Of a DNA stretch of 64,000 nucleotides, positions 1 through 64,000 are shown one piece after another (the first letter of the stretch is position 1; each line of letters starts with the position of its first letter). The notes under the pieces are model-generated. The model was not told the DNA's origin. It did no database searches and saw only the letters and a list, made by a program, of their open reading frames with translations. This DNA is from Jiangella ureilytica (GTDB lineage: Bacteria > Actinomycetota > Actinomycetes > Jiangellales > Jiangellaceae). The translations under genes and the position numbers were made by a program. The stretch lies in assembly GCF_004348545.1 (NCBI RefSeq), contig NZ_SMKL01000019.1, forward strand, positions 1-64,000. Reading direction: 5' to 3'.

Positions 1-273
1 GCCCGCACCGTCGGCGCCCAGACGTGGGCGCTGGCGCAGGCCGCCTTGGATCAGGTCCCGGCGCAGTACCAGGACGCGATCCGGGCGCAGTGGGCCGAGA
101 TCGACGAGGACGGCACGTTCACGGCCGAGCTGACGCTGGCCAAGCCCACGGACCGCACGACCGGTGAGCCGGTCGAGTGGCCGGCGGACACCACCCTCGG
201 CGTCTACACCTATGCCGCCGGCGGCACCACGAACGCCGACCAGGAGCTGTCCGTCCCGCTCACCGTCGCCGAG
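1..273 (+). repeat. Intragenic direct repeat, copy 1
   Basis: This stretch is nearly identical at DNA level to 2248-2520 (offset 2247); only scattered third-position changes are seen, near nt 150-230. It encodes the module beginning ARTVGAQTWALAQAALDQ. It is a recent internal duplication inside the surface-protein gene. Confidence 0.9.
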
Positions 274-3200
274 CAGACCGACCCGGACCCGGAGCCGATC
301 GACGTCACCGCCGCCACGTTCGAGTGGGGCATCAACCTCGTCTCGCAGTACGGCTCGCCGGCCGGCGGCTGCAGCTTCTTCGTCGCCGGCATCGCCGACG
401 GCACCGAGGCCAGCTACCAGACCCAGGACGGCGACGTCCACCTGCTCAAGCGGCTGGCCGACGGCCGCGCCACCGCGGTGACGGCGGAGAACCGCTGCCA
501 CCCGATCGCCGACGACAAGATCAACCAGCGCGCGCTGTTCACCGGCGGCACCGGGCGGATCGAGGCGACCGGCGCCGGCGCCATCTCGTGGACCGGCGCG
601 TTCACCATCTACTCCTACGGCGGCATGGTGCCGTGGTACGTCCGCGACCCGCGGCTGACGGTCGACGCCGACGGCCACGGCGTCATCACCGCGGAGGTCG
701 GCGGCTTCGCGTCGTCGATGGAGGACCCGACGGTCAAGGAGCCGCTGGACCCGGAGCAGGACGTCACGATCCTGGAGCTGGACGGCGTCCAGGTCGTCGA
801 CGGCGCGCTCACCGGCACCCCGGTCTACCAGGGCGTGGACTACTTCCCGCTGAACGACCCGGCCGACCCGGAGTCCGGCCGGCGCGAGACGTCGGCGATC
901 CCGGACGAGGCCAAGGCGGCCAACCCGAACTGGGGCTCCTGGCCGACGCCGATCGTCGACTTCCACTACCGCACCGGGCTGTCCTCGTACTGGCACACCA
1001 GCGGCCTCAGCGCCGACCCGAACAAGCCGCCGCTGCCCGTCCTGATCGAGCTCGACGGCGGCGTGCCTGAGCTCGTCGACGTGTACCCGGTGACGATCAC
1101 CGGACAGCCGCAATGGGCGCAGGCCGTCACCGGCGAGGACGCCACGTTCACCGTCACCGCCGAGAGCGACGATGCGCTGACCTACCAGTGGCAGCGGCGC
1201 GCGCCCGGCGCGACCGAGTGGCAGAACGTCGACGGCGCGACGAGCACCACGCTGACGCTGCCGGGGGTGACGCCGGCCGACACCGGCACCTACGTCCGGG
1301 TGATCGTCGCCAACAGCACGACGTCGCTGACGTCGACCGCCGCGGGTGTGCAGGTGCAGGACGCCGCGGCACCCGAGCTGTGGTCGTCGCCGCTCGACGT
1401 CATCACGTTCGAGGGCTACAAGGCGCAGTTCGCCGCCGACATCGCCGGCTGGCCGCGGCCCACGTACCAGTGGCAGACCAGCGCCGACGGCGGCGCGACG
1501 TGGACCGACCACGGCGCGGCCGGCATCGCCAGCAGCCTCGAGCTGACCGGCGTGACGGCGGAGCAGGACGGCCTGCTGGTCCGCGCGGCCGGCGGCAACG
1601 GCCGCGGCGCGGACGTCGTCACCGAGCCGGCCGAGCTGACCGTGCTGCCGGCGCCGAGCGAGCCGACCCTCGCCTTCCCCGAGGGCGCCGAGTTCGATCC
1701 CGCCGCGGACTACCTCGTCCTGTCGGCGGTGGGCGGCGGCTACCCGGTGCCGACCAGCACCGTCACGCTCGCCGTCGTCGAGGCCGACGTCTGGGCCGCC
1801 CGCGACGACACGTTCGACCGCGAGACCGACACGGTCACGTGGAGCGAGATCCACTCGGTCAACTTCACTGACGGGTTCTTCGACGCCGGGCTGTACGTCG
1901 AGAAGGGGCTGCTCGACCCCGAGAAGGACTACGTCTTCGTCACGTTCAGCACCACGCCGGGCGACCACAGCCACGACGCCGAGGTGGCGATCCCGCTCGC
2001 CGACGGCGAGCCGGTCTTCGAGCCGTCGATCGAGGTGTTCGCGGCCGACGGCGTGACGCCGGCCGCCGAGGCGGAGCTGACCTACGGCGACACCGTCGTC
2101 GTGAAGGGCTCCGGCTTCGACCCGGCCGGCAACGTCGCGCCCGAGGGCAACCGCCCGCCGATCCCGGCCGGCGTCCCGGCGGGCAGCTACGTCGTCTTCG
2201 GCTCGTTCGCCGAGACGTGGCAGCCATCGGCAGGGGCGCCGTCGAGCGCCCGCACCGTCGGCGCCCAGACGTGGGCGCTGGCGCAGGCCGCCTTGGATCA
2301 GGTCCCGGCGCAGTACCAGGACGCGATCCGGGCGCAGTGGGCCGAGATCGACGAGGACGGCACGTTCACGGCCGAGCTGACGCTGGCCAAGCCGGTCGAC
2401 CGCACCACCGGCGAGCCGGTCGAGTGGCCGGCGGACACCACGCTCGGCGTGTACACGTACGCGGCCGGCGGCACGACGAACGCCGACCAGGAGCTGTCCG
2501 TCCCGCTCACGGTGAGCGAGCCTGCGATGCCGGCGCTGACGCTGTCCGCGTCGGCCGCCCTGGACAACGCCGGCAGCAACGCCGTCGAGGTGACCGGCAG
2601 CGGCTTCGCACCGCAGCGGGCGATCGAGGTCGTGCAGGCGGTCCGGGTCGAGGGCGCGGACCCGTCGACCTGGCCGGCGGCGGCCGGCTCGGCCCGGGTC
2701 ATGACGACGGCCGGCGGGGAGTTCATCGTCCCGGCCAGGCTGACCGCCGTGACGTCGCGGTTCGTGCCGGACGGCGGCGGCGATGTCTACGACTGCAAGG
2801 TCGTGGAGTGTGTCCTGCTGGCGACCGATTTCGGCAACCCGGGCGACCGGAGCCAGGACGCCTGGGCGCCGATCGCGTTCGACGACGCCGAGCGGCCCGC
2901 GCCGTCGGCGACGCTGGACACCGCCGAGTTCCCGGCGGAGGGCGGTGCCACGCACGTGCACGGCACCGGCTTCATCGCCGGTGACCACGTGCTGGTCGTG
3001 CAGACCACCGCACTCGGCGACGTCAGCGACCCGCGGGAGCTGCCGCGCAACCCAGCCGGCACCAGCCAGCTGGTCCCCGGCGAGGGCGACGGCGCGTGGG
3101 CGCTGCGGCTGGACGGCATCGCGCCGACCTTCACCGCGCAGGACGGCTCGACGGTGGACTGCCGCCAGGTCGAGTGCACGGTCGCCCTCTTCCCGAGCGG

Positions 3201-6200
3201 CCGCGCCGACCTGGCACAGAGCGTCTTCGTCCCGATCACGTTCGCCGGCGAAGAGCCGCCGGTCGGCGACAGCCACCTCGACTGGGGTGTGAAGGCGTCG
3301 TTCCGGAACTACGTCACCGGGCCGATCGCGCACGGCGCCATCGAGGTGCGCGACCCGGCGACGCAGAACGAGGACGGCACGTTCCGGTTCAACGACGGCA
3401 CCGGCACGGGTGACGCGTCGGCGGCGGAGCTCGGCTTCGCCGGCGAGGTGCACTTCTCCGGGCACGACCTGGGCGCCGGCCCGCTGCTCGAGCTGACCAT
3501 CACCGACCCGCGGGTGGAGGTCGCCGGCTCCGGCGGCACCCTCGTCGCCGACGTGGTGAGCAAGTCGCTGGCCTCGGGTGACCTGGTCACCTACGACGAC
3601 GTCGAGCTCGCCGAGCTCGACTTCACCGACCACCCGGTCACGGTGACCGACGGGGTCGCGGCCGCCTCGGACGTACCGGCGACCCTGACGGCCGACGGCG
3701 TGGCGGCGTTCGCGGACTTCTACCCCGCGGGCACCGAGCTGGACGCCGTCACGTTCACCGTCGCGCTCGAGGACGAGCCGCCGGCGCCCACGCCGGCGGT
3801 CACCGTCTCGGAGATCGAGGATCTCGACCCGTACGCCGACCAGATCACCGTCACCGGGTCCGGGTTCACCCCCGCCGACCTGGCCGGCGGGCTGCGGGTC
3901 GGCATCGGCGAGCTGACCGGCGACGGCAGCGTCCCGGCGCTGGACCCGGTCGAGACCGTGACGTTCGAGGCGGCCGGGCTGCTCGCCACCGCCCGGGCGG
4001 CGCTGCTGGGCGAGTTCGAGGTCACGCTGACGACGGGCCGGGTCGAGCCGGGCACCACGCTGGCGGTCTACACGTCGCCGGTGGAGCCGGAGGCGGATCC
4101 GGCGTTCACCACGCAGACGCCGATCACGTTCGCCGACGTCCGCACGCCGCAGCTCACCGTCACGCCGACGGGGGAGCTGGCCGTCGGCACCGAGGTGAGG
4201 ATCGAGGGCACCGGCTTCGCGCCGAACCGCCGCATCTCACTCGCCGTCACCGCGAACGCCGAGCAGGACCCCGAGTACGGCTGGCCGACCGGCTGGCTGC
4301 AGCACGAGGTCGTGCAGGCCGACGCCGGCGGCACGTTGTCGCGGACGCTGGTGGTGGCGGGCACCGTCACGGGCAGCGGACTGGACTGCGTGACGACCGC
4401 CTGCTTCGTGGCGAGCTTCAGCTCGGCGCAGGAGGCCGACGCGACACCGGTGGACTACCGCGCCGACCGCAGCCAGGACGTGCTGGTTCCGGTGACGTTC
4501 GCGGACGACCCCGGCCCGCAGCCGGAGCCGGCCGTGACCGTGGCACCGGACCCCGTGGTGCAGGGCGAGCCGGTCACCTTCACCGGAACCGGGTTCGTGC
4601 CCGGCACGACGGTGGCCGCCGTGGTCGACCACGAGGCCTCGCCGACCGGCACCGGCACGCTCGACTGGGGAGTGAAGGCGTCGTTCCGGAACTACATCAC
4701 CGGGCCGATCGCGCACGGCGCCATCGAGGTGCGCGACCCGGCGACGCAGAACGCCGACGGCACCTACCGTTTCGCCGACGGCACCGGTGACGCGACCGCG
4801 CTGTCGTTCGGCGGCGAGGTCTACTTCTCCGGTCACGACATGGGCGCCGGCCCGCTGCTCGAGCTGACCATCACCGACCCGCGGGTCGCGGTGTCGTCGG
4901 CGACCGACGGCGTGCTGGTGGCCGACGTGGTCAGCAAGTCGCTGGCCAGCGGCGAGCTGGTGACGTACGACGACGTCGAGCTGGCGGCGCTGGACTTCAC
5001 CGACCACCCGGTGACCGAGGCCGACGGCGTGGTCGCGGCGTCGGACGTGCCGGCGACCCTGACGGAGGACGGTGTGGCGGCGTTCGCGGACTTCTACCCC
5101 GCGGGCACCGAGCTGGACCCCGTCACGTTCGAGGTCCCCGCCGGCGAGGCCGCGGCGGCCCGCCTGGCACGGGCGGCGGTCGAGGCCGGCACCGGCACCG
5201 TCGGCGCGGACGGCACGGTCGAGATCGGCTGGACCGTCCCGGCGGAGTTCGCGGCCGGCGGGCACACCGTCGACCTCGTGGTGGCGGACGAGTCGCTGGC
5301 GAGCACCACGTTCACCGTCGAGGCGGCGGACGAGGAGCCCGAGCCCGACCCGGAGCCGGCGGTCACCGTCGACCCCGAGTCGGTGGCGCAGGGCGAGACG
5401 GTCACCTTCGACGGCACCGGCTTCGGCGCGGAGGAGAGCATCGAGGCGACGATCGTCGTCGATGCCGCGACCGAGGAGCTCACCTTCGACAACGACCACG
5501 GCCAGGCGGTCACCGTCCGGTCGGCGGACGGCAGCCCGCTGGTCCAGCGCGACGGCAAGCTGCTGGTCGTCGTCGGCGGCGAGCTGGACGTCACGCTCAC
5601 CGGGCTCGAGCCGACGAGTGCGGAGAACACCCCGGAGGCCCCCGCCAGGTTCTACCTGCTGACGGCGGTCGACAACGGCCCGGGCGAGGTCGCGACGCCG
5701 GCCATCGGCGGCGTCGACACGACCGGCGAGTCCGGCACGTCGCGGTGGATCACGAACTTCCCGTACCCGGGGAGCGAGGACATCGTGGTGCCCATCACCG
5801 ATGGGGTAGCCGAAGCAGGTACCTCAGCTGAGGCTCGAGGGGCCGGCGTGGCCGAGACGTCGATCGCGCTGGTCGCGGCCGACGAGTACGCCGACTGCGG
5901 GGCGGGCTGCGTGCTGTACCTGCGCACCGACCACCGGTCGGCGGCCAACCGCGCGTTCGACCTGCGGGTGCCGCTGGAGTTCGTCACGGCCGCCGAGCTG
6001 GCCGAGGCCGCGGAGGCCGACCCGGTGACCGTCACCGGCACGACGTCGGCCGACGGCACGGTCGCCCTCGAGTGGACCGTGCCGGCCGACTCGCCGGTCG
6101 GCCCCGCGACGGTCACGCTGCGAGGCGCGGAGTCGGAGCGCTCCGCGTCGGCGGAGTTCACCGTCACCGCGGCGCCGTCGGGCGACGACGACGGCTCCGA

Positions 6201-6399
6201 CGACGGTGCCGAGGACGGAGGGGACGAGAACGGCGACGCTCCGGGCGGTGGGGAGAACGGGTCGGACGACGGGACCGACGACGGTGACGGCGGCCTGCCC
6301 GACACCGGCTCGGACCCGCCGCTGATCCTGGGCGCCGGCGTGCTGCTGCTGGCCGGCGGTCTCGCGGTGGCGCTGTACGACCGGCGCCGCCGGGCCTGA
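1..6399 (+). CDS. Giant LPXTG-anchored surface protein with HtaA-type domains (5' end missing)
   Basis: The reading frame is open from the first base, so the N-terminus lies outside the window; 2132 residues are visible. Domains in order: a divergent HtaA-like domain (nt about 300-1070), two Ig-like domains (1078-1655, each with a Y-Q-W core), then repeated modules marked by GSGF or GTGF turns (near nt 2590, 2960, 3850, 4200, 4580, 5410), and two typical HtaA domains beginning LDWGVKASFRNY (3277, 4660) with the FSGHD and TDPRV motifs. An Asp/Gly-rich spacer precedes LPDTG (6295-6309), a hydrophobic helix and an RRRR tail, the classic sortase signal. HtaA domains bind haem in corynebacteria, so a haem-capture or adhesion role at the cell wall is likely. 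The first HtaA-like domain lacks the FSGH histidine. No sortase gene is in the window. Confidence 0.85.
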   Translation, partial: ARTVGAQTWALAQAALDQVPAQYQDAIRAQWAEIDEDGTFTAELTLAKPTDRTTGEPVEWPADTTLGVYTYAAGGTTNADQELSVPLTVAEQTDPDPEPIDVTAATFEWGINLVSQYGSPAGGCSFFVAGIADGTEASYQTQDGDVHLLKRLADGRATAVTAENRCHPIADDKINQRALFTGGTGRIEATGAGAISWTGAFTIYSYGGMVPWYVRDPRLTVDADGHGVITAEVGGFASSMEDPTVKEPLDPEQDVTILELDGVQVVDGALTGTPVYQGVDYFPLNDPADPESGRRETSAIPDEAKAANPNWGSWPTPIVDFHYRTGLSSYWHTSGLSADPNKPPLPVLIELDGGVPELVDVYPVTITGQPQWAQAVTGEDATFTVTAESDDALTYQWQRRAPGATEWQNVDGATSTTLTLPGVTPADTGTYVRVIVANSTTSLTSTAAGVQVQDAAAPELWSSPLDVITFEGYKAQFAADIAGWPRPTYQWQTSADGGATWTDHGAAGIASSLELTGVTAEQDGLLVRAAGGNGRGADVVTEPAELTVLPAPSEPTLAFPEGAEFDPAADYLVLSAVGGGYPVPTSTVTLAVVEADVWAARDDTFDRETDTVTWSEIHSVNFTDGFFDAGLYVEKGLLDPEKDYVFVTFSTTPGDHSHDAEVAIPLADGEPVFEPSIEVFAADGVTPAAEAELTYGDTVVVKGSGFDPAGNVAPEGNRPPIPAGVPAGSYVVFGSFAETWQPSAGAPSSARTVGAQTWALAQAALDQVPAQYQDAIRAQWAEIDEDGTFTAELTLAKPVDRTTGEPVEWPADTTLGVYTYAAGGTTNADQELSVPLTVSEPAMPALTLSASAALDNAGSNAVEVTGSGFAPQRAIEVVQAVRVEGADPSTWPAAAGSARVMTTAGGEFIVPARLTAVTSRFVPDGGGDVYDCKVVECVLLATDFGNPGDRSQDAWAPIAFDDAERPAPSATLDTAEFPAEGGATHVHGTGFIAGDHVLVVQTTALGDVSDPRELPRNPAGTSQLVPGEGDGAWALRLDGIAPTFTAQDGSTVDCRQVECTVALFPSGRADLAQSVFVPITFAGEEPPVGDSHLDWGVKASFRNYVTGPIAHGAIEVRDPATQNEDGTFRFNDGTGTGDASAAELGFAGEVHFSGHDLGAGPLLELTITDPRVEVAGSGGTLVADVVSKSLASGDLVTYDDVELAELDFTDHPVTVTDGVAAASDVPATLTADGVAAFADFYPAGTELDAVTFTVALEDEPPAPTPAVTVSEIEDLDPYADQITVTGSGFTPADLAGGLRVGIGELTGDGSVPALDPVETVTFEAAGLLATARAALLGEFEVTLTTGRVEPGTTLAVYTSPVEPEADPAFTTQTPITFADVRTPQLTVTPTGELAVGTEVRIEGTGFAPNRRISLAVTANAEQDPEYGWPTGWLQHEVVQADAGGTLSRTLVVAGTVTGSGLDCVTTACFVASFSSAQEADATPVDYRADRSQDVLVPVTFADDPGPQPEPAVTVAPDPVVQGEPVTFTGTGFVPGTTVAAVVDHEASPTGTGTLDWGVKASFRNYITGPIAHGAIEVRDPATQNADGTYRFADGTGDATALSFGGEVYFSGHDMGAGPLLELTITDPRVAVSSATDGVLVADVVSKSLASGELVTYDDVELAALDFTDHPVTEADGVVAASDVPATLTEDGVAAFADFYPAGTELDPVTFEVPAGEAAAARLARAAVEAGTGTVGADGTVEIGWTVPAEFAAGGHTVDLVVADESLASTTFTVEAADEEPEPDPEPAVTVDPESVAQGETVTFDGTGFGAEESIEATIVVDAATEELTFDNDHGQAVTVRSADGSPLVQRDGKLLVVVGGELDVTLTGLEPTSAENTPEAPARFYLLTAVDNGPGEVATPAIGGVDTTGESGTSRWITNFPYPGSEDIVVPITDGVAEAGTSAEARGAGVAETSIALVAADEYADCGAGCVLYLRTDHRSAANRAFDLRVPLEFVTAAELAEAAEADPVTVTGTTSADGTVALEWTVPADSPVGPATVTLRGAESERSASAEFTVTAAPSGDDDGSDDGAEDGGDENGDAPGGGENGSDDGTDDGDGGLPDTGSDPPLILGAGVLLLAGGLAVALYDRRRRA
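2248..2520 (+). repeat. Intragenic direct repeat, copy 2
   Basis: Second copy of the module at 1-273. Because copy 1 begins at the window edge, the true repeat unit may extend further upstream. Confidence 0.9.
3277..3756 (+). repeat. HtaA domain repeat, copy A
   Basis: Encodes a complete HtaA domain from LDWGVKASFRNYV to the segment ending DFYPAGTELD. It aligns with 4660-5130 with long runs of identical DNA; length differs by 9 nt (three codons) in the GTG-rich loop. Confidence 0.85.
4660..5130 (+). repeat. HtaA domain repeat, copy B
   Basis: Second near-identical HtaA domain, three codons shorter than copy A. The high DNA identity points to recent duplication or ongoing homogenisation between the two copies. 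Confidence 0.85.
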
Positions 6400-6408
6400 C
6401 CGCCACTC

Positions 6409-6446
6409 GTGCGCCTGGTCGTTCCCACGGGAGCGACCAGGCGCAC
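6409..6446 (+). terminator. Hairpin terminator after the surface-protein gene
   Basis: A perfect 13-bp inverted repeat, GTGCGCCTGGTCG and CGACCAGGCGCAC, around a 12-nt loop begins 10 nt after the stop codon. There is no T-tract, as is common in high-GC actinobacteria. Confidence 0.8.
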
Positions 6447-6589
6447 GACCCTGTTCGACTCGCATGCGGAGTCGCGCTCCGCCCGGCCGTGGTCGAACGT
6501 GATCGTGAGGCAACGCCGGCGTACCTTTTCGAGCAAGATCAACTTCGGTGGTGCGGAATCGCCGTCACCGACGACGGGTTGGAGGAGGC

Positions 6590-7240
6590 ATGGTGAGCAC
6601 TGGAGCGCTGCTCGGAATCGCGGTCGTCGCGCTGGGCCTCGTGCTCACGCCCGGGCCGAACATGATCTACCTGGTGTCGCGGTCGGTGACCCAGGGCCGC
6701 CGGGCCGGGCTGATCTCGCTGACCGGCGTCGCGGCCGGGTTCTTCGTGTACCTGCTCGCCGCGGCGGCCGGCATCGCGGCGGTCTTCACGCTGGTGCCGG
6801 CGCTGTACACGGCGTTGAAGATCGCCGGCGCGGCCTACCTGCTGTGGCTGGCGTGGAAGGCGATCCGGCCGGGCGGCGACTCGGTGTTCGCGCCGAAGCC
6901 GCTGCCGGTCGACCCGCCGCGGCGGCTGTTCGCGATGGGCCTGGTGACGAACCTGCTGAACCCGAAGATCGCGATCCTCTACGTGTCGCTGCTGCCGCAG
7001 TTCGTCGACCCGTCCCGCGGCGGCGTCGCGACGCAGAGCGTGGTGCTCGGGTTGACCCAGATCGCGGTCGCGCTGACGGTGAACGCGCTGATCGTGCTCA
7101 CCGCGGGGGCGCTGGCGTCGTTCCTCGGCTCGAGGCCGCTGTGGCTGCGGGCACAGCGCTGGGTCATGGGCTCGGTGCTGGCCGCCCTGGCGGTGCGGAT
7201 GCTCACCGACCGGTCCAAGCCGGTCGCTGCCGCGACCTGA
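6590..7240 (+). CDS. LysE/RhtB family amino-acid exporter
   Basis: A 216-residue polytopic membrane protein, the usual size for LysE/RhtB exporters. The N-terminal motif LTPGPNMIYLVSRS matches the family signature (TPGPN), and NLLNPKIAILYVSLLPQF in the middle is the second conserved region. Such proteins export amino acids or similar small metabolites with proton motive force; the substrate cannot be told from sequence. The start was placed at ATG 6590; GGAGGAGG at 6581-6588 would serve GTG 6593 about equally well. A longer in-frame start at 6548 is unlikely because the extra residues are Arg-rich. The gene is monocistronic and convergent with the YCII gene. Confidence 0.9.
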   Translation: MVSTGALLGIAVVALGLVLTPGPNMIYLVSRSVTQGRRAGLISLTGVAAGFFVYLLAAAAGIAAVFTLVPALYTALKIAGAAYLLWLAWKAIRPGGDSVFAPKPLPVDPPRRLFAMGLVTNLLNPKIAILYVSLLPQFVDPSRGGVATQSVVLGLTQIAVALTVNALIVLTAGALASFLGSRPLWLRAQRWVMGSVLAALAVRMLTDRSKPVAAAT

Positions 7241-7308
7241 CGCTGCCGCACGAGCGCTCGACGGGCTGGGGCTGGGTCGGCGGCCCGGGTCCTGCTGAAG
7301 CCGAATGC

Positions 7309-7329
7309 GGCCGGCGGCCGGAGCCGGCC
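7309..7329. terminator. Possible bidirectional hairpin between convergent genes
   Basis: GGCCGGC and GCCGGCC form a 7-bp stem with a 7-nt loop between the ends of the LysE and YCII genes. This GC-only stem could arise by chance in such DNA. Confidence 0.4.
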
Positions 7330-7333
7330 CCCG

Positions 7334-7675
7334 TCAGCCGGCGGGATCGTACTGGAACGCGCGCACCTCCTGGGCGCACCGGCAGGCGACCGCGATCTTC
7401 GCCGCCCACTCCAGTGCCGATTCGCGGGAGGGCAACTCCAGTACCGTGTAGCCGCCTTCGAGCTGCTTCGTCTGCGGATAGGTGCCCTCGGTCACGGTCC
7501 CGTCCCCATCGACCAGGACGGGCGGAACGCTCTCGTCGATGCCACCGCCGAACACCCAGACGCCGGCGGCCTTCGCCTCGTCCACCACCGCGTGCGCCGC
7601 ATCCGAGACCGCTTGACGATCCTCGGCGGGAAGGCTCATGGCGCCACTGGGGAACGAGATCAGGTACTTCGTCAT
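7334..7675 (-). CDS. YCII-related domain protein
   Basis: A 113-residue protein beginning MTKYLISFPSGAM and ending in a QEVRAFQYDP strand, typical of the YCII/DGPF-like ferredoxin-fold family. The central GGYTVLELPSRESALEWA segment is the family hallmark. Biochemical function is generally unknown; many relatives in actinobacteria sit beside sigma factors or small oxidoreductases. It overlaps the stop-start ATGA junction with the upstream DHFR-like gene, so the two are co-transcribed and translationally coupled. Confidence 0.8.
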   Translation of the reverse strand: MTKYLISFPSGAMSLPAEDRQAVSDAAHAVVDEAKAAGVWVFGGGIDESVPPVLVDGDGTVTEGTYPQTKQLEGGYTVLELPSRESALEWAAKIAVACRCAQEVRAFQYDPAG

Positions 7676-8247
7676 CGCGTCGGGCCTCCCTGACGCACTC
7701 GGTAGTGGACGTACACGACGCCGTTGGCGAAGCGGCGCTGCTGGACGAGCTCGAGGTCGAGCCGGACGTCGTCGGGGAGGAAGCGGGTGCCGCCGCCGAC
7801 GACCACCGGCGTGATGTACTGGCCCACCTCGTCGACCAGGCCGGCGCGCAGGGCCGACGCGGCCAGCCCCGGTCCGTCGACGGTGAGGTCGTGGCCCGCC
7901 GTCGCCTTGAGCTCACGGACGGCGTCGGGGTCGAACGTGCGCTCCAGCCGGGTTCGCCCGCTGCTCACGGACTCGAGCGTCGTCGAGTACACGACCTTGT
8001 CGGCCGCCTGCCACGTGCGCGCCCACTCGAGAACGAACTCGGGCTGGTCGGGGACGGTGTGCGCGGTCTCCCAGTAGACCATCGTCTCGTACATCCGCCG
8101 GCCGTAGAGGAACGTGCCGATGCCCTTGGCCGTCTCGTTGACGAACGAGTGGAGCTCCTCGTCGGGAGCGGACCAGTCGAAGTTCCCGTCGGCGTCGGCG
8201 ACGTAGCCGTCGAGCGACGTGATCATCTCGTAGGTCAGGTTTCCCAT
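7672..8247 (-). CDS. Dihydrofolate reductase family (RibD C-terminal-like) protein
   Basis: A 191-residue protein with the RibD_C/DHFR-like fold: MITSLDGYVADADGNFDW at the start, LYGRRMYETMVYWE near residue 50, and DGPGLAASALRAGLVDE followed by PVVVGGGTRFLP toward the end. Family members are NADPH-dependent reductases of pterin- or pyrimidine-like substrates; the substrate of this one is unknown and it is not a canonical FolA. The gene starts an operon with the YCII gene. Just upstream, on the same strand, lies a wrecked copy of a related gene (8250-8485), so this family was probably duplicated here and one copy decayed. Confidence 0.85.
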   Translation of the reverse strand: MGNLTYEMITSLDGYVADADGNFDWSAPDEELHSFVNETAKGIGTFLYGRRMYETMVYWETAHTVPDQPEFVLEWARTWQAADKVVYSTTLESVSSGRTRLERTFDPDAVRELKATAGHDLTVDGPGLAASALRAGLVDEVGQYITPVVVGGGTRFLPDDVRLDLELVQQRRFANGVVYVHYRVRQGGPTR

Positions 8248-8249
8248 GC

Positions 8250-8485
8250 GGTCTCCCGGGGTCGGGCGGATCCGGTACCAGCCGGTCGGGCACGGCGCTC
8301 AGCGCCTGCGGGTTCTCCCACACCGCCATGACCTCGTACGCCCGGCGCCGAGCGGGTGGCTGCCGTGGGTCCGGTGCGGATCGACCACGAACGTGCTCAC
8401 CTCTCGGTCCGGGACGAACCGGTCGACGTTCCCGTCGGCGTCCTCGATGTAGCCGTCGAGTGACAGGTCCCGGTGTGGATCAGCG
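8250..8485 (-). pseudogene. Decayed DHFR-family gene
   Basis: Minus-strand translation gives LSLDGYIEDADGNVDRF, the family N-terminus, from about 8483. Near 8340-8355 the frame shifts: the continuation RRRAYEVMAVWENP, which matches the LYGRRMYE region of the intact neighbour, is read in another frame. After about 30 more residues homology stops just before the next gene. One frameshift and loss of the C-terminal two thirds mark it as a remnant. Confidence 0.7.
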
Positions 8486-8499
8486 CCCCATGCGCGTGA

Positions 8500-8850
8500 C
8501 GCTACTGAAACTGCTCCTGAATTGCAATCAGTTGAGTCGGCGGAAGACGGTCCGAGGCAGGCCATGTCCCAGTCGACGTACACCGCGGCGGCGCGGGACC
8601 GGATCAGCAGGTCGTCCTCGCGCACGTCCCAGTGGCACAGCGTCGGCCCAGCGGCCGCGCCGGACCTCGGCCAGGTCCGGCAGCCTCCGGTCCCGCAGCC
8701 TCGGCGGCGACGGCCGCGTCGCGCCGCGCGGCGACATCCCGCCGGACTGCTCGGCCGTCGTCACGACCGGCGTGCCGAGCGACGCCTCGACCCAGCTGCG
8801 CACCGTCGCCGGGACCTCGCCGTAGGGATCCGGACGCCGGCCGCGCGGGT
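8500..8850 (-). pseudogene. Decayed aminoglycoside-phosphotransferase-like gene
   Basis: Two pieces of an APH-type kinase are seen on the minus strand in different frames. The first (about 8840-8730) reads VRSWVEASLGTPVVTTAEQS followed by GGMSP, the usual N-terminus of this family. The second (about 8640-8540) reads LCHWDVREDDLLIRS then YVDWDMACLGP, which carries the catalytic-loop HxDxxxxN-like and metal-binding DWD signatures. The N-lobe and helical part between them are gone, so the kinase is not functional. It runs directly into the DHFR-family remnant, suggesting deletion joined the two. Confidence 0.65.
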
Positions 8851-8854
8851 CAGG

Positions 8855-9175
8855 TCAGCGCCCGGAGCCGGACTCGGTGCGCGGTTCGACGCCGAGCGCG
8901 GCGGCGGCCTCCGTGGACATCCGGGTGAGCTCCTCGCGGATCGCGGGCCGTTCGCTGAGTGGGCGGCTGAACGGGACGCGCACGGCGCGTTCCTCGTCGC
9001 CGACAGTCACCTTGAAGTCGACACCCGAACCGTCGACGTGGAAGAGCTCCGCGGCGGTGGCGTCCGGCGTGTCGCCGAGCGTCTTGACGATCATCAGCGA
9101 GTCCTCGGTGTGATCCTCGTTCATGTGCTTGGCAACCGCGGAGACCACATCCGGGCCGAAGGGGTTATCGCTCAC
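8855..9175 (-). CDS. DUF2470 domain protein
   Basis: A small protein of about 106 residues from GTG 9175 (an ATG at 9202 would overlap the divergent methyltransferase gene). The motif KHMNEDHTEDSLMIVK near the N-terminus and the DGSGVDFKV strand identify the DUF2470/HugZ C-terminal fold. In haem-degrading and haem-utilisation proteins this domain contacts haem, and free-standing copies are common in actinobacteria with unknown role. The gene is divergent from the methyltransferase with only 17 bp between starts, so promoters overlap or transcripts are leaderless. Confidence 0.75.
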   Translation of the reverse strand: MSDNPFGPDVVSAVAKHMNEDHTEDSLMIVKTLGDTPDATAAELFHVDGSGVDFKVTVGDEERAVRVPFSRPLSERPAIREELTRMSTEAAAALGVEPRTESGSGR

Positions 9176-9192
9176 GGGGTGAGAATACCCAC

Positions 9193-10695
9193 GTGACGAC
9201 ACGACTACCGGGCCTGACCGACGACGACGGCGCCCGGCTGCGCGACGCGCTCGCGGCGGCCGGCTACACCGTCGACGGGGTCCGCGACCTGCTCGGCCCG
9301 CGGGCGTCGGCGGCGCTGGACCGCAACGAGACCACGCCCGGGCGGCTCGCGGTCGCCGGACGCGACGACGCCCTGGCGTTGCTGACCCGGCTGTGGTCGC
9401 TGCAGGAGCCGGTCGAGTGGCCCGCGATCGAGCGGGTGCTGCCGATCGAGGCGCTGGTCACCGGCGGTCTCCTGACCGCCGACTACGATGACGACGCCGT
9501 CCGGGCGGTCGTCGACATCCGGCCGTACGCCGACGACACCGGCGACTGGTGGGTGGTCGCCGACCTCACGCCCGGCATGGACGGCCACCGCGCGCCCATC
9601 GCGAGCGACCACGTGCTCGGGCTCAACGCGGCCTCCAGTACGCTCGCCCAGCTGACCGTCCGCCGTCCGGCCGGCCGTGCGCTCGACCTCGGCACCGGCT
9701 GCGGCGTCCAGTCGCTGCACCTCGCCCGGCACTGCGAGCACATCGTCGCGACCGACGTGAACCCGCGGGCGCTTGCGCTCGCCTCGCTGACCGCGCGCCT
9801 CAACGGCCTGGGCGACACGGTCGAGCTGCGGGCGGGCAGCCTGTTCGCGCCGGTCGCGGGCGAGACGTTCGACATCGTCGCGACGAACCCGCCGTTCGTC
9901 GTCTCGCCCGGCGGCAGCCACGTGTACCGCGACGGCGGCCTGCCCGGCGACGAGATCTCCCGCCGGGTCGTGGCCGACGGTGCGGCGCACCTGGCCGACG
10001 GCGGCCTGCTGCAGTCGCTGGCGAACTGGATGCACGTGCGCGGGCAGGACTGGCAGGACCGCCTCGCCTCGTGGATCGAGGGGACCGGCTGCGACGCCTG
10101 GGTGATCCAGCGCGAGGTCGAGGACCCCGCCGAGTACGTGGAGCTGTGGCTGCGCGACTCCGGCGAGATCGGCGGGCCCGGCTACGCGCAACGCTACGCC
10201 GGCTGGCTGCGCTGGTTCGACGAGAACGCCGTCGAGGGGATCGGGTTCGGCTGGATCGCGTTGCACCGCTCCGGCGCCGCCGATCCGTCCGTGCGCATCG
10301 AGGACTGGCCGCACGCCGTCGAGCAGCCGCTCGGCGACCACGTCGCCGGCTGGTTCGACCGGGTGTCCGCCCTGCGCATCGACGACGAGGCGCTACTCGG
10401 GGCCCGGCTCACCATGGCCGGCGACCTCGTGCAGGAACAGGTCGGCCGGCCCGGGGAGGAGGATCCCGAGCACCTGATCCTCCGGCAGCGCCGCGGCCTG
10501 CTGCGTGCCGTCACCGCCGGGACGGCCGAGGCCGGCTTCGTCGGCGCCTGCGACGCGACACTGCCGGTCGGCGCGATCGTCGACGCGCTGGCGACGGTGC
10601 TCCAGGCCGATGCCGCGGAGCTGCGGGCCGACCTGTTGCCGCGGGTCCGCACTCTCGTCCAGGACGGCTTCCTGGAGTTCGCCGCCGCTCAGTAG
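9193..10695 (+). CDS. SAM-dependent methyltransferase, HemK-like (NPPF motif)
   Basis: A 500-residue protein. An N-terminal domain of about 150 residues precedes a class I methyltransferase fold: ALDLGTGCGVQSLHLA (motif I, nt about 9690), VATDVNPRALALA (motif II) and IVATNPPFVVSP (motif IV, nt about 9885). NPPF/NPPY enzymes methylate amide or amino nitrogens in proteins, RNA or DNA; this two-domain architecture is widespread in actinobacteria but its target is not established. A C-terminal region of about 200 residues has no motif I recognise. GTG 9193 was chosen because it lies at the divergent boundary. Confidence 0.8.
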   Translation: MTTRLPGLTDDDGARLRDALAAAGYTVDGVRDLLGPRASAALDRNETTPGRLAVAGRDDALALLTRLWSLQEPVEWPAIERVLPIEALVTGGLLTADYDDDAVRAVVDIRPYADDTGDWWVVADLTPGMDGHRAPIASDHVLGLNAASSTLAQLTVRRPAGRALDLGTGCGVQSLHLARHCEHIVATDVNPRALALASLTARLNGLGDTVELRAGSLFAPVAGETFDIVATNPPFVVSPGGSHVYRDGGLPGDEISRRVVADGAAHLADGGLLQSLANWMHVRGQDWQDRLASWIEGTGCDAWVIQREVEDPAEYVELWLRDSGEIGGPGYAQRYAGWLRWFDENAVEGIGFGWIALHRSGAADPSVRIEDWPHAVEQPLGDHVAGWFDRVSALRIDDEALLGARLTMAGDLVQEQVGRPGEEDPEHLILRQRRGLLRAVTAGTAEAGFVGACDATLPVGAIVDALATVLQADAAELRADLLPRVRTLVQDGFLEFAAAQ

Positions 10696-10829
10696 AGCCC
10701 GATGACGCCGATCCGGAACTCGGCGGGAACGGTCCGCGTGGCGGCAAGACCGCGTCCTGGCCGAACTGCGGCGCCACGTGGACGACGACCGTGCCGATCG
10801 GGTCGTCCACCGTGCGGACCGCACGGATG
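10689..10829 (-). pseudogene. Possible remnant of a small gene
   Basis: The minus strand carries protein-like residues in two frames: AVRTVDDPIGTVVVHVAPQF then GQDAVLP in one, and TVPAEFRIGVIGLY plus stop in another, ending inside the 3' end of the methyltransferase gene. This looks like a frameshifted gene tail following the transporter gene, but it is short and no family was recognised. Confidence 0.3.
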
Positions 10830-11648
10830 TCAGGAGGCGGAGGCGACCGACGAGAGGCCGACGAACAGGTAGACCAGCCCACCGAGCGTCACGCCGACAG
10901 CGGCGATCAGGGGGACGCCGCGGGTGATCCAGGCCAGCCGCGACGAGTGGCGCGCCGACTCGCCCAGTATCGAGCTGCCCTTGATCACCAGCAGGCCGAC
11001 GGCGGTGAGGGTTCCTGCCAGGCCGACCGCGAAGCAGACCACCAGGATCAGCGCGTACAGCGTGCGCCCGGTGAGGATGCCGCTGATCAGGATGAGGAAC
11101 GCCGACGGCGACGGCAGCAGCCCGCCGGACAGCCCGAGCGCCACCAGGCCCCGCCGGGACCAGGGCGCCACACCGGGCGGCGGCTCATGGCCGTGACCGT
11201 GCCCATGCCCATGCCCGTGTCCATGACCGTGCCCGTGGCCGTGTCCGTGATCGGCGGCGGCCAGCGCCGGCGCGGACCGGACGCTGCGCACGAACCGCCG
11301 CAGCAGGCCGACGCCGACGGCGATGACGATGACGGCCGAGATCACCTGCAGCCAGGACGTGAGCAGCCGCGTGTCGGTGCCGCCGGACGCCGTCAGCCCC
11401 ACCCAGCCCAGCGCCAGCACGAGCACCGAGAACGTGTGCATGCCGGCGACGATCGCGCCCAGCAGGAACGCGTCGCGGTACCGGCCGTGCGAGCCGAGCA
11501 GGTACGCGGCGGCGATGGACTTGCCGTGCCCGGGGGCGACGGCGTGCGCGCAGCCGACGACGACGGCGACGACGAGGCCGGCCCACCAGACGCCGGGGTT
11601 GTCGAAGAGCGAGATCAGCCGGTTGTCGAGTTCGTAGAGCCAGTTCAC
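10830..11648 (-). CDS. NicO-type nickel/cobalt transporter
   Basis: A 272-residue membrane protein with about six hydrophobic segments. GCAHAVAPGHGKSIAAAYL near residue 35 matches the metal-binding HxxxPGHGK signature of NicO/RcnA transporters, and a cytosolic-type loop of about ten alternating His-Gly pairs (nt 11195-11255) is typical of Ni2+/Co2+ handling. A second conserved stretch, GGLLPSPSAFLILISG, lies after the loop. The start GTG 11648 overlaps the stop of the upstream secreted protein by 4 bp. Direction (uptake or efflux) cannot be decided from sequence; RcnA-like relatives export, others import. Confidence 0.85.
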   Translation of the reverse strand: MNWLYELDNRLISLFDNPGVWWAGLVVAVVVGCAHAVAPGHGKSIAAAYLLGSHGRYRDAFLLGAIVAGMHTFSVLVLALGWVGLTASGGTDTRLLTSWLQVISAVIVIAVGVGLLRRFVRSVRSAPALAAADHGHGHGHGHGHGHGHGHGHGHEPPPGVAPWSRRGLVALGLSGGLLPSPSAFLILISGILTGRTLYALILVVCFAVGLAGTLTAVGLLVIKGSSILGESARHSSRLAWITRGVPLIAAVGVTLGGLVYLFVGLSSVASAS

Positions 11649-12397
11649 CGGGCCGCCTCGACGGTCTGCGGGGAGGAACCGGCGACGTCGGCAGCGGCAG
11701 CGGCACCGGCACCATCGGCGCGGCGGCTGCCGCGCCGCCACCACAGCACCCCACCGGCGACGGCGGCGATGACCAGCCCGCCGGCCGCGGCCAGCGCCAC
11801 CTGCGCCGTGCCGCCACCACCATCGGCGTCGAAGCTCCACTGCTGCGTGGCGGTGGTCGTCGTGAACAGCGCCTGCGCGGGCTCCGACGAGACGTCCGAC
11901 GTGACGACCGTGCGGTAGGCCTCGTTGATGTCGGTGAGCGTGGTGACCGTGAGGTCGACGGTGGTGACCGGCTGCGGGCAGGTGTAGACCAGCTGTGCGC
12001 CGAGCGTCACCAGGTCCTGCAGCTCGGTGACCTGCCCCTGGCACGGCTGCCCGTCCTGCTCGATCAGGAAGTGCGACAGGAGGTAGCTGGGCAGGTTGTC
12101 CGACTGCGCCAGCAGCTGCGCGCCGGTCAGCGGCTCGCCGGTGCCGCCCGTCTGGTCGGTCTGGTCGGTGAAGGCGCCGAGGAACTCGCCCAGGTTGACC
12201 CAGTCGTCCTCGGCGGCCGTCCACGTCACCGTGACCTCGGCGCCGTCGACGTCCAGTCGCGCCGAGAGCGGCGGCCCGAACGGATGCGCCTGCGCGGGCG
12301 GTGCTGCGACGACGGCGACTCCTGCGGCCGGGACGACGGCGGCGACCGCGGCGGCGACCAGCCGGCGCAGGCCGCGGCTCCGGTGGGCGATCGGCAC
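11645..12397 (-). CDS. Secreted membrane-anchored partner of the nickel/cobalt transporter
   Basis: A 250-residue protein with an Arg-rich N-terminus, a hydrophobic stretch and an APPAQA cleavage site, then an extracytoplasmic domain of about 180 residues starting HPFGPPLSARLD. A C-terminal transmembrane helix (VALAAAGGLVIAAVAGGVLWW) and a basic stop-transfer follow. Two Cys about 30 residues apart may form a disulphide. The His right after the signal peptide could bind metal. It precedes and overlaps the NicO-type gene, an arrangement often seen in actinobacteria, so an extracellular metal-delivery or regulatory role is inferred, not shown. Confidence 0.65.
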   Translation of the reverse strand: MPIAHRSRGLRRLVAAAVAAVVPAAGVAVVAAPPAQAHPFGPPLSARLDVDGAEVTVTWTAAEDDWVNLGEFLGAFTDQTDQTGGTGEPLTGAQLLAQSDNLPSYLLSHFLIEQDGQPCQGQVTELQDLVTLGAQLVYTCPQPVTTVDLTVTTLTDINEAYRTVVTSDVSSEPAQALFTTTTATQQWSFDADGGGGTAQVALAAAGGLVIAAVAGGVLWWRRGSRRADGAGAAAAADVAGSSPQTVEAAR

Positions 12398-12425
12398 CGG
12401 CCCTCCTTCGACGTGACGGGACTCC

Positions 12426-12447
12426 GCCCAGCCAACATCGGCTGGGC
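12426..12447. terminator. Small hairpin between minus-strand genes
   Basis: GCCCAGCC and GGCTGGGC form a perfect 8-bp stem with a 6-nt loop, in the 144-bp gap between the VOC gene and the transporter operon. It may end the upstream sugar operon or act in the leader of the metal operon. Confidence 0.4.
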
Positions 12448-12541
12448 GCGCAGGATCCGCCGTCGGGTCGTCGTCCGCGTGAATCCGAGATGAACTTCCC
12501 GTTCATCCCGGCATGTCCGGTCACGGAGAGCCGGCGACCGC

Positions 12542-12946
12542 CTACGAGGAGCCGGCGGCCGCCACCTGGGCGTCGCTGCGCAGGATGCAGAACTCGTTGC
12601 CCTCCGGGTCGGCGAGGGTGACCCAGCCGGTGCCGGGGCCGTACGTGCCGCGATGGTCGGCGACCTCGGTGGCGCCGATGCCGCGCAGCCGCTCGATCTC
12701 CTCGTCCTGGGTGCGGTCGGTGGGGCGTAGGTCGAAGTGCACCCTGTTCTTCGCCGACTTGGGCTCCGGCACCTCGATGAACAGCACCTGGTGGCTGCCG
12801 TCCGGCCGCTGGATCATGCACTCCTCGTGGCCGGGCTCGTTGGGGTCGTCGGCGATGTCGACGTAGCCGAGGACCTGCTTCCACCACTCCGACAGCTGGT
12901 AGGCGTTGGCACAGTCGATGGTCGTGTGCGCGATGCGGGACGTCAT
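12542..12946 (-). CDS. VOC (glyoxalase/bleomycin-resistance-like) family protein
   Basis: A 134-residue protein with the paired beta-alpha-beta-beta-beta units of the vicinal-oxygen-chelate fold: AHTTIDCANAYQLSEWW at the start, VHFDLRPTDR in the middle and TLADPEGNEFCIL at the end. Candidate metal ligands are the His of AHTTI, the His of VHFDL and the Glu of GNEF. The reaction cannot be assigned; members include glyoxalases, dioxygenases and drug-binding proteins. It starts 14 bp after the GH31 gene on the same strand, so it may be read through from the sugar operon. Confidence 0.8.
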   Translation of the reverse strand: MTSRIAHTTIDCANAYQLSEWWKQVLGYVDIADDPNEPGHEECMIQRPDGSHQVLFIEVPEPKSAKNRVHFDLRPTDRTQDEEIERLRGIGATEVADHRGTYGPGTGWVTLADPEGNEFCILRSDAQVAAAGSS

Positions 12947-12960
12947 CGTCACACCCTGCC

Positions 12961-15192
12961 CTACGACGGCAGGTCTTCGAACACCCCTCGCAGCGACGGC
13001 CACGCACCCGCACGGCAGTACACCGGGACCTCGTCGATCGGCACCGGCCGGGTGACGATCTGCCCGCCGGCCACCGGCGTCGCCGTCCACACGTCGACCC
13101 AGGCACCCGCCGGCAGGTAGACGTCCCACGTCGACGCCCCGGCCGAGAGCACCGGCGCCACCAGCAGCGCGTCGCCCAGCAGGAACTGCCGGTCCACGAC
13201 CGACCACGCCGCCGCGTCGCCCGGGAAGTCGAAGAACAGCCCCCGCATCAACGGCGCCCCGCCCGCCACCGCGGCCGAGGCCGACGACGACAGGTACGAC
13301 ACCAGCCGCTCCCGCAGGTGCGCGAACCGGCGGAACACCGGCAGCACCCGCTCGTCGCCGGTCCGTTCGGCGACGTTCCACGGCGTGCGGTCGCGCAGCG
13401 GCAGCCGGTGGTGGTTGAACTCCGAGTGGTACTGCATGATCGGCATGAACGCCGACGCCGCGGTGGCGCGCAGGTACAGCTCGGGGTCGGGCACGTCGCC
13501 GGAGAAGCCGGCCAGGTCCCAGCCCCAATAGACGATCCCGCAGGCGCCCGCCGTCACCCCGGCGACCACCGCCGACCGGAAGCCGGACCACGTCGAGTCC
13601 TCGTCGCCGGCCCAGAACGCGCCGTGCGCCTGCGAGCCGGTGAACCCGGCCCGGCTGAACGTCACGGGCGCCTTGCCGGCCGATCGCAGCAGGTCGCCGT
13701 AGGCGCGCGCGTACTCGACGGGGAACCGGTGGTTCCCGGCCAGGCCGCGCAGCGCACCGCCGTCGTGCCGCAGGTCGCGCCCCCACGCGTGCTCGCCGCC
13801 GTCGGTCTTGAAGCCGTCGATCCCGACCTCCTCGACCAGATAACGGCGCTTCGACGTCCACCACGCGCGCGCCTTCTCGGCCGCGAGGTCCGGCATCAGC
13901 GCGAGCGGGAACCACCAGCCGCGGTTGCGGTACGGCCGCCCGTCCGCCTCGGTGACGACGAACCCGCCGGCCACCGCCGCCCGGGCGTCGGCCGCGAGCT
14001 GCCCGCGAGGGTGCGGTCGCATCTTCAGCAGCGGGATCTGCCAGAGCAGCACCCTCACGTTCCTCGAGTGCAGCTCCTCCACCATCCCGCGAGGGTCCGG
14101 CCAGGCGCCGCCGGCGGGGAAGGTGAAGTCGGCCAGCCGGTGCGGCCCGCCGTCCTCGTTCACCTCGTACTGAGCGTCGCGGAACGCCGTGAACGTCGAC
14201 TCGTCGCTCCACGCCTCGATGACCAGCGCGCCGACGGGGATGTCGTGCTCCCGGTGGGCGTCCATCTCGGCCATGACCCGGTCCTGCGTGTTCCACTCGT
14301 TGCCGCTCGCCCAGAGCCGGAACACCCAGTCCGGCAGCACCTCGGGCCGGCCCGCCTCGTCGACGAACTGCCGCACCACGTCGGCGGGCGAGCCGGTGAA
14401 GACGCCGACGGAGAGCGCGTCGTCGCCGTCGAGCTCGGCCTCGACGACCAGCCGGTCCGGCGTCGTCGCACCGACGTCGTACCACGTCCGCCGGGCGGTC
14501 CGGACGTGGAACCCCCACGACCCGGCAGCGCCGACGACCAGCGCGAACGGCATCGGCAGATAGGTCCGTCCGTGCTCGCCCTGCGCCTTGTACTGCTCGA
14601 ACACGACGGCGTCGAGCGTGCGGCCGCGCTGGTCGACGGCGTCGTAGCGCTCGCCGAAGCCGACCACGTGCTCGTCCGCGGCCAGCCGCAGCGCGAACCG
14701 GACCCGCCGCAGCCCCTCGCCGCCGGTCAGCCACTCGACGCTCCCCGGCACCAGCCGGTCGCCGTCCACCGCGAGCGACCCGCCGTCAGCCGACCAGGCG
14801 CCGGCCGAGACCTCGTACCAGCGGGTCCGCCGGGTCGTGCCGCCCTCCGTCGTCGCCACGAACCGGTACCGGTACACCGTCCCGGCGGCCAGCGGCGGCG
14901 TCGTCACCGACCAGTAGGTGCGGTCGGCGAGCGAGCGGGCCTGCGCGGCGGCCAGGTGCCCGCCGTCGCCGCCGGTCTCGTCGTCGCTGCTCGTCGACGA
15001 CGGCGGCAGCAGCGGCCTGGTCACGATGCCGCCTCCGGCGTCACCGGACCATTCGCACGACACGGCGACCACCGCGGCCGACGCCCGGACCCGCAGCTCA
15101 CAGGTCTCGCCGTCGACCGGGAGCGCCGGCACCCGCTGGTCGCCGCTGACGGCGTACGGGTGCTCGGAGCCGAACGGGCGGTGCCGGATCAT
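12961..15192 (-). CDS. Glycoside hydrolase family 31 (alpha-glucosidase/alpha-xylosidase type)
   Basis: A 743-residue cytoplasmic enzyme without a signal peptide. The N-terminal beta domain (about 200 residues) is followed by the barrel, with IDGFKTDGGEHAWG carrying the nucleophile Asp (nt about 13800) and FWAGDEDSTWSGFRS carrying the acid/base Asp (nt about 13600), the two GH31 catalytic signatures. GH31 enzymes release alpha-linked glucose, xylose or sulfoquinovose from non-reducing ends. Position at the end of an ABC-sugar operon argues for breakdown of an imported oligosaccharide. The start ATG 15192 overlaps the GH15 stop by 4 bp. Confidence 0.88.
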   Translation of the reverse strand: MIRHRPFGSEHPYAVSGDQRVPALPVDGETCELRVRASAAVVAVSCEWSGDAGGGIVTRPLLPPSSTSSDDETGGDGGHLAAAQARSLADRTYWSVTTPPLAAGTVYRYRFVATTEGGTTRRTRWYEVSAGAWSADGGSLAVDGDRLVPGSVEWLTGGEGLRRVRFALRLAADEHVVGFGERYDAVDQRGRTLDAVVFEQYKAQGEHGRTYLPMPFALVVGAAGSWGFHVRTARRTWYDVGATTPDRLVVEAELDGDDALSVGVFTGSPADVVRQFVDEAGRPEVLPDWVFRLWASGNEWNTQDRVMAEMDAHREHDIPVGALVIEAWSDESTFTAFRDAQYEVNEDGGPHRLADFTFPAGGAWPDPRGMVEELHSRNVRVLLWQIPLLKMRPHPRGQLAADARAAVAGGFVVTEADGRPYRNRGWWFPLALMPDLAAEKARAWWTSKRRYLVEEVGIDGFKTDGGEHAWGRDLRHDGGALRGLAGNHRFPVEYARAYGDLLRSAGKAPVTFSRAGFTGSQAHGAFWAGDEDSTWSGFRSAVVAGVTAGACGIVYWGWDLAGFSGDVPDPELYLRATAASAFMPIMQYHSEFNHHRLPLRDRTPWNVAERTGDERVLPVFRRFAHLRERLVSYLSSSASAAVAGGAPLMRGLFFDFPGDAAAWSVVDRQFLLGDALLVAPVLSAGASTWDVYLPAGAWVDVWTATPVAGGQIVTRPVPIDEVPVYCRAGAWPSLRGVFEDLPS

Positions 15193-16319
15193 CGGGCCCT
15201 CCCCACCAGTGCGAGCTCGGACGCGAGCACCAGGTACATGCCGTGCGACCAGAGCAGGGGCGTCGCGACCGTGCCCCACCGGTCGATCCACTCCTGCTCG
15301 CGGCCGGGCGCCAGCAGGTGGTGCCCCACCTGCTCGGGCAGCTCGCCCGCCGGCGTGGCCTGGGCGGCGATCCAGCGCAGCGATGCCCACGCCTCGTCCT
15401 CACGCCCGGCCGCGGCCTGGTTCCAGCCGAGGAACGCCGTGAGCAGGGGCCACTGCCCGCCGCCGTAGAACGTGTCGGCGGCGTACCGGTGCACGCCGCC
15501 GTCGACGCACAACGCGTGCTCGACCGCGGCGACCGTCGTCCGCCCGACCTCGCTGTCGACGGCGACCAGCCCGAACGGCGCGACGCAGGCCAGCAGGCTC
15601 GCGTCGACGTCGGCCGCGCCGAGCCACTTCGTCAGGTGCCCGTCCGCGACGCCCGAGGACAGCACCAGCGCATCGATGGCGCCGGCGGCGTCCGCCGCGG
15701 CCGCGCGCTCACCCGCCGAGAGCGCACCCGCCAGCGCCGGGTGCGTCGTCGCCGCCGCCAGCCCGGCCCGGATCGCGCCGAGCGTCGACACGTGCCGCTG
15801 GTCGACGTGCTCCTCCCACCAGTCGTAGCAGGGCCGGGACCAGAAGGTCGTCAGGTAGCGGACCGCCGTCGCCACGCCGCCGTCGACGCCGTCGACCACG
15901 CCGTGCCGGTCGGTGTGCGACGCGAGCGCCCACAGCCAGGTGCCGTAGCCGTCGAGCTGGAAGTCCCACCACGGGTCGTTCCCGACGGCGCCGTCGATGG
16001 TGTAGCGGGTCGGCAGCAGGTCGGCCACCGGGATGTGCTCGCCCCGCCCGGCCCGTGCCGCCAGCGCGTCGACCTGGTCGGTGCGCTTGGCGAGCACCTC
16101 GGCGCACCACCGGTGGAACGCCGCCGCGCCCTCGGCGTCGCCGTAACGGCTGGCGCCCTCGGCGATGAACGCGCCGTCGCGGAACCAGCTGTAGCCGCGG
16201 TACGCGCTGAACGTCGGGCTGGCCGGGTAGGCGCCGGACGGCGCCTGGTGGGTCGCGATGACCCGGTGGCTCGCCTCGGCGAGCGCGAGCAGCCCGGTCC
16301 GGGTGGGAGCGTCGGTCAC
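15189..16319 (-). CDS. GH15-type glucoamylase-like glycosidase
   Basis: A 376-residue (alpha/alpha)6-barrel protein, shorter than two-domain bacterial glucoamylases (over 600) and lacking their N-terminal beta domain. Signature segments are GYSWFRDGAFIAEG (like the GH15 WPRDG substrate loop), GYGTWLWALASH, and DWWEEHVDQRHVSTLGA, where the Glu pair is the likely general acid. No signal peptide is present. It would act in the cytoplasm on imported alpha-glucosides together with GH31. GTG 16319 overlaps the stop of the binding-protein gene by 4 bp. Confidence 0.75.
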   Translation of the reverse strand: MTDAPTRTGLLALAEASHRVIATHQAPSGAYPASPTFSAYRGYSWFRDGAFIAEGASRYGDAEGAAAFHRWCAEVLAKRTDQVDALAARAGRGEHIPVADLLPTRYTIDGAVGNDPWWDFQLDGYGTWLWALASHTDRHGVVDGVDGGVATAVRYLTTFWSRPCYDWWEEHVDQRHVSTLGAIRAGLAAATTHPALAGALSAGERAAAADAAGAIDALVLSSGVADGHLTKWLGAADVDASLLACVAPFGLVAVDSEVGRTTVAAVEHALCVDGGVHRYAADTFYGGGQWPLLTAFLGWNQAAAGREDEAWASLRWIAAQATPAGELPEQVGHHLLAPGREQEWIDRWGTVATPLLWSHGMYLVLASELALVGRAR

Positions 16320-17563
16320 AGCAGCTCGTCCACCCGGGCGGCGGCGTCGGCGACGGCCTGCTCGACGGTCTTGCGCCCGGCCGCGGCATTGCCCAGCTCC
16401 TCGGTGACGGCGTCCTGCATCTCCTGCTGGCGGACGATGACCGGCGGCAGCACGGTCTCCTCGAGCGCGTCGAAGACGGCCTGCCGGTTCGCCGGCGGGG
16501 TCTGCTCGAGGTACGGCGCCAGCTTGTCCTGGTCGGCGATCGGCGGCAGCTCCCACCCGGCGTTCAGGCGGGTGTCGACGGTGGTGTCGGACGAGGTGAG
16601 GAACTCCAGCCACGCCTGTGCCTCCTCGGGGTGCTCGCTGTTCGCGCTGACCACGACGCCGTTGGTGAACATGGCACTGGCCTGGTTGACGTCGCCCGGC
16701 TCGACCACGACGTCCCACTCGAACGGCACGTCGGCCAGCGGGCCGAACATCCAGATGCCGCTGTGCCACATGGCGAGCTTGCCCTCGCGGAACAGCGTCG
16801 AGTCGAAGTCGGGCGTGCCGGCGCCCTCGGCCTCGGTCGGCATGACGGTGCCGGACTTGCCGGCCAGCCAGGTGGCGGCCGCGATGCCCTCGGGCGAGTT
16901 GAACGCCGTCGCGCTGCCGTCCTCGGTGAGGAACTGCCCGCCGGCCTGGGCCAGCGCCTTGTAGAACTCGTGGAACGTGGCCGGCTGGTAGTCGCCCCAC
17001 ACGCCGGCCGCGGTGTCGGTCAGCGCCTCAGCGGCGGCCCGCTCGTCCTCCCAGGTCCAGTCCGCCGTCGGCTCGGGCACGCCGGCCGCCGCGAACAGGT
17101 CCTTGTTGTAGAACAGGACGACGTCGCTGAACGACTCCGGCAGGCCGAGCTGGGCGCCGTCGTGCTGGAAGGCCTCGAGCAGCGACGGCGTGTAGGCGCC
17201 GCCGTCGACGTCGAGCTCGGCCAGCGCGCCGCTCTCGGCGTAGGTGACGAAGTTCTCGTAGTTGAGCTCGAACGCGTCGGCCTCGGTGCCGCCGGCGACC
17301 GCCGTCTGCAGCTTGGTGAAGTAGTCGGCGTACGGCGTGGTCTCTATTTGGACGTCGATGCCCGGGTTCTCACGTTCGAACGACGCGGCAATCTCTTCCA
17401 AGTGCTGCTCGTTGCCGCCGTTGGACGAGAACTCCATGTAGCGGACGACGACCTGGCCGTCCTCGCCGCTGTCCTCGCGGGTCGCGGAGCCCTGCGAGCA
17501 GGCCGAGAGGGCCAGGAGTGTGGCCGCGGCGGCGACGGTGCCGAGGCGGATCGGGTGTGCCAT
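16316..17563 (-). CDS. ABC transporter sugar-binding lipoprotein (family 1)
   Basis: A 415-residue extracellular solute-binding protein. The N-terminus has a signal peptide ending in the lipobox LSAC (Cys about residue 22). ERENPGIDVQIETTPYADYF and the FTNGVVVSANSEHPEEAQAW segment are typical of family 1 carbohydrate-binding proteins (MalE/UgpB class). It delivers the sugar to the two permeases encoded just upstream. No ATPase gene is in the operon; many actinobacteria use a shared MsiK-type ATPase encoded elsewhere. Confidence 0.9.
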   Translation of the reverse strand: MAHPIRLGTVAAAATLLALSACSQGSATREDSGEDGQVVVRYMEFSSNGGNEQHLEEIAASFERENPGIDVQIETTPYADYFTKLQTAVAGGTEADAFELNYENFVTYAESGALAELDVDGGAYTPSLLEAFQHDGAQLGLPESFSDVVLFYNKDLFAAAGVPEPTADWTWEDERAAAEALTDTAAGVWGDYQPATFHEFYKALAQAGGQFLTEDGSATAFNSPEGIAAATWLAGKSGTVMPTEAEGAGTPDFDSTLFREGKLAMWHSGIWMFGPLADVPFEWDVVVEPGDVNQASAMFTNGVVVSANSEHPEEAQAWLEFLTSSDTTVDTRLNAGWELPPIADQDKLAPYLEQTPPANRQAVFDALEETVLPPVIVRQQEMQDAVTEELGNAAAGRKTVEQAVADAAARVDELL

Positions 17564-17585
17564 GGGAACTCCGTTCGGTCGAGCG

Positions 17586-18386
17586 TCACTTGAGCCCGGA
17601 GCGGGCGACGCCTTGGATGACGTATTTCTGCGCCGCGAGATAGAGCACGGCGATCGGGACGATGCTGATCACGGAACCGGCCATCACCACGTCCCACTCG
17701 GTGGTGAACTGGCCGTGCAGGGTGCTGAGGCCGAGAGGCAGGGTCATCAGCTCCGGCGAGCGGATGACGACCAGCGGCCAGAGGAAGCTGTTCCAGCTGG
17801 ACATGAACGCCAGCACGGCGAACGTCGCCAGCGCCGGGCGCATCAGCGGCCAGACGACGGAGACGAAGATGCGCAGGTGCCCGGCGCCGTCGATGGTGGC
17901 CGCCTCGTCCAGCTCGATCGGCACCTGCGCGACGGCCTGCCGCAGCAGGAAGACGCCGAACGCGGACGCGATGCTCGGCGCCAGCAGGGCGGCGTAGGTG
18001 TCGACGAGGTTCAGCTCGCGCATCTCGATGAACAGCGGGACGACGAGCACCTGCATCGGCACCATGAGGGTCGCGAGGTAGACGAGGAACAGCGCGTTGC
18101 GACCGGGGAAGTCGAGCCGGGCGAAGGCGTAGGCGGCCATGGCGCTGGTGACGAGCTGCAGCAGCGTCGAGGCGACGGCGATCCAGAGGCTGTTGGCCAG
18201 GATCCGCCAGAACGGCATCGCGTCGAGCAGCGTGCGGTAGGCGTCGAGGCCGGGCTCGTCCGGGATCAGGTCCGGCGTCCCCAGGCCCGCGCCCGGCGTG
18301 AGCGAGGTGATCACCGTCCAGGTGAACGGGAACAGCATGACGAGGGCGCCGACGGTGACGCCTGCGTAGAGCGCGGCCCTACGCAT
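17586..18386 (-). CDS. ABC sugar permease, MalG type
   Basis: A 266-residue inner-membrane protein with six hydrophobic segments. The cytoplasmic EAA loop, DEAATIDGAGHLRIFVSVVW, that docks to the ATPase is intact. It pairs with the MalF-type permease whose gene overlaps its start (8 bp), and with the binding lipoprotein 22 bp downstream. MalG-type subunits form the translocation channel of carbohydrate uptake transporter 1 family importers. Its start was taken at 18386. Confidence 0.9.
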   Translation of the reverse strand: MRRAALYAGVTVGALVMLFPFTWTVITSLTPGAGLGTPDLIPDEPGLDAYRTLLDAMPFWRILANSLWIAVASTLLQLVTSAMAAYAFARLDFPGRNALFLVYLATLMVPMQVLVVPLFIEMRELNLVDTYAALLAPSIASAFGVFLLRQAVAQVPIELDEAATIDGAGHLRIFVSVVWPLMRPALATFAVLAFMSSWNSFLWPLVVIRSPELMTLPLGLSTLHGQFTTEWDVVMAGSVISIVPIAVLYLAAQKYVIQGVARSGLK

Positions 18387-19341
18387 AGGTCACCCACCGG
18401 CGCTGGCCGCGGACCTGGACGATCGTGACGACGAGGACGACGGCGAAGAGCAGCCACGACAGCGCCGACGCGTCGCCGGCCCGGCCGTAGCGGAAGGTGA
18501 GGTCGTAGATCTGCTGGACGACGACCTCGGTGGCGCCGGCCGGCCCGCCGCCCGTCATGACGTACACCTGGTCGAACACCTGAAAACCGTTGATCAGCGA
18601 GATGACGACCACGAAGAAGGTCGACGGCGACAGCAGCGGCAGCGTGACGTGCCGGAAGCGCTGCCAGGCGCTGGTGCCGTCGACCCGTGCCGCGTCGTAC
18701 AGCTCGCCGGGGATGGCCTGCAGGCCGGCCAGCAGGATGATCATGACGAAGCCGAGGTCCTTCCACGCCGACGCGAGGATCACCGACGGCATGGCCCACG
18801 CGGGGTCGGTCCACCAGCCGGGTCCGTCGATGCCGACGAGCCCGAGGACGTGGTTGACCAGGCCGTTCGCCGGGCTCAGCAGCCATCGCCACAACAGCGC
18901 GACGACCACCCAGCTGGTGACGACCGGCAGGAAGTAGGCCGCGCGGAAGACGTTGCGGCCTCTGAGGGCGGTGTTGAGGGCCAGCGCCGCGGCCAGCCCG
19001 AGGAGGTAGACGAGCGGCAGGTAGCCGGCGATGTAGCCGAGCGTGTGCCCGAACGCCGCCCACGTGTCGCCGTCGGTGAGGAGCTCGCGGAAGTTCGCCA
19101 GGCCGACGAACTCCATGGGGGTGATGAGGTTCCAGTCGTGCAGCGCCACCCAGAGCGAGCTGACCATCGGGACCAGCGTGAACAGCGTCAGCGGGATCAG
19201 GCTCGGCGCCAGGAACAGCGCGACGATGCCGGCGCGGCGCAGCCGGTTGCCGCCGTAGCGGAGGGTGCTGCGGTGTCGTCTCTTGGGGGGCGGCGACGGC
19301 GGCAGCTGCCGTTGGGTGCGTGGCGCGGTCGAGGTGCTCAT
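18379..19341 (-). CDS. ABC sugar permease, MalF type
   Basis: A 320-residue membrane protein. A basic cytoplasmic N-terminus of about 35 residues precedes six hydrophobic segments starting at GIVALFLAPSLIPLTLF. The EAA-like loop is YDAARVDGTSAWQRFRHVTL. ATG 19341 overlaps the stop of the ROK regulator by 4 bp, so regulator and transporter are translated together. It lacks the long periplasmic loop of E. coli MalF, as do most Gram-positive homologues. Confidence 0.9.
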   Translation of the reverse strand: MSTSTAPRTQRQLPPSPPPKRRHRSTLRYGGNRLRRAGIVALFLAPSLIPLTLFTLVPMVSSLWVALHDWNLITPMEFVGLANFRELLTDGDTWAAFGHTLGYIAGYLPLVYLLGLAAALALNTALRGRNVFRAAYFLPVVTSWVVVALLWRWLLSPANGLVNHVLGLVGIDGPGWWTDPAWAMPSVILASAWKDLGFVMIILLAGLQAIPGELYDAARVDGTSAWQRFRHVTLPLLSPSTFFVVVISLINGFQVFDQVYVMTGGGPAGATEVVVQQIYDLTFRYGRAGDASALSWLLFAVVLVVTIVQVRGQRRWVTYA

Positions 19342-20561
19342 GACAGCTCCCCGGCGAGTGCGCCGCCGAGCCGGGCCCGGACCAGCTCGCCCTGGCCGCC
19401 GGTCGCGCCGGCCGCGTCGTACGGGGTCGCGAGGACGAGGGCGGCGGCGCCGAGCGCCCACGACGTGTCGTCCCACGACTCGACGACCACGGGGACGCCG
19501 CGGCGCGACGGCATGAGGTGCGCGCGCAGGCTGGGCTCGAAGCCGGGGCGCCAGTGGTCCCAGGCGCGGGTACCCTCCCCGAGCACGATGACGATCTCCG
19601 GGTCCATGACGTTGATGAGCCCGGCGACGCCGCGGCCGAACATGCCGCCGGCGGTGGAGAAGATGCCCCTGACGGTGGTCGATCCGGAGTCGGCGAGGTG
19701 CTGCAGGTCGGCGAGCGTGGCGCCGGCCTTCGTGAGGCCGGCCCGCTGGGCGGCGCGCAGCAGTGCCTCCTGCCCGACCGACGCCTCGAGGCAGCCGGAG
19801 TTGCCGCACGAGCATCGCGGTCCGTCGGGGCGGACGGGGAAGTGGCCGAACTCGCCGGCGCCGCCGTTCGTGCCGCGGTAGACGCTGCCGTCGACGACCA
19901 GCCCGGCCCCCACCCCGCGCCCGATGGTGACGACGAGGAAGTTGCGGTGGTGGCGGCCCCTGCCGTACAACCGCTCGGCGACGGCGAGCGCGTTGACGTC
20001 GTTCTCGACGAGGACGGGCACGGGCAGGGCGGCGCGCAGCCGGGCGCCGAGGGCGAGGCGCTGCCACCCCAGCGTCGGCGCATCGACGGCTCCCGTCTCT
20101 TGATCGTCGACCGCCCCGGGCACGCACACGCCGACCCCCAGGAGCGGCGCCGCGTTCTCACCGTCCCCCTCGGGGCCGGCTGCGAGGAGTGGGCGGAGCA
20201 GGTCGACGAGCCGGTCGGGGGCGTCGGCGGCCATGGCGTCGAACGGCCACTCCCACGACTGCCGCACCTGGCCATCGAGGCGGACGTCGACCACGGCGAC
20301 GTGGTCGGCGGCGACCTTCGCCCCGAGCGCCCGGCCGGCCGACCCCACCAGGCCCAGCAGCACCGCCGGGCGGCCGCCGCGGGACGGACGGTGCTCGACC
20401 TCGGCGACCAGCCCGCGCGCCAGCAGATCCTTCACGATCTGCGTGACGGTCGCGGGACTCACCCCCAGCACGCGGGCGATGTCCGTCCTGCTCAGCGGCC
20501 CGGACGTGCCCAGCGCGGCCAGCACGGCCGAGCGGGTGAGGTCACCGCGGGGAACGGGCAT
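19338..20561 (-). CDS. ROK family transcriptional regulator
   Basis: A 407-residue repressor. The N-terminal winged helix (LSRTDIARVLGVSPATVTQI, residues about 22-42) is followed by a sugar-kinase-like ROK domain with GVGVCVPGAVD, VENDVNALAVAE and the zinc-binding CSCGNSGCLE motif (nt about 19800). Such proteins repress sugar genes and are released by the sugar or its phosphate. It is the first gene of the six-gene operon and probably binds the palindrome at 20578-20591 to control itself and the downstream uptake and hydrolase genes. Confidence 0.9.
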   Translation of the reverse strand: MPVPRGDLTRSAVLAALGTSGPLSRTDIARVLGVSPATVTQIVKDLLARGLVAEVEHRPSRGGRPAVLLGLVGSAGRALGAKVAADHVAVVDVRLDGQVRQSWEWPFDAMAADAPDRLVDLLRPLLAAGPEGDGENAAPLLGVGVCVPGAVDDQETGAVDAPTLGWQRLALGARLRAALPVPVLVENDVNALAVAERLYGRGRHHRNFLVVTIGRGVGAGLVVDGSVYRGTNGGAGEFGHFPVRPDGPRCSCGNSGCLEASVGQEALLRAAQRAGLTKAGATLADLQHLADSGSTTVRGIFSTAGGMFGRGVAGLINVMDPEIVIVLGEGTRAWDHWRPGFEPSLRAHLMPSRRGVPVVVESWDDTSWALGAAALVLATPYDAAGATGGQGELVRARLGGALAGELS

Positions 20562-20577
20562 CCGGCACTTCCTTCAC

Positions 20578-20591
20578 GACTAAAGTTAGTC
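20578..20591 (-). promoter_or_regulatory. Probable ROK operator upstream of the sugar operon
   Basis: Read on the minus strand this is GACTAACTTTAGTC, a palindrome of 6-bp arms around CT, 16 bp upstream of the ROK start codon. It is an A/T-rich island in GC-rich DNA. A minus-strand TTGACA lies further upstream (20617-20622), so a bound repressor would block transcription. Confidence 0.65.
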
Positions 20592-20737
20592 ATAAAGAAA
20601 CACCGGTGACATCGCTCTGTCAAGCCGTGGGCCGCTGACAACAAGGGAGTCCTTGACAAAACTTCTTGTCGGTAAGAGGCTGGAGAAGTACCGAGACAGC
20701 GCACGAGTGCCGATCAGCGGCAGGAGCGGAGTTCGCG

Positions 20738-21139
20738 ATGAGCACCAGGACCGTGGCCGAGAAGCTGCTGGTGAAGCCCGGCACGTCGGTGTGGGTGTCG
20801 CACCCGGACCGACGGGGGCTGCTGGATCCGCTGCCCGCCGACGTCCGGAGCGTGGACGGCCCGGCGGGCGCCGCAGTGGCGGTCGTCTTCGCCGACGGCG
20901 CGGCGTCGGTCCGCACCGTCCTCGAGCAGCACCGCGACACCGTGACGGCGCCGCCGGTGATCTGGATCGCCTACCCGAAAGGGGGCCGCGCGGACATCAA
21001 CCGCGACACGCTCTGGCCGATCGTCGCCGAGTTCGGCCTGCGCCCCAACGGCCAGGTCGCCATCGACGACGTGTGGTCGGCGCTGCGGTTCCGCGCGACC
21101 AAGCCGGGCGAGCCTCCGTTCACCGGCGGCGCGGAGTAG
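20738..21139 (+). CDS. Conserved small cytoplasmic protein of unknown function (DUF3052-like)
   Basis: A 133-residue protein without signal peptide or membrane segments, beginning MSTRTVAEKLLVKPGTSVWV. The pattern (KPG near the N-terminus, FADGAASVRTVLEQH in the middle, VIWIAYPKGGRADINRDTLW, then VAIDDVWSALRFR) recurs in small actinobacterial proteins of the DUF3052 type, whose role is unknown. CAGGAGCGGAG at 20721-20731 supports ATG 20738; a longer start at 20666 lacks a ribosome site. It is divergent from the sugar operon and a TTGACA sequence occurs at 20654-20659. Confidence 0.7.
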   Translation: MSTRTVAEKLLVKPGTSVWVSHPDRRGLLDPLPADVRSVDGPAGAAVAVVFADGAASVRTVLEQHRDTVTAPPVIWIAYPKGGRADINRDTLWPIVAEFGLRPNGQVAIDDVWSALRFRATKPGEPPFTGGAE

Positions 21140-21258
21140 CCCGTCACCGATCCGAGCGCCCGGGCCTGCCCATGATCAGGTTCTCTCGCGGTCGCTGACG
21201 CGCCGCCCACGCACATGATCACAACGGGGCAGGCCGGACGCGGCCGCCGACTCCGAGA

Positions 21259-21490
21259 GTCTTCACTGCCGCCGACGGTCTTCACTGCCGCCGACGGTCT
21301 TCACTATCGCCGACGGTCTTCACTGCCGCCGACGGTCTTCACTGCCGCCGACGGTGCCTCGCCCAGGAGCTCGCGGCTTCACTGCCGCCGACGGTCTTCA
21401 CTGCCGCCGACGGTGCCTCGCCCAGGAGCTCGCGGCTTCACTGCCGCCGACGGTCTTCACTGCCGCCGACCGTCTTCACTACCGCCGACC
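21259..21490 (+). repeat. 19-bp tandem repeat array with higher-order 59-bp period
   Basis: Ten units of GTCTTCACTGCCGCCGACG are arranged as five, two and three copies, separated by two identical 22-bp spacers at 21354-21375 and 21413-21434. The first unit after each spacer lacks one base. Units 3 and 10 carry ACTATCG or ACTACCG variants. Spacer plus two units gives a 59-bp higher-order repeat. The array lies between two converging genes. Confidence 0.9.
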
Positions 21491-21528
21491 GTCCTCGGAG
21501 CGCAGGAACGTCCGCCGAAGACTGCCTT

Positions 21529-21560
21529 CGATAGTGAAGACGACCGCTGGAAGTGAAGAC
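21529..21560 (-). repeat. Inverted copies of the 19-bp repeat core
   Basis: CGATAGTGAAGAC (21529-21541) is the exact reverse complement of the first 13 bases of the array's variant unit 3, and AGTGAAGAC recurs at 21552-21560. They could pair with array units in RNA to form stem-loops. Confidence 0.75.
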
Positions 21561-21583
21561 GTCCGCATGCCGGCCGGCGGGTG

Positions 21584-23272
21584 TCAGCGGCGGCGGAGCG
21601 AGGCCGAGAAGGCGTCAGCGGAGCGCGACGTCGTGGTCGTGGGGGCCGTGGCCGTGCGGCCGCGACCGCCGCGGCGGCCTCCCGTCGTCGTGCCGGTCGG
21701 GCTGGAGCCGGATCGGTCCTGGTGACCAGCCCCGGTGCGACCGTCGCGACCGGCCGAGGCGCCGGTACCGGCACCCCCACCGTCCGAGCCACGACCCGAG
21801 CGGCCGCCACGGCGGCGCGGTCGCCCGCGCCCGCCCGGCTCGCCGTCCGAACCCGAGCGCGAGCCCGAACCCGAGCGCGAGCCCGAGCCGCCCCCGCGAC
21901 CCCGCCGGCCGGCGGTGGCCGGCCCGGCAGGTACGACCGGAGCCGCGGCCGGGGTGACCAGCGGCGCGGCCGGCCCCGTCAGCGAGACGATGGCCGGGTG
22001 GCCGGGTGAGACTCGGGTGATCGCGGGCGTGATGCCCGCCTGCCGGGTCAAAGTGCGGACGTCGGCGGTCTGGTCGGGGGTCATGACGGTGACCACGACG
22101 CCGTCGGCGCCGGCGCGGGCGGTGCGGCCGGAGCGGTGGAGGTAGGCCTTGTGCTCTGCGGGCGGGTCGACGTGGACGACGAGGCCGATGTCGTCGACGT
22201 GGATGCCGCGGGCCGCGATGTCGGTGGCGACCAGCACGCGCGCCGTCCCCGCGGAGAAGGCGGCGAGGTTGCGCTCGCGGGCGCCCTGGCTGAGGTTGCC
22301 GTGCAGATCGACGGCGGGGATGCCGGCCGCCGTCAGGACGCGGGCCAGCTTCTTCGCGCCGTGCTTGGTGCGGGCGAACAGCAGCGTGCGCCCGAGCCCG
22401 GACGCCAGCTCGCGCACGATCAGCGCCTTGTCACCGGTCTCGACGGCCATGACGTGGTGGGTCATGGCGGAGACGCGTGCGACGGCGGGCGCGGTCGAGT
22501 GCATGACGGGCTTGGTGAGGTACCGCCGGACCAGGGTGTCGATGCCGTTGTCGAGCGTGGCCGAGAACAGCAGCCGCTGGCCGCCGCGCGGGGTCGCGTC
22601 GAGCAGGCGCCGGACCGCGGGCAGGAAGCCCAGGTCGGCCATGTGGTCGGCCTCGTCGAGCACGGTGACCTCGACGGCGCCGAGGTCGCAGTGGCGCTGG
22701 GCGATGAGGTCCTCGAGCCGGCCCGGGCAGGCGATGAGCACGTCGACGCCGGCGGACAGCGAGCGGACCTGCGGGCCCTGCCCGACGCCGCCGAAGATGG
22801 TGGCGACGCGCAGGCCGGTAGCCGCGGCGAGCGGCGCGACGGCGGCGGCGACCTGGTTGGCCAGCTCGCGGGTGGGGACGAGGATCAGCGCGCGCGGCCG
22901 CCGCGCCTGGCGCACGGCGCCCGAAGCGACCAGCCTGGCGATCGTCGGGACGGCGAACGCGATGGTCTTGCCGGAGCCGGTCTGGCCGCGTCCGAGCACG
23001 TCGCGGCCGGCCAGGGTGTCCGGCAGCGTCGCGGCCTGGATCGGGAACGGCGTGGTGACGCCCTCGGCGGCGAGGGCGGCGACGATGGCCGCGGGGACGC
23101 CGAGCTCGGCGAACGAGCGGTCGTCGTCGGCCGTGACGGTGTGGAGCTGTGCGAGCGTGGTGTCCGGCGCGACGGCCGGGTGTGTTGTCGTGGCCGAGGC
23201 GGCCGGACGGCGGGTGTTACGGGGGCGGCGGCGAGCGCCGTCGCCCCGAGACGTGCGGGTATCAGTGGGCAC
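21584..23272 (-). CDS. DEAD-box ATP-dependent RNA helicase
   Basis: A 562-residue protein. All helicase motifs are present: Q motif with FPIQ, GRGQTGSGKT (I), PTRELANQ (Ia), VLDEADHMADLGF (II), SATLD (III), VATDIAARGI (V) and HRSGRTARAG (VI). The C-terminal 110 residues are Gly/Arg/Ser-rich, likely an RNA-binding tail, and contain short DNA-level repeats at 21850-21895. GTG 23272 is preceded by GGAAGG at a proper distance; the frame stays open upstream but without coding character. The roughly 190-bp untranslated leader fits the autoregulated leaders of RhlE/CsdA-type genes. It is probably involved in ribosome assembly or RNA turnover in the cold. Confidence 0.92.
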   Translation of the reverse strand: MPTDTRTSRGDGARRRPRNTRRPAASATTTHPAVAPDTTLAQLHTVTADDDRSFAELGVPAAIVAALAAEGVTTPFPIQAATLPDTLAGRDVLGRGQTGSGKTIAFAVPTIARLVASGAVRQARRPRALILVPTRELANQVAAAVAPLAAATGLRVATIFGGVGQGPQVRSLSAGVDVLIACPGRLEDLIAQRHCDLGAVEVTVLDEADHMADLGFLPAVRRLLDATPRGGQRLLFSATLDNGIDTLVRRYLTKPVMHSTAPAVARVSAMTHHVMAVETGDKALIVRELASGLGRTLLFARTKHGAKKLARVLTAAGIPAVDLHGNLSQGARERNLAAFSAGTARVLVATDIAARGIHVDDIGLVVHVDPPAEHKAYLHRSGRTARAGADGVVVTVMTPDQTADVRTLTRQAGITPAITRVSPGHPAIVSLTGPAAPLVTPAAAPVVPAGPATAGRRGRGGGSGSRSGSGSRSGSDGEPGGRGRPRRRGGRSGRGSDGGGAGTGASAGRDGRTGAGHQDRSGSSPTGTTTGGRRGGRGRTATAPTTTTSRSADAFSASLRRR

Positions 23273-23465
23273 GAACGTCCTTCCGAGGACGTGGAGGGAG
23301 TGGCCGGACACGATCGGACGCCCGCTCATCTGGAAGGGGGACCTGGCGCCTGTGTTGGCGCGTCGCACTCGACCTCGGGGACGTGTAGTCGCGTCCCGTC
23401 GGTGTCTAGTGTGCCTCATCGGATGCTCGGTCACCAACCGAGTCCACGACGACCGGAGGAGCACC

Positions 23466-23963
23466 ATGAGTTTCCCGTCCTATCCGCCCGCCCGTTACGA
23501 CGGCGAGAACGGCGAGGTCAGCGCCCGGCTCCGGCGCGCCGACGCCGCGCCGGAAGTGACGTACGCGTCCGGCGTGACGGTGGACTACCTGGCGACCGGA
23601 GCCTCGACCGGCGGCGATTTCGGGCTCTACCGGTGGACGTTCGGGCCCGGCGAGTCCGGTCCCGGCCCGCACTTCCACCGCACGATCACGGAGTCGTTCT
23701 ACGTCCTCACGGGTGCGGTCCTGCTGTTCGACGGCACGACCTGGGTGGAGGCGACCCAGGGCGACTTCCTGCACGTGCCGCCGGGCGGCGTGCACGGATT
23801 CAGGAACGTCCTCGGCGAGCCGGCGTCGATGCTGCTCATGTTCACGCCGGGCGCGCCACGCGAGGACTACTTCGAGACCCTGGCGGCGGTGTCGAAGGGG
23901 CTGGAGCTGAGCGAGGAGGAGCGGACGGCGTTCTACCTCCGCCACGACAACCACTGGGCCTGA
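23466..23963 (+). CDS. Cupin domain protein
   Basis: A 165-residue single-domain cupin. Motif 1 is GPHFHRTITESFYVLTG (two His and a Glu as metal ligands) and motif 2 is GDFLHVPPGGVHGFRN (third His). This is a complete metal site, so an enzymatic role (dioxygenase, isomerase) or small-molecule binding is possible, but the substrate is unknown. GGAGGA at 23455-23460 supports ATG 23466. It is divergent from the helicase gene and convergent with the desaturase. Confidence 0.85.
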   Translation: MSFPSYPPARYDGENGEVSARLRRADAAPEVTYASGVTVDYLATGASTGGDFGLYRWTFGPGESGPGPHFHRTITESFYVLTGAVLLFDGTTWVEATQGDFLHVPPGGVHGFRNVLGEPASMLLMFTPGAPREDYFETLAAVSKGLELSEEERTAFYLRHDNHWA

Positions 23964-23995
23964 CCCTGCGCGCGCCGCGCCGCGCCAGGGGCAGG
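23959..23995. terminator. Bidirectional hairpin between cupin and desaturase genes
   Basis: CCTGACCCTG and CAGGGGCAGG form a stem with one internal mismatch around a GC-rich loop, filling the 36-bp gap between converging genes and including the cupin stop codon. Confidence 0.5.
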
Positions 23996-23999
23996 AGAT

Positions 24000-25082
24000 C
24001 TACGTCCGGTACTGCGCCGTGAGCGGACACTGGAACGGGTCGCGCGCCCTGAGGCCGACGTCGTTCAGGTACTGCACCACGATGCGGTAGGACCCGGTCA
24101 GCGTCGTCTCCGTGTACGCGATGCCGTGCCGGGCGCAGAAGTCCTTGACGATGGGCTGAGCGCGGCGCAGGTTGGGCCGCGGCATGCTCGGGAACAGGTG
24201 GTGCTCGACCTGGTAGTTGAGCCCGCCCATGGCGAGGTCGACGACGGGGCCGCCCGTGATGTTGCGCGACATGAGCACCTGCCGGCGCAGGAAGTCGATC
24301 TTCATAGAGGCGGGCACGATCGGCATGCCCTTGTGGTTGGGCGCGAACGCACCGCCGAGGAGCAGCCCGAACAGGCCCATCTGGACGCAGAAGAACGCGA
24401 TGGCCTTGGCCGGCGGCAACACGATGAACAGCGCCGCGAGGTAGCCACCGAGCCGGACGGTCATGAACAGGATCTCGACCCAGCGGTGCTCGAGCCGCTC
24501 GCGCCGGGCGATGTTCTGGATGCTGTGCGCGTGCAGCGCGATGCCTTCCAGCAGGAGCAGCGGGAAGAAGAACCAGCCCTGCCGGTCGGCGAGCCATTGT
24601 CCGACCCGGCCGCGCTGGTGGTAGGCCGCGGGCGAGAACGCCAGCACCCCCGGCGCGATGTCGGGGTCGGCGCCCTCCTTGTTCGGGTTGAGGTGGTGGC
24701 GCGTGTGCTTGCGCATCCACCAGCTGTAGCTGAGCCCGGCGAACAGCCCGGAGACGACACGGCCGGTCCACTCGTTCCAGCGGTGCGACGCGAAGATCTG
24801 CCGGTGGGCGCCCTCGTGGCCGATGAAGCCGAACTGGGCCAGCACCACGGCGAGCGCGGCGGCGAGCAGCAGCTGGTACCAGGAGTCCCCGAGCAGCGCG
24901 AAGCCGACCCAGATGGCGGCGAACGCGGCGATGGTGCCGCCGATCAGCGTCCAGTAGAACGTGTAGCGGCGCTTCAGCAGCCCCGCCGACTGGATGATCT
25001 TCGAGAGCTCCGCATACGCGCTGACGTGCCGCTCGCGGGCGGCTCCGCGCGCGGGTGTGCTCTTCATGGCCGTGGTCATCAA
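24000..25082 (-). CDS. Membrane fatty-acid desaturase
   Basis: A 360-residue integral membrane di-iron desaturase. The three histidine boxes are present: HEGAHR (about residue 110), HTRHH (about 147) and QVEHH (about 291), separated by two pairs of hydrophobic segments. The QxxHH third box resembles acyl-lipid or front-end type desaturases and the mycobacterial DesA3-like group. It introduces a double bond into membrane acyl chains, typically on cooling. An associated ferredoxin reductase is not adjacent; the FprA-type gene at 35.8 kb is a possible donor only by inference. ATG 25082 or 25079 are both possible. Confidence 0.88.
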   Translation of the reverse strand: MMTTAMKSTPARGAARERHVSAYAELSKIIQSAGLLKRRYTFYWTLIGGTIAAFAAIWVGFALLGDSWYQLLLAAALAVVLAQFGFIGHEGAHRQIFASHRWNEWTGRVVSGLFAGLSYSWWMRKHTRHHLNPNKEGADPDIAPGVLAFSPAAYHQRGRVGQWLADRQGWFFFPLLLLEGIALHAHSIQNIARRERLEHRWVEILFMTVRLGGYLAALFIVLPPAKAIAFFCVQMGLFGLLLGGAFAPNHKGMPIVPASMKIDFLRRQVLMSRNITGGPVVDLAMGGLNYQVEHHLFPSMPRPNLRRAQPIVKDFCARHGIAYTETTLTGSYRIVVQYLNDVGLRARDPFQCPLTAQYRT

Positions 25083-25398
25083 AGGGGACCCTTTCGGTGA
25101 TCGCGGCCGTGCCCGGCCGAGGCGTCAAAGGTTCGACGTCGCTGCTGCGTCAACGGCTCCATCGAGATCAGGGTTCCGCAGCAACTCGAACCTACAGGTA
25201 CCCCACCCACGCGAGGCCATGCACGGACACCAAATCGCACATGACGGGCTCATGGCGCCGCGGGGAACGTGAGGGTGACGGTGGCGCCGTCGCCGGGCCG
25301 GCCGTCGATGACCCTGACCTGCCATCGACTCGGTAGGCGCTTGCAACGTCGGGGCGCAACGACGTGCACCCCCGTCCAGCACGTGACAAGGTCTTCTT
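25083..25398. other. 316-bp gene-free region with the left island boundary
   Basis: It contains the desaturase promoter region, then the left 65-bp direct repeat (25249-25313), then 85 bp of island DNA before the RelA/SpoT start. Minus-strand open frames here are the displaced tail of the kinase gene and are not considered real. Confidence 0.7.
25249..25313 (-). repeat. 65-bp perfect direct repeat, left copy (attL-like)
   Basis: Identical base for base to 26548-26612. It is a detached copy of the last 63 bp of the sensor-kinase gene including its stop codon. The two copies bound a 1.23-kb insert of lower GC content, as expected for site-specific integration into the 3' end of a gene that restores that gene. 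Confidence 0.9.
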
Positions 25399-26259
25399 GT
25401 GCCTCTGCCGGTATCCAAAAATCAGATTGCCCGCCTGGGTGAACGTCTTGCCAGCGGTCGCGCTACCGATCAGGACTGGGACCTTTATGCCGAGGTCCTG
25501 GATTGCTATGACCAGAACACGACGGCAGTTCGGTCGGGGATCGATGCGGTGGACTGGTCTAGCGTCCTCGGACGCCCCGTTGACCTCGCCGTGACCGCTC
25601 GAACCAAGACGCTCGGCACGCTGATCGATAAGCTGATCCGGACACCGGCGGTTAAGCTTCCGGCCATCAGGGATATCTCGGGCGTGCGCATCGTGGGCGA
25701 TTTGTTCCTTTCAGAGCAAGATCGCATCGTCGAGCATCTGGTGCAGCTCTTCGACTGCCCGAACGCCAAGCCGGTCGACCGCCGAGTGGATCCTATAAGC
25801 GGGTATCGGGCGCTTCACGTCGTTATCGTGGCTGACGGCCTGCCGGTCGAGGTCCAGGTAAGAACAGAGTTGCAGGCGCTCTGGGCTGATCTGTACGAAC
25901 GTCTGGCGGATACCTGGGGGCGGCAGATCAGGTATGGGGAGGCGCCGAGCCCGGGACCAGACGGTGACATCACGCTCCGGGCTGCGGTTATCGCTGAACT
26001 TCATGCGCTTTCACTAGAGAGCTTTGCTGATCTCGAACTGGTGAGGCAGCGCGCCGCGACGGCGATCTCCGACGTCGCTAGAGATGAGCGCGAGCTACAC
26101 AACAGCGATTTGGATGACGAAGCGCTCCAAGGCTTCCGCGCTCTGTTGCGGAGGCACCGCGATGACCTGGTGCGGATTCAGTCCAGTGCACGAGTGCTAC
26201 ACGGCAACGCGAAGGCGCGGCTGGCAGCGCTAGCGGAGATCGCGAACCGTGTGCCGTAG
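25399..26259 (+). CDS. Stand-alone RelA/SpoT-type nucleotide pyrophosphokinase
   Basis: A 286-residue protein with only a synthetase domain: ARTKTLGTLIDKL (ATP-binding basic motif), IRDISGVRIVGD (Asp for metal), GYRALHVVI (Tyr for the G-loop) and VEVQVRTELQALWADL (catalytic Glu). No HD hydrolase, TGS or ACT domain is present, so it makes but cannot degrade alarmone, or, like toxic small alarmone synthetases, transfers pyrophosphate to another target. The C-terminal 120 residues are helical and unassigned. Codons ending in A or T (gat, aag, ctt, cta) are far more common than in neighbours, indicating transfer. It precedes a 77-residue gene by 45 bp. GTG 25399 is the only plausible start. Confidence 0.85.
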   Translation: MPLPVSKNQIARLGERLASGRATDQDWDLYAEVLDCYDQNTTAVRSGIDAVDWSSVLGRPVDLAVTARTKTLGTLIDKLIRTPAVKLPAIRDISGVRIVGDLFLSEQDRIVEHLVQLFDCPNAKPVDRRVDPISGYRALHVVIVADGLPVEVQVRTELQALWADLYERLADTWGRQIRYGEAPSPGPDGDITLRAAVIAELHALSLESFADLELVRQRAATAISDVARDERELHNSDLDDEALQGFRALLRRHRDDLVRIQSSARVLHGNAKARLAALAEIANRVP

Positions 26260-26304
26260 CCCCCAGAAGCTGCTCTGTGTAAGCTTCGATGCGGAGGCCA
26301 AGAC

Positions 26305-26538
26305 GTGATCAACTTTCTTCTGTCGTACGACCGTCGCACCGGTGACCTGGAGATTCAGGAGTTCCGGGGCGAACATGGCCGTGCGAGCGCCTTGCGGGCT
26401 CGTCTGAAAGCAGAAGGCCGGGTCCCGGGCAGCGATCGAGAAGTTGTAGTCATTGCAGCCGACTCCGAGGAAGCCCTGCGGCGTACGCACGCGCGCTACT
26501 TCAAGTCTGTGACAGAGCTAGCGCTCGCTCAGAGTTAG
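26305..26538 (+). CDS. Small partner protein of the RelA/SpoT gene (antitoxin candidate)
   Basis: A 77-residue acidic-basic mixed protein starting GTG with GGAGG about 8 bp upstream. It has a beta-rich start (INFLLSYDRRTGDLEIQEF), a helix (ASALRARLKAEG), a strand (REVVVIAADS) and a helix (EEALRRTHARYFKSV). No DNA-binding motif is evident. Same strand, same atypical composition and close spacing to the synthetase gene suggest a bicistron; an antitoxin or regulator role is inference. It ends 9 bp before the right direct repeat. Confidence 0.7.
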   Translation: MINFLLSYDRRTGDLEIQEFRGEHGRASALRARLKAEGRVPGSDREVVVIAADSEEALRRTHARYFKSVTELALAQS

Positions 26539-26547
26539 CGCGGCCGC

Positions 26548-26612
26548 CTCATGGCGCCGCGGGGAACGTGAGGGTGACGGTGGCGCCGTCGCCGGGCCGG
26601 CCGTCGATGACC
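26548..26612 (-). repeat. 65-bp perfect direct repeat, right copy (attR-like)
   Basis: This copy is the functional 3' end of the sensor-kinase gene. Its left partner at 25249-25313 lies 1299 bp away. Homology stops abruptly on both sides. Confidence 0.9.
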
Positions 26613-27766
26613 ATGGTGCCGTCGTGGGCGTGCACGATCTCGTCGACCAGCGCGAGCCCGAGGCCGAGCCGCGGGTGGTGGCCGTTGCCGTTGGCGCCGG
26701 GACCGCGGTGGAAGCGCTGGGTAAGCTCGGCAGCCAGCTTCGGGTCGAGGCCGGCGCCGTCATCGATGACGGCGATCCGCACGGTGCCGCCGGACGCGTC
26801 CGAGCGCGTCAGCCCCAGCGTGATGGTGCCGCCGCGCGCGACGTGGTCCATGGCGTTGTCGACCAGGGCGGCGACGGCGCGGCGCAGCGCGCTGGGCACG
26901 CCGGTGACGACGTGCGAGTCGCCCGGCACGCTGTCGACGACGAGGTCGACGCCGGCCTCGTCGGCGGTGGCGGCGAAGGAGTCCTTGACCTCGGTGGCGA
27001 CGCGGGCGAGGTCGACGGGCTGCCGCGCCTCGGGCCGGTTCCGCATCTCCGCCGACAGCAGCATGTCGTTGACGATGTCGGTGAGCACCCGCGCGTCGTC
27101 GACCAGCTGGTCGATCTCCTGCCGCTGGTCGTCGTCGGTACTGGGACGGCGTTGCAGCAGCTGGGCGCGGGTGTGCAGGATCGCCAGCGGGGTGCGCAGC
27201 TCGTGGCTGGCGTCGGCGACGAACCGGCGCTGCGAGACGAGCGCGTCGCCGAGCGGGCGGACGGCGCGCCGGGCCACCAGCCAGCCGAGCCCGGCCGCGG
27301 CCAGCGCGCCGACGACGCCGACCAGGATGGACAGCCGGGCCAGCCGCTCGGTCTCCTCCTGCTGCTCGGTGAAGTTCGTCACCGCGGCGACCCGCTCGCC
27401 GTCGACCACGTCGACGTGGGCGAGGAACGGGGTGTCGCACACCTCGAACCGCCGCGTCCCCGCGGCCAGCTCGTCGACGGCGGCGCTGACGTCTGCCTCG
27501 GAGCAGTCGGGCGGGACGCCGTCGATGATCGTGCCGCCCGACGCCGGCGCGGAGTCCGCGAGCTTCGACTGCAGCTTGTGGTCGGTGGCGGAGATCCGCT
27601 CCTGCCCGCTGATGGAGTAGACCAGCGCGATGATGACGGCGATGACCAGCGCGACGGCGACCCCCGTCTGCACCGCGACGACGAACGACGCCCGCCGCAG
27701 CAGCCGCCGGTCGGCGGGTGCGGGAAGCGGTCGGCGGCGCTGGGAGCCGCCTCGGCGCCAGCTCAA
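26549..27766 (-). CDS. Sensor histidine kinase
   Basis: A 405-residue membrane kinase. Two transmembrane helices (about residues 30-52 and 145-165) bracket an extracytoplasmic domain of about 90 residues with two Cys. HAMP-like ARRAVRPLGDAL is followed by the dimerisation box FVADASHELRTPLAIL (phospho-His), then DNAMDHV (N box), DDGAGLD (G1) and GLGLALVDEI (G2). It overlaps the response-regulator stop by 4 bp. Its last 63 bp are duplicated beyond the RelA/SpoT island. The signal is unknown. Confidence 0.9.
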   Translation of the reverse strand: MSWRRGGSQRRRPLPAPADRRLLRRASFVVAVQTGVAVALVIAVIIALVYSISGQERISATDHKLQSKLADSAPASGGTIIDGVPPDCSEADVSAAVDELAAGTRRFEVCDTPFLAHVDVVDGERVAAVTNFTEQQEETERLARLSILVGVVGALAAAGLGWLVARRAVRPLGDALVSQRRFVADASHELRTPLAILHTRAQLLQRRPSTDDDQRQEIDQLVDDARVLTDIVNDMLLSAEMRNRPEARQPVDLARVATEVKDSFAATADEAGVDLVVDSVPGDSHVVTGVPSALRRAVAALVDNAMDHVARGGTITLGLTRSDASGGTVRIAVIDDGAGLDPKLAAELTQRFHRGPGANGNGHHPRLGLGLALVDEIVHAHDGTMVIDGRPGDGATVTLTFPAAP

Positions 27767-28431
27767 GCGGACCCCATCCGGTAGCCGAGGCCGTGGACGG
27801 TGCGGATGACGTCACGGCCGAGTTTCCTGCGCAGATAGTAGACGTAGGTGTCGACGGCGCCGGGGCTGTCGGCGTCCTGGAACACCAGTCGCCGCAGCTC
27901 ATCGCGAGTGAAGACCTGCGACGGGTGGGCGGCGAACAGCTGCAGCAGCTCGTTCTCGCGGCCGGACAGCTCGATCGGCACATCGCCGCCGACCACCCGC
28001 CGCGCAGTGACGTCGAGGTGCCGCTCGCCGAGATCGAGCCGGGTCGAGCTGTCGGTGTGCCGGCGCAACAGCGCGCGCAGCCGGGCCAGCAGCTCGTCGA
28101 TCTCGAACGGCTTGACCACGTAGTCCTCGGCGCCGGCGTCCAGGCCCTCGACGCGGTCCTCGGTGGTGCCGCGGGCGGTCAGGATGAGGGTCGGCGTCGT
28201 GACGCCCTTGGCGCGCAGCCGGCGCACGAGGTCGACGCCCTCGATGGCCGGCAGCCCGCGGTCGATGACCATGACGGCGTACTGGTGCGTGAGCGCGCGG
28301 TGCAGCCCCGAGTGGCCGTCGCGGGCGACGTCGACGGTGTAGCCCTCGCCGCTGAACAGCCGGTCCAGGAGCGCCGCCAGCTTGGCGTCGTCCTCGACCA
28401 GCAGCAGCGTGCGATGCTCCGCGCCCGTCAT
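27763..28431 (-). CDS. OmpR-family response regulator
   Basis: A 222-residue regulator. The receiver domain has EDD near residue 13, the phospho-acceptor in VMVIDRGLPA (about residue 55) and the conserved Lys in EDYVVKPF. The winged-helix DNA-binding domain ends with VDTYVYYLRRKLGRDVIRTVHGLGYRM. It is transcribed with the kinase and probably controls itself through the tandem 11-bp repeats at 28454-28475. Downstream targets are not evident here. Confidence 0.92.
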   Translation of the reverse strand: MTGAEHRTLLLVEDDAKLAALLDRLFSGEGYTVDVARDGHSGLHRALTHQYAVMVIDRGLPAIEGVDLVRRLRAKGVTTPTLILTARGTTEDRVEGLDAGAEDYVVKPFEIDELLARLRALLRRHTDSSTRLDLGERHLDVTARRVVGGDVPIELSGRENELLQLFAAHPSQVFTRDELRRLVFQDADSPGAVDTYVYYLRRKLGRDVIRTVHGLGYRMGSA

Positions 28432-28453
28432 GACCTCGATGTTCGCACGTCCG

Positions 28454-28475
28454 CTCTGAGGTTCCTCTGAGATTC
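28454..28475. promoter_or_regulatory. Tandem 11-bp direct repeat, OmpR-type operator
   Basis: CTCTGAGGTTC is followed immediately by CTCTGAGATTC. Head-to-tail repeats with an 11-bp period are the usual binding pattern for OmpR-family dimers. The site lies 23 bp upstream of the response-regulator start, so autoregulation is likely. Confidence 0.7.
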
Positions 28476-28578
28476 GCGCCGAACCATGAGATCACGAGCC
28501 GGCGACAACGCAACCGCTCCGAGGCTCGTCTATCAGGGCAGAGGGGGCCGGGTGGTTCGGGTCGCAGAGAGGCTGAGG

Positions 28579-29262
28579 ATGAGCACAGAAGGCGCGATCG
28601 AGGTCCGGCCCGCCAGCGAGGACGACCTGCGTCGTACCGCGGCGCTGCACGTCGCCGAGCTTCCGCACGGCCTGTTCCCGCGGCTCGGCGAGGGCTTCGT
28701 CCGGCGGTGGCAGCGTGCGCACATCGAGTCGGCGTACGGCGTCCTGCTGGTCGCCGCGCGCGGCGGCGAGGTGCTCGGGTTCCTGCTCGGCACCACCGAC
28801 CGGCCGGCCAACGTGGCGTGGATACTCGGCCACCACCGCCGCGAGCTCATGACGGCCGGGCTGCGGGCGCTGCTGTCCCGGCCCGCGCTGGCCCTCGGGT
28901 TCGTCCGGACGCGCGGGCCGCGGTACGCGCGGCGGTTGTTCGGACGGGGCGCGTCGGCCCGCGTGGCCGGCCGCGGTGACGTTCCGGAGGCCGGCTTCGG
29001 CTCCATCGCGGTGCTCGAGGCGATCGTCGTGGCGCCCGCCGCCCGCGGCGAGTCGGTGGGCACGGCATTGTCCGAGGAGTTCCTCTCGATCGTCGCGGCG
29101 GCCGGCGGCGACCGCGTCGAGCTGGTCACGAAGGCGGGTGCCCGCGGTGCGGCCGGGTTCTACGAACGGGCCGGCTGGCGCCGCGTCGGCAGCCACGTCG
29201 ACCGCGACGGCGACGAGGTCCACACGTACCGGATCGACCCACGGTTCGTGCGAGCTCGATGA
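28579..29262 (+). CDS. GNAT family N-acetyltransferase
   Basis: A 227-residue protein. IEVRPASEDDLRRTAALHV opens the fold, IAVLEAIVVAPAARGESVG is strand beta4 with a weak acetyl-CoA loop, and GAAGFYERAGWRRVG is the typical C-terminal motif. Between them is an insertion of about 70 basic residues (HHRRELMTAGLRALLSRPAL...) found in some actinobacterial members. Substrate unknown. GAGAGG and GAGG precede ATG 28579; the earlier start at 28486 is rejected because it covers the regulator's promoter. Its stop overlaps the next start (ATGA). Confidence 0.75.
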   Translation: MSTEGAIEVRPASEDDLRRTAALHVAELPHGLFPRLGEGFVRRWQRAHIESAYGVLLVAARGGEVLGFLLGTTDRPANVAWILGHHRRELMTAGLRALLSRPALALGFVRTRGPRYARRLFGRGASARVAGRGDVPEAGFGSIAVLEAIVVAPAARGESVGTALSEEFLSIVAAAGGDRVELVTKAGARGAAGFYERAGWRRVGSHVDRDGDEVHTYRIDPRFVRAR

Positions 29263-30272
29263 CCGGTCGCGACGTCGGCCGCCGCGGCTTCCTCCTGGGG
29301 GCGACGGCGGCAGCGGTGGCCGCGCTGGCGGGATGCGGAGCCGGCGAGCCGACGCAGCCGCGCACCGGCCGGGCGCTACTGCGGCCGGCCCAGAAGCAGC
29401 CGGCGGGTCCGGCGCCGGAGCCCCCGTTACCGGTGCCGGACCTTCCGGTGGTGTCACCGTGGGTCGCGGGCGAGAACGAGATCTCGCCGGAGATCAAGCT
29501 GGCGGCGGCCCGGGTGCTGGAGGCGCTGGGGACGGTGCCCGACGGTGTCGCCGCCGGGCCCGCGGGGGACCGGCTGGCGGCCGCCGGGGCAGACCCCGCG
29601 CTCGCCGCGGCGGCGGGTCCGCTGCTCCCGCCCGCAGCGCCCGCCGTCACGCAGATCGTCTATCCGCAGTACGGCGGGCTCGAGCGCGACACCGCGAGCG
29701 TCATGGCGGTGCTGCGCCAGACCTGGGTCGACGGCGACGAGCTGCGCGACCGGCTGGTGACGGCGGACGTGCGGCTGCGGCGGGCCGGCGGCATCTGGAC
29801 GGTGAGCGAGCTGCACCCCGTCGCGCCGCAACCCGACGCCGCCGCCGCCCTGCGCGGACCGGCCGCCGAGCTCGCCGCGTCACCCCGGGTGCTGCTGCCG
29901 AACGCGGCCGCCGCGGATCTCGCGGCTGGGATCGTCGACGCGAGGGTGGTCGCGGCGCTGCTGGCGCTGGTTCGGACCTACGAGCTGGCGGTGACGGTGT
30001 TCCGCGGCGGCCACCCGGAGAACGTGTTCGGCACCGATCGCACCAGCAACCACACCCGCGGCCGCGCCGTCGACATCTGGGCGGTCGACGGCCGGCCGGT
30101 GGTGTCGATGGGCAAGGACGAGCCGTTCCTGCTCGACTTCCTCGCCGCGGTGCGCTCGACCGGCAGCGACGAGGTCGGTGGCCCCGTGGATCCCGACGGC
30201 CCCGGCGGCACGCACTTCGCCGACGCCCTGCACCGCGACCACGTCCACCTCGGCTTCGAACGCGCCGCCTGA
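29259..30272 (+). CDS. Tat-exported lipoprotein with an M15-like (VanY/D,D-peptidase) domain
   Basis: A 337-residue protein. The N-terminus has a twin-arginine signal (GRRGFLLGA) ending in the lipobox LAGC. A Pro-rich linker and a helical region of about 150 residues lead to the C-terminal domain with NHTRGRAVDIWAVDG and ALHRDHVHLGF, which resemble the zinc-ligand motifs (HxxGxAxD and DxxHxH) of M15 peptidases. It may trim peptidoglycan stem peptides, but some relatives are catalytically untested. It is translationally coupled to the GNAT gene by a 4-bp overlap. Confidence 0.7.
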   Translation: MTGRDVGRRGFLLGATAAAVAALAGCGAGEPTQPRTGRALLRPAQKQPAGPAPEPPLPVPDLPVVSPWVAGENEISPEIKLAAARVLEALGTVPDGVAAGPAGDRLAAAGADPALAAAAGPLLPPAAPAVTQIVYPQYGGLERDTASVMAVLRQTWVDGDELRDRLVTADVRLRRAGGIWTVSELHPVAPQPDAAAALRGPAAELAASPRVLLPNAAAADLAAGIVDARVVAALLALVRTYELAVTVFRGGHPENVFGTDRTSNHTRGRAVDIWAVDGRPVVSMGKDEPFLLDFLAAVRSTGSDEVGGPVDPDGPGGTHFADALHRDHVHLGFERAA

Positions 30273-30332
30273 GCAGTCATGGGGACCGTGGGCTTCCGCC
30301 CGCCATGGCGGGGCAACTCGTCCGGCGTCGCG

Positions 30333-30378
30333 TCGAGGGCGAGTGACCACTGCTGGAGCAGCGGTCACTCGCCCTCGA
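30333..30378. terminator. Strong bidirectional hairpin
   Basis: TCGAGGGCGAGTGACC and GGTCACTCGCCCTCGA form a perfect 16-bp stem, with an inner CTGCT/AGCAG stem and a GG loop. It lies between converging genes and would stop both transcripts. Confidence 0.88.
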
Positions 30379-30396
30379 GACGCAGCGGTCAGTGCC

Positions 30397-31260
<864 letters not shown>

Positions 31261-31261
31261 C

Positions 31262-31289
31262 TAACCGGTTCATCAGTTTGTGGCGGTTA
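31262..31289. promoter_or_regulatory. Inverted repeat in the divergent hydrolase/CGNR promoter region
   Basis: TAACCG and CGGTTA form an interrupted inverted repeat with 16 bp between arms, and AACCGGTT within it is itself a palindrome. Lying 31 bp from the hydrolase start, it may be an operator shared by the divergent genes; the CGNR protein is one possible binder. Confidence 0.35.
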
Positions 31290-31371
31290 TAAGCCAGATC
31301 GAAGCACGGCTATTCCAACCTGTCAATGGATGTGATGGGGTTAGAATGGGAGCGGACCGGAAGGATCAGTC

Positions 31372-31863
31372 ATGACGACGCTGCTGCTCGACCTCGTGAA
31401 CTCGCGCATCGTGTACCCCGACGGGCCGCGCGACGAGCTCGCCGGCGACGCCGCCGCACGCGCCTGGCTGCGTGAGCGCGGGGCCCAGGGCACGCCCGAA
31501 GAGATCGCCGACGCCCGCGCCGTCCGGCCGTTGCTGGCCGCCGTCATCCGCGGCGAGCGGTCGCTCGACACGCTGGAGCCGTGGGTGGGCGTCATGCGCC
31601 GGCGGGCCCGGCTCACCCGCGACGGCCTCATCTGGGACGACGACGTGCCCGCCGGCCGCCGCGTCGGAGCGCGCGCCGTCGAGGAATGGGCCGCGCTGCA
31701 AGGACCCGAAGGCTCCCGCATCCGGCCCTGCGCCGCCCACGACTGCCAGCACTTCCTGGTCGACAACAGCCGGGGCAACGCGCGCAAATGGCATTCGATG
31801 GAGATCTGCGGCAACCGAGCCAAGGCCCGTCGTCACTATGCGCGGTCGAAGTCGGAGGGCTAG
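31372..31863 (+). CDS. ABATE/CGNR zinc-finger regulator
   Basis: A 163-residue protein. The N-terminal ABATE-type domain (LLLDLVNSRIV...) is followed by the C-terminal CGNR zinc finger: RPCAAHDCQHFLVDNSRGNARK then WHSMEICGNRAKARRHYAR, giving Cys ligands in CxxxxxC and the C of CGNR. Such proteins are presumed actinobacterial and proteobacterial stress-linked DNA-binding regulators. A TAGAAT hexamer about 24 bp upstream is a possible -10. The divergent hydrolase gene is the probable target by position. Confidence 0.85.
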   Translation: MTTLLLDLVNSRIVYPDGPRDELAGDAAARAWLRERGAQGTPEEIADARAVRPLLAAVIRGERSLDTLEPWVGVMRRRARLTRDGLIWDDDVPAGRRVGARAVEEWAALQGPEGSRIRPCAAHDCQHFLVDNSRGNARKWHSMEICGNRAKARRHYARSKSEG

Positions 31864-31912
31864 GGGCGGTCGCTCGCCGCTACGCGCCTGGGCGGGGGTT
31901 CCGGGCGGAGAG

Positions 31913-31993
31913 TCGGAGGTTGCGCCGGCTCCGCTTCGCGGCGGTGAAGCATGCCGCGTGCGCTCTTGACGCCGGCTCCACATCCTCCGACCC
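31913..31993. repeat. Imperfect inverted repeat after the CGNR gene
   Basis: GTCGGAGG...GCCGGC at 31913-31930 is partly complementary to GCCGGC...CCTCCGAC at 31972-31993. Otherwise the 211-bp gap to the VOC gene shows nothing. It may act as a terminator between converging genes. Confidence 0.35.
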
Positions 31994-32074
31994 TCCACCC
32001 TCGATTCCGTGGCGGCTCGGCTTCGCTTTGCCGGCCTCGCCTCTCGGCGGTCGCGCTGGGTGTCTGGCGGTTGG

Positions 32075-32479
32075 TCAGTTGCCGAGTTCGGTGAAGAGGG
32101 TGAGCTGCAGGCCGCCGGGGGCGTCGAGGCGGGCGTTGAGGGAGTCCCACGGGGTCCGGGTCGGCTCGGCCAGGATCTCGGCGCCGCCGCCGGCCAGCCG
32201 CCGGGTCGTCTCGGCCGCGTCGTCGACCTCCATGGCGACGCGGATGTGGCCGGCCACCCGCCGGCCGACCTCGACGCGGTCGATGAACTCGGCCTGGTCC
32301 TGGTCGACGATCTCGATGGTCGCCCGGCCGGCGCCGAGCAGCATCACCCGGCCCTCGTCGGACGAGAAGTCGGCCAGCTCCGGCAGGTCCAGCACGTCGC
32401 GGTAGAACCGGACGGCCTCGTCGTAGTCGGGGACGGTCACGACGAGCCGCAGCTCGCGCACGGGAGTGATGTCGGTCAT
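32075..32479 (-). CDS. VOC (glyoxalase-like) family protein
   Basis: A 134-residue protein with LRLVVTVPDYDEAVRFYRDV at the start, typical of the first beta-alpha unit, and HIRVAMEVDDAAETTRRLAGG then PWDSLNARLDAPGGLQLTLF in the second. The position of the first usual His ligand holds Val, so the standard metal site looks incomplete and a binding or lyase function different from glyoxalase I is likely. ATG 32479 (MTDITPVREL) is chosen over 32551. Confidence 0.8.
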   Translation of the reverse strand: MTDITPVRELRLVVTVPDYDEAVRFYRDVLDLPELADFSSDEGRVMLLGAGRATIEIVDQDQAEFIDRVEVGRRVAGHIRVAMEVDDAAETTRRLAGGGAEILAEPTRTPWDSLNARLDAPGGLQLTLFTELGN

Positions 32480-32523
32480 GGCCTCAGTCTGGACGCCGCC
32501 GCCCCGCCGGACCAGGTCGTGTG

Positions 32524-33078
32524 ATGCTGGACCGCGTGACCATCCCGCCACACCTAGTCGTCATGGGCGTGTCCGGCTCCGGCAAGACGACGGTCGCGAC
32601 GCGGCTCGCCCAGCTGCTGGACCGGCCGTTCGCCGAGGCCGACGACATGCACCCGCCGGCCAACGTCGCCAAGATGGCGGCCGGCACGCCGCTGACCGAC
32701 GCCGACCGCGAGCCCTGGCTGCGCACCGTCCGCGACTGGCTCTCCTCGCAGGCCGAGCAGGGCCGCAGCGCCGTCGTCACCTGTTCTGCGCTGCGCCGGG
32801 CCTACCGCGACGTGCTGCGCGCGGCGGCCGGGGGCGTGCGGTTCGTGCACCTCGACGGCGACCCTGAGCTCATCGCCACCCGAATGAAGCAGCGCAAGGG
32901 CCACTTCATGCCCGCCAGCCTGCTGCGCTCGCAGCTGGACACCCTCGAGCCGCTCCAGCCCGGCGAGGACGGCGTGCGGGTGCCGATCGAGGGCACGCCC
33001 GGCGACATCGTCGCCGACGCGCTGCGCCGCCTCGGATTGGAAGGCGATCACGGAGCGACACCATACGGTCACGCGTAG
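32524..33078 (+). CDS. gntK: Gluconokinase
   Basis: A 184-residue P-loop kinase. GVSGSGKTTVATRLAQ is Walker A, FAEADDMHPPANVAKMAAGTPLTDADR is the conserved GntK substrate loop (cited in part), and TRMKQRKGHFMPASLL is the lid region. It phosphorylates D-gluconate to 6-phosphogluconate for the pentose phosphate or Entner-Doudoroff route. No gluconate permease is adjacent. Starts at 32521, 32524 and 32536 are all possible; 32524 is a compromise because no clear ribosome site separates them. Confidence 0.9.
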   Translation: MLDRVTIPPHLVVMGVSGSGKTTVATRLAQLLDRPFAEADDMHPPANVAKMAAGTPLTDADREPWLRTVRDWLSSQAEQGRSAVVTCSALRRAYRDVLRAAAGGVRFVHLDGDPELIATRMKQRKGHFMPASLLRSQLDTLEPLQPGEDGVRVPIEGTPGDIVADALRRLGLEGDHGATPYGHA

Positions 33079-33318
33079 TGATGTGATCGGGACCTCGGTT
33101 TCAGGAGTGGTACGCACCGGGTATACCCGCTCGGCGGGCAGGGCGCGGCGATGGTGGTCTCCGCTCGCGGGGGTGGCGGAGAAAGGTCGCTGCGCCGTGC
33201 CCGTCCCCGGGCGGGCCGCAGCGGCGCCGGGGCGCGGGTGGAACTCTCCCGCCGTCCCAGCCGTCTTCCCCTTGGCACGAGCGGCCACCCGGGCGCGCCA
33301 CCTACCATCGAAGACGTC

Positions 33319-35826
33319 ATGAGCACCGAACCTGAACCGGACCACGAGACGCGCCCTGAGAAGGGCGCGCGCTATCGCGCCGGCCGCCGCAAGCGGACCG
33401 GCTGGCGGCGCGTATTCAACTGGAAGGTCTTCGGCTTCACGGCGCTCGGCATGCTCCTGCTGGGTGCGGGGGCCGTCGGCGTCGCGTTCGCCATGATCGA
33501 CGTGCCGGAGCCGAACGACTTCTCGACCTCCGAGACGAGCATCGTCTACTGGGACGACGGCGAGACCGAGCTCGGCCGGTTCAGCGCAGAGAACCGCGAG
33601 ATCGTCGGCATCGAGGAGATCCCGCAGACCCTCCAGCAGGCCGTCGTGGCCGCCGAGGACCGCAGCTTCTACGAGAACTCCGGCTTCTCGGCCACCGGCA
33701 TGATCCGGGCCGGCTGGGACGCCCTGCGCGGCTCGTCCAGCGGCGGCGGCGGGTCGACCATCACCCAGCAGTACGTCAAGAACTACTACCTGACGCAGGA
33801 CCGCTCCTACACCCGCAAGCTGCGCGAGCTCGTCATCTCGGTGAAGATCGACCAGGACGTCGACAAGGACCAGATCCTGGCCGACTACCTCAACACCATC
33901 TGGTTCGGCCGCGGCACCTACGGGGTGCAGACGGCGTCGCGCTCGTACTTCGGCGCCGACGTCGCCGACCTCGACCTCGCGCAAAGCGCCGCGCTGGCCG
34001 CGATCCTGCGTTCGCCCACGCGCTACGACCCCACCCTGGGTCCCGAGAACGCCGAGCGGTTCGCCCAGCGCTTCCAGTACGTGCTCGACGGCATGGTGGC
34101 CACGGGCGCCATCGACGAGGCCACCGCCGCCGACACCGTCGCGCCCGAGGTGCTGCCCGAGCAGCAGGTCAACCGGTACGGCGGGCCCAACGGCTACCTG
34201 CTCATGATGGTCCGCGACGAGCTGCTCGCCATGGGCTACGACGAGCAGGAGATCGAGACCGGCGGGCTGCGCGTCACCTCCACGTTCAGCGCGGTGGCGC
34301 AGACGGCCGCGCTGCGGGCCATCGAGGAGGAGCGCCCCACCGAGGACGCCGACGGCGTGCGCATCGGCCTCGCGGCGGTGCGGCCGGGCGACGGCGCCGT
34401 GGTGGCGGTCTACGGCGGGCCCGACGCCGTCGCGCAGAGCTACAACGACGCCGTCGACGCCATCCCGCAGGCCGGGTCGACGGTGAAGCCGTTCGTGCTG
34501 GCAGCGGGACTGGAGAACGGGTACTCGCTGCGCAGCCGGTTCTGGGGCAACTCGCCGTTCGACCCGCCGGAGCTCGGCCCGCCCGTCAACAACCAGGGCA
34601 ACCGCGACTACGGCCGCAACGTCACCCTCGAGCGCGCGATGGAGAACTCCATCAACACCGCGTTCGTCGACCTCGCCATGGAGTTGGGGCCCGAGACGGT
34701 CGTCGACTCGCTGGTGCGGGCCGGCTTCCCCGACGACGAGCAGCTGCAGGCCAACCTCAACCCCCGCGTCGCCATCGGCATCGGCGGTGTCTCGGCGCTG
34801 AACATGGCCAACTCCTACGCCACGCTCGCGTCCCAAGGCCTGCATGCCGGCACCTACACCGTCCGGCAGATCGTCGACCGCGACGGCGCCGTGGCGTTCG
34901 AGCACGAGGCCGCGCCCGAGCGGGTCTTCGAGGAGGACGTCACCCGCGACGTCACGTACTCGCTCACCGAGACCGTCGACGGCGGCACCGCCGAGGTCGC
35001 ACGAGACCTCGACCGCCCCGTCGCCGCGAAGACCGGAACGCACGACGACCTCACGGCCTGGTTCAGCGGGTACACCCCGCAGCTGGCCGCGTCCGTCGTC
35101 TACTTCCGCGGCGACGGCACCGAGTCGCTCGACGGCGTCGGCGGCATGGAGAGCTTCAGCGGCGGCGCCTACCCGGGCCGCACGTGGACGGCGTTCATGG
35201 AGGCCGCGCTCGAGGGGCAGCCCGAGGAGGAGTTCCCCGAGCCGGCGAACATCCGCGGCGAGAACGGCAACGACGGCGGCGGCGACGAGCGCCCCGAGCG
35301 GCCGAACCGGCCCGATGATGACGACGACGACGAGAACGACGGCGGCGAGCGCGGCGAGGAGAACGGCGGCGGGAACGGCGACGAGAACGGCGAGGAGAAC
35401 GGCGCCGAGCAGCCCGGCGGCGACGAGTCCGGCGCCACGGAGTCCGGCACCGAGACCGGTGGCGACGAGTCAGGCGGGGCCGAGCCTGGCACCGAGTGGG
35501 GCGGCGACGAGTCCGGCGCCACGGAGTCCGGCACCGAGACCGGCGGCGACGAGTCCGGCGCGACCGAGTCCGGCACTGACTCCGGAACCGACACCGGCGA
35601 CACCGGCGACACGTCGGGCGACACGGGCACCGACGCCGGGACCGACACCGGAGCCGAGGGCGGCGCCGAGTCCGGCACCGACGCGGGCGACGAGAGCGGC
35701 ACGACCGCTCCGGACAGCCGGGCGAGTCAGGCGGCGGTGCTGCTGCTCGGCGCCGGTGCGCTCACGGTGGGCGGGCTCAGCCGGCGCGGCGGGCCGCGCG
35801 CGTGGCTCAGCGGCCGGAGGCGATGA
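33319..35826 (+). CDS. Class A penicillin-binding protein (glycosyltransferase and transpeptidase) with acidic tail
   Basis: An 835-residue bifunctional peptidoglycan synthase. A basic cytoplasmic N-terminus and one transmembrane helix (about residues 38-60) precede the GT51 domain with AAEDRSFYE (catalytic Glu, about residue 112) and GGSTITQQYVKNYYL. The transpeptidase has SxxK (AGSTVKP, about 388), SxN (SIN, about 444) and KTG (571-573). A roughly 170-residue Gly/Asp/Glu/Ser/Thr-rich tail with repeated GGDESGATESGTETGG units follows, then a weak hydrophobic end. No PASTA domain. ATG 33319 is chosen over an Arg-rich upstream extension. Its 3' end overlaps the reductase gene by 20 bp. Confidence 0.9.
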   Translation: MSTEPEPDHETRPEKGARYRAGRRKRTGWRRVFNWKVFGFTALGMLLLGAGAVGVAFAMIDVPEPNDFSTSETSIVYWDDGETELGRFSAENREIVGIEEIPQTLQQAVVAAEDRSFYENSGFSATGMIRAGWDALRGSSSGGGGSTITQQYVKNYYLTQDRSYTRKLRELVISVKIDQDVDKDQILADYLNTIWFGRGTYGVQTASRSYFGADVADLDLAQSAALAAILRSPTRYDPTLGPENAERFAQRFQYVLDGMVATGAIDEATAADTVAPEVLPEQQVNRYGGPNGYLLMMVRDELLAMGYDEQEIETGGLRVTSTFSAVAQTAALRAIEEERPTEDADGVRIGLAAVRPGDGAVVAVYGGPDAVAQSYNDAVDAIPQAGSTVKPFVLAAGLENGYSLRSRFWGNSPFDPPELGPPVNNQGNRDYGRNVTLERAMENSINTAFVDLAMELGPETVVDSLVRAGFPDDEQLQANLNPRVAIGIGGVSALNMANSYATLASQGLHAGTYTVRQIVDRDGAVAFEHEAAPERVFEEDVTRDVTYSLTETVDGGTAEVARDLDRPVAAKTGTHDDLTAWFSGYTPQLAASVVYFRGDGTESLDGVGGMESFSGGAYPGRTWTAFMEAALEGQPEEEFPEPANIRGENGNDGGGDERPERPNRPDDDDDDENDGGERGEENGGGNGDENGEENGAEQPGGDESGATESGTETGGDESGGAEPGTEWGGDESGATESGTETGGDESGATESGTDSGTDTGDTGDTSGDTGTDAGTDTGAEGGAESGTDAGDESGTTAPDSRASQAAVLLLGAGALTVGGLSRRGGPRAWLSGRRR

Positions 35827-37174
35827 CCTCGAGGGCGGCGGCCAGGTCGTGCACGACGATCGGGTCGCCGCCCCCGGCGTCGCCGGCCGCCTTCTCGTGC
35901 GCCTCGAGCCGTAGCCAGTCGGTCCAGCTCACCACGCGGATGCCGCGCTCGGTCAGCAGTTTGTCGACGGTGTCCGGGTCGCCCTGGCGCGTGGGCAGCG
36001 TGTCGAGGTCGGCGAGCACGGACTCCGCGACCTCGTTGGCGTCGCCGCGGTTCGTCGCGATGACGCCCGTGGGCCCGCGGCGCAGCCAGCCGGTGACGTA
36101 GACGCCGGCGAGCACGGCGTCGTCGTCGAGCACCCGGCCGTCCCGCGACGGGACCGTGCCGCTCGAGTCGTCGAACGGCAGTCCGGGGATCGGCGTGCCG
36201 TGGTAGCCGATGGCGCGCACGACCAGCTCCGTCGGCAGCGTCAGCGTCGGCAGGTCGCCCGGTGGCGGGGCGGTGCCGAGCCGGGTGGGCGCCAGCTCGA
36301 TGCCGGTGACCGCTGTGGTGCCGAGGATGCGGACCGGGCGGCTCCAGTAGTGCAGGTGGATGCGCCGGCGGGCGCCGGTGCGCGGCCGTTCGGACCACTC
36401 GCGGCAGACGTCGACGATGACCCGGGAGTGCCGGTCGGTCGCCACGGCCTCTTCGTCGGCCGGACCGAGGACGAGGTCGTCGGGGTCGACGATCAGGTCG
36501 ACGCCCTCGAGCGCGCCCAGCTCGTGCAGCTCCGGCGACGTGAACTTGGCCTGCGCCGGGCCGCGCCGGGCGACCAGGTGGATGTCGGTGACCGTGCTGG
36601 CCGCGAGCGCGTCGAGGACATGCCGGGGCATCGAGGTGCCGCGCAGCGCCGTGGCGTCCTTGGCCAGGATGCGGGCGATGTCAAGCGCGACGTTGCCGGC
36701 GCCGATGACCGTCGCCGTGGTGAGGTTCGGCGGGAGCTCGACGGCGCGCGCCTGCGGGTGGCCGGTGTACCAGGCCACCAGCTCCGACGCGCCGTACGAC
36801 CCGGCGAGGTCCTCGCCGGGGATGCCGAGCCGGCGGTCGCCGAGCATGCCCGTCGACACGATGACGGCGTCATAGGCGGCCCGCAGCTCCTCGACGGTGA
36901 CGTCGCGCCCCACGTGCACGTTGCCGGCGAACCGCACGCGCGTGTGCGTGAACCCCTGCGCCAGCACGCGCGAGATGTTCCGGGTCTTCGGATGGTCCGG
37001 CGCCACGCCGTAGCGGACCAGGCCGTACGGCGCGGGCGCGGCCTCGAAGACGTCGATGCGGTCGAAGCGGTCGCTGCGCACGAGCGCGGCGAGGGCGTAC
37101 AGCCCGGCCGGACCGGCTCCGACGATGGCGGCAGCCCGGCCGGCCGCCCCGGATCGACTCCCGTCGTCCTCCAT
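35807..37174 (-). CDS. Ferredoxin/adrenodoxin NADP reductase, FprA type
   Basis: A 455-residue flavoprotein. AAIVGAGPAGLYALAALV binds FAD, RYGVAPDHPKTRNISRVL is the hallmark of the adrenodoxin-reductase group, and TVIGAGNVALDIARIL binds NADPH. It passes electrons from NADPH to ferredoxin for cytochrome P450, desaturase or sulphite/nitrite reductase systems. A C-terminal extension of about 70 residues (after GDANEVAESVLADL) resembles that of FprA/FprB relatives. It is divergent from narK, next to the nitrate cluster, which may be meaningful. Confidence 0.88.
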   Translation of the reverse strand: MEDDGSRSGAAGRAAAIVGAGPAGLYALAALVRSDRFDRIDVFEAAPAPYGLVRYGVAPDHPKTRNISRVLAQGFTHTRVRFAGNVHVGRDVTVEELRAAYDAVIVSTGMLGDRRLGIPGEDLAGSYGASELVAWYTGHPQARAVELPPNLTTATVIGAGNVALDIARILAKDATALRGTSMPRHVLDALAASTVTDIHLVARRGPAQAKFTSPELHELGALEGVDLIVDPDDLVLGPADEEAVATDRHSRVIVDVCREWSERPRTGARRRIHLHYWSRPVRILGTTAVTGIELAPTRLGTAPPPGDLPTLTLPTELVVRAIGYHGTPIPGLPFDDSSGTVPSRDGRVLDDDAVLAGVYVTGWLRRGPTGVIATNRGDANEVAESVLADLDTLPTRQGDPDTVDKLLTERGIRVVSWTDWLRLEAHEKAAGDAGGGDPIVVHDLAAALEVIASGR

Positions 37175-37353
37175 CCGCCCAACGTATGCCGTCGGGCGCC
37201 GGCCGCACCACCCCTTGTGCGCGGTCTCACGGCCGTCCGGCCGCCGGGGTGAGAAGACGTTGACACGAGGGCGCCGCTCGAGGCACGTCGGCGTAACGCC
37301 GGGTTCCTAGCGTCGGCGGCCAGTGGAGTCAGACCCCGAACCCGGAGGCCGTC

Positions 37354-38727
37354 ATGACCGAGACGCCCACCCTCGCCCCCGACCGCGCCGCCGTACCGGC
37401 GCCGGCCCGACGTGGCGGGCGCTGGATCGACCACTGGGAGCCGGAGGACGAGACGTTCTGGCGGCGGACCGGCCGCTCCGTCGCCCGCCGCAACCTGGTG
37501 TTCTCGATCCTCGCGGAGAACGTCGCCTTCTCGGTGTGGACGCTGTGGAGCATCTCGGCGGCGCTGCTGGTGGCGCACTACGACGTCGGGTTCTCCGCCG
37601 CGCAGCTGTTCTTCCTGGTCGCCGTGCCGAACGTCGTCGGGGCGGTGCTGCGGATCCCGTACACGTTCGCCGTGCCGCGCTTCGGCGGCCGGAACTGGAC
37701 GGTAGTCAGCGGTCTGCTGCTGCTCGTCCCGACGGTGCTGCTGGCGGTCGCCGTCGGCAACCCGGGTACGCCCTACTGGGCGTTCCTGCTGATCGCGGCG
37801 ATGGCGGGCTTAGGCGGCGGCAACTTCGCGTCCAGCATGACCAACATCAGCTTCTTCTTCCCGGACCGGGGCAAGGGCCTGGCGCTCGGCCTGAACGCGG
37901 CGGGCGGCAACATCGGCGTCGCGCTGCTGCAACTCGGGCTGCCGCTGATCGTCGGCGCCGGGGGCCTGTTCGGGCTGGTGGGCGCGGCCGCCGCCGGGGT
38001 GGACCTGGCGCGGGCGGGGTGGGTGTGGGCGGCGCTGGGCGTGGTGGCGGCGACCTGCGCGTGGTTCTTCATGGACAACCTGTCGGTGTCGCTGGCGCCG
38101 TTGCGCTCGCAGCTCGCCGTGGTGCGGCACCGCCACACCTGGATCGTGTCGTGGCTCTACATCGGCACGTTCGGTTCGTTCATCGGCTACTCGTCGGCGT
38201 TCCCGCTGCTCATCAAGCTGCAGTTCCCCGAAGTGCCGGCGGCGAACTACGCGTTCCTGGGCGCGCTGGTCGGCTCGGTGGCGCGGCCGCTCGGCGGCTG
38301 GCTGGCCGACCGGATCGGCGGGGCGCGGGTCACGCTGTGGAACTTCGCGGCGATGGCGGCCGGCACCGTCCTCGTCATCGTCGCGGTCGACGGCGGCAGC
38401 TGGCCGCTGTTCCTCGGCGCGTTCCTGCTGGTGTTCGTGACGACCGGGCTCGGCAACGGATCGGCGTTCCGGATGATCCCGATGATCTTCCGCAACCGGA
38501 CCGAGGCGGCCGCCGTCATCGGGCTGTCGTCGGCCGTCGGGGCGTTCGGCGGGTTCGCCGTCGTCGCGACGTTCGGCGTGCTCGGCCTGGTGAACGACGG
38601 CCGGGTGCCGGCGGGCGCCGTCGCGACCGCGTTCGTGATCTTCCTCGGCTTCTACGTCACCTGCGCGCTGTTGACGTGGTGGAACTACGCCCGACGGGGT
38701 GCGGCGCTGGCCGCCGCCGACATCTGA
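37354..38727 (+). CDS. narK: NarK-type nitrate/nitrite MFS transporter
   Basis: A 457-residue major facilitator protein with about 12 hydrophobic segments. FASSMTNISFFFPDRGKGLALGLNAAGGN is the first nitrate signature (part quoted) and FGVLG... with SSAVGAFGGFAVVATF the second region. It also has the conserved WDPEDE-like N-terminal WEPEDETFW. It most likely imports nitrate for the reductases encoded immediately downstream. The 94-bp gap to the nitrate reductase gene contains a GlnR-like site, so that operon has its own promoter. A GTAAC sequence at 37292-37296 upstream is a weaker candidate site. Confidence 0.88.
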   Translation: MTETPTLAPDRAAVPAPARRGGRWIDHWEPEDETFWRRTGRSVARRNLVFSILAENVAFSVWTLWSISAALLVAHYDVGFSAAQLFFLVAVPNVVGAVLRIPYTFAVPRFGGRNWTVVSGLLLLVPTVLLAVAVGNPGTPYWAFLLIAAMAGLGGGNFASSMTNISFFFPDRGKGLALGLNAAGGNIGVALLQLGLPLIVGAGGLFGLVGAAAAGVDLARAGWVWAALGVVAATCAWFFMDNLSVSLAPLRSQLAVVRHRHTWIVSWLYIGTFGSFIGYSSAFPLLIKLQFPEVPAANYAFLGALVGSVARPLGGWLADRIGGARVTLWNFAAMAAGTVLVIVAVDGGSWPLFLGAFLLVFVTTGLGNGSAFRMIPMIFRNRTEAAAVIGLSSAVGAFGGFAVVATFGVLGLVNDGRVPAGAVATAFVIFLGFYVTCALLTWWNYARRGAALAAADI

Positions 38728-38771
38728 TCACGGCTCGCGGAGGCGACGAGTGCGAGGCATTTATCGCGGGC

Positions 38772-38798
38772 GTAACGCGCCCGAGGCGGTCCGGAAAC
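38772..38798 (+). promoter_or_regulatory. GlnR-like nitrogen-control site
   Basis: GTAAC, GAGGC and GAAAC are spaced by 6 bp each, reproducing the GTnAC-n6-GAAAC 11-bp periodicity described for actinobacterial GlnR boxes. It ends 23 bp before the nitrate reductase start, placing it at or near the promoter. Confidence 0.55.
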
Positions 38799-38821
38799 CC
38801 CCGCTTCACACCGTAGCGGGC

Positions 38822-40912
38822 ATGGGCACCACGGCCACCCACTGCGCGTACTGCGCCCTGCAGTGCGCGATGACGCTGACGGCGGACGCCGGCGGCCGGG
38901 TCACCGTGGAGCCGCGGGACTTCCCGACCAACCGCGGCGGGCTGTGCCAGAAGGGCTGGACGGCGGCCGACCTGCTGGCGTCGCCGCACCGGCTGACGAC
39001 GCCGCTGCTGCGCGACGACCGGTCGGCGCCGTTCCGCGAGGCGAGCTGGGACGAGGCGCTCACCGTCGTGGCATCGTCGCTGCGCGAGGTGCAGGCCGAG
39101 TACGGCCGCGACGCCGTCGCCGTCCTCGGTGGTGGCGGGCTGACCAACGAGAAGGCCTACCAGCTGGGCAAGTTCGCCCGGGTCGCGCTGCGGACGAAGA
39201 ACATCGACTACAACGGCCGGTACTGCATGTCGTCGGCAGCGGCGGCGTCGAACCGGGCGTTCGGCATCGACCGCGGGCTACCGTTCCCGCTGCCCGACCT
39301 GGCCGAGGCCGGCGCCGTCCTCATCGCCGGCGGCAACGTCGCCGAGACGATGCCGCCGTTCGTGCAGCACCTGGCCGCCGTCGTCGACCGCGGCGGCTCG
39401 CTGATCGTCGCCGACCCGCGCCGCACCGCCACCGTGGACCGGGCGACACTGCACCTGCCGGTCCTGCCCGGCACCGACCTGGCGCTGGCGCTCGGGCTCC
39501 TGCACGTGGCCGTCTCCGGCGGGCACGCCGACCGCGCCTACATCCATGACCGGACGACGGGGTTCGACGAGACCTGGCGGGCCGCCGCGCAGTGGTGGCC
39601 GGAGCGGGTCGAGCGGGTCACCGGCGTATCGGTCGCGGCGCAGCGGGCCGCCGTCGCGCAGCTGGCCGCGGGTGCGCGCGGCCGCGGCGCCGTCGTCCTG
39701 ACCGCCCGCGGCGCGGAGCAGCAGAGCAAGGGGACCGACACCGTCACCGCGCTGATCAACCTGGCGCTCGCGCTCGGCCTGCCGGGCAGGCCGCACAGCG
39801 GGTTCGGCTGCATCACCGGCCAGGGCAACGGGCAGGGCGGCCGCGAGCACGGGCAGAAGGCGGACCAGCTGCCCGGTTACCGGCGCATCGACGATCCCGC
39901 CGCGCGGGCGCACGTCGCCGCCGTCTGGGGTGTCGAGCCCGCTGATCTGCCGGGGCCGGGCCCGTCGGCGTACGAGCTGATCGAGAGCCTGGGCACCGAC
40001 GGCGGTCCGCGGGCGCTGCTCGTGCACGGGACCAACCTGGCGGTGTCCTCGCCGCGGGGCGCCCGGGTGCTGGAGCGGCTGGCGGCCCTCGACCTGCTTG
40101 TCGTGGCCGATGTCGTGCTGTCCGAGACCGCCGCCCTGGCCGACGTCGTCCTGCCCGTGACGCAGTTCGCCGAGGAGGACGGCACGATGACCAACCTCGA
40201 GGGCCGGGTGATCCGCCGGCGCCGCGCGGTCGCGCCACCGTCCGGCGTACGCACCGAGCTGGAGGTGCTGACGTCGCTGGCCGGGCTGCTGGGGTGCCGG
40301 GCGCCGTTCGACGCCGACCCGGAGACGGTCTTCGACGAGCTGCGCCGGGCCAGCGCCGGCGGCGTCGCCGACTACGGCGGCATCAGCTGGGACCGGGTCG
40401 ACGCCGAGGGCGGCGTCTTCTGGCCGTGCCCGTCCTCCTCGCATCCGGGCACGCCCCGGCTGTTCGCGGACGGGTTCCCGACGGCGGACGGCCGGGCCCG
40501 CTTCGTCGCCGTCGAGCACCGGCCGCCGGCCGAGGAGGTCGACGCCGAGCACCCCGTCTACCTCACGACAGGGCGGGTGCTGCAGCAGTACCAGAGCGGC
40601 GCGCAGACGCGGCTGGTCCCGGCACTGGCCGCCGCGGCCGCCGAGCCGCACGTCGAGGTCCATCCCGACCTCGCCGGGCGGAGCGGGCTGGCCGACGGCG
40701 ACCTGGTGCGGGTGGTCAGCCGGCGCGGCGACGCCGTCGGGCGGGTCCGGCTGACGACGGCGATCCGCCCCGACACCGTGTTCATGCCGTTCCACTGGGG
40801 CGGCGAGCAGGCGGTCAACCGGGTGACGAACCCGGCGCTGGACCCGGTGTCGCGGATGCCGGAGTTCAAGGTCTGCGCGGTCCGCCTGGAGCGTGTGGTG
40901 GTGGTGTCATGA
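38822..40912 (+). CDS. nasA: Assimilatory nitrate reductase catalytic subunit (molybdopterin)
   Basis: A 696-residue Mo-bis-MGD oxidoreductase. Cys 8, 11, 15 and the Cys of GGLCQKGW (about 43) bind a [4Fe-4S] cluster; GRYCMSSAAAASNRAFG holds the putative Mo-ligand Cys; FGCITGQGNGQGGREHGQ and PFHWGGEQAVN are cofactor-binding regions. It reduces nitrate to nitrite. No Tat signal, fitting a cytoplasmic assimilatory enzyme. Electrons likely come from the FAD/BFD protein encoded next, whose start overlaps its stop (ATGA). Confidence 0.9.
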   Translation: MGTTATHCAYCALQCAMTLTADAGGRVTVEPRDFPTNRGGLCQKGWTAADLLASPHRLTTPLLRDDRSAPFREASWDEALTVVASSLREVQAEYGRDAVAVLGGGGLTNEKAYQLGKFARVALRTKNIDYNGRYCMSSAAAASNRAFGIDRGLPFPLPDLAEAGAVLIAGGNVAETMPPFVQHLAAVVDRGGSLIVADPRRTATVDRATLHLPVLPGTDLALALGLLHVAVSGGHADRAYIHDRTTGFDETWRAAAQWWPERVERVTGVSVAAQRAAVAQLAAGARGRGAVVLTARGAEQQSKGTDTVTALINLALALGLPGRPHSGFGCITGQGNGQGGREHGQKADQLPGYRRIDDPAARAHVAAVWGVEPADLPGPGPSAYELIESLGTDGGPRALLVHGTNLAVSSPRGARVLERLAALDLLVVADVVLSETAALADVVLPVTQFAEEDGTMTNLEGRVIRRRRAVAPPSGVRTELEVLTSLAGLLGCRAPFDADPETVFDELRRASAGGVADYGGISWDRVDAEGGVFWPCPSSSHPGTPRLFADGFPTADGRARFVAVEHRPPAEEVDAEHPVYLTTGRVLQQYQSGAQTRLVPALAAAAAEPHVEVHPDLAGRSGLADGDLVRVVSRRGDAVGRVRLTTAIRPDTVFMPFHWGGEQAVNRVTNPALDPVSRMPEFKVCAVRLERVVVVS

Positions 40913-42369
40913 CGCAGGTTGTCGTCGTAGGACATGGCATGGCCGGCGCCCGGTTCGTCCAGGAGCTGCGGGCCCGCGACCTGTCCCGCCGGTTCGAGGT
41001 GACGGTGCTCGGCGCGGAGCCGGAGGCCGCGTACAACCGGGTCCTGCTGTCGTCGGTGCTGGCCGGCGCTCTGACCCCGGCGGAGATCGAGACGGTGCCG
41101 TCGGCCTGGTATGCCGCCGAGGACGTCGAGCTGCGCACCGGGGTCGAGGTCGGGCGCATCGACCGGCGGCGACGGCGCGTGCTCACGACCGCCGGTGAGT
41201 ACGTCGGCTACGACCACCTGGTGCTGGCCACCGGCAGCCGCCCGTGGGTGCCGCCGATCGACGGGCTGGTCGGCGATGACGGCGAGCTCGACCGCGACGT
41301 CGTGGTGTTCCGCACGCTGGCGGACTGCCGCGCGATGCTGGCCCGGCTCGGACGGGTCCGGTACGCCGTCGTGCTGGGCGGCGGGCTGCTCGGGCTGGAG
41401 GCGGCGCGCGGACTGGCCGGGCGCGGCGTCGACGTCGAGGTGGTGCACCCGGCGGACCGGCTCATGGAGCGCCAGCTCGACCTCGACGCCGGCCGGGTGC
41501 TCGCCCGCACGCTGCGCGGGCTGGGCGTGCGGGTGCGGCTGAACGCGCAGGCGGTGCGGTTCACCGACGGCTGGGGCGGCGGCGGGCGCGGGGTCCGGCT
41601 CGACGACGGGACGCGGCTGCCGGCCGACCTGGTGGTCGTGGCCTGCGGGGTGCGCCCGAACAGCGGGCTGGCCGCGGCCGCCGGGCTGGAGGTGGAGCGC
41701 GCGGTGGTGGTGGACGACTCGATGACGTCGGTGACCGATCCGGCGATCCACGCGATCGGCGAGTGCGCCCAGTACGACGGCCAGGTGTACGGGCTGGTCG
41801 CGCCGGCCTGGGAGCAGGCGGCCGTGCTGGCCGACGTGCTGGCGGGTGGCTCCGCGCGGTACGGCGGCTCGGCGATCGTCACCCGCTTGAAGGCCGCCGA
41901 CGTCGACCTGGCGGCGATGGGCGAGACGGACGTCGACGACTTCGGCGCCGACGACGGCCTGGAGGTGCTGCGGTTCGCCGACCCGGCGCGCGGCACCTAC
42001 CAGAAGGTCGTGATCCGCGACGACCGCGTCACCGGCGCGATCATGCTCGGCGGCCCGGAGACCGTCGGCACCGTCACCCAGCTGTTCGACCGCGCGGCGC
42101 CGGTGCCGGCCGACCGGCGGGCGCTGATCTTCCCCGGCGTGGTCGACGCGGGCGGCGCCGTCGACCCCGCCGACCTCCCGGACGAGCACACCGTCTGCCG
42201 GTGCAACGGCGTCACGGCCGGCCGGGTCCGGGCCGCCTGCGAGGCCGGAGCGGACACCGTCGCCGGCGTCGCCGCCACCACCCGCGCGACCACCGGCTGC
42301 GGCGGCTGCCGCTCCGGTGTCGCCGCCCTGTTGTCGGCCACCCGCCCCACAGTGGAGGTCCCCGCATGA
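40909..42369 (+). CDS. FAD/NAD(P)-binding electron-transfer protein with BFD [2Fe-2S] domain (NasB-like)
   Basis: A 486-residue protein homologous to the N-terminal part of NirB. VVVGHGMAGARFV binds FAD, VLGGGLLGLEAARGLAG binds NAD(P)H, and the C-terminus CRCNGVTAGRVRAAC...TGCGGC is a BFD-like [2Fe-2S] domain. It lacks the sirohaem domain. By position between nitrate reductase and NirB it is best read as the NADH-dependent electron donor for nitrate reduction. It is coupled on both sides by 4-bp overlaps. Confidence 0.85.
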   Translation: MTQVVVVGHGMAGARFVQELRARDLSRRFEVTVLGAEPEAAYNRVLLSSVLAGALTPAEIETVPSAWYAAEDVELRTGVEVGRIDRRRRRVLTTAGEYVGYDHLVLATGSRPWVPPIDGLVGDDGELDRDVVVFRTLADCRAMLARLGRVRYAVVLGGGLLGLEAARGLAGRGVDVEVVHPADRLMERQLDLDAGRVLARTLRGLGVRVRLNAQAVRFTDGWGGGGRGVRLDDGTRLPADLVVVACGVRPNSGLAAAAGLEVERAVVVDDSMTSVTDPAIHAIGECAQYDGQVYGLVAPAWEQAAVLADVLAGGSARYGGSAIVTRLKAADVDLAAMGETDVDDFGADDGLEVLRFADPARGTYQKVVIRDDRVTGAIMLGGPETVGTVTQLFDRAAPVPADRRALIFPGVVDAGGAVDPADLPDEHTVCRCNGVTAGRVRAACEAGADTVAGVAATTRATTGCGGCRSGVAALLSATRPTVEVPA

Positions 42370-44870
42370 GCACCCAGCAGCGCCGGCTCGTCGTGGTCGG
42401 CAACGGCATGGTCGGGCAGCGGCTCGTCGAGGCGGTCCGGCAGCGCGACCCGCAGCGGCGGTGGCGGATCACCGTCCTCGGCGAGGAGCCCCGGCCCGCG
42501 TACGACCGGGTCGCACTGACGTCGTACCTCACAGGGGCGACGGAGGCGGAGCTCGGGCTGGTGCCGGACGGGTGTTACGACGGCGACAGCTCGCTCGTCG
42601 TCGGCGAGGCGGTGACCGGGATCGATCGTTCGGCGCGGCTCGTCACGACGACGGCCGGGCGGGTCGTGCCGTACGACGCGCTGGTGCTGGCGACCGGGTC
42701 GAAGCCGTTCGTGCCGCCGGTGCCGGGTGCGGACCTGGACGGCTGCTTCGTGTACCGGACCATCGACGACCTCGACGCGATCCGGGAGCGCGCGGCGTCC
42801 GTGACGAGCGGCGTCGTCGTCGGTGGCGGGCTGCTCGGGCTGGAGGCGGCGAACGCGCTGCTGGCGCTGGGGCTCTCGACCGGTGTGGTGGAGTTCGCGC
42901 CCCGGCTGATGCCGGCGCAGGTCGACCAGGGCGGCGGCGAGGTGCTGCGGCGCAAGGTCGAGGCGCTCGGGCTGACGGCCCGGCTGGACACCGCGACCGA
43001 GCGGATCGCCGTCGCCGGCTCGGGGCTGCGGTTGTCCTTCGCCGACGGATCGGCGCTGGACACCGGGATGGTCGTGTTCTCGGCCGGTATCCGGCCGCGG
43101 GACGAGCTCGCGCGGTCCGCCGGGCTGGCCGTCGGGGAGCGCGGCGGCATCGTCGTCGACGAGGCGTGCCGGACGTCGGACCCGGCGATCTGGGCGATCG
43201 GCGAGTGCGCGCTGGCCGGCGGCCGCGTGTACGGACTGGTCGCACCCGGCTACGACATGGCCGAGGTGGTGGCCGACCGGCTGCTCGGCGGCGACGCCGC
43301 CTTCGCCGAGGCCGACACGTCGACCAAGCTCAAGCTGCTCGGCGTCGACGTCGCCAGCTTCGGCGACGCCCACGCGACGACGCCGGACGCGCTCGAGGTG
43401 GTCTACGCGGACCCCGTCGGCGGCGTCTACAAGAAGCTGGTCGTCACCGACGACGCGTCGACGCTGCTCGGCGGGGTGCTGGTCGGCGACGCGTCGGCGT
43501 ACGCGGCGCTGCGGACCATGGTCGGGCGGCCACTCGCCGACACCCCGGAGCAGCTGCTGCTGGCCGGGCCGTCGACGTCGGACCTCGGCGACGACGCGCA
43601 GGTGTGCTCGTGCCAGAACGTGTCGGCCGGGGCCGTGCGCGCCGCGATCCACGACGAGGGCTGCGCCGACGTCGCGGCGGTCAAGGCGTGCACGCGGGCC
43701 GGCACCGTCTGCGGCAGCTGCGTCCCGCTGCTGAAGACGCTGCTGACGCAGTCCGGCGTCGAGGCCGACCCGGCGCTGTGCGAGCACTTCTCCATGGGGC
43801 GGGCGGAGCTGTTCGACATCGTCCGGGTCACCGGGCTGCGGACCTTCAGCGAGATCATCGCCCGGCACGGGAGCGGCCGTGGCTGCGACATCTGCAAGCC
43901 GGTGGTCGCATCGATCCTGGCCAGCCTGGGCTCCGGGCACGTCCTCGACGGCGAGCAGGCCGCGCTGCAGGACACCAACGACCACTTCCTCGCCAACATC
44001 CAGCGCAACGGCACGTACTCCGTCGTGCCGCGGGTGCCGGGCGGCGAGCTGACGGCGGAGGGCCTGATCGCGATCGGCGAGGTGGCCCGCGACTTCGGGC
44101 TGTACTCGAAGATCACCGGCGGGCAGCGGATCGACCTGCTGGGGGCGCGGGTGGAGCAGCTGCCGGCGATCTGGAAGCGGCTGGTCGACGCCGGGTTCGA
44201 GAGCGGGCACGCGTACGGCAAGGCGCTGCGGACGGTGAAGTCGTGCGTCGGCTCGACCTGGTGCCGGTACGGCGTCCAGGACTCCACGTCGCTGGCGATC
44301 ATGCTGGAGCTGCGCTACCGCGGCCTGCGGGCGCCACACAAGATCAAGGCCGGGGTGTCCGGGTGCGCCCGCGAGTGCGCAGAGGCGCGCAGCAAGGACG
44401 TCGGGATCATCGCCTCGGAGAACGGCTGGAACCTCTACGTCGGCGGGAACGGCGGGTTCCGGCCGCGGCACGCCGAGCTGTTCGCGTCGGACCTGTCCGA
44501 TGCGCAGCTCGTCGCCCTCGTCGACCGGTTCCTCATGTTCTACGTCCGCACCGCCGACCGGCTGCAGCGCACGGCCGCCTGGATCGAGGCGCTCACCGAG
44601 GAGCACGGCGACGGCCTCGCCTACTTGCATCGCGTCCTCGTCGAGGACGAGCTCGGCCTGTGCGCCGACCTGGAGGCGGCGATGGACCGGCACGCCGGGT
44701 CCTACACCGACGAGTGGGCCGCGGTCCTCGACGACGAGGAGAAGCTCGGCCGGTTCGTGTCCTTCGTCAACGCCCCCGATGCCCCCGACCCGAGCATCCG
44801 GTTCGAGACCGAGCGGGGCCAGATCCGCCCGGTCGTCGCCGGTCCGACCCTGGAGGTGGTGCGCCGATGA
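42366..44870 (+). CDS. nirB: NADH-dependent nitrite reductase large subunit
   Basis: An 834-residue enzyme. The N-terminal half has FAD (VVVGNGMVGQRLVEAV) and NAD (VVGGGLLGLEAANALLAL) sites; a BFD region follows (CSCQNVS and AGTVCGSC). The C-terminal sirohaem/[4Fe-4S] domain has Cys627, Cys633, Cys667 and Cys671 in CxxxxxC and CAREC motifs. It makes ammonium from nitrite with six electrons. Coupled to the upstream and nirD genes by ATGA overlaps. Its first half is clearly paralogous to the preceding gene product. Confidence 0.95.
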   Translation: MSTQQRRLVVVGNGMVGQRLVEAVRQRDPQRRWRITVLGEEPRPAYDRVALTSYLTGATEAELGLVPDGCYDGDSSLVVGEAVTGIDRSARLVTTTAGRVVPYDALVLATGSKPFVPPVPGADLDGCFVYRTIDDLDAIRERAASVTSGVVVGGGLLGLEAANALLALGLSTGVVEFAPRLMPAQVDQGGGEVLRRKVEALGLTARLDTATERIAVAGSGLRLSFADGSALDTGMVVFSAGIRPRDELARSAGLAVGERGGIVVDEACRTSDPAIWAIGECALAGGRVYGLVAPGYDMAEVVADRLLGGDAAFAEADTSTKLKLLGVDVASFGDAHATTPDALEVVYADPVGGVYKKLVVTDDASTLLGGVLVGDASAYAALRTMVGRPLADTPEQLLLAGPSTSDLGDDAQVCSCQNVSAGAVRAAIHDEGCADVAAVKACTRAGTVCGSCVPLLKTLLTQSGVEADPALCEHFSMGRAELFDIVRVTGLRTFSEIIARHGSGRGCDICKPVVASILASLGSGHVLDGEQAALQDTNDHFLANIQRNGTYSVVPRVPGGELTAEGLIAIGEVARDFGLYSKITGGQRIDLLGARVEQLPAIWKRLVDAGFESGHAYGKALRTVKSCVGSTWCRYGVQDSTSLAIMLELRYRGLRAPHKIKAGVSGCARECAEARSKDVGIIASENGWNLYVGGNGGFRPRHAELFASDLSDAQLVALVDRFLMFYVRTADRLQRTAAWIEALTEEHGDGLAYLHRVLVEDELGLCADLEAAMDRHAGSYTDEWAAVLDDEEKLGRFVSFVNAPDAPDPSIRFETERGQIRPVVAGPTLEVVRR

Positions 44871-45208
44871 CCGTTCTCGACGTCCGCACATGGACCGTCG
44901 TCTGCCGCTTCGACCTGCTGTTGCCCGAACGCGGGGTGGCGGCGCTGGTCGGCGATTCGCAGGTGGCGATCTTCCGTGGCTTCGCCGGCGAGGTCTACGC
45001 GCTGGGCAACCGCGACCCGTTCAGCGACGCCTACGTGTTGTCGCGGGGGATCGTGGGGTCGCGCGGGACCGTGCCGACCGTCGCGTCACCGATGCACAAG
45101 CAGGTGTTCTCGCTGGTCACAGGGGAGTGCCTGGACGAGCCGGGGATCGCCGTGCCGGTGTACGACGTGCGGGTGCGCGACGGCGACGTGGAGGTGGCGG
45201 GGCCGTGA
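44867..45208 (+). CDS. nirD: Nitrite reductase small subunit
   Basis: A 113-residue Rieske-fold protein: CRFDLLLPERGVAALVGDSQVAIF, GEVYALGNRDPFSDAYVLSRG and SPMHKQVFSLVTGECLDEPG (quoted in parts). The Cys-His pairs of true Rieske centres are missing, as usual for NirD, so it is structural rather than a redox carrier. It partners NirB. Start overlaps nirB by 4 bp and stop overlaps the next gene by 4 bp. Confidence 0.93.
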   Translation: MTVLDVRTWTVVCRFDLLLPERGVAALVGDSQVAIFRGFAGEVYALGNRDPFSDAYVLSRGIVGSRGTVPTVASPMHKQVFSLVTGECLDEPGIAVPVYDVRVRDGDVEVAGP

Positions 45209-46377
45209 CGGTGGCGCCGTCGGCCGCGGCGGGCGTGGACACCGCGATGCTGCCGCTGGAGGGCTTCACCGTGGCGGTGACCGCGGCGCGCCGCCGGGAG
45301 GAGCTGGGCGCGCTGCTGGAGCGGCGCGGGGCACGGGTGGTGCAGGCGCCGGCGATCCGGATCGTGCCGCTGGACGACGACGCCGAGCTGCTGGCGGCCA
45401 CGCGGCTGTGCATCGAGGAGCCGGTGGACATCGCCGTCGCGACCACCGGCATCGGGTTCCGCGGCTGGATGGAGGCCGCCGACGGCTGGGGACTGGGCGA
45501 GCGGCTGCTGGAGCGGCTGGGCTCGGCGACGCTGCTGGCCCGCGGCCCGAAGGCGCGCGGGGCGATTCGGGCCGCCGGGCTCACCGACGACTGGTCGCCG
45601 CCGTCGGAGTCGTCGGCCGAGGTGCTGGAGCACCTGCTGGCGCAGGACCTCGTCGGGCGCCGCATCGCCGTCCAGTTGCACGGGGAGCCGCTGCCGGACT
45701 TCACCGACGCGTTGGAGGCGGCCGGGGCGTCGGTGGTGGCCGTGCCGGTGTACCGCTGGGTGCCGCCCGACGACGTCGCGCCGCTGGGCCGGCTGGTCGA
45801 GGCCGTGGCGGCGCGGCAGGTCGACTGCGTCGTGTTCACCAGCGCGCCGGCGGTGGCCAGTCTGCTGTCGCTGGCGGATGCGATGGGGTTGTCGGCCCCG
45901 GTTCTGGACGCGCTGGGGTCGTCGGTGCTGCCCGCCTGCGTCGGGCCGGTGACCGGCGCGCGGCTGGAGCGCCTGGGCATCGCGACGGCGCAACCGGCGC
46001 GGTCGCGGCTGGGCGCGCTGGTCCGCGAGATCGTCGCGTCGCTGCCGGCCCGGTGCCGCACGCTGCGGGTGGCCGGGCACGCCGTCCAGCTGCGCGGGCA
46101 CGCCGTCGTCGTCGACGGGGTCGCGCGCGAGCTGCCGCCGGGGCCCATGGCGGTGCTGTCCGAGCTGGCCCGCCGGCCGGGCGTCGTCGTGTCGCGGGCC
46201 GACCTGCTCACTGTCCTGCCCGGGACCAGCACCGACGAGCACGCGGTCGAGATGGCGGTGACGCGTCTGCGCGGCGCGGTCGGGGCGCGGGTCGTGCAGA
46301 CGGTGGTGAAGCGCGGCTACCGGCTCGCGTACGAGCCCGAGGCCGCCGGATCGGTGAAGTACGGGGGGCCGCCATGA
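45205..46377 (+). CDS. hemD: Uroporphyrinogen-III synthase fused to a winged-helix domain
   Basis: A 390-residue fusion. Residues about 15-275 show the HemD two-lobe fold (FTVAVTAARRREELGALL, ARGPKARGAIRAAGL, VDCVVFTSAPAVASLL). Residues about 290-380 are an OmpR-type winged helix (LPPGPMAVLSELARRPGVVVSR, ELAVTRLR-like, VVQTVVKRGYRLAYEPE) without a receiver domain. It should supply uroporphyrinogen III for sirohaem, and may also bind DNA or RNA. Such fusions are known beside actinobacterial nitrite reductase genes. GTG 45205 overlaps nirD. Confidence 0.85.
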   Translation: MTVAPSAAAGVDTAMLPLEGFTVAVTAARRREELGALLERRGARVVQAPAIRIVPLDDDAELLAATRLCIEEPVDIAVATTGIGFRGWMEAADGWGLGERLLERLGSATLLARGPKARGAIRAAGLTDDWSPPSESSAEVLEHLLAQDLVGRRIAVQLHGEPLPDFTDALEAAGASVVAVPVYRWVPPDDVAPLGRLVEAVAARQVDCVVFTSAPAVASLLSLADAMGLSAPVLDALGSSVLPACVGPVTGARLERLGIATAQPARSRLGALVREIVASLPARCRTLRVAGHAVQLRGHAVVVDGVARELPPGPMAVLSELARRPGVVVSRADLLTVLPGTSTDEHAVEMAVTRLRGAVGARVVQTVVKRGYRLAYEPEAAGSVKYGGPP

Positions 46378-47096
46378 CGGGTCATGTCGCGATCGTGGGC
46401 GGCGGGCCGGGCGACCCCGGGCTGCTGACGTTGCGCGGGTTCGACCTTTTGAAGCAGGCCGACGTCGTGCTGGTGGACCGGCTGGCGCCGCGGTCGCTGC
46501 TGGACGCCCTGCGCCCCGACGTCGAGATCGTCGACGTCGGCAAGGCACCGCACCGGCACCGTCGCAGCCAGCGCGAGATCGAGGCGCTGATGGTCGACCG
46601 CGCCCGCCGCGGCCTGCGTGTCGTCCGGCTCAAGGGCGGCGACCCGTACGTCTTCGGCCGTGGCGGCGAGGAGGCGCTCGCCTGCGCGGCGGCCGGTGTG
46701 CCGTTCGAGGTGGTGCCCGGCGTGACCAGCGCGGTCGCCGTCCCGGCGATGGCCGGCATCCCGGTGACCCAGCGCGGCGTGACCCAGGAGGTGACGATCG
46801 TCAGCGGCCATGCCCACCCGGACTCCGCGGAGTCGACGGTGGACTGGGACCGGCTCGCCGCCGGCTCCGGGACGATCGTGGTGCTGATGGGCGTGACGCA
46901 CCTGTCCGCCATCGCTGCTCGCCTCGTGCGCGGCGGCCGGCGGCGGAGCACACCGGTCGCCGTCGTCGTCGACAGCGGGGCGCGGGTGGTCGTGGCGACG
47001 CTCGACACGGTGGGCTGCGCCGCCGAGGGGATCGACCCGCCCGCCGTCGTGGTGGTGGGCGACGTGGTGGCGCTACGGTCCATGCTGGTGTCGTGA
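46374..47096 (+). CDS. cobA: Uroporphyrinogen-III C-methyltransferase
   Basis: A 240-residue SUMT. IVGGGPGDPGLLTLRG is the N-terminal SAM/precorrin motif, RLKGGDPYVFGRGGEE the second, and VVLMGVTHLSAIA lies near the active site. It adds two methyl groups to give precorrin-2 for sirohaem (and cobalamin). It is a single-domain form without the CysG dehydrogenase/chelatase part. It overlaps both neighbours by 4 bp. Confidence 0.93.
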   Translation: MTGHVAIVGGGPGDPGLLTLRGFDLLKQADVVLVDRLAPRSLLDALRPDVEIVDVGKAPHRHRRSQREIEALMVDRARRGLRVVRLKGGDPYVFGRGGEEALACAAAGVPFEVVPGVTSAVAVPAMAGIPVTQRGVTQEVTIVSGHAHPDSAESTVDWDRLAAGSGTIVVLMGVTHLSAIAARLVRGGRRRSTPVAVVVDSGARVVVATLDTVGCAAEGIDPPAVVVVGDVVALRSMLVS

Positions 47097-47779
47097 CGGA
47101 CGAGGTACTGGTGGCGGTGGCGCACGGGACGCGTGCGCCCGAGGGCCCTGTCGTGTTGGCTGATCTGCTGGACTCGGTGCGGGAGTTGCTGCCCGGGGTC
47201 GACGTCCGGGTGGCGTACGTGGACGTGATCGCGCCGACCTTGTCGTCCGTTCTTTCGGACGTGCCTGCCGGGGTCCGGCCGGTCGTGGTGCCGATGTTCC
47301 TGGCGTCCGGGTACCACGTGCGGGTGGACGTGCCGGCCGCGGTGGCGTCGGACGGCGGGCGGGCGGTCGTGACGCCCGCGCTCGGCCCCGATCCGGCGGT
47401 CGTGGCCGCGGTCGAGTCGCGGCTGCGCGCTGCCGCGGGATCGCTGCCGTCCGCGGTGGTGCTGGCCGCGGCGGGCTCGTCCGATCAGGACGCGCTGGCG
47501 GAGGTCTCGGTGGCGGCGTCGCGGCTGTCGTCGTCGCTGGGCGGCCTGCCGGTCGTTCCCGCCTACGTCACGACGGCGTCGCCCTCGGTCCCCGACGCGG
47601 TGGCGTCGCTGCGGTCGGCCGGCCACGCGACGGTCGCGGTGGCGTCGTACCTGCTGGCGCCAGGACTGTTCCAGCAGCGCCTCGACTCCGTCGGCGCCGA
47701 CGTCGTCGCGCCGCCGATCGGCGTGCACCCGTTGGTGGCCGAGCTGATCGCCGCCCGCTACCGTGCCGCCGTCGGTTGA
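47093..47779 (+). CDS. Sirohydrochlorin chelatase, CbiX type
   Basis: A 228-residue two-lobe chelatase. VAVAHGTRAPEGP carries the first metal-binding His; VVVPMFLASGYHVRVDVP contains the second His region. The second lobe has the degenerate counterpart AAAGSSDQDALAEV. It would insert Fe2+ into sirohydrochlorin to finish sirohaem for NirB. Last gene of the coupled run from nasA; its stop lies inside the terminator hairpin at 47778-47827. Confidence 0.88.
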   Translation: MTDEVLVAVAHGTRAPEGPVVLADLLDSVRELLPGVDVRVAYVDVIAPTLSSVLSDVPAGVRPVVVPMFLASGYHVRVDVPAAVASDGGRAVVTPALGPDPAVVAAVESRLRAAAGSLPSAVVLAAAGSSDQDALAEVSVAASRLSSSLGGLPVVPAYVTTASPSVPDAVASLRSAGHATVAVASYLLAPGLFQQRLDSVGADVVAPPIGVHPLVAELIAARYRAAVG

Positions 47780-47827
47780 TGGTTGAGGGATTCGTGTCGC
47801 TCTGGCGACACGAATGCCTCAACCATC
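47778..47827. terminator. Shared bidirectional terminator covering two stop codons
   Basis: GATGGTTGAGG-G-ATTCGTGTCG pairs with CGACACGAAT-G-CCTCAACCATC around a CTCTGG loop: 21 pairs with one internal mismatch. The stem includes the stop codon of the chelatase gene on the left and that of the minus-strand immunity candidate on the right. Confidence 0.9.
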
Positions 47828-48331
47828 CTCGCGCAGACCGGCCTCAGTCGCGCGGCGCAGGTGGTCGGCATAGTCAGCCGGCTCCGGTCGGCGGATCATC
47901 TCGTGGGAGAACGCGCCGTAGACGCCCTGGGCGGTGAGGTCGCGCTGAGCGAGCCAGGCTGCGGCGCCTTCGCTGCTGCCTTCGTCGTCCTCGTCGACCG
48001 CGTGGAGCATGTAGGGCGTCAGCCGCGTCGTCCCCCAGTCCGCGGCCGGGACCGGGTACGGGTCACCCGGCGGTGTGTCAGGTCCGAACGCGTCGAACCA
48101 GAGATCGCGCAGCCACTCGTCGGTGCCCCACTGGGTCATGCTGGGCAGCGCCGGGTACGAGGAATCACGGATGTGCACTGCCAGCTCGTCGCGGAAATCG
48201 ATGATCTCCTGCTTGCCTTCGGCCAGCCAGGCGGGCACCCGCTCGCACGCCTCGATGTACCCCGGGATGTGGGTCTCGACGCTGAACCAGCCGCCGAGCA
48301 GGCCGCGGAAGTTCTTGCTGCGTGGGATCAC
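47819..48331 (-). CDS. Small acidic protein, immunity candidate of the toxin-like gene
   Basis: A 170-residue cytoplasmic protein starting GTG 48331, overlapping the toxin-like gene by 4 bp. It is acidic with a conserved-looking core FRGLLGGWFSVETHIPGYIEAC, loosely like the FxxLxGxWF start of CdiI-type immunity proteins, then MTQWGTDEWLRDLWFDAF and PYMLHAVDEDDEGSSEGAAAW. No catalytic motif is seen. Size, acidity, order and coupling to a putative secreted effector all fit an immunity role; this is inference. Confidence 0.55.
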   Translation of the reverse strand: MIPRSKNFRGLLGGWFSVETHIPGYIEACERVPAWLAEGKQEIIDFRDELAVHIRDSSYPALPSMTQWGTDEWLRDLWFDAFGPDTPPGDPYPVPAADWGTTRLTPYMLHAVDEDDEGSSEGAAAWLAQRDLTAQGVYGAFSHEMIRRPEPADYADHLRRATEAGLREDG

Positions 48332-49497
48332 GTGAGTTCCTCGAGGGGCTGGTTGTCCGGGGCTGGGCTGTCGCTCGGGTAGTAGGTCACCATGACCCAG
48401 CCGTCGTCGCCGTGCCGGAACACAAGCCGGACGCCGGAGTCGGGGTGCTCGGCGATGGGGTCGTAGGAGATGGTACGCACCGGCGGCGGGCACTCGCCGT
48501 CCTTCTTCATCGCGTCGTTGCGCATCCGGATCCAGTCGGTGGCCGCAGGCGGTGTTCCGGTGCCTGCGCCGCGCCGGGCCGTCGTGTCACCGGGCTGCAA
48601 ACCGCCCTGGTCGGCCTTGATGAAGAACGCCGCCCACCCCAGGTCGGCGCACTCGTCCAGAAATCCGTCGACGCCATGCGGATGCCGGGCAGCGACGCCG
48701 AGGAAGGCCTCGAGTGGCCGAGCGAACGCCTCGGCGCTCGTGAAGGCGCTGGCATCAGGGCCGGCGCGATGTTTGGAGACGACCTTGTGGTCGTCTTTGC
48801 GGACCTGCCACGTGTCGGCGCCTTCGGTGCCGTGGTCGGGCGGGCGGGTCCAGCCGGCGCGGAGCTCCAGCTCCCGGTCGCCGACCTGGGGGCCGTGGAT
48901 CTCGACCGCGTGACAGTCGGGGTGCTCGAGCCAGGCCCGCACCCGGGCCCGGTGCTCGGGCGCGACCACAGCGATGATCCGCTCCCGAGCGGCGTCGATC
49001 GACGCCTGGTCGGCAGCGGGGTGGGCGGCCGCCTCGGCCTTGGAGGTCGCCGCGCCGCGGGACAGGTCGCCGAGCACCGTCGCCACGTAGGAGCGGGCGA
49101 AGCCGGAGGGAAACGCCTCGGCCGAGAGCGAGCCCGGACCGCCCAGCCGACCGAGATCCAACGGCGGCAGCGACTCCTGCCCGTGGTGCGAGACGGCGAG
49201 CAGGTCGAGGAGGGCGTGCACCTCGGTGGCGAGCACCCGCCCGGTCTCGGCCGTCAGCTCCGCCATCGCCCGCTCGACGGCGGGTGCGGCCGCCTCGACG
49301 TCGTCAGCCACGGCACGCGTGACCGGATGGCGGGCCTCGCGCGCCACCTCGGCGACCCGGGTGACGCGAACGGCTGCGGCCGAAGACGCGCCACCGAGCG
49401 ACCGCGAGACGTCGGCGTGGGCGCGCAGCAGCGTCTCGATGGCCCGCCGCACCCCGCCCGACCCGCTCACACCCCCGAAGGTGCCCGGTACCGGCAC
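48328..49497 (-). CDS. Toxin candidate with helical N-terminal domain
   Basis: About 389 residues (GTG 49497; GTG 49470 is an alternative). Residues 10-120 are a long Ala/Val-rich helical region (VRRAIETLLRAHADVSRSL, VADDVEAAAPAVERAMAELT) like the leader domains of WXG/ESX-linked effectors. The C-terminal 190 residues differ: WLEHPDCHAVEIHGPQV, VRKDDHKVVSKHRAG, ASAFTSAEAFARPLEAFL and an ending GVRLVFRHGDDGWVMVTYYPS. That ending faintly resembles RNase A-like/BECR-fold toxin tails. No signal peptide is seen. It lies 10 bp after the protease gene and overlaps the immunity candidate. Confidence 0.5.
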   Translation of the reverse strand: MPVPGTFGGVSGSGGVRRAIETLLRAHADVSRSLGGASSAAAVRVTRVAEVAREARHPVTRAVADDVEAAAPAVERAMAELTAETGRVLATEVHALLDLLAVSHHGQESLPPLDLGRLGGPGSLSAEAFPSGFARSYVATVLGDLSRGAATSKAEAAAHPAADQASIDAARERIIAVVAPEHRARVRAWLEHPDCHAVEIHGPQVGDRELELRAGWTRPPDHGTEGADTWQVRKDDHKVVSKHRAGPDASAFTSAEAFARPLEAFLGVAARHPHGVDGFLDECADLGWAAFFIKADQGGLQPGDTTARRGAGTGTPPAATDWIRMRNDAMKKDGECPPPVRTISYDPIAEHPDSGVRLVFRHGDDGWVMVTYYPSDSPAPDNQPLEELT

Positions 49498-49507
49498 GCT
49501 GTGACGC

Positions 49508-51838
49508 TCACGGCCACGGAACCTCGGTGCGTGTCGGCGTCGCCCAAGGACCGTCCGTGATGGTGCCCAGCTCGCCCGGCGTCGGAGCGCCACCCAGCGG
49601 CGGGTCGAACACGCCGCCGTCGGAGCGGGCGACCAGCCAGCTCTCCGAGACGCCCCCCGCGAGGCCATCGAGCGGCCGGGCGCCGACGGGCAGCTCGTCG
49701 ACCTCCACCCACTGGCCGCCGTCCAGGCGCCACAGCCCGCCCGGCTGCAGGGCCGAGCAGTCGCTCGCCGCGACCTCCATGGTCGCGTAGAGGACGTCGC
49801 CGTTGAAGAACACCTCGTCGTAGATCAGCTCCTCCGGCAGGCCGGCCGAGGCGACCTCCGTCAGATCGGCGCCGTCGAGCACCGAGACCTCGGCGCCGCA
49901 CGCGCCGTAGCCGGTGACGACGGCCACCTGCGCGCCGTCGGCGGCGACGGCGATGGGCACCTGGGCGATGCCCCCGATCTCGTAGGAGCTGTCCGCGGCA
50001 CCCGACGCGGGATCGAGCAGCCAGACCCGCTCCAGCGCCTGGGCGCCGCCGGACTCGTGCACGAGCAGCTGCCCGCCGACGGTCCCGAGCAGGGTCTTCG
50101 AGCCGACCGAGTTCGGCGGGAACGTCGGCATCGTCGTGCCCACCTCGTCCAGTGTCGCCGCGTCGTACCAGGTCAAAGTCCCGGAGTAGTCCATGCCGAC
50201 GACGAAGTCGCCGTTCTCCTCGGGCCGCTCCGGGCCGCCCTCGACCGGCTCGCCGCCGACGGGTACGTCCTCGACGTAGGCGGGCGTGCTCTCCGAGCAC
50301 CAGCCGCACGGGACCTCGACCGGCGCCGACCGCGCGGACCAGGAGAACAGCTCGCCGTCGTCGGAGCCGACCAGCCGGGAGTGGTCGGACGACCAGTCGA
50401 CCCAGCGCATCCGCGTGCCCGGGTCGAGCTCCCGGACCCGCTGCACGCTGCTGCCGTCGAACGCGAACACCTCGTCGTCCTGGACGAACACCGCCTGGGT
50501 GGCTTCGGACGGGTCCGGAGACGGGGTCGCGGGCGGCTCGCCGCCGAGCACCTGCTCCAGCGCGCCGCCGATGTCGAGGAAGCCGCGTCCGACACCGGGG
50601 CCCTCGCGGTCGCCCTCGTCGAGCGGGCCGAGGTCGGCGGTGTCCAGCAGCGCCTGCCCGACCTCGTCGCCGGTCGCCTCCGGCGCGGCCGCCCGGATCA
50701 GCGCGGCCGCGGCGGCGACGTGCGGCGCGGCCTGCGACGTGCCCTGGATCTCCTCGTAGTCGTGGTCGAGATGGGTCGAGAGGACGGCGTTGCGCATGTC
50801 ACCACCGCCGGGCGCGACGATGTCGATGTCCTCGTTGCGGGTGGAGTACCCGGCCAGGTCGAAGTCCTCCTGGACGGCGCCGACGGCGATGACCCCCTCG
50901 ATGCCGGCCGGGGTCTGGCGCTGGTTCTCCTCGTCGCAGTCCTGCGAGGGTCCGCAGTTGCCGCCCGAGGACACCAGGACCACGTCGTTGCGCACCGCGA
51001 AATAGACCGCGGCCACCTGGACCTGCAACTCCTCGAGCTCCTCGGGGACGGTGACGTCGAGCATCGCGCCGCCGAACGACATGTTCGCGGCGTCGGCGCC
51101 GTGGTTGACCGCCCAGGTCAGCCCGACGGGCCAGGACTGCCCGTTCTCGTTGGCCTGGCGCAGCCGCACGGGCACGTCGAGGACGCTCACGCGCGGCGCC
51201 ACCCCGACGATGCCGCCGTTGTCGCGGCGCGCGGCCGCGATGCCCGCCACGTGCGTCCCGTGGCCGTTCGGGTCGTGGGCGCCCTCGCCCGGGTAGCTCC
51301 GGCGCTCGACGACGGCGTCGCCGAGATCCGGATGCGTCTCGTCGATCCCGGTGTCGAGGACCGCCAGCACAGCGCCGTTGCCGTCGGGCCAGGGCAGCTC
51401 GTCCTCGTCCGGGTCCGCGCCGAGCCGGTCGAGCGGCCACTGATCGTCGCGGCGGTCGTCCTCCTCGTCGATCGAGACGTCGGGCACCACGCCCGCCGCG
51501 ACCACACCGTCCTCCGACAGCAGCTCGTCGCGCCGGGCGTCGACCGCGTCCGCCGCGACGTACTCGGTGCTCGAGACGAGACAGTCGTTCTCGTCGACCC
51601 TCAGCACGTCCAGGGCGAGGAGCGAGTCGTCCTCGGGTGCGGCGACCGGCTCGTCCGGGCAGTCGGGACTGGGGACGGCGGAGTCGAGCAGGGCGCGCTG
51701 CTCGGCACTGAGCACCTCACCCGCGCCCGCGATGTCCGAGCTGTCGCCGTCGTCCCTGGTGACCAGCACGATCGCGACCACGGCCACGATGATGACGACC
51801 ATTCCGGCGGCGATTCCGAGCAGTAGAGGGCGCCTCAC
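49508..51838 (-). CDS. Membrane-anchored subtilisin (S8) protease with C-terminal beta-propeller-like domain
   Basis: A 776-residue protein. One N-terminal transmembrane anchor (residues about 5-27) precedes a prodomain-like region of about 120 residues. The S8 domain has VLAVLDTGIDETHPDL (Asp about 163), GHGTHVAGIAA (His about 195), SSGGNCG (oxyanion Asn) and GTSQAAPHVAAAAALI (Ser about 368). The last 330 residues form repeated strands like a beta-propeller (VFVQDDEVFAFDGSS, GELFSWSARSAP, LVHESGGAQALERVWLLD). It would act outside the membrane. As first gene of the operon it may process or help release the following toxin-like protein. Confidence 0.85.
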   Translation of the reverse strand: MRRPLLLGIAAGMVVIIVAVVAIVLVTRDDGDSSDIAGAGEVLSAEQRALLDSAVPSPDCPDEPVAAPEDDSLLALDVLRVDENDCLVSSTEYVAADAVDARRDELLSEDGVVAAGVVPDVSIDEEDDRRDDQWPLDRLGADPDEDELPWPDGNGAVLAVLDTGIDETHPDLGDAVVERRSYPGEGAHDPNGHGTHVAGIAAARRDNGGIVGVAPRVSVLDVPVRLRQANENGQSWPVGLTWAVNHGADAANMSFGGAMLDVTVPEELEELQVQVAAVYFAVRNDVVLVSSGGNCGPSQDCDEENQRQTPAGIEGVIAVGAVQEDFDLAGYSTRNEDIDIVAPGGGDMRNAVLSTHLDHDYEEIQGTSQAAPHVAAAAALIRAAAPEATGDEVGQALLDTADLGPLDEGDREGPGVGRGFLDIGGALEQVLGGEPPATPSPDPSEATQAVFVQDDEVFAFDGSSVQRVRELDPGTRMRWVDWSSDHSRLVGSDDGELFSWSARSAPVEVPCGWCSESTPAYVEDVPVGGEPVEGGPERPEENGDFVVGMDYSGTLTWYDAATLDEVGTTMPTFPPNSVGSKTLLGTVGGQLLVHESGGAQALERVWLLDPASGAADSSYEIGGIAQVPIAVAADGAQVAVVTGYGACGAEVSVLDGADLTEVASAGLPEELIYDEVFFNGDVLYATMEVAASDCSALQPGGLWRLDGGQWVEVDELPVGARPLDGLAGGVSESWLVARSDGGVFDPPLGGAPTPGELGTITDGPWATPTRTEVPWP

Positions 51839-51875
51839 GGCCGGTCACCTTACCCATGGTGTGGATCCAGACCGG

Positions 51876-52052
51876 TCAGGACTGGCGGTTGACCCGCTCC
51901 CCGGGTGGCAGCGGCTCGTTGTGGACGACGACGTCGAACTCGCCGCGGATCTCGATGCGTCTGGCGTCGCCGTCGGCGGCCTTCAGCGCCTGCGCCCACA
52001 CGGCGGGGTTGACGCGGAACACGGTGACCTCGTCGTCCGGCTTCTTCGGCAC
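51876..52052 (-). CDS. Small hypothetical protein or gene remnant
   Basis: A short frame with strong protein character: VPKKPDDEVTVFRVNPAVWA, QALKAADGDARRIEIRGEF, DVVVHNEPLPPGERVNRQS. Fifty-eight residues from GTG 52052. The frame continues upstream (ADTWQAYGDP) to about 52100 without a start codon, so it is either this short gene or the tail of a truncated one. No family recognised. It lies between rocD and the protease gene on the same strand. Confidence 0.4.
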   Translation of the reverse strand: MPKKPDDEVTVFRVNPAVWAQALKAADGDARRIEIRGEFDVVVHNEPLPPGERVNRQS

Positions 52053-52112
52053 CGGGTCACCGTACGCCTGCCAGGTGTCCGCGAGACGACGGCACGGTGG
52101 ATGTGTCCACCG

Positions 52113-53330
52113 TCACGTCGTGCGCGCCGCCAGCACCCGCTCCAGCGCGTCGACGGCCTGGTCGATCTCCTCGCGCGTGACCACGAGCGGCGGCGCGAAC
52201 CGGATGGTCGAGCCGTGCGTGTCCTTGACGAGGACGCCCTCGGCGAGCAGCGCCTCGCACGCCTCGCGCCCGCTCATCAGTTCCGGGTTGATGTCGACGC
52301 CGGCCCACAGCCCGCGACCGCGGACCTCGACCACACCCCGCCCGATCAGGCCCGCCAGCCCGGAGTGCAGGTGCGCGCCCAGCTCGGCCGCCCGCCGCTG
52401 CCACTTGCCGGTCGTCAGCATGGCGACGACGGCGCGCCCGGCGGCACAGGCCAGCGGGTTGCCGCCGAACGTGCTGCCGTGCTCGCCGGGGTGGATGACG
52501 CCGAGGACGTCATGGTCGCCGACGACGGCGGACACCGGGACGACACCGCCGCCCAGGGCCTTGCCGAGCAGATACAGGTCCGGCACGACGCCCTCGTGCT
52601 CGCAGGCGAACGTGGTGCCGGTGCGGCCGAGACCGGACTGGATCTCGTCGGCGATGAACAGCACCCGCCGCTCGTCGCACAGCCGCCGCACGGACGCCAG
52701 GTACCCGGCGGGCGGCACGACGACGCCCGCCTCGCCCTGGATCGGCTCCACCAGGACGGCCACCGTCGTGTCGTCGATGGCCGCCGCCATGGCCGCGGCG
52801 TCGCCGTACGGCACCACGCGGAAGCCGGGCGTGAACGGGCCGAAGTGGGTCCGCGCGACCGGGTCGGTGGAGAAGCTGACGACGCTGATGGTGCGGCCGT
52901 GGAAGTTGCCCTCGGCGACGACGACGGTCGCCTGGTCCGCTGGGACGCCCTTGACCTCGTAGCCCCACTTGCGCGCGACCTTGAGGCCGGTCTCGACGGC
53001 CTCGGCACCGGTGTTCATCGGCAGCACGAGGTCCTTGCCGGCGAGGTCGGCCAGCTCGCGCGCGAACGGGCCGAGCACGTCGTGGTGGAAGGCGCGGCTG
53101 GTCAGCGTGACGCGGTCGAGCTGCTCCCTGACGGCGGCGACGATGTCCGGGTGCCGGTGGCCGAAGTTCACCGCCGAGTACGCGGCCAGGAAGTCGAGGT
53201 AGCGGCGGCCCTCGACGTCGGTGACCCACGCCCCCTCGGCCTCGGTGACGACGACGGGGAGCGGGTGGTAGTTGTGCGCGGTGCTGCTCTCGACGAGGGC
53301 GATCGCGTCCTGGGTGCGGGTGGTCTGCAT
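52113..53330 (-). CDS. rocD: Ornithine aminotransferase
   Basis: A 405-residue PLP enzyme of the class III aminotransferases. DFLAAYSAVNFGHRHPDIV, VLPMNTGAEAVETGLKVARK, ADEIQSGLGRTG (PLP Asp) and LLGKALGGGVVPVSAVV (Schiff-base Lys) match ornithine-oxo-acid transaminases closely. It converts ornithine to glutamate-5-semialdehyde. It follows the DDAH-like gene by 2 bp, so the pair forms an arginine-to-glutamate route. The Lrp gene, divergent upstream, is the likely regulator. Confidence 0.92.
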   Translation of the reverse strand: MQTTRTQDAIALVESSTAHNYHPLPVVVTEAEGAWVTDVEGRRYLDFLAAYSAVNFGHRHPDIVAAVREQLDRVTLTSRAFHHDVLGPFARELADLAGKDLVLPMNTGAEAVETGLKVARKWGYEVKGVPADQATVVVAEGNFHGRTISVVSFSTDPVARTHFGPFTPGFRVVPYGDAAAMAAAIDDTTVAVLVEPIQGEAGVVVPPAGYLASVRRLCDERRVLFIADEIQSGLGRTGTTFACEHEGVVPDLYLLGKALGGGVVPVSAVVGDHDVLGVIHPGEHGSTFGGNPLACAAGRAVVAMLTTGKWQRRAAELGAHLHSGLAGLIGRGVVEVRGRGLWAGVDINPELMSGREACEALLAEGVLVKDTHGSTIRFAPPLVVTREEIDQAVDALERVLAARTT

Positions 53331-53332
53331 CG

Positions 53333-54205
53333 TCACGGGTGCTCCTCGGCGATCGATGGGGCGTGCAGCTCCAGAGTGGCGCACTTGACGCCGCCTCCGG
53401 ACTTCAACAGCTCGGACACGTCGACGGGGACCGGTTCGAACCCGGCCCGGGCGACGGCGTCGGCGAGCGCGGACGCCTGCGCGGCGAGCACCACGTGCCG
53501 GCCGTCGCTGACGGCGTTCAGCCCGAGCACGAGCGCGTCGGCCTCGGTGGCGACGATCGCCTGGGGGAACAGTGTGCGCAGGATCTCCTGGCTGGCCGGC
53601 GCGAACGCCGGCGGGAAGTACGCGATCGTGTGCCGGTCGAGCACGGCCAGCGCGGTGTCGAGGTGGTAGAAGCGCGGGTCGACCAGCTCCAGCGGCACGA
53701 CGGGGACGCCGAACACGGCGGCCAGCTCGGCGTGCGCGGCGGGGTCGGAGCGGAACCCGGCGCCGGCCAGGATCCGTCCGCCGGCCCAGGCGAAGTCGCC
53801 CTCGCCCTCGTTGACGGCGACCGGCTCGGTGACGCCGATGCCGACGCCCTCGAGCCAGGCCCGGTGCGCGGGCGCCTCGCCGGCCCGGACCAGCTCGCGG
53901 AACCGGGCGCCGAGCGCGCGGTCGCCGACCACGAACGCGCCGTTCGCCGCGAACACCATGTCCGGCAGGCCGGGCCGCGGGTCGAGCAGGTGCACGCGGT
54001 GGCCGAGCCGCTCGTACGTCGCGCGCAGCTCGTCCCACTGAGCCAGGGCGCGGTCGCGGTCGACCGGTCGGGCGGGGTCCATCCACACGTTGATCGAGTA
54101 GTGCACGGCGAAGTGCTCGGGGCGGCACATCACGTAGTCGCGGGTCGTCGCGACGCGGTGGCCGCGCGGGAGCCGGGTCAGCTCCGTGGCGTCGTTCACG
54201 GTCAC
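53333..54205 (-). CDS. Dimethylargininase/arginine hydrolase-like amidinotransferase-fold enzyme
   Basis: A 290-residue guanidine-modifying enzyme. CRPEHFAVHYSINVWMDP at the start, DMVFAANGAFVVGD (substrate Asp/Asn), FYHLDTALAVLD (catalytic His) and GGGVKCATLEL (nucleophilic Cys near the C-terminus) define the family. Such enzymes turn dimethylarginine or arginine into citrulline, or arginine directly to ornithine. Coupling to RocD favours a route that ends in ornithine. GTG 54205 or 54199 are both possible starts. Confidence 0.85.
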   Translation of the reverse strand: MTVNDATELTRLPRGHRVATTRDYVMCRPEHFAVHYSINVWMDPARPVDRDRALAQWDELRATYERLGHRVHLLDPRPGLPDMVFAANGAFVVGDRALGARFRELVRAGEAPAHRAWLEGVGIGVTEPVAVNEGEGDFAWAGGRILAGAGFRSDPAAHAELAAVFGVPVVPLELVDPRFYHLDTALAVLDRHTIAYFPPAFAPASQEILRTLFPQAIVATEADALVLGLNAVSDGRHVVLAAQASALADAVARAGFEPVPVDVSELLKSGGGVKCATLELHAPSIAEEHP

Positions 54206-54250
54206 AGCAGAAAGGTAAGGCGGGGGTCCGACGGCGATCGAGATCGTTCT

Positions 54251-54309
54251 GTTGCGCGTATGGATGCGAAACGTTGCGTCTGCTCTCGAACAGACGGCGA
54301 TTCGTTGCG
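54251..54309. promoter_or_regulatory. GTTGCG repeat cluster, probable Lrp operator
   Basis: GTTGCG occurs at 54251-54256, 54273-54278 and 54304-54309, spaced 22 and 31 bp, inside the divergent promoter region of the DDAH-like gene and the Lrp gene. Helically phased repeated sites are typical for Lrp/AsnC octamers. Confidence 0.5.
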
Positions 54310-54339
54310 CGGGCAAGGCGGAACGGGGACGATCCAGCC

Positions 54340-54813
54340 ATGACACTCGACGCGCTGGACGAGCAGATCATCCGGGTCCTCATGGCCGAGGGCCGGGCGA
54401 GCTACGGCGCCGTCGGGGCGAAGGTCAGCCTCTCGGCGCCCGCGGTGAAGCGGCGGGTCGACCGCCTGCGCGCCAACGGCGTCGTCACCGGGTTCACCGT
54501 GCGGGTCGAGCCGGCCGAGATCGGCTGGAGCACCGAGGCCTACGTCGAGCTGTTCTGCAACCCGCGCACGACCAGCGAGGACATCGCCCGTCGTGTGCAG
54601 ACCTACCCCGAGGTCGTCGAGGCGTTCATGGTCACCGGCGATGCCGACGCCCTGCTGCACGTCTTCGCCGGCAGCATGCAGCACTTCGAGCGGGTGCTGA
54701 CGGCGATCTCCGCCGAGCCGTTCGTGGCCCGGACCCGCAGCGTTCTGGTGCTCTCGCCGCTGCTGCGCCGGGTCCAGGCACCGCGCACGGACGAGACCGC
54801 CGCCGGCTCCTGA
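54340..54813 (+). CDS. Lrp/AsnC family regulator
   Basis: A 157-residue regulator. The N-terminal helix-turn-helix (LDEQIIRVLMAEGRASYGAV then LSAPAVKRRVDRLRANGVV) is followed by the RAM ligand-binding domain (VEAFMVTGDADALLHVFAGS). The pattern VTGDAD is the usual effector-site turn. It is divergent from the arginine/ornithine genes and most likely induces or represses them in response to arginine or ornithine, and itself. ATG 54340 gives the standard family length; longer starts at 54252 or 54274 overlap the operator region. Confidence 0.9.
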   Translation: MTLDALDEQIIRVLMAEGRASYGAVGAKVSLSAPAVKRRVDRLRANGVVTGFTVRVEPAEIGWSTEAYVELFCNPRTTSEDIARRVQTYPEVVEAFMVTGDADALLHVFAGSMQHFERVLTAISAEPFVARTRSVLVLSPLLRRVQAPRTDETAAGS

Positions 54814-54828
54814 CCCCCATCCCCCGAA

Positions 54829-54900
54829 GTTGATCTTGGAGTAACGGCGGAGTTCCAGGGCGATATGCCGGATTGATCCCGCGGTTACTCCAAGATCAAC
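54829..54900. repeat. 17-bp perfect inverted repeat with 38-nt loop
   Basis: GTTGATCTTGGAGTAAC (54829-54845) and GTTACTCCAAGATCAAC (54884-54900) form a long stem after the Lrp gene. It may be a terminator, but its TTGATC-TTGGAG arms resemble those of the tilS element at 60332-60392, suggesting an interspersed palindromic family. AAGATCAACTTCGG, related to its outer edge, also occurs alone at 6535-6548. Confidence 0.85.
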
Positions 54901-55046
54901 GTGGTCGGCCCCGGGAATTACATGCGTGTGGTTAGTCAAGCCGACACGCCGTGTGGCTCCTGAAATTCCTGTGATTCCTGTTCCTGAATGTGACTTCCTT
55001 GACTACTGTGCTGGGTGGGACGCCAGATACGGGGGAGGTTGCCAGA

Positions 55047-56411
55047 GTGCGAAAAGGTGTGTGGGCGGGCGTGTTCGCCGCAGCTCTGGCAGCCGGCGTG
55101 GTCGGGCCGGCGTTCGCCGACCCGACCTATCCCAGTGAGTCCGAGGTGCAGGACGCCCGCGACGCGGAGCGGGCCGCCGCCGGGGGTGTCGCCGCCCTCG
55201 AGGCGCGGCTGGCCACGCTCTCCGCTCGGGTCGACGCGCTCTACATCGAGGCGGCCAAGGCGATCGAGGCCTACAACGGCGCCCGGGTGCAGCTCAAGCA
55301 GGCGACCGAGGCGGAGCGGACCGCACGCGAAGCGGCCGTCGAGCGCGCGGCCGAGGCGGAGCAGGCCCGGGTCGACCTGGGCCGCATGGCGTCGGCCACC
55401 TACAGCCAGGGCGGCCAGCTCGCCGGCGTCGGCATGGTGCTCGGCGCCGAGGACGGGCAGGCGCTGTACGAGGGGCTCGGCGCACTGCGCGCCGTCACCC
55501 GCTCGCAGGCCACCATCGCGCAGCGCGCCCGCGACGCCCGGCACGAGGCGGACGACGCCGCGGCGCTGGCGGCCGACGCGCTGGCGGAGCGGTCCGCCGC
55601 CGCCGAGCAGGCCGACGCCGCGCGCGCCGCTGCCGAGGCGGCCGTCGCCGGCCAGGAGCAGGCGGTCGCCGCCGTCGAGGAGCAGCGGACCGCCGCGATC
55701 GCCCAGCTCGCGGTCGCACGCGGCACCACCGTGGAGCTGGAGCGGCAGCGCCAGGAGGGCCTGGCGGCCGAGCAGGCCGAGCAGGCCGCGCAGGAACAGG
55801 CCGACCTGGTGCCGCCGGTCACCACGCCGCCCACCGGCGCCCCGTCCCTGGGCCCGCCGGACGACCCGACCGTCCCGACCGAGCCGACGGCACCGGCGCA
55901 GCCCACCAGCGACCCGGAACCGACGGCGCAACCGCCGGCCCCGCCGGCCCCGGACCCGGAACCGCCCACGGAGCCCGAGCCGTCACCGTCGCCGACCCCG
56001 ACCCGGCCGCCCGAGCCGGAGGAGCCCGAGCAGCCCGACCCGCCGGGCGACGGCGCCCAGGCCGCGGTGGACTATGCGTTCGCGCAGCTCGGCAAGCCGT
56101 ACGAGTGGGGCGCCGACGGGCCGGGCAGCTTCGACTGCTCCGGCCTCACCATGCGGGCGTGGCAGGCCGGCGGCGTGAGCCTGCCGCACTGGAGCGTGGC
56201 CCAGGCGCAGCGGGTGGACCGGGTGTCCTACTCGAGTCTGCGCCCGGGCGACCTGATCTTCTGGTCCGACAACGGCCAGGCCTCCGGCGTGTACCACGTG
56301 GGCCTGTACATCGGCGGCGGGCAGATGATCCACGCGCCGAGGCCGGGCAAGGACGTCGAGGTCCAGAGCGTCTTCTACTGGGTCGACCCGTCCTTCTACG
56401 GCCGCGTCTAG
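55047..56411 (+). CDS. NlpC/P60 peptidoglycan endopeptidase with coiled-coil domain
   Basis: A 454-residue secreted protein. The signal peptide (AGVFAAALAAGVVGPAFA) is followed by a long Ala/Glu/Gln coiled coil (residues about 35-250), a Pro-rich linker and the NlpC/P60 domain: FDCSGLTMRAW (catalytic Cys), YHVGLYIGGGQMIHAPR (His and third residue). It cleaves D-iGlu-mDAP bonds, like RipA/CwlO enzymes used in cell separation; the coiled coil probably keeps it inhibited until activated. GGGGGAGG at 55031-55038 fixes GTG 55047. Confidence 0.92.
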   Translation: MRKGVWAGVFAAALAAGVVGPAFADPTYPSESEVQDARDAERAAAGGVAALEARLATLSARVDALYIEAAKAIEAYNGARVQLKQATEAERTAREAAVERAAEAEQARVDLGRMASATYSQGGQLAGVGMVLGAEDGQALYEGLGALRAVTRSQATIAQRARDARHEADDAAALAADALAERSAAAEQADAARAAAEAAVAGQEQAVAAVEEQRTAAIAQLAVARGTTVELERQRQEGLAAEQAEQAAQEQADLVPPVTTPPTGAPSLGPPDDPTVPTEPTAPAQPTSDPEPTAQPPAPPAPDPEPPTEPEPSPSPTPTRPPEPEEPEQPDPPGDGAQAAVDYAFAQLGKPYEWGADGPGSFDCSGLTMRAWQAGGVSLPHWSVAQAQRVDRVSYSSLRPGDLIFWSDNGQASGVYHVGLYIGGGQMIHAPRPGKDVEVQSVFYWVDPSFYGRV

Positions 56412-56415
56412 CCGA

Positions 56416-56910
56416 TCAGAAGTGCCCGCCCGCCTCGACGAGCCGCCGGCGGGAGGCCTCGATCTCCTCTTCGGCGGCGGCGCGGTCGACCCAGGTGGCG
56501 CCCTCGACCGACTTGCCGGGCTCGAGGTCCTTGTAGACCTCGAAGAAGTGCTGGATCTCGAGGCGGTCGAACTCCGGCACGTCGCCGATGTCCTGGAACG
56601 CGACCTTCCGCGGGTCTTCGGCCGGCACGCACAGCACCTTGTCGTCGCCGCCGGCCTCGTCCTTCATCCGGAACATGCCGACGGCGCGGCAGCGGATGAG
56701 GCAGCCGGGGAAGGTCGGCTCCTCGATGAGCACCAGGGCGTCGAGCGGATCGCCGTCGAGGCCCAGGGTGTCGTCGATGAACCCGTAGTCGTGGGGGTAG
56801 CGAGTCGACGTGAACAGCCGCCGGTCGAGTTTGATGCGGCCGGTCTCGTGGTCCATTTCGTACTTGTTCCGGCTGCCGGCCGGAATCTCGATGGTGACGT
56901 CGAACTCCAC
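56416..56910 (-). CDS. ppa: Inorganic pyrophosphatase
   Basis: A 164-residue family I pyrophosphatase. [38 protein letters not shown] and the signature [18 protein letters not shown] (three Asp binding Mg) are intact, as are later [11 protein letters not shown] residues. It hydrolyses PPi to drive biosynthesis. It is convergent with the NlpC/P60 gene (4-bp gap) and divergent from dacB. Confidence 0.97.
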
Positions 56911-57017
56911 CTGTAGGTCCTTCCCCCAAAGCGTCCCGATGTGTTGATCGTGTCCAGTCTCCCGTACCGTGACGACGGCTGCGTAAACAGGTGAACGGGT
57001 TCACGAGGAGGGCGACG

Positions 57018-58376
57018 ATGTGGAGGCGGGCCGGGGTCGTGGCGGCCGGCTGCGTGGTCGTCCTCGCCGCGGCTGCGGGCGTCGTGCTCGAGCGCCGGGG
57101 CGAGCTGCCCTGGGCCGACGCCGAGGCCGCGCACGGGTTCACGCTCGTCACACCCGAGCCCGGGCCGTCCCCGAGCTGGTCCGCGGCGCCCACCGTGCTC
57201 GCCGCGCCCGCGAGCGCCGGCGCGGCGGGTGAGCCCCCGGTCGCCGAGGTGCTGGCACCCGCCCTCGGCGCGACCGGGCTGGGCGGCCGGGTCGGCGTCA
57301 GCGTCGTCGACCTCTCCACGGGTGCCGGGGTCTACGAGTCCGCCGGCGCCGACCCGCACACACCGGCCAGCACGCTGAAGATCCTCACCGGCGCCGCCGT
57401 GCTGCAGGCGCTCGGACCCGACCACACGTTCACCACCCGCGTCGTCAGCGGGCCGGATCCCGCCGCCGTCACCCTCGTCGGCGGCGGCGACCCGACGCTC
57501 ACGGCGGGCGACGAAGGCCCCGGCACCCGGCTGGCGGAGCTCGCCGCGTCGACGGCTGCGGCGCTGACCGACGCGGGGGTCGGCTCCGTGACGCTGACCT
57601 ACGACGCGTCGCTGTTCACCGGCCCGGCGGTCGACCCCGACTGGAGCCCCGGCTACGTCCCCGCCGTCGTGTCGCCGACCACCGCGCTCGCCGTCGACAT
57701 CCTGGACCGGCCGGCCGACCCGCCCCTCGACGCGGCCGAGGAGTTCGCCGCCCTGCTGGTCGCGCAGGGCATCACCGTCGACGGCGACCCCGTGGCGGCG
57801 ACCGCGCCGGCCGACGGAACCGAGCTCGCGTCCGTCGCATCGGCCCCGCTGGCCAGCATCGTCGAGGACGTCCTGACCACGAGCGACAACGACGGCGCCG
57901 AGGTGCTGGCGCGGCACGTGGCCATCGCCGCGGGTGCGCCCGCCACGTCCGCCGACGCCGGCCCGGCCGTCCTCCAGGCGCTGACCGAGCTGGGACTCGA
58001 CGCGTCGGGCGCGACGCTGCTCGACGGCAGCGGGCTGGCCCGCGGCAGCGCAGTCCCGGCGACGCTGCTCACCCAGACGCTCGCCCTGGCCGCGGGGCCG
58101 GACCATCCGGAGCTGCGCGCCGTCGTCACCGGGCTGCCGGTCGCCGCGTTCACCGGCACCCTCGCCGACCGGTTCGGCGAGTCCGCCGCGGCCGGGCTGG
58201 TCCGGGCCAAGACCGGCACGCTCACCGGCGTCAGCTCGCTGGCCGGGGTGGTCGTGGCCGCCGACGGTGTCGGCTACGCCTTCGCCGTGCTCGCCGACGA
58301 CGTCGGCAACACCCTGTCGGCGCGGGCCGCCCTCGACGACGTCGCCGCGGCGCTGGCCGCCTGCGGCTGTGCGTGA
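57018..58376 (+). CDS. dacB: D-alanyl-D-alanine carboxypeptidase/endopeptidase (S13, DacB type)
   Basis: A 452-residue penicillin-binding protein of low molecular mass. An N-terminal hydrophobic anchor precedes SxxK (STLK, Ser about 118), SDN (SxN) and KTGTLTG (Lys about 398), with the domain inserted between SxxK and SxN typical of PBP4. It trims or cuts peptidoglycan cross-links. GGAGG at 57006-57010 supports ATG 57018 over 56991. The gene opens the conserved actinobacterial run to folE. Confidence 0.92.
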   Translation: MWRRAGVVAAGCVVVLAAAAGVVLERRGELPWADAEAAHGFTLVTPEPGPSPSWSAAPTVLAAPASAGAAGEPPVAEVLAPALGATGLGGRVGVSVVDLSTGAGVYESAGADPHTPASTLKILTGAAVLQALGPDHTFTTRVVSGPDPAAVTLVGGGDPTLTAGDEGPGTRLAELAASTAAALTDAGVGSVTLTYDASLFTGPAVDPDWSPGYVPAVVSPTTALAVDILDRPADPPLDAAEEFAALLVAQGITVDGDPVAATAPADGTELASVASAPLASIVEDVLTTSDNDGAEVLARHVAIAAGAPATSADAGPAVLQALTELGLDASGATLLDGSGLARGSAVPATLLTQTLALAAGPDHPELRAVVTGLPVAAFTGTLADRFGESAAAGLVRAKTGTLTGVSSLAGVVVAADGVGYAFAVLADDVGNTLSARAALDDVAAALAACGCA

Positions 58377-58446
58377 GATCGTGCTCGGGCTGTGCCTGAG
58401 GTCGTGCCTGAGGCAGGGCGGCGGTCGTTGACGTAGCGTGGGGAGC

Positions 58447-59565
58447 ATGACGACCGCTGACACCGCTCCCGAAATGGTCGACTGGGACCTCGCGGTCGCC
58501 ACCGCACAACGGCTCGCCGGGCCGGGGCCCGCCGTCACCGACTCCGAGGCTCGCGACGCCGTGGCCGAGCTTCGCCGGCTGGCGGCCGAGGCGGAGTCGC
58601 ACGTCTACGGCTTCACCGGCCTCGACGCGTCGGGGGCCACCGCGCCGCTGGTCGTGGTCGACCGCGGCAACTGGGCCCGGGCCAACGCCCAGAGCATGCG
58701 CACCATCATCGCGCCTTTGGAGCGCAAGCTGCAGAAGGGCCGCGAGCGCACCCCGTTCCAGCGGGTCGGCCCGAAGGTCACCGGGCTGCAGACCGGCGCC
58801 CTGCTGGCGTTCCTGGCCAGCAAGGTGCTCGGCCAGTTCGACCCGTTCTGGTCCGGCCGGTTCGGCGGTCCCGACGACGGCGCCCACGGCCGGCTGCTGC
58901 TGGTCGCGCCCAACATCGTCCACGTCGAGCGCGAGCTGGGCGTCGACCCCCACGACTTCCGGCTCTGGGTCACGCTGCACGAAGAGACCCACCGCGTGCA
59001 GTTCACCGCGGTGCCGTGGCTGCGCGACCACCTGGCCGGCGAGATCGAGGCGTTCGTCGCGGCCACCGACGTCGACCCCGGCGCGTTCGTCACGCGCGCC
59101 CGAGACGCCGTCCGCGCCCTGGCCGAGAGCGCGCGCTCCGGCGGCGACGGCGGCGGCGGCTCCATACTCGACCTCGTGCAGACCCCAGCGCAGAAGGCCG
59201 TCATCGACCGCGTGACGGCGTTCATGTCGCTGCTCGAAGGCCACGCCGACGTCGTCATGGACGGCGTCGGCCCCGAGGTCATCCCGTCCGTCGACACCAT
59301 CCGCCGCCGGTTCCAGCGTCGCCGCTACTCCTCGGTCGGCCTCGACCGCACGTTCCGCAGGCTCCTGGGCCTCGACGCCAAGATGCGCCAGTACCGCGAC
59401 GGCGCCGCGTTCGTGAACGCCGTCGTCGATCGCGTCGGCATGAGCGGGTTCAACCGCATCTGGGACTCCCCCGAGACGCTGCCGAGCAAGGACGAGATCG
59501 CCGACCCGGTCGCCTGGGTGCGCCGCGTCCACGGCACGCCGGCGCTCGGCCGCGACGGCGCCTGA
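58447..59565 (+). CDS. Zincin_2 (DUF2342, F420-biosynthesis-associated) metalloprotease-like protein
   Basis: A 372-residue protein with [20 protein letters not shown], an HExxH zincin motif, and a downstream Glu in [13 protein letters not shown] that fits the third zinc ligand. [18 protein letters not shown] at the start is the family hallmark. Members occur across actinobacteria next to tilS and hpt; substrate unknown, and the link to coenzyme F420 rests on phylogenetic distribution. No signal peptide, so it is likely cytoplasmic. Confidence 0.88.
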
Positions 59566-59587
59566 CGCCCCGCCGCCGCCCGGGCCG

Positions 59588-60679
59588 ATGCGACACCCGC
59601 ACCTCGACGTCCGGCGGGCCGTGCGCACGGCCCTGTCCGGCCTGCCCGACGGGTCGGCGGTGCTCGTCGCCTGCTCCGGCGGGGCCGACTCGCTCTCCCT
59701 GGCCGCGGCGACGGCGTGGGTGGCGGCCCGTGGCGGGTCGCGGGCCGGCGCGGTCTGCGTCGACCACGGGCTGCAGCCGGGCTCGGCGGACCAGGCCCGT
59801 TCGACGGCGGCCGCGCTGTGCGGGCTGGGGCTGGACCCCGTCGTCACTGTGCATGCCGACGCCTCGCGCGGGCCGGACGGGCCGGAGGGCAACGCGCGGG
59901 CGGTCCGGTACGCGGCACTGACGGCGGCGGCCGAACGGACGGGTGCGGCCGCGGTCCTGCTCGGGCACACCCTCGACGACCAGGCCGAGACCGTCCTGCT
60001 GGGATTGGCCCGCGGGTCGGGTCCGCGGTCGCTGTCCGGCATGGCGGCCCGGTCCGGGGTGTTCCTGCGGCCCCTGCTCGGGTTGCGCCGCTCGGTCGTG
60101 CGGGCGGCACTGCCCGCCGGCCTCGAGCCCTGGGACGACCCGCACAACGAGGAGTTCGCGTACGCACGGGCGCGGGTCCGGCATCGGGTGCTGCCCGTGC
60201 TCGAGGCGGAGCTGGGCCCGGGAGTGGCCGAGGCACTGGCCCGCACCGCCGAGCTCGCCCGCGCCGACGCCGACGCCCTCGATGCGCAGGCCACCGCGTT
60301 CTTCGCGAGCGACGCGCGCGATCGATCCGGGGTCGATCATGGAGAAAGCGGTGTTCCGGACCGCCGGAAACCCGGGCCTCTCCATGATCGACAGTCTGGA
60401 GGCGTTCCGCTGGCGGTCACCGACCTGGCGGCGCTGCCGCGGGCGGTGCGGTGGCGTGTCCTGCGGCGGGCGGCGATCGCAGCCGGCAGCCCGCCGACCG
60501 ACCTCACGGCCGCCCACGTCGCCGCCATCGACACCCTGGTGACGGCCTGGCGCGGCCAGGACGGGATCGACCTTCCCGGCGCGATCCGCGCCACCCGCGC
60601 CGAAGGGGCCCTCCACCTCACCCCCCGCACGGGGACGGCGGCCGGCGGGCAGGGCGAACCGCCTCCCCCGCACCCGTAG
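59588..60679 (+). CDS. tilS: tRNA(Ile)-lysidine synthetase
   Basis: A 363-residue N-type PP-loop ATPase. [19 protein letters not shown] is the ATP PP-loop, [10 protein letters not shown] and [19 protein letters not shown] are conserved, and [21 protein letters not shown] lies in the family's substrate region. It makes lysidine in the CAU anticodon of tRNA-Ile2, which is essential. Between residues about 249 and 269 a palindromic element (60332-60392) is read in frame, adding a charged, non-conserved segment to the C-terminal part. The reading frame is intact, so the protein is probably functional. Confidence 0.92.
60332..60392. repeat. Palindromic element inside tilS
   Basis: GTCGATCATGGAGA (60332-60345) and TCTCCATGATCGAC (60379-60392) are perfect 14-bp arms; an inner TTCCGG/CCGGAA stem (60354-60359, 60364-60369) caps it. 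It is inserted without breaking the tilS frame. Confidence 0.85.
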
Positions 60680-60704
60680 GCGCGACGTGTGAAAGGCTGC
60701 CGTC

Positions 60705-61256
60705 GTGGATCCAGAACATGTCGACGGCGACCTCGAGAAGATCCTCCTGAGCGAGGAGGAGATCCAGGGCCGGCTGGCCGAGATGGCGGCCGACATCGAG
60801 CGCGACTACGCGGGCAAGGATCTGCTGCTCGTCGGCGTGCTCAAGGGTGCGATCATGGTCATGGCCGACCTCAGCCGGCACCTGTCGCGGCACGTCGAGC
60901 AGGACTGGATGGCCATCTCGTCGTACGGCTCCGGCACCCGGTCCAGCGGCGTGGTGCGCATCGTGAAGGATCTCGACACCGACATCACCGACCGGCACGT
61001 GCTAGTGGTCGAGGACATCATCGACACCGGCCTGACGCTGTCGTGGCTGGTCTCGAACCTGCGCTCGCGCGGGGCCGCGTCGGTCGAGGTGTGCACGCTG
61101 CTGCGCAAGCCCGAGGCCGCGAAGACCTCCGTCGAGGTGCGCTACGTCGGCTACGACATCCCCAACGCGTTCGTGGTCGGGTACGGCCTCGACTACGCCG
61201 AGCGCTACCGCAACCTGCGGGTCGTCGGTACTCTGGCGCCGCACGTGTACAGCTGA
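60705..61256 (+). CDS. hpt: Hypoxanthine phosphoribosyltransferase
   Basis: A 183-residue type I PRTase. VLKGAIMVMADL is the flexible loop region, SSYGSGTRSSG the catalytic loop, and VLVVEDIIDTGLTL the PRPP-binding signature. It salvages hypoxanthine (and guanine) to nucleotides. GTG 60705 is taken as start; it follows tilS by 25 bp in the conserved tilS-hpt-ftsH order. Confidence 0.95.
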   Translation: MDPEHVDGDLEKILLSEEEIQGRLAEMAADIERDYAGKDLLLVGVLKGAIMVMADLSRHLSRHVEQDWMAISSYGSGTRSSGVVRIVKDLDTDITDRHVLVVEDIIDTGLTLSWLVSNLRSRGAASVEVCTLLRKPEAAKTSVEVRYVGYDIPNAFVVGYGLDYAERYRNLRVVGTLAPHVYS

Positions 61257-61473
61257 CGAGCATGCGATGTGACGGAGTTGTCAAGCCGCCCCGGGAACAC
61301 GGCGGCTCACCTGCGACGTTCTCATCGTGTACCAGACCTGCCGGAATGGTCGCGCAGGCCCGCGCAAGGTATCGTCGGACGATCCGACACCTTCGGTGGA
61401 CAGGCCGGGCGTTCGCGGCGTGTGCTGAAGGCAGCCGATCATCAGGAGGTACGAGGCCGCCAGGTCTCGCATC

Positions 61474-63495
<2,022 letters not shown>

Positions 63496-63500
63496 CGCAG

Positions 63501-64000
63501 GTGACCGTCGATCCGGAGCTGCCGGAGCCGCCCGGTGGGTTCGACTACGCCCGGGTCGAGGCGGCCGTCCGCGAGATCCTCGTCGCCATCGGCGAGGATC
63601 CCGATCGCGACGGCCTGCTCGACACCCCGGCCCGGGTCGCCAGGGCCTACGCGGAGATCTTCCGCGGCCTGCACCAGGATCCGGCCGATGTCCTCACCAC
63701 GACGTTCGAGCTGGGTCACGAGGAGATGGTGCTGGTCAAGGACATCGAGCTGGCCTCGATGTGCGAGCACCACCTGGTCCCCTTCTACGGCTTCGCACAC
63801 GTCGGCTACATCCCCGGCCCCACGGGCCGCATCGCCGGGCTGTCCAAGCTGGCCCGGCTGGTCGACGTCTACGCCAAGCGGCCGCAGGTGCAGGAGCGGC
63901 TCACGTCGCAGGTGGCGAACTCCCTGGTCGAGCTGCTCAAGCCGGCCGGCGTCATCGTCGTCGTCGAGGCCGAGCACCTGTGCATGACGATGCGCGGCGT
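63501..64000 (+). CDS. folE: GTP cyclohydrolase I (3' end missing)
   Basis: The frame from GTG 63501 runs off the window after 166 codons. [33 protein letters not shown] (zinc Cys and His), [20 protein letters not shown] and [12 protein letters not shown] (second zinc Cys) are all diagnostic. It opens GTP to dihydroneopterin triphosphate for folate. It starts 5 bp after ftsH, so the two are co-transcribed; the remaining folate genes are expected beyond the edge. Confidence 0.96.

Follow-up and report, generated by a model that had tools for sequence, protein, structure and literature searches.

A tandem array in Jiangella ureilytica is the over-grown arm of a dispersed, REP-like intergenic element with putative protein-binding motifs

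RAYT transposases are the usual explanation of REP-like repeats. The iteron arrays of replication origins consist of direct repeats of about 19-22 bp, with one binding site every two helical turns, and the ends of Mu or Tn7-like transposons carry several phased transposase sites each, the two ends being inverted. The REP and BIME literature describes GTAG- and CGTC-tagged REPs (PMC3733652, PMC2817692, PMC3116915) and REPs that are targets for insertion sequences (PMC1525189). Like REP and BIME, the elements described here are short palindromic intergenic repeats with many copies, a bias to gene 3' ends and inverted or clustered forms, and they too have insertion sequences inside or adjoining them, as reported for REPs (PMC1525189). 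Unlike REPs with a 20-40 bp stem and a GTAG or CGTC tag, they have several motifs at nearly fixed distances. In place of a single stem-loop with an end tag, we find dyads of several motifs that span 67-108 bp or more; in Jiangella, CGTC is internal to the units and does not form an end tag, and it is absent from the consensus of a second actinobacterial family. The elements share with iteron arrays the repeats of about 19-22 bp, or about two helical turns, but they have two facing arms round a centre, many copies per chromosome and, in the stretches examined, no rep gene beside them. Several phased sites, inverted ends and dispersed non-coding copies recall Mu or Tn7-like ends and MITEs; unlike transposon ends, the facing arms are separated by only some 14 or 4 bp, and no autonomous copy was found. 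A CRISPR-like array was rejected, the units occurring in both orientations around a dyad centre. In the parts of the literature covered by our search there was no earlier description of these elements.

The window analysed is a stretch of 64,000 nucleotides of J. ureilytica (source genome, G000; the Jiangella congeners are G001-G011). The array lies at 21259-21560, between a + strand gene ending at 21139, which has no Pfam match and converges on the helicase gene, and that DEAD-box helicase gene, on the - strand and ending at 21584. The initial annotation had counted ten units, two identical spacers and two inverted units between converging genes, and all of these were recovered. Full 19-bp units start at 21259, 21278, 21297, 21316, 21335, 21375, 21394, 21434, 21453 and 21472; compared by eye, five of the ten are exactly GTCTTCACTGCCGCCGACG and the other five have one or two mismatched positions. 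The inverted units occupy 21533-21541 and 21552-21560. The inner forward (21472) and inner reverse (21533) full units have starts 61 bp apart, as do most copies in the genome. The features are:

21259..21490, + strand: left arm, expanded, with ten full 19-bp units (GTCTTCACT plus 10 bp)
21318..21435, + strand: two exact 59-bp higher-order repeats
21354..21374: 21-bp spacer, copy 1
21413..21433: 21-bp spacer, copy 2, identical to copy 1
21453..21560: 108-bp dyad core, fitting the family model at E 2.4e-21, this core being one of the 26 in the training set of that model
21491..21499, + strand: left arm, truncated inner unit GTCCTCGGA (family consensus GTCTTCTGC)
21500..21513: 14-bp centre, variable in sequence and nearly constant in length in elements of the 61 type
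21514..21522, - strand: right arm, truncated inner unit GCCGAAGAC
21533..21560, - strand: right arm, a pair of full inverted units (AGTGAAGAC) at a spacing of 19 bp

The motif GTCTTCACT occurs 11 times in the window, ten of them within the array, where 0.10 occurrences are expected, and none of 100 shuffles reached 11. TRF scores are 265 for period 19 and 339 for period 59. The identity of the two 21-bp spacers follows from that of the 59-bp copies, 21318-21376 and 21377-21435, which match at 100%. Rather than a lone minisatellite, the array is the left arm, over-grown, of an element that is dispersed between genes. Local slippage is a plausible source of the left-arm growth with its 59-bp duplication, and the long arm at 21259-21490 would have formed by slippage or unequal exchange after insertion. 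Elsewhere in the window, repeats of 12, 15 and 42 bp form a long, probably coding array at 35388-35702, for which TRF scores reach 280. To the left of the 21259-21560 array, 21165-21236 is a REP-like palindrome with TGATCA ends, a part of which (21169-21221) has matches at dozens of places across Jiangella genomes; similar TGATCATC hairpins fill the same gap in G001, G007 and G010.

The copies share a common anatomy: full units recur every 19 bp on the outside, a truncated unit GTCTTCTGC follows on the inside, and beyond a 14-bp centre the same order is mirrored, written as (GTCTTCACT-N10)n, inner GTCTTC, 14-bp centre, GAAGAC, (N10-AGTGAAGAC)m. A two-unit pattern (up to 3 mismatches) has 132 matches in the source genome, against 9 for the reversed control. 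Two sequence models were built: R1, from sequence only, with 26 cores (15 from G000 and 11 from G001), and R2, with 28 cores, 20 of them from G002, G009 and G010. R1 finds 16 full cores plus fragments in the source genome, which is probably an under-count, because several contigs (C32, C38, C35 and C144) end in or near an array. The number of units per arm varies in the source genome, and the copies of G001 mostly have two full units per arm. In contig C35, a dyad-bearing unit of about 480 bp is arranged in tandem (L041:1273-2233), with three dyads on this 6.9-kb contig. In a set of 98 units, extracted by phase from 11 stretches of arm in the source genome, G, C and CAC are nearly fixed in the 9-mer. 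The within-arm mismatch rate per position is 0.163 in the 9-mer versus 0.254 in the 10-bp rest, the latter being partly conserved, with positions 11, 12 and 19 as well conserved as the motif. The motif core is CTTC/GAAG and each species has its typical form: GTCTTCACT in G000 and mainly GTCTTCGAT or GTCCTCGAT in three congeners, with the triplet ACT in G000, ACT or AAT in G001, and GAT in G002, G009 and G010.

The distribution of the family is patchy. Five of the 12 Jiangella genomes searched carry it, the source genome included, with 16 listed places in G000, 26 in G001, 15 in G002, 28 in G009 and 54 in G010, the last three counts coming from R2, which was trained mostly on those three genomes. 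The other seven gave no matches or marginal ones only (best E about 0.007). Across the class, 7 of 393 genomes match at E <= 1e-5 in a search with stricter filters, in which weak matches are lost: the five Jiangella and two of one genus in another family. Matches in Actinoplanes and Roseiflexaceae were not counted as family members, because the 24 stretches of the wider search that gave them are about chance level (some 30 expected in 257 billion bases for a pattern with 16 fixed and 2 two-way bases). A core of each group (Jiangella and the second family) had no match in plasmids, and the Jiangella core had none in phages. Viral contigs held no stretch with the two-unit pattern, and for the second family they gave one contig rich in CTTCAC and without the dyad. 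A phage or plasmid origin was rejected, there being no dyad in these searches.

The motif form in the second family is CTTCAC. Distances between CTTCAC/GTGAAG hexamers peak at 22, 41/42, 61 and 82, and a three-hexamer pattern, which fixes three hexamers per match and leaves the fourth free, is found at 18/19, 10/10 and 0/1 forward/reverse places in the three genomes of the genus. It has no match in two genomes of a sister genus, and its reversed control has none in all five. The 29 dyads around the fixed 22 are laid out as (19,20) in 15 cases and (20,19) in 13, one being without an exact outer hexamer. Same-strand spacings have their third peak at 21, and with these layouts this gives a directional order of five hexamers, 21-20-22-19; since the model and pattern searches favour known geometry, hexamer invariance is partly by construction.

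The geometry of the Jiangella elements is nearly fixed. With the distance between the inner full-unit starts left free (35-85 bp, distances one unit larger being folded back by 19), 122 of 130 loci, gathered with models and patterns that favour the known geometry, gave a call and 8 gave none; 70 lie at 50-51 bp, 45 at 61-62, one at 53-59 and six elsewhere. In letter-shuffled copies of the same 130 loci the threshold was reached in 27, over many distances. R1, trained on 61-62 types only, found the 51 type too. By genome, the type is 61 in G000 and G001, 50/51 in G010, and both in G009 and G002. Since the two classes differ by about one helical turn and the motif spacing of 19-22 bp corresponds to about two, we favour a complex of proteins that all sit on the same helix face. 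Alternatively, a single old deletion, and not helical phasing, may have produced the two classes.

The elements are intergenic and biased to gene 3' ends. Using a simple codon-bias gene finder, 133 of 148 loci could be typed (9 were at contig edges and 6 had no core call): 67 are convergent, 53 tandem, 13 divergent and none inside genes. The 50 baseline junctions of the window comprise 8 convergent, 34 tandem and 8 divergent. An earlier run on 46 loci, with rougher element bounds, gave 25 convergent, 14 tandem and 2 divergent of 41 typed. Ten congeners could be read at least partly across the gap at the exact site of the array, and none of them showed the element (only part of the gap is covered in G003, G006 and G010, and the contig of G002 ends there); the gap is short and free of repeats in G004, G005, G008 and G011, and G001, G007, G009 and G010 have other hairpins. 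Six cross-species pairs of elements have both flanks homologous and eleven more have one, same-genome pairs and repeat modules being excluded. At shared sites the motif is of the type proper to each species, and copies can belong to different distance classes (61 in L040, 51 in L166). The motif change at shared sites is concerted, by co-evolution with a protein, replacement or conversion.

Y1_Tnp, the domain of RAYT (REP) transposases, was absent from all 17 genomes searched, unlike the situation in RAYT-mobilised REPs, and the same search was positive in 5 of 14 control genomes. Checking the neighbours within about 1 kb on each side found no binding protein or autonomous copy and no recurrent replication initiator gene. 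A partner gene beside the elements was rejected, since the recurrent neighbours are only insertion-sequence transposases and common families. At the window site the inverted arms are present, and no target-site duplication was recognised by eye against the congeners, the divergence being too high. Insertion sequences, labelled IS5-like and IS110-like on the strength of Pfam DDE_Tnp_1 and DEDD_Tnp_IS110, lie inside the G001 dyads L057, L060, L061 and L067, the IS5-like ones, by eye, at CTAG steps of units, and others adjoin several elements of G009; none was shown to move the family. The Rfam sRNA Ms_AS-4 has matches at L057:2968-3049 and L060:1320-1401, within an IS110-like transposase stretch, and may therefore partly describe insertion-sequence DNA. 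In G001, dyads also sit within non-coding mosaics of about 700 bp, which include inverted copies of another palindromic module, about 150 bp long (CCCCGTCCCCCTGCTGCC ... GGCAGCTATCAGGGGGACGGGG); parts of the mosaics are found in G000, G009 and G010 (L058:558-1220, L066:519-1184, L063:696-1450; L040:551-697).

We give a probability of roughly 0.6 to the reading that the array is one member of a family of REP-like dyads, dispersed between genes, that are putative docking sites of a DNA-binding protein. Each motif would bind one subunit of a sequence-specific protein, which could assemble on one helix face, bridge the two arms and copy or move the element in trans in the manner of a transposase or recombinase. 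Points against a protein dyad are that no binding protein, target-site duplication or autonomous copy was found, that the 10-bp rest of the units is partly conserved too, that one deletion may account for the distance classes, and that single copies form very stable hairpins in silico, which a structured-RNA or cruciform reading also predicts. The core folds at -67.3 kcal/mol (z -8.2) on the minus strand and -48.6 (z -4.7) on the plus strand, so that the folding back of inverted copies proposed by the initial annotation is indeed seen in silico, and with single copies this stable a side effect on transcripts is likely. A structured RNA or bidirectional terminator would fold in both convergent transcripts and end transcription or protect mRNA ends, with arm length tuning stem length. 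The stable folds, the bias to convergent gene ends and the other hairpins in the same gap of some congeners agree with this, but the arms pair no more than in shuffles, either in Jiangella (76.8% of paired cells against 77.0 +/- 0.7%; 26 cores) or in the second family (84.4% against 84.4 +/- 0.5%; 28 of 29 dyads), and the RNAalifold covariation terms are +0.17 and -0.15 kcal/mol. As covariation is lacking in both groups, the mirror symmetry is better read as repeated binding motifs than as a maintained RNA stem, and a structured RNA with its pairing under selection is not supported. Nor did an alternative terminator in the usual sense find support, with no U-tract terminator in window positions 20600-22200; the elements have no Rfam match, and a hairpin needs neither nearly base-exact spacing nor a conserved motif. 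We regard the RNA or terminator reading as unlikely. The protein-binding iteron offered as the other option fared better: the short motif is conserved, its spacing is nearly fixed and the stems do not covary.

A chromosome-organising site, comparable to parS, matS or SlmA sites and bound at tens of places by a nucleoid or segregation protein, would suit the tens of dispersed copies per genome and the multi-site binding geometry. Strong matches in only five of the 12 Jiangella genomes are at odds with genus-wide conservation of the parS or matS kind, sites turn over between species, and insertion sequences disrupt copies in G001; we consider this quite improbable. A neutral minisatellite, that is, functionless slippage of a chance 19-bp repeat, appears very doubtful as well. 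The variable tandem unit number of the source genome's arms, as in minisatellites or VNTRs, the exact 59-bp duplication and the failure to see the array at its site in the congeners read all speak for it, but they leave the dyad core unexplained: the same dyad, its distances nearly fixed, is found again at numerous unrelated sites, both in five species and in a second family, and most G001 copies have two full units per arm. Neutrality had been proposed for an array absent from all relatives, whereas four congeners carry the family.

The best reading, judged from the sequences, is a REP-like, probably mobile, multi-site and putatively protein-binding dyad whose motif differs between species. 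More tentatively, and with somewhat less than even odds, it may represent an undescribed actinobacterial DNA-recognition system, in which a non-RAYT protein acts on dyads of fixed geometry, spreads or maintains them and co-evolves with them; such co-evolution would explain why most copies carry their own species' motif, even at shared sites. What is new is the family behind a real array, for which protein binding was the better of the two initial guesses. With one architecture shared by two actinobacterial families, such a system would be old or horizontally moved. A REP-like element without RAYT and with helically phased geometry, exact almost to the base pair, would offer a direct handle on a DNA-binding or mobilising protein, and its species-specific motifs one on the joint change of recognition motifs throughout a genome.

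Follow-up and report, generated by a model that had tools for sequence, protein, structure and literature searches.

The tilS gene for tRNA(Ile)-lysidine synthase (59588..60679, plus strand; TIGR02432, E=3e-36) lies within the analyzed window, a stretch of 64,000 nucleotides from Jiangella ureilytica, and hosts a long palindrome which is translated together with the gene. The question raised by this locus is where the palindrome came from and what may have put it there.

The palindrome in tilS

The palindrome is 61 bp long (60332..60392, no strand assigned) and consists of the left arm GTCGATCATGGAGA (60332..60345, plus strand) and the right arm TCTCCATGATCGAC (60379..60392, plus strand), which is the complement of the left one at 14 of 14 positions and is separated from it by 33 nucleotides. 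Since codon 249 of tilS starts exactly at position 60332 and base 60392 lies inside codon 269, the palindrome is read in frame, its coding content being 20 residues plus one base. A hairpin of 61 bp with perfect 14-bp arms translated within TilS, as stated in the preliminary description of this DNA, is therefore indeed present. Folded as RNA, this strand reached -45.5 kcal/mol (z -3.9), and as DNA -24.7 kcal/mol (z -4.0); in neither case was a value as low obtained with any of 200 shuffled sequences. A search of Rfam gave no matches over 59600-61000.

In the AlphaFold model of TilS, residues 249-270 form the sole disordered internal stretch, and the residues encoded by the palindrome appear as a low-confidence linker. 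An alignment with TilS of 22 other actinobacteria revealed that this linker is unrelated in sequence and ranges from 0 to about 25 residues in length. Both results agree with the earlier suggestion that the element landed in a flexible loop, and the alignment, which had been proposed as a check, disclosed linkers of unequal length. Within the genus, the palindrome was found only in the tilS genes of genomes G000, G005 and G009, at the identical site in all three, while the remaining congeners have a linker without it that is either short or holds other sequence. Because the tree of the tilS core is poorly resolved, a loss in G001, which is the sister of G000 in this tree and lacks the palindrome, and a repeated gain are both compatible with it and cannot be separated. 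The same linker contains a different, common expansion (PPGPGGTQPYGWAPT-like) in G002, G008, G004 and G011 (loci L158, L159, L161 and L162); in G011 it is up to 534 bp longer and consists in part of simple repeats.

Palindrome families and their cognate nuclease genes

The palindrome is not unique to tilS. It belongs to a family with at least 20 copies in this Jiangella genome, whose consensus is 61 bp long with symmetric ends (GTTGATC...GATCAAC). The arm noted in the preliminary description, GTCGATCATGGAGA, belongs to this family but is a variant, the consensus arm being GTTGATCATGGAGAA. The proposed genome-wide count yielded eight occurrences of the arm core TCGATCATGGAGA in the 6.35-Mb genome and none of a reversed-pattern control. 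BLAST searches with the tilS element detected more than 15 further full-length copies, and a scan for arms detected 27 palindromes, 22 of 60-62 bp (class A1, the tilS element's own 61-bp class) and five of a 72-bp sister family (class A2). In the 12 congeners, 11 to 156 A1 arms per genome were counted, again with no hit for the reversed-pattern control. Because it recurs in the genome, the tilS palindrome is far beyond chance. Two more solo palindromes are located in the window, both without strand assignment: a class-A2 copy of 72 bp (GTTGATCTTGGAGTAA..., 54829..54900), whose cognate nuclease gene lies at G000:C154, and a class-B copy of 50 bp (GATGGTTGAGGGAT..., 47778..47827), whose cognate nuclease gene at G000:C81 is frameshifted and has a copy on each side. 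Class B comprises about 19 palindromes genome-wide (control 0).

Some further repeats were observed. At locus L007 (approximately 1430-1515; G000:C113:93571-93657), a class-B palindrome is directly followed by A1 pieces, a mosaic that looks as if one had landed beside the other. An imperfect inverted repeat of another type with repeated GTCTTCACTGCCGCCGACC-like units occupies positions 21453-21560 of the window, and the short strong hairpins at 6407-6448 and 30333-30378 are probably ordinary terminators. A distinct long palindrome, TTGCAATGAGCACC(C/T)ATACGCACCAC, occurs in two species (L271, 6047-6121; L280, 6765-6832) and possibly represents a further family.

In 53 A1 copies, the inner stem pairs 16-20 covary far above shuffled alignments; at pair 18/44, for instance, T-A and C-G are both common, and at pair 19/43 C-G and G-C. 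The same holds true for stem pairs 15-20 in 21 A2 copies, and in the tilS copy itself a T-to-C substitution in one arm is matched by A to G in the opposite arm. The compensatory changes indicate that the palindromic structure is maintained, though hairpin-templated correction could be another source of them. Of 88 distinct A1/A2 copies classified with a crude coding call, 65 scored as intergenic and 17 as running across the end of a gene, which leaves no more than six that scored as intragenic, among them the one in tilS (L152). Selection of the element for preserving a reading frame does not fit this distribution, nor a length of 61 bp, which is not divisible by three; besides, the linker in tilS varies in any case. 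General selection for coding was dropped as an explanation, since intergenic copies predominate.

In the own genome, two pairs of full palindrome copies were identified that lie about 1.03 kb apart, each pair enclosing one gene. The C-terminus of the enclosed protein is a Vsr-like nuclease (Pfam MTES_1575 and DUF559), and its N-terminal half matches AbiEi HTH profiles and thus resembles the winged helix of AbiEi. The four other closest relatives of this nuclease found in the genome all adjoin palindromes as well, but these differ in sequence, one being of class A2 (72 bp, GTTGATCTTGGAGTAA) and the others representing three types of class B (48-54 bp); in two of these loci the gene is bordered on both sides. 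On the left, the palindrome precedes the start of the profile match by approximately 60-150 bp, and on the right it lies at the stop codon. At one locus (L190, G000:C81:14482-15644), two intact class-B palindromes enclose a nuclease gene that a frameshift has disrupted; this element is dead, while about 19 palindromes of its family persist in the genome. Since S, E and D in the nuclease core are 100% conserved in 94 proteins, nuclease activity is plausible. The best PDB profile match, albeit weak (E=0.018), was the EDxHD homing endonuclease I-Bth0305I (3r3p), which by sequence would share a related Vsr-like catalytic core and whose family reportedly dimerizes on a target of nearly 60 bp (PMC3943268). 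A dimer with a target of about this size would fit a dyad of 50-72 bp, with one protein per arm. Confirmed relatives of the nuclease were absent from viral contigs, and plasmid searches gave only four and one weak matches.

To quantify the association, a profile was built from five of these nuclease proteins. It detected about 150 places in 12 Jiangella genomes, and 73 distinct loci were read with their flanks. Strong inverted repeats were present at the gene ends of 61 of the 73 loci, on both sides in 31 and on one side in 30; at the threshold used, the palindrome was missing at 12 of these genes and at 7 of 38 from other Actinomycetes. Adjacent to the nuclease genes, 93 strong inverted repeats were counted in 41.6 kb, of which a few are spurious (e.g., a coding repeat that L201 and L235 share on the downstream side), whereas the more distant 319 kb of these regions contained five. 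This corresponds to 2.24 per kb within approximately 260 bp of the gene ends against 0.016 per kb, a 143-fold difference; control DNA of the same genus contained 0.07 inverted repeats per kb, which are partly members of the same families. Left and right palindromes of a locus are cognate: their similarity is 0.82, while palindromes of different loci reach 0.42 within a class and 0.24 overall, and none of 20,000 permutations equalled this result. Moreover, the higher the identity of two proteins, the more alike their palindromes tend to be (Mantel r=0.62, 0 of 5,000 permutations, 94 loci). Each nuclease lineage thus appears to have its own palindrome of about 45-75 bp. The sampling covered Actinomycetes only, where 234 of 297 genomes encode the protein family (E at most 1e-10). 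Among 38 loci from genera other than Jiangella, palindromes accompany the gene in 31 (on both sides in 15, on one side in 16), mostly with a sequence of their own, and just two inverted repeats were found elsewhere in 186 kb.

The position of the palindromes, upstream of the gene and at its stop codon, could also be explained if they were operators or terminators of the winged-helix protein and the solo copies remnants left after deletion of the gene. The AbiEi-like N-terminal half is in line with this explanation since antitoxins of the AbiEi type bind inverted repeats. On the other hand, an operator needs no matched copy at the 3′-end, and solo copies outnumber the genes by tens to one, as in G001 with 148 arms and two A1 genes. 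Regulatory sites of this kind are thus an unlikely origin of the palindromes, and the solo sites themselves provide a further argument against them.

Occupied and empty sites

Signs of movement were sought by searching joined-flank probes from G004 across the genus. Next to a metG-like gene, G004 and G001 carry the element in plus orientation and G002, G006 and, in truncated form, G008 in minus orientation, whereas G011 and G005 lack it. A second site holds the element in G004, G007, G008 and G009 and, inverted, in G002, but is empty in G000 and G001. At a third site, G004 possesses a class-A1 element, G010 and G008 a solo class-C palindrome, and G000 neither of them. A solo A1 copy of G004 has a clean empty counterpart in G011; the two genomes are 95% identical around tilS. 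What a sister genome shows at a solo site is, hence, a clean empty site and not the remnant that the operator explanation predicts. The same intergenic spots have thus been occupied, vacated or reoccupied across species. Because some elements look vertically inherited, movement is not constant. As to tilS, the assumption that its palindrome is an insertion was corroborated by the repeat family in the genome, by the tilS genes of most congeners, which lack it, and by the orthologous empty sites of the family.

Target duplications of at least 3 bp were found at none of 88 copies (1.27 expected) and in none of the empty-site alignments, which distinguishes the palindromes from classical DDE insertion sequences and MITEs. 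The flanks of the copies are C-rich on the left and G-rich on the right, and their complementarity (5.20 of 12 positions) slightly exceeds the permuted mean (4.73, sd 0.15). This may point to a preference for hairpin-prone sites past gene ends.

Comparison with known systems and proposed element

Palindromes associated with a gene of their own are known from the REP/BIME sequences and their RAYT (TnpA-REP) genes. In these ‘REPtrons’, the gene is flanked by palindromes, repeat and gene coevolve, and many solo copies exist, mostly intergenic or near gene ends (PMC2817692, PMC3733652). The loci described here resemble them in all of these respects: one gene is bordered by palindromes, on one or both sides, in the majority of loci inside and outside the genus, the repeat coevolves with its own gene, as seen from the left-right cognacy and the Mantel test, and there are many solo copies, which are likewise mostly intergenic or near gene ends. 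However, the protein is a winged helix joined to a Vsr-like endonuclease rather than an HUH Y1 transposase of the IS200/IS605 type, the palindromes are full dyads of 45-75 bp with symmetric ends whereas REPs have 20-40 bp and GTAG at one end, and the loci studied here are found in Actinomycetes. A search for the RAYT/Y1 transposase (PF01797) gave no match in the own genome, while control genomes did match. Because the enzyme is unrelated and a RAYT gene is absent, the element works like REP/RAYT but is not a member of this group.

It is conceivable that the palindromes are MITE- or REP-like sequences moved in trans by an unrelated transposase, the nuclease being a passenger or a domesticated neighbor. 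G009 could be cited for this, as it contains 135 class-A1 arms, yet no cognate A1 nuclease gene among its loci examined, and so could the fact that the role of the nuclease in mobilization is itself deduced indirectly. Judging from G009, the number of copies is not a simple function of the gene residing in the genome, though the mobilizer may have been lost there or be very divergent. Against a transposase acting in trans stand the lack of a Y1 transposase in the own genome and the locus-cognate palindromes, which covary with the nuclease sequence across the whole class; a mere passenger would not own a separate palindrome sequence in each lineage. We therefore regard this possibility, too, as improbable.

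An ordinary homing endonuclease gene interrupts its own target site and thereby renders occupied alleles immune. In the loci described here, by contrast, two intact palindromes flank the gene and the site is uninterrupted; dispersed solo copies and the N-terminal AbiEi-like winged helix are further differences, notwithstanding the similar catalytic core and a target size that would fit. The likeness to the palindromic elements of Rickettsia (RPEs) noted in the preliminary description stands as an analogy, since in RPEs and other in-frame MITEs a hairpin repeat is also translated within a conserved gene (PMC10969869), but it does not extend to a dedicated nuclease gene flanked by its own palindromes. 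That the repeat is RPE-like and retained for its translatability is very improbable, even though the tilS copy is in frame and common to three species, since the family is mostly intergenic, 61 bp is not a multiple of three, and RPEs are described as elements of about 150 bp without a dedicated transposase gene.

We conclude that the loci probably represent a mobile element in which an endonuclease gene lies between two palindromic ends, and that the palindrome in tilS would be a solo, non-autonomous copy of such an end. In a wider sense, we lean towards a class of elements common among Actinomycetes, with a winged-helix Vsr-like endonuclease as the product of their sole gene and with lineage-specific palindromes of 45-75 bp as their ends, which the enzyme would recognize and spread, also as solo copies within genes such as tilS. 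What was observed is the repeat family, the association of gene and palindrome, their cognacy, the covariation in the stems and the presence/absence polymorphism, whereas nuclease activity as well as binding and mobilization of the palindrome by this enzyme are inferred. A complete element would measure about 1.0-1.1 kb and comprise a palindrome, the nuclease gene (PDDEXK/EDxHD-type) and a second palindrome copy overlapping or just past the stop codon. Winged helix and nuclease may bind, as a dimer, the two arms of the palindrome in the form of a duplex, cruciform or single-strand hairpin, and cutting may occur at the palindrome or at C-rich/G-rich sites prone to hairpin formation shortly beyond gene ends. 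Repair of the cut would then copy the palindrome or the entire element without target duplication, and solo copies would arise by copying of the palindrome alone or by recombination between the two ends. One copy would have entered the disordered linker of tilS, where 61 bp together with small indels preserved the frame; it is present in at least three species. In the open-access literature, no earlier description of DUF559/MTES_1575 genes with palindromes as a mobile element was found.

The MTES_1575/DUF559 nuclease domain occurs in most of the actinobacterial genomes sampled but still carries the label of unknown function or is classed among the AbiEi antitoxins. With the palindromes, these proteins gain a concrete candidate substrate and a role, that of a selfish element in which an endonuclease of the Vsr/homing type replaces the transposase. 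If this is true, an unrelated enzyme would be added to the REP/RAYT way of life, and many anonymous hairpins between actinobacterial genes would be accounted for. Moreover, with a separate palindrome for each nuclease lineage, dozens of natural enzyme-site pairs would be available for deducing the rules of specificity.
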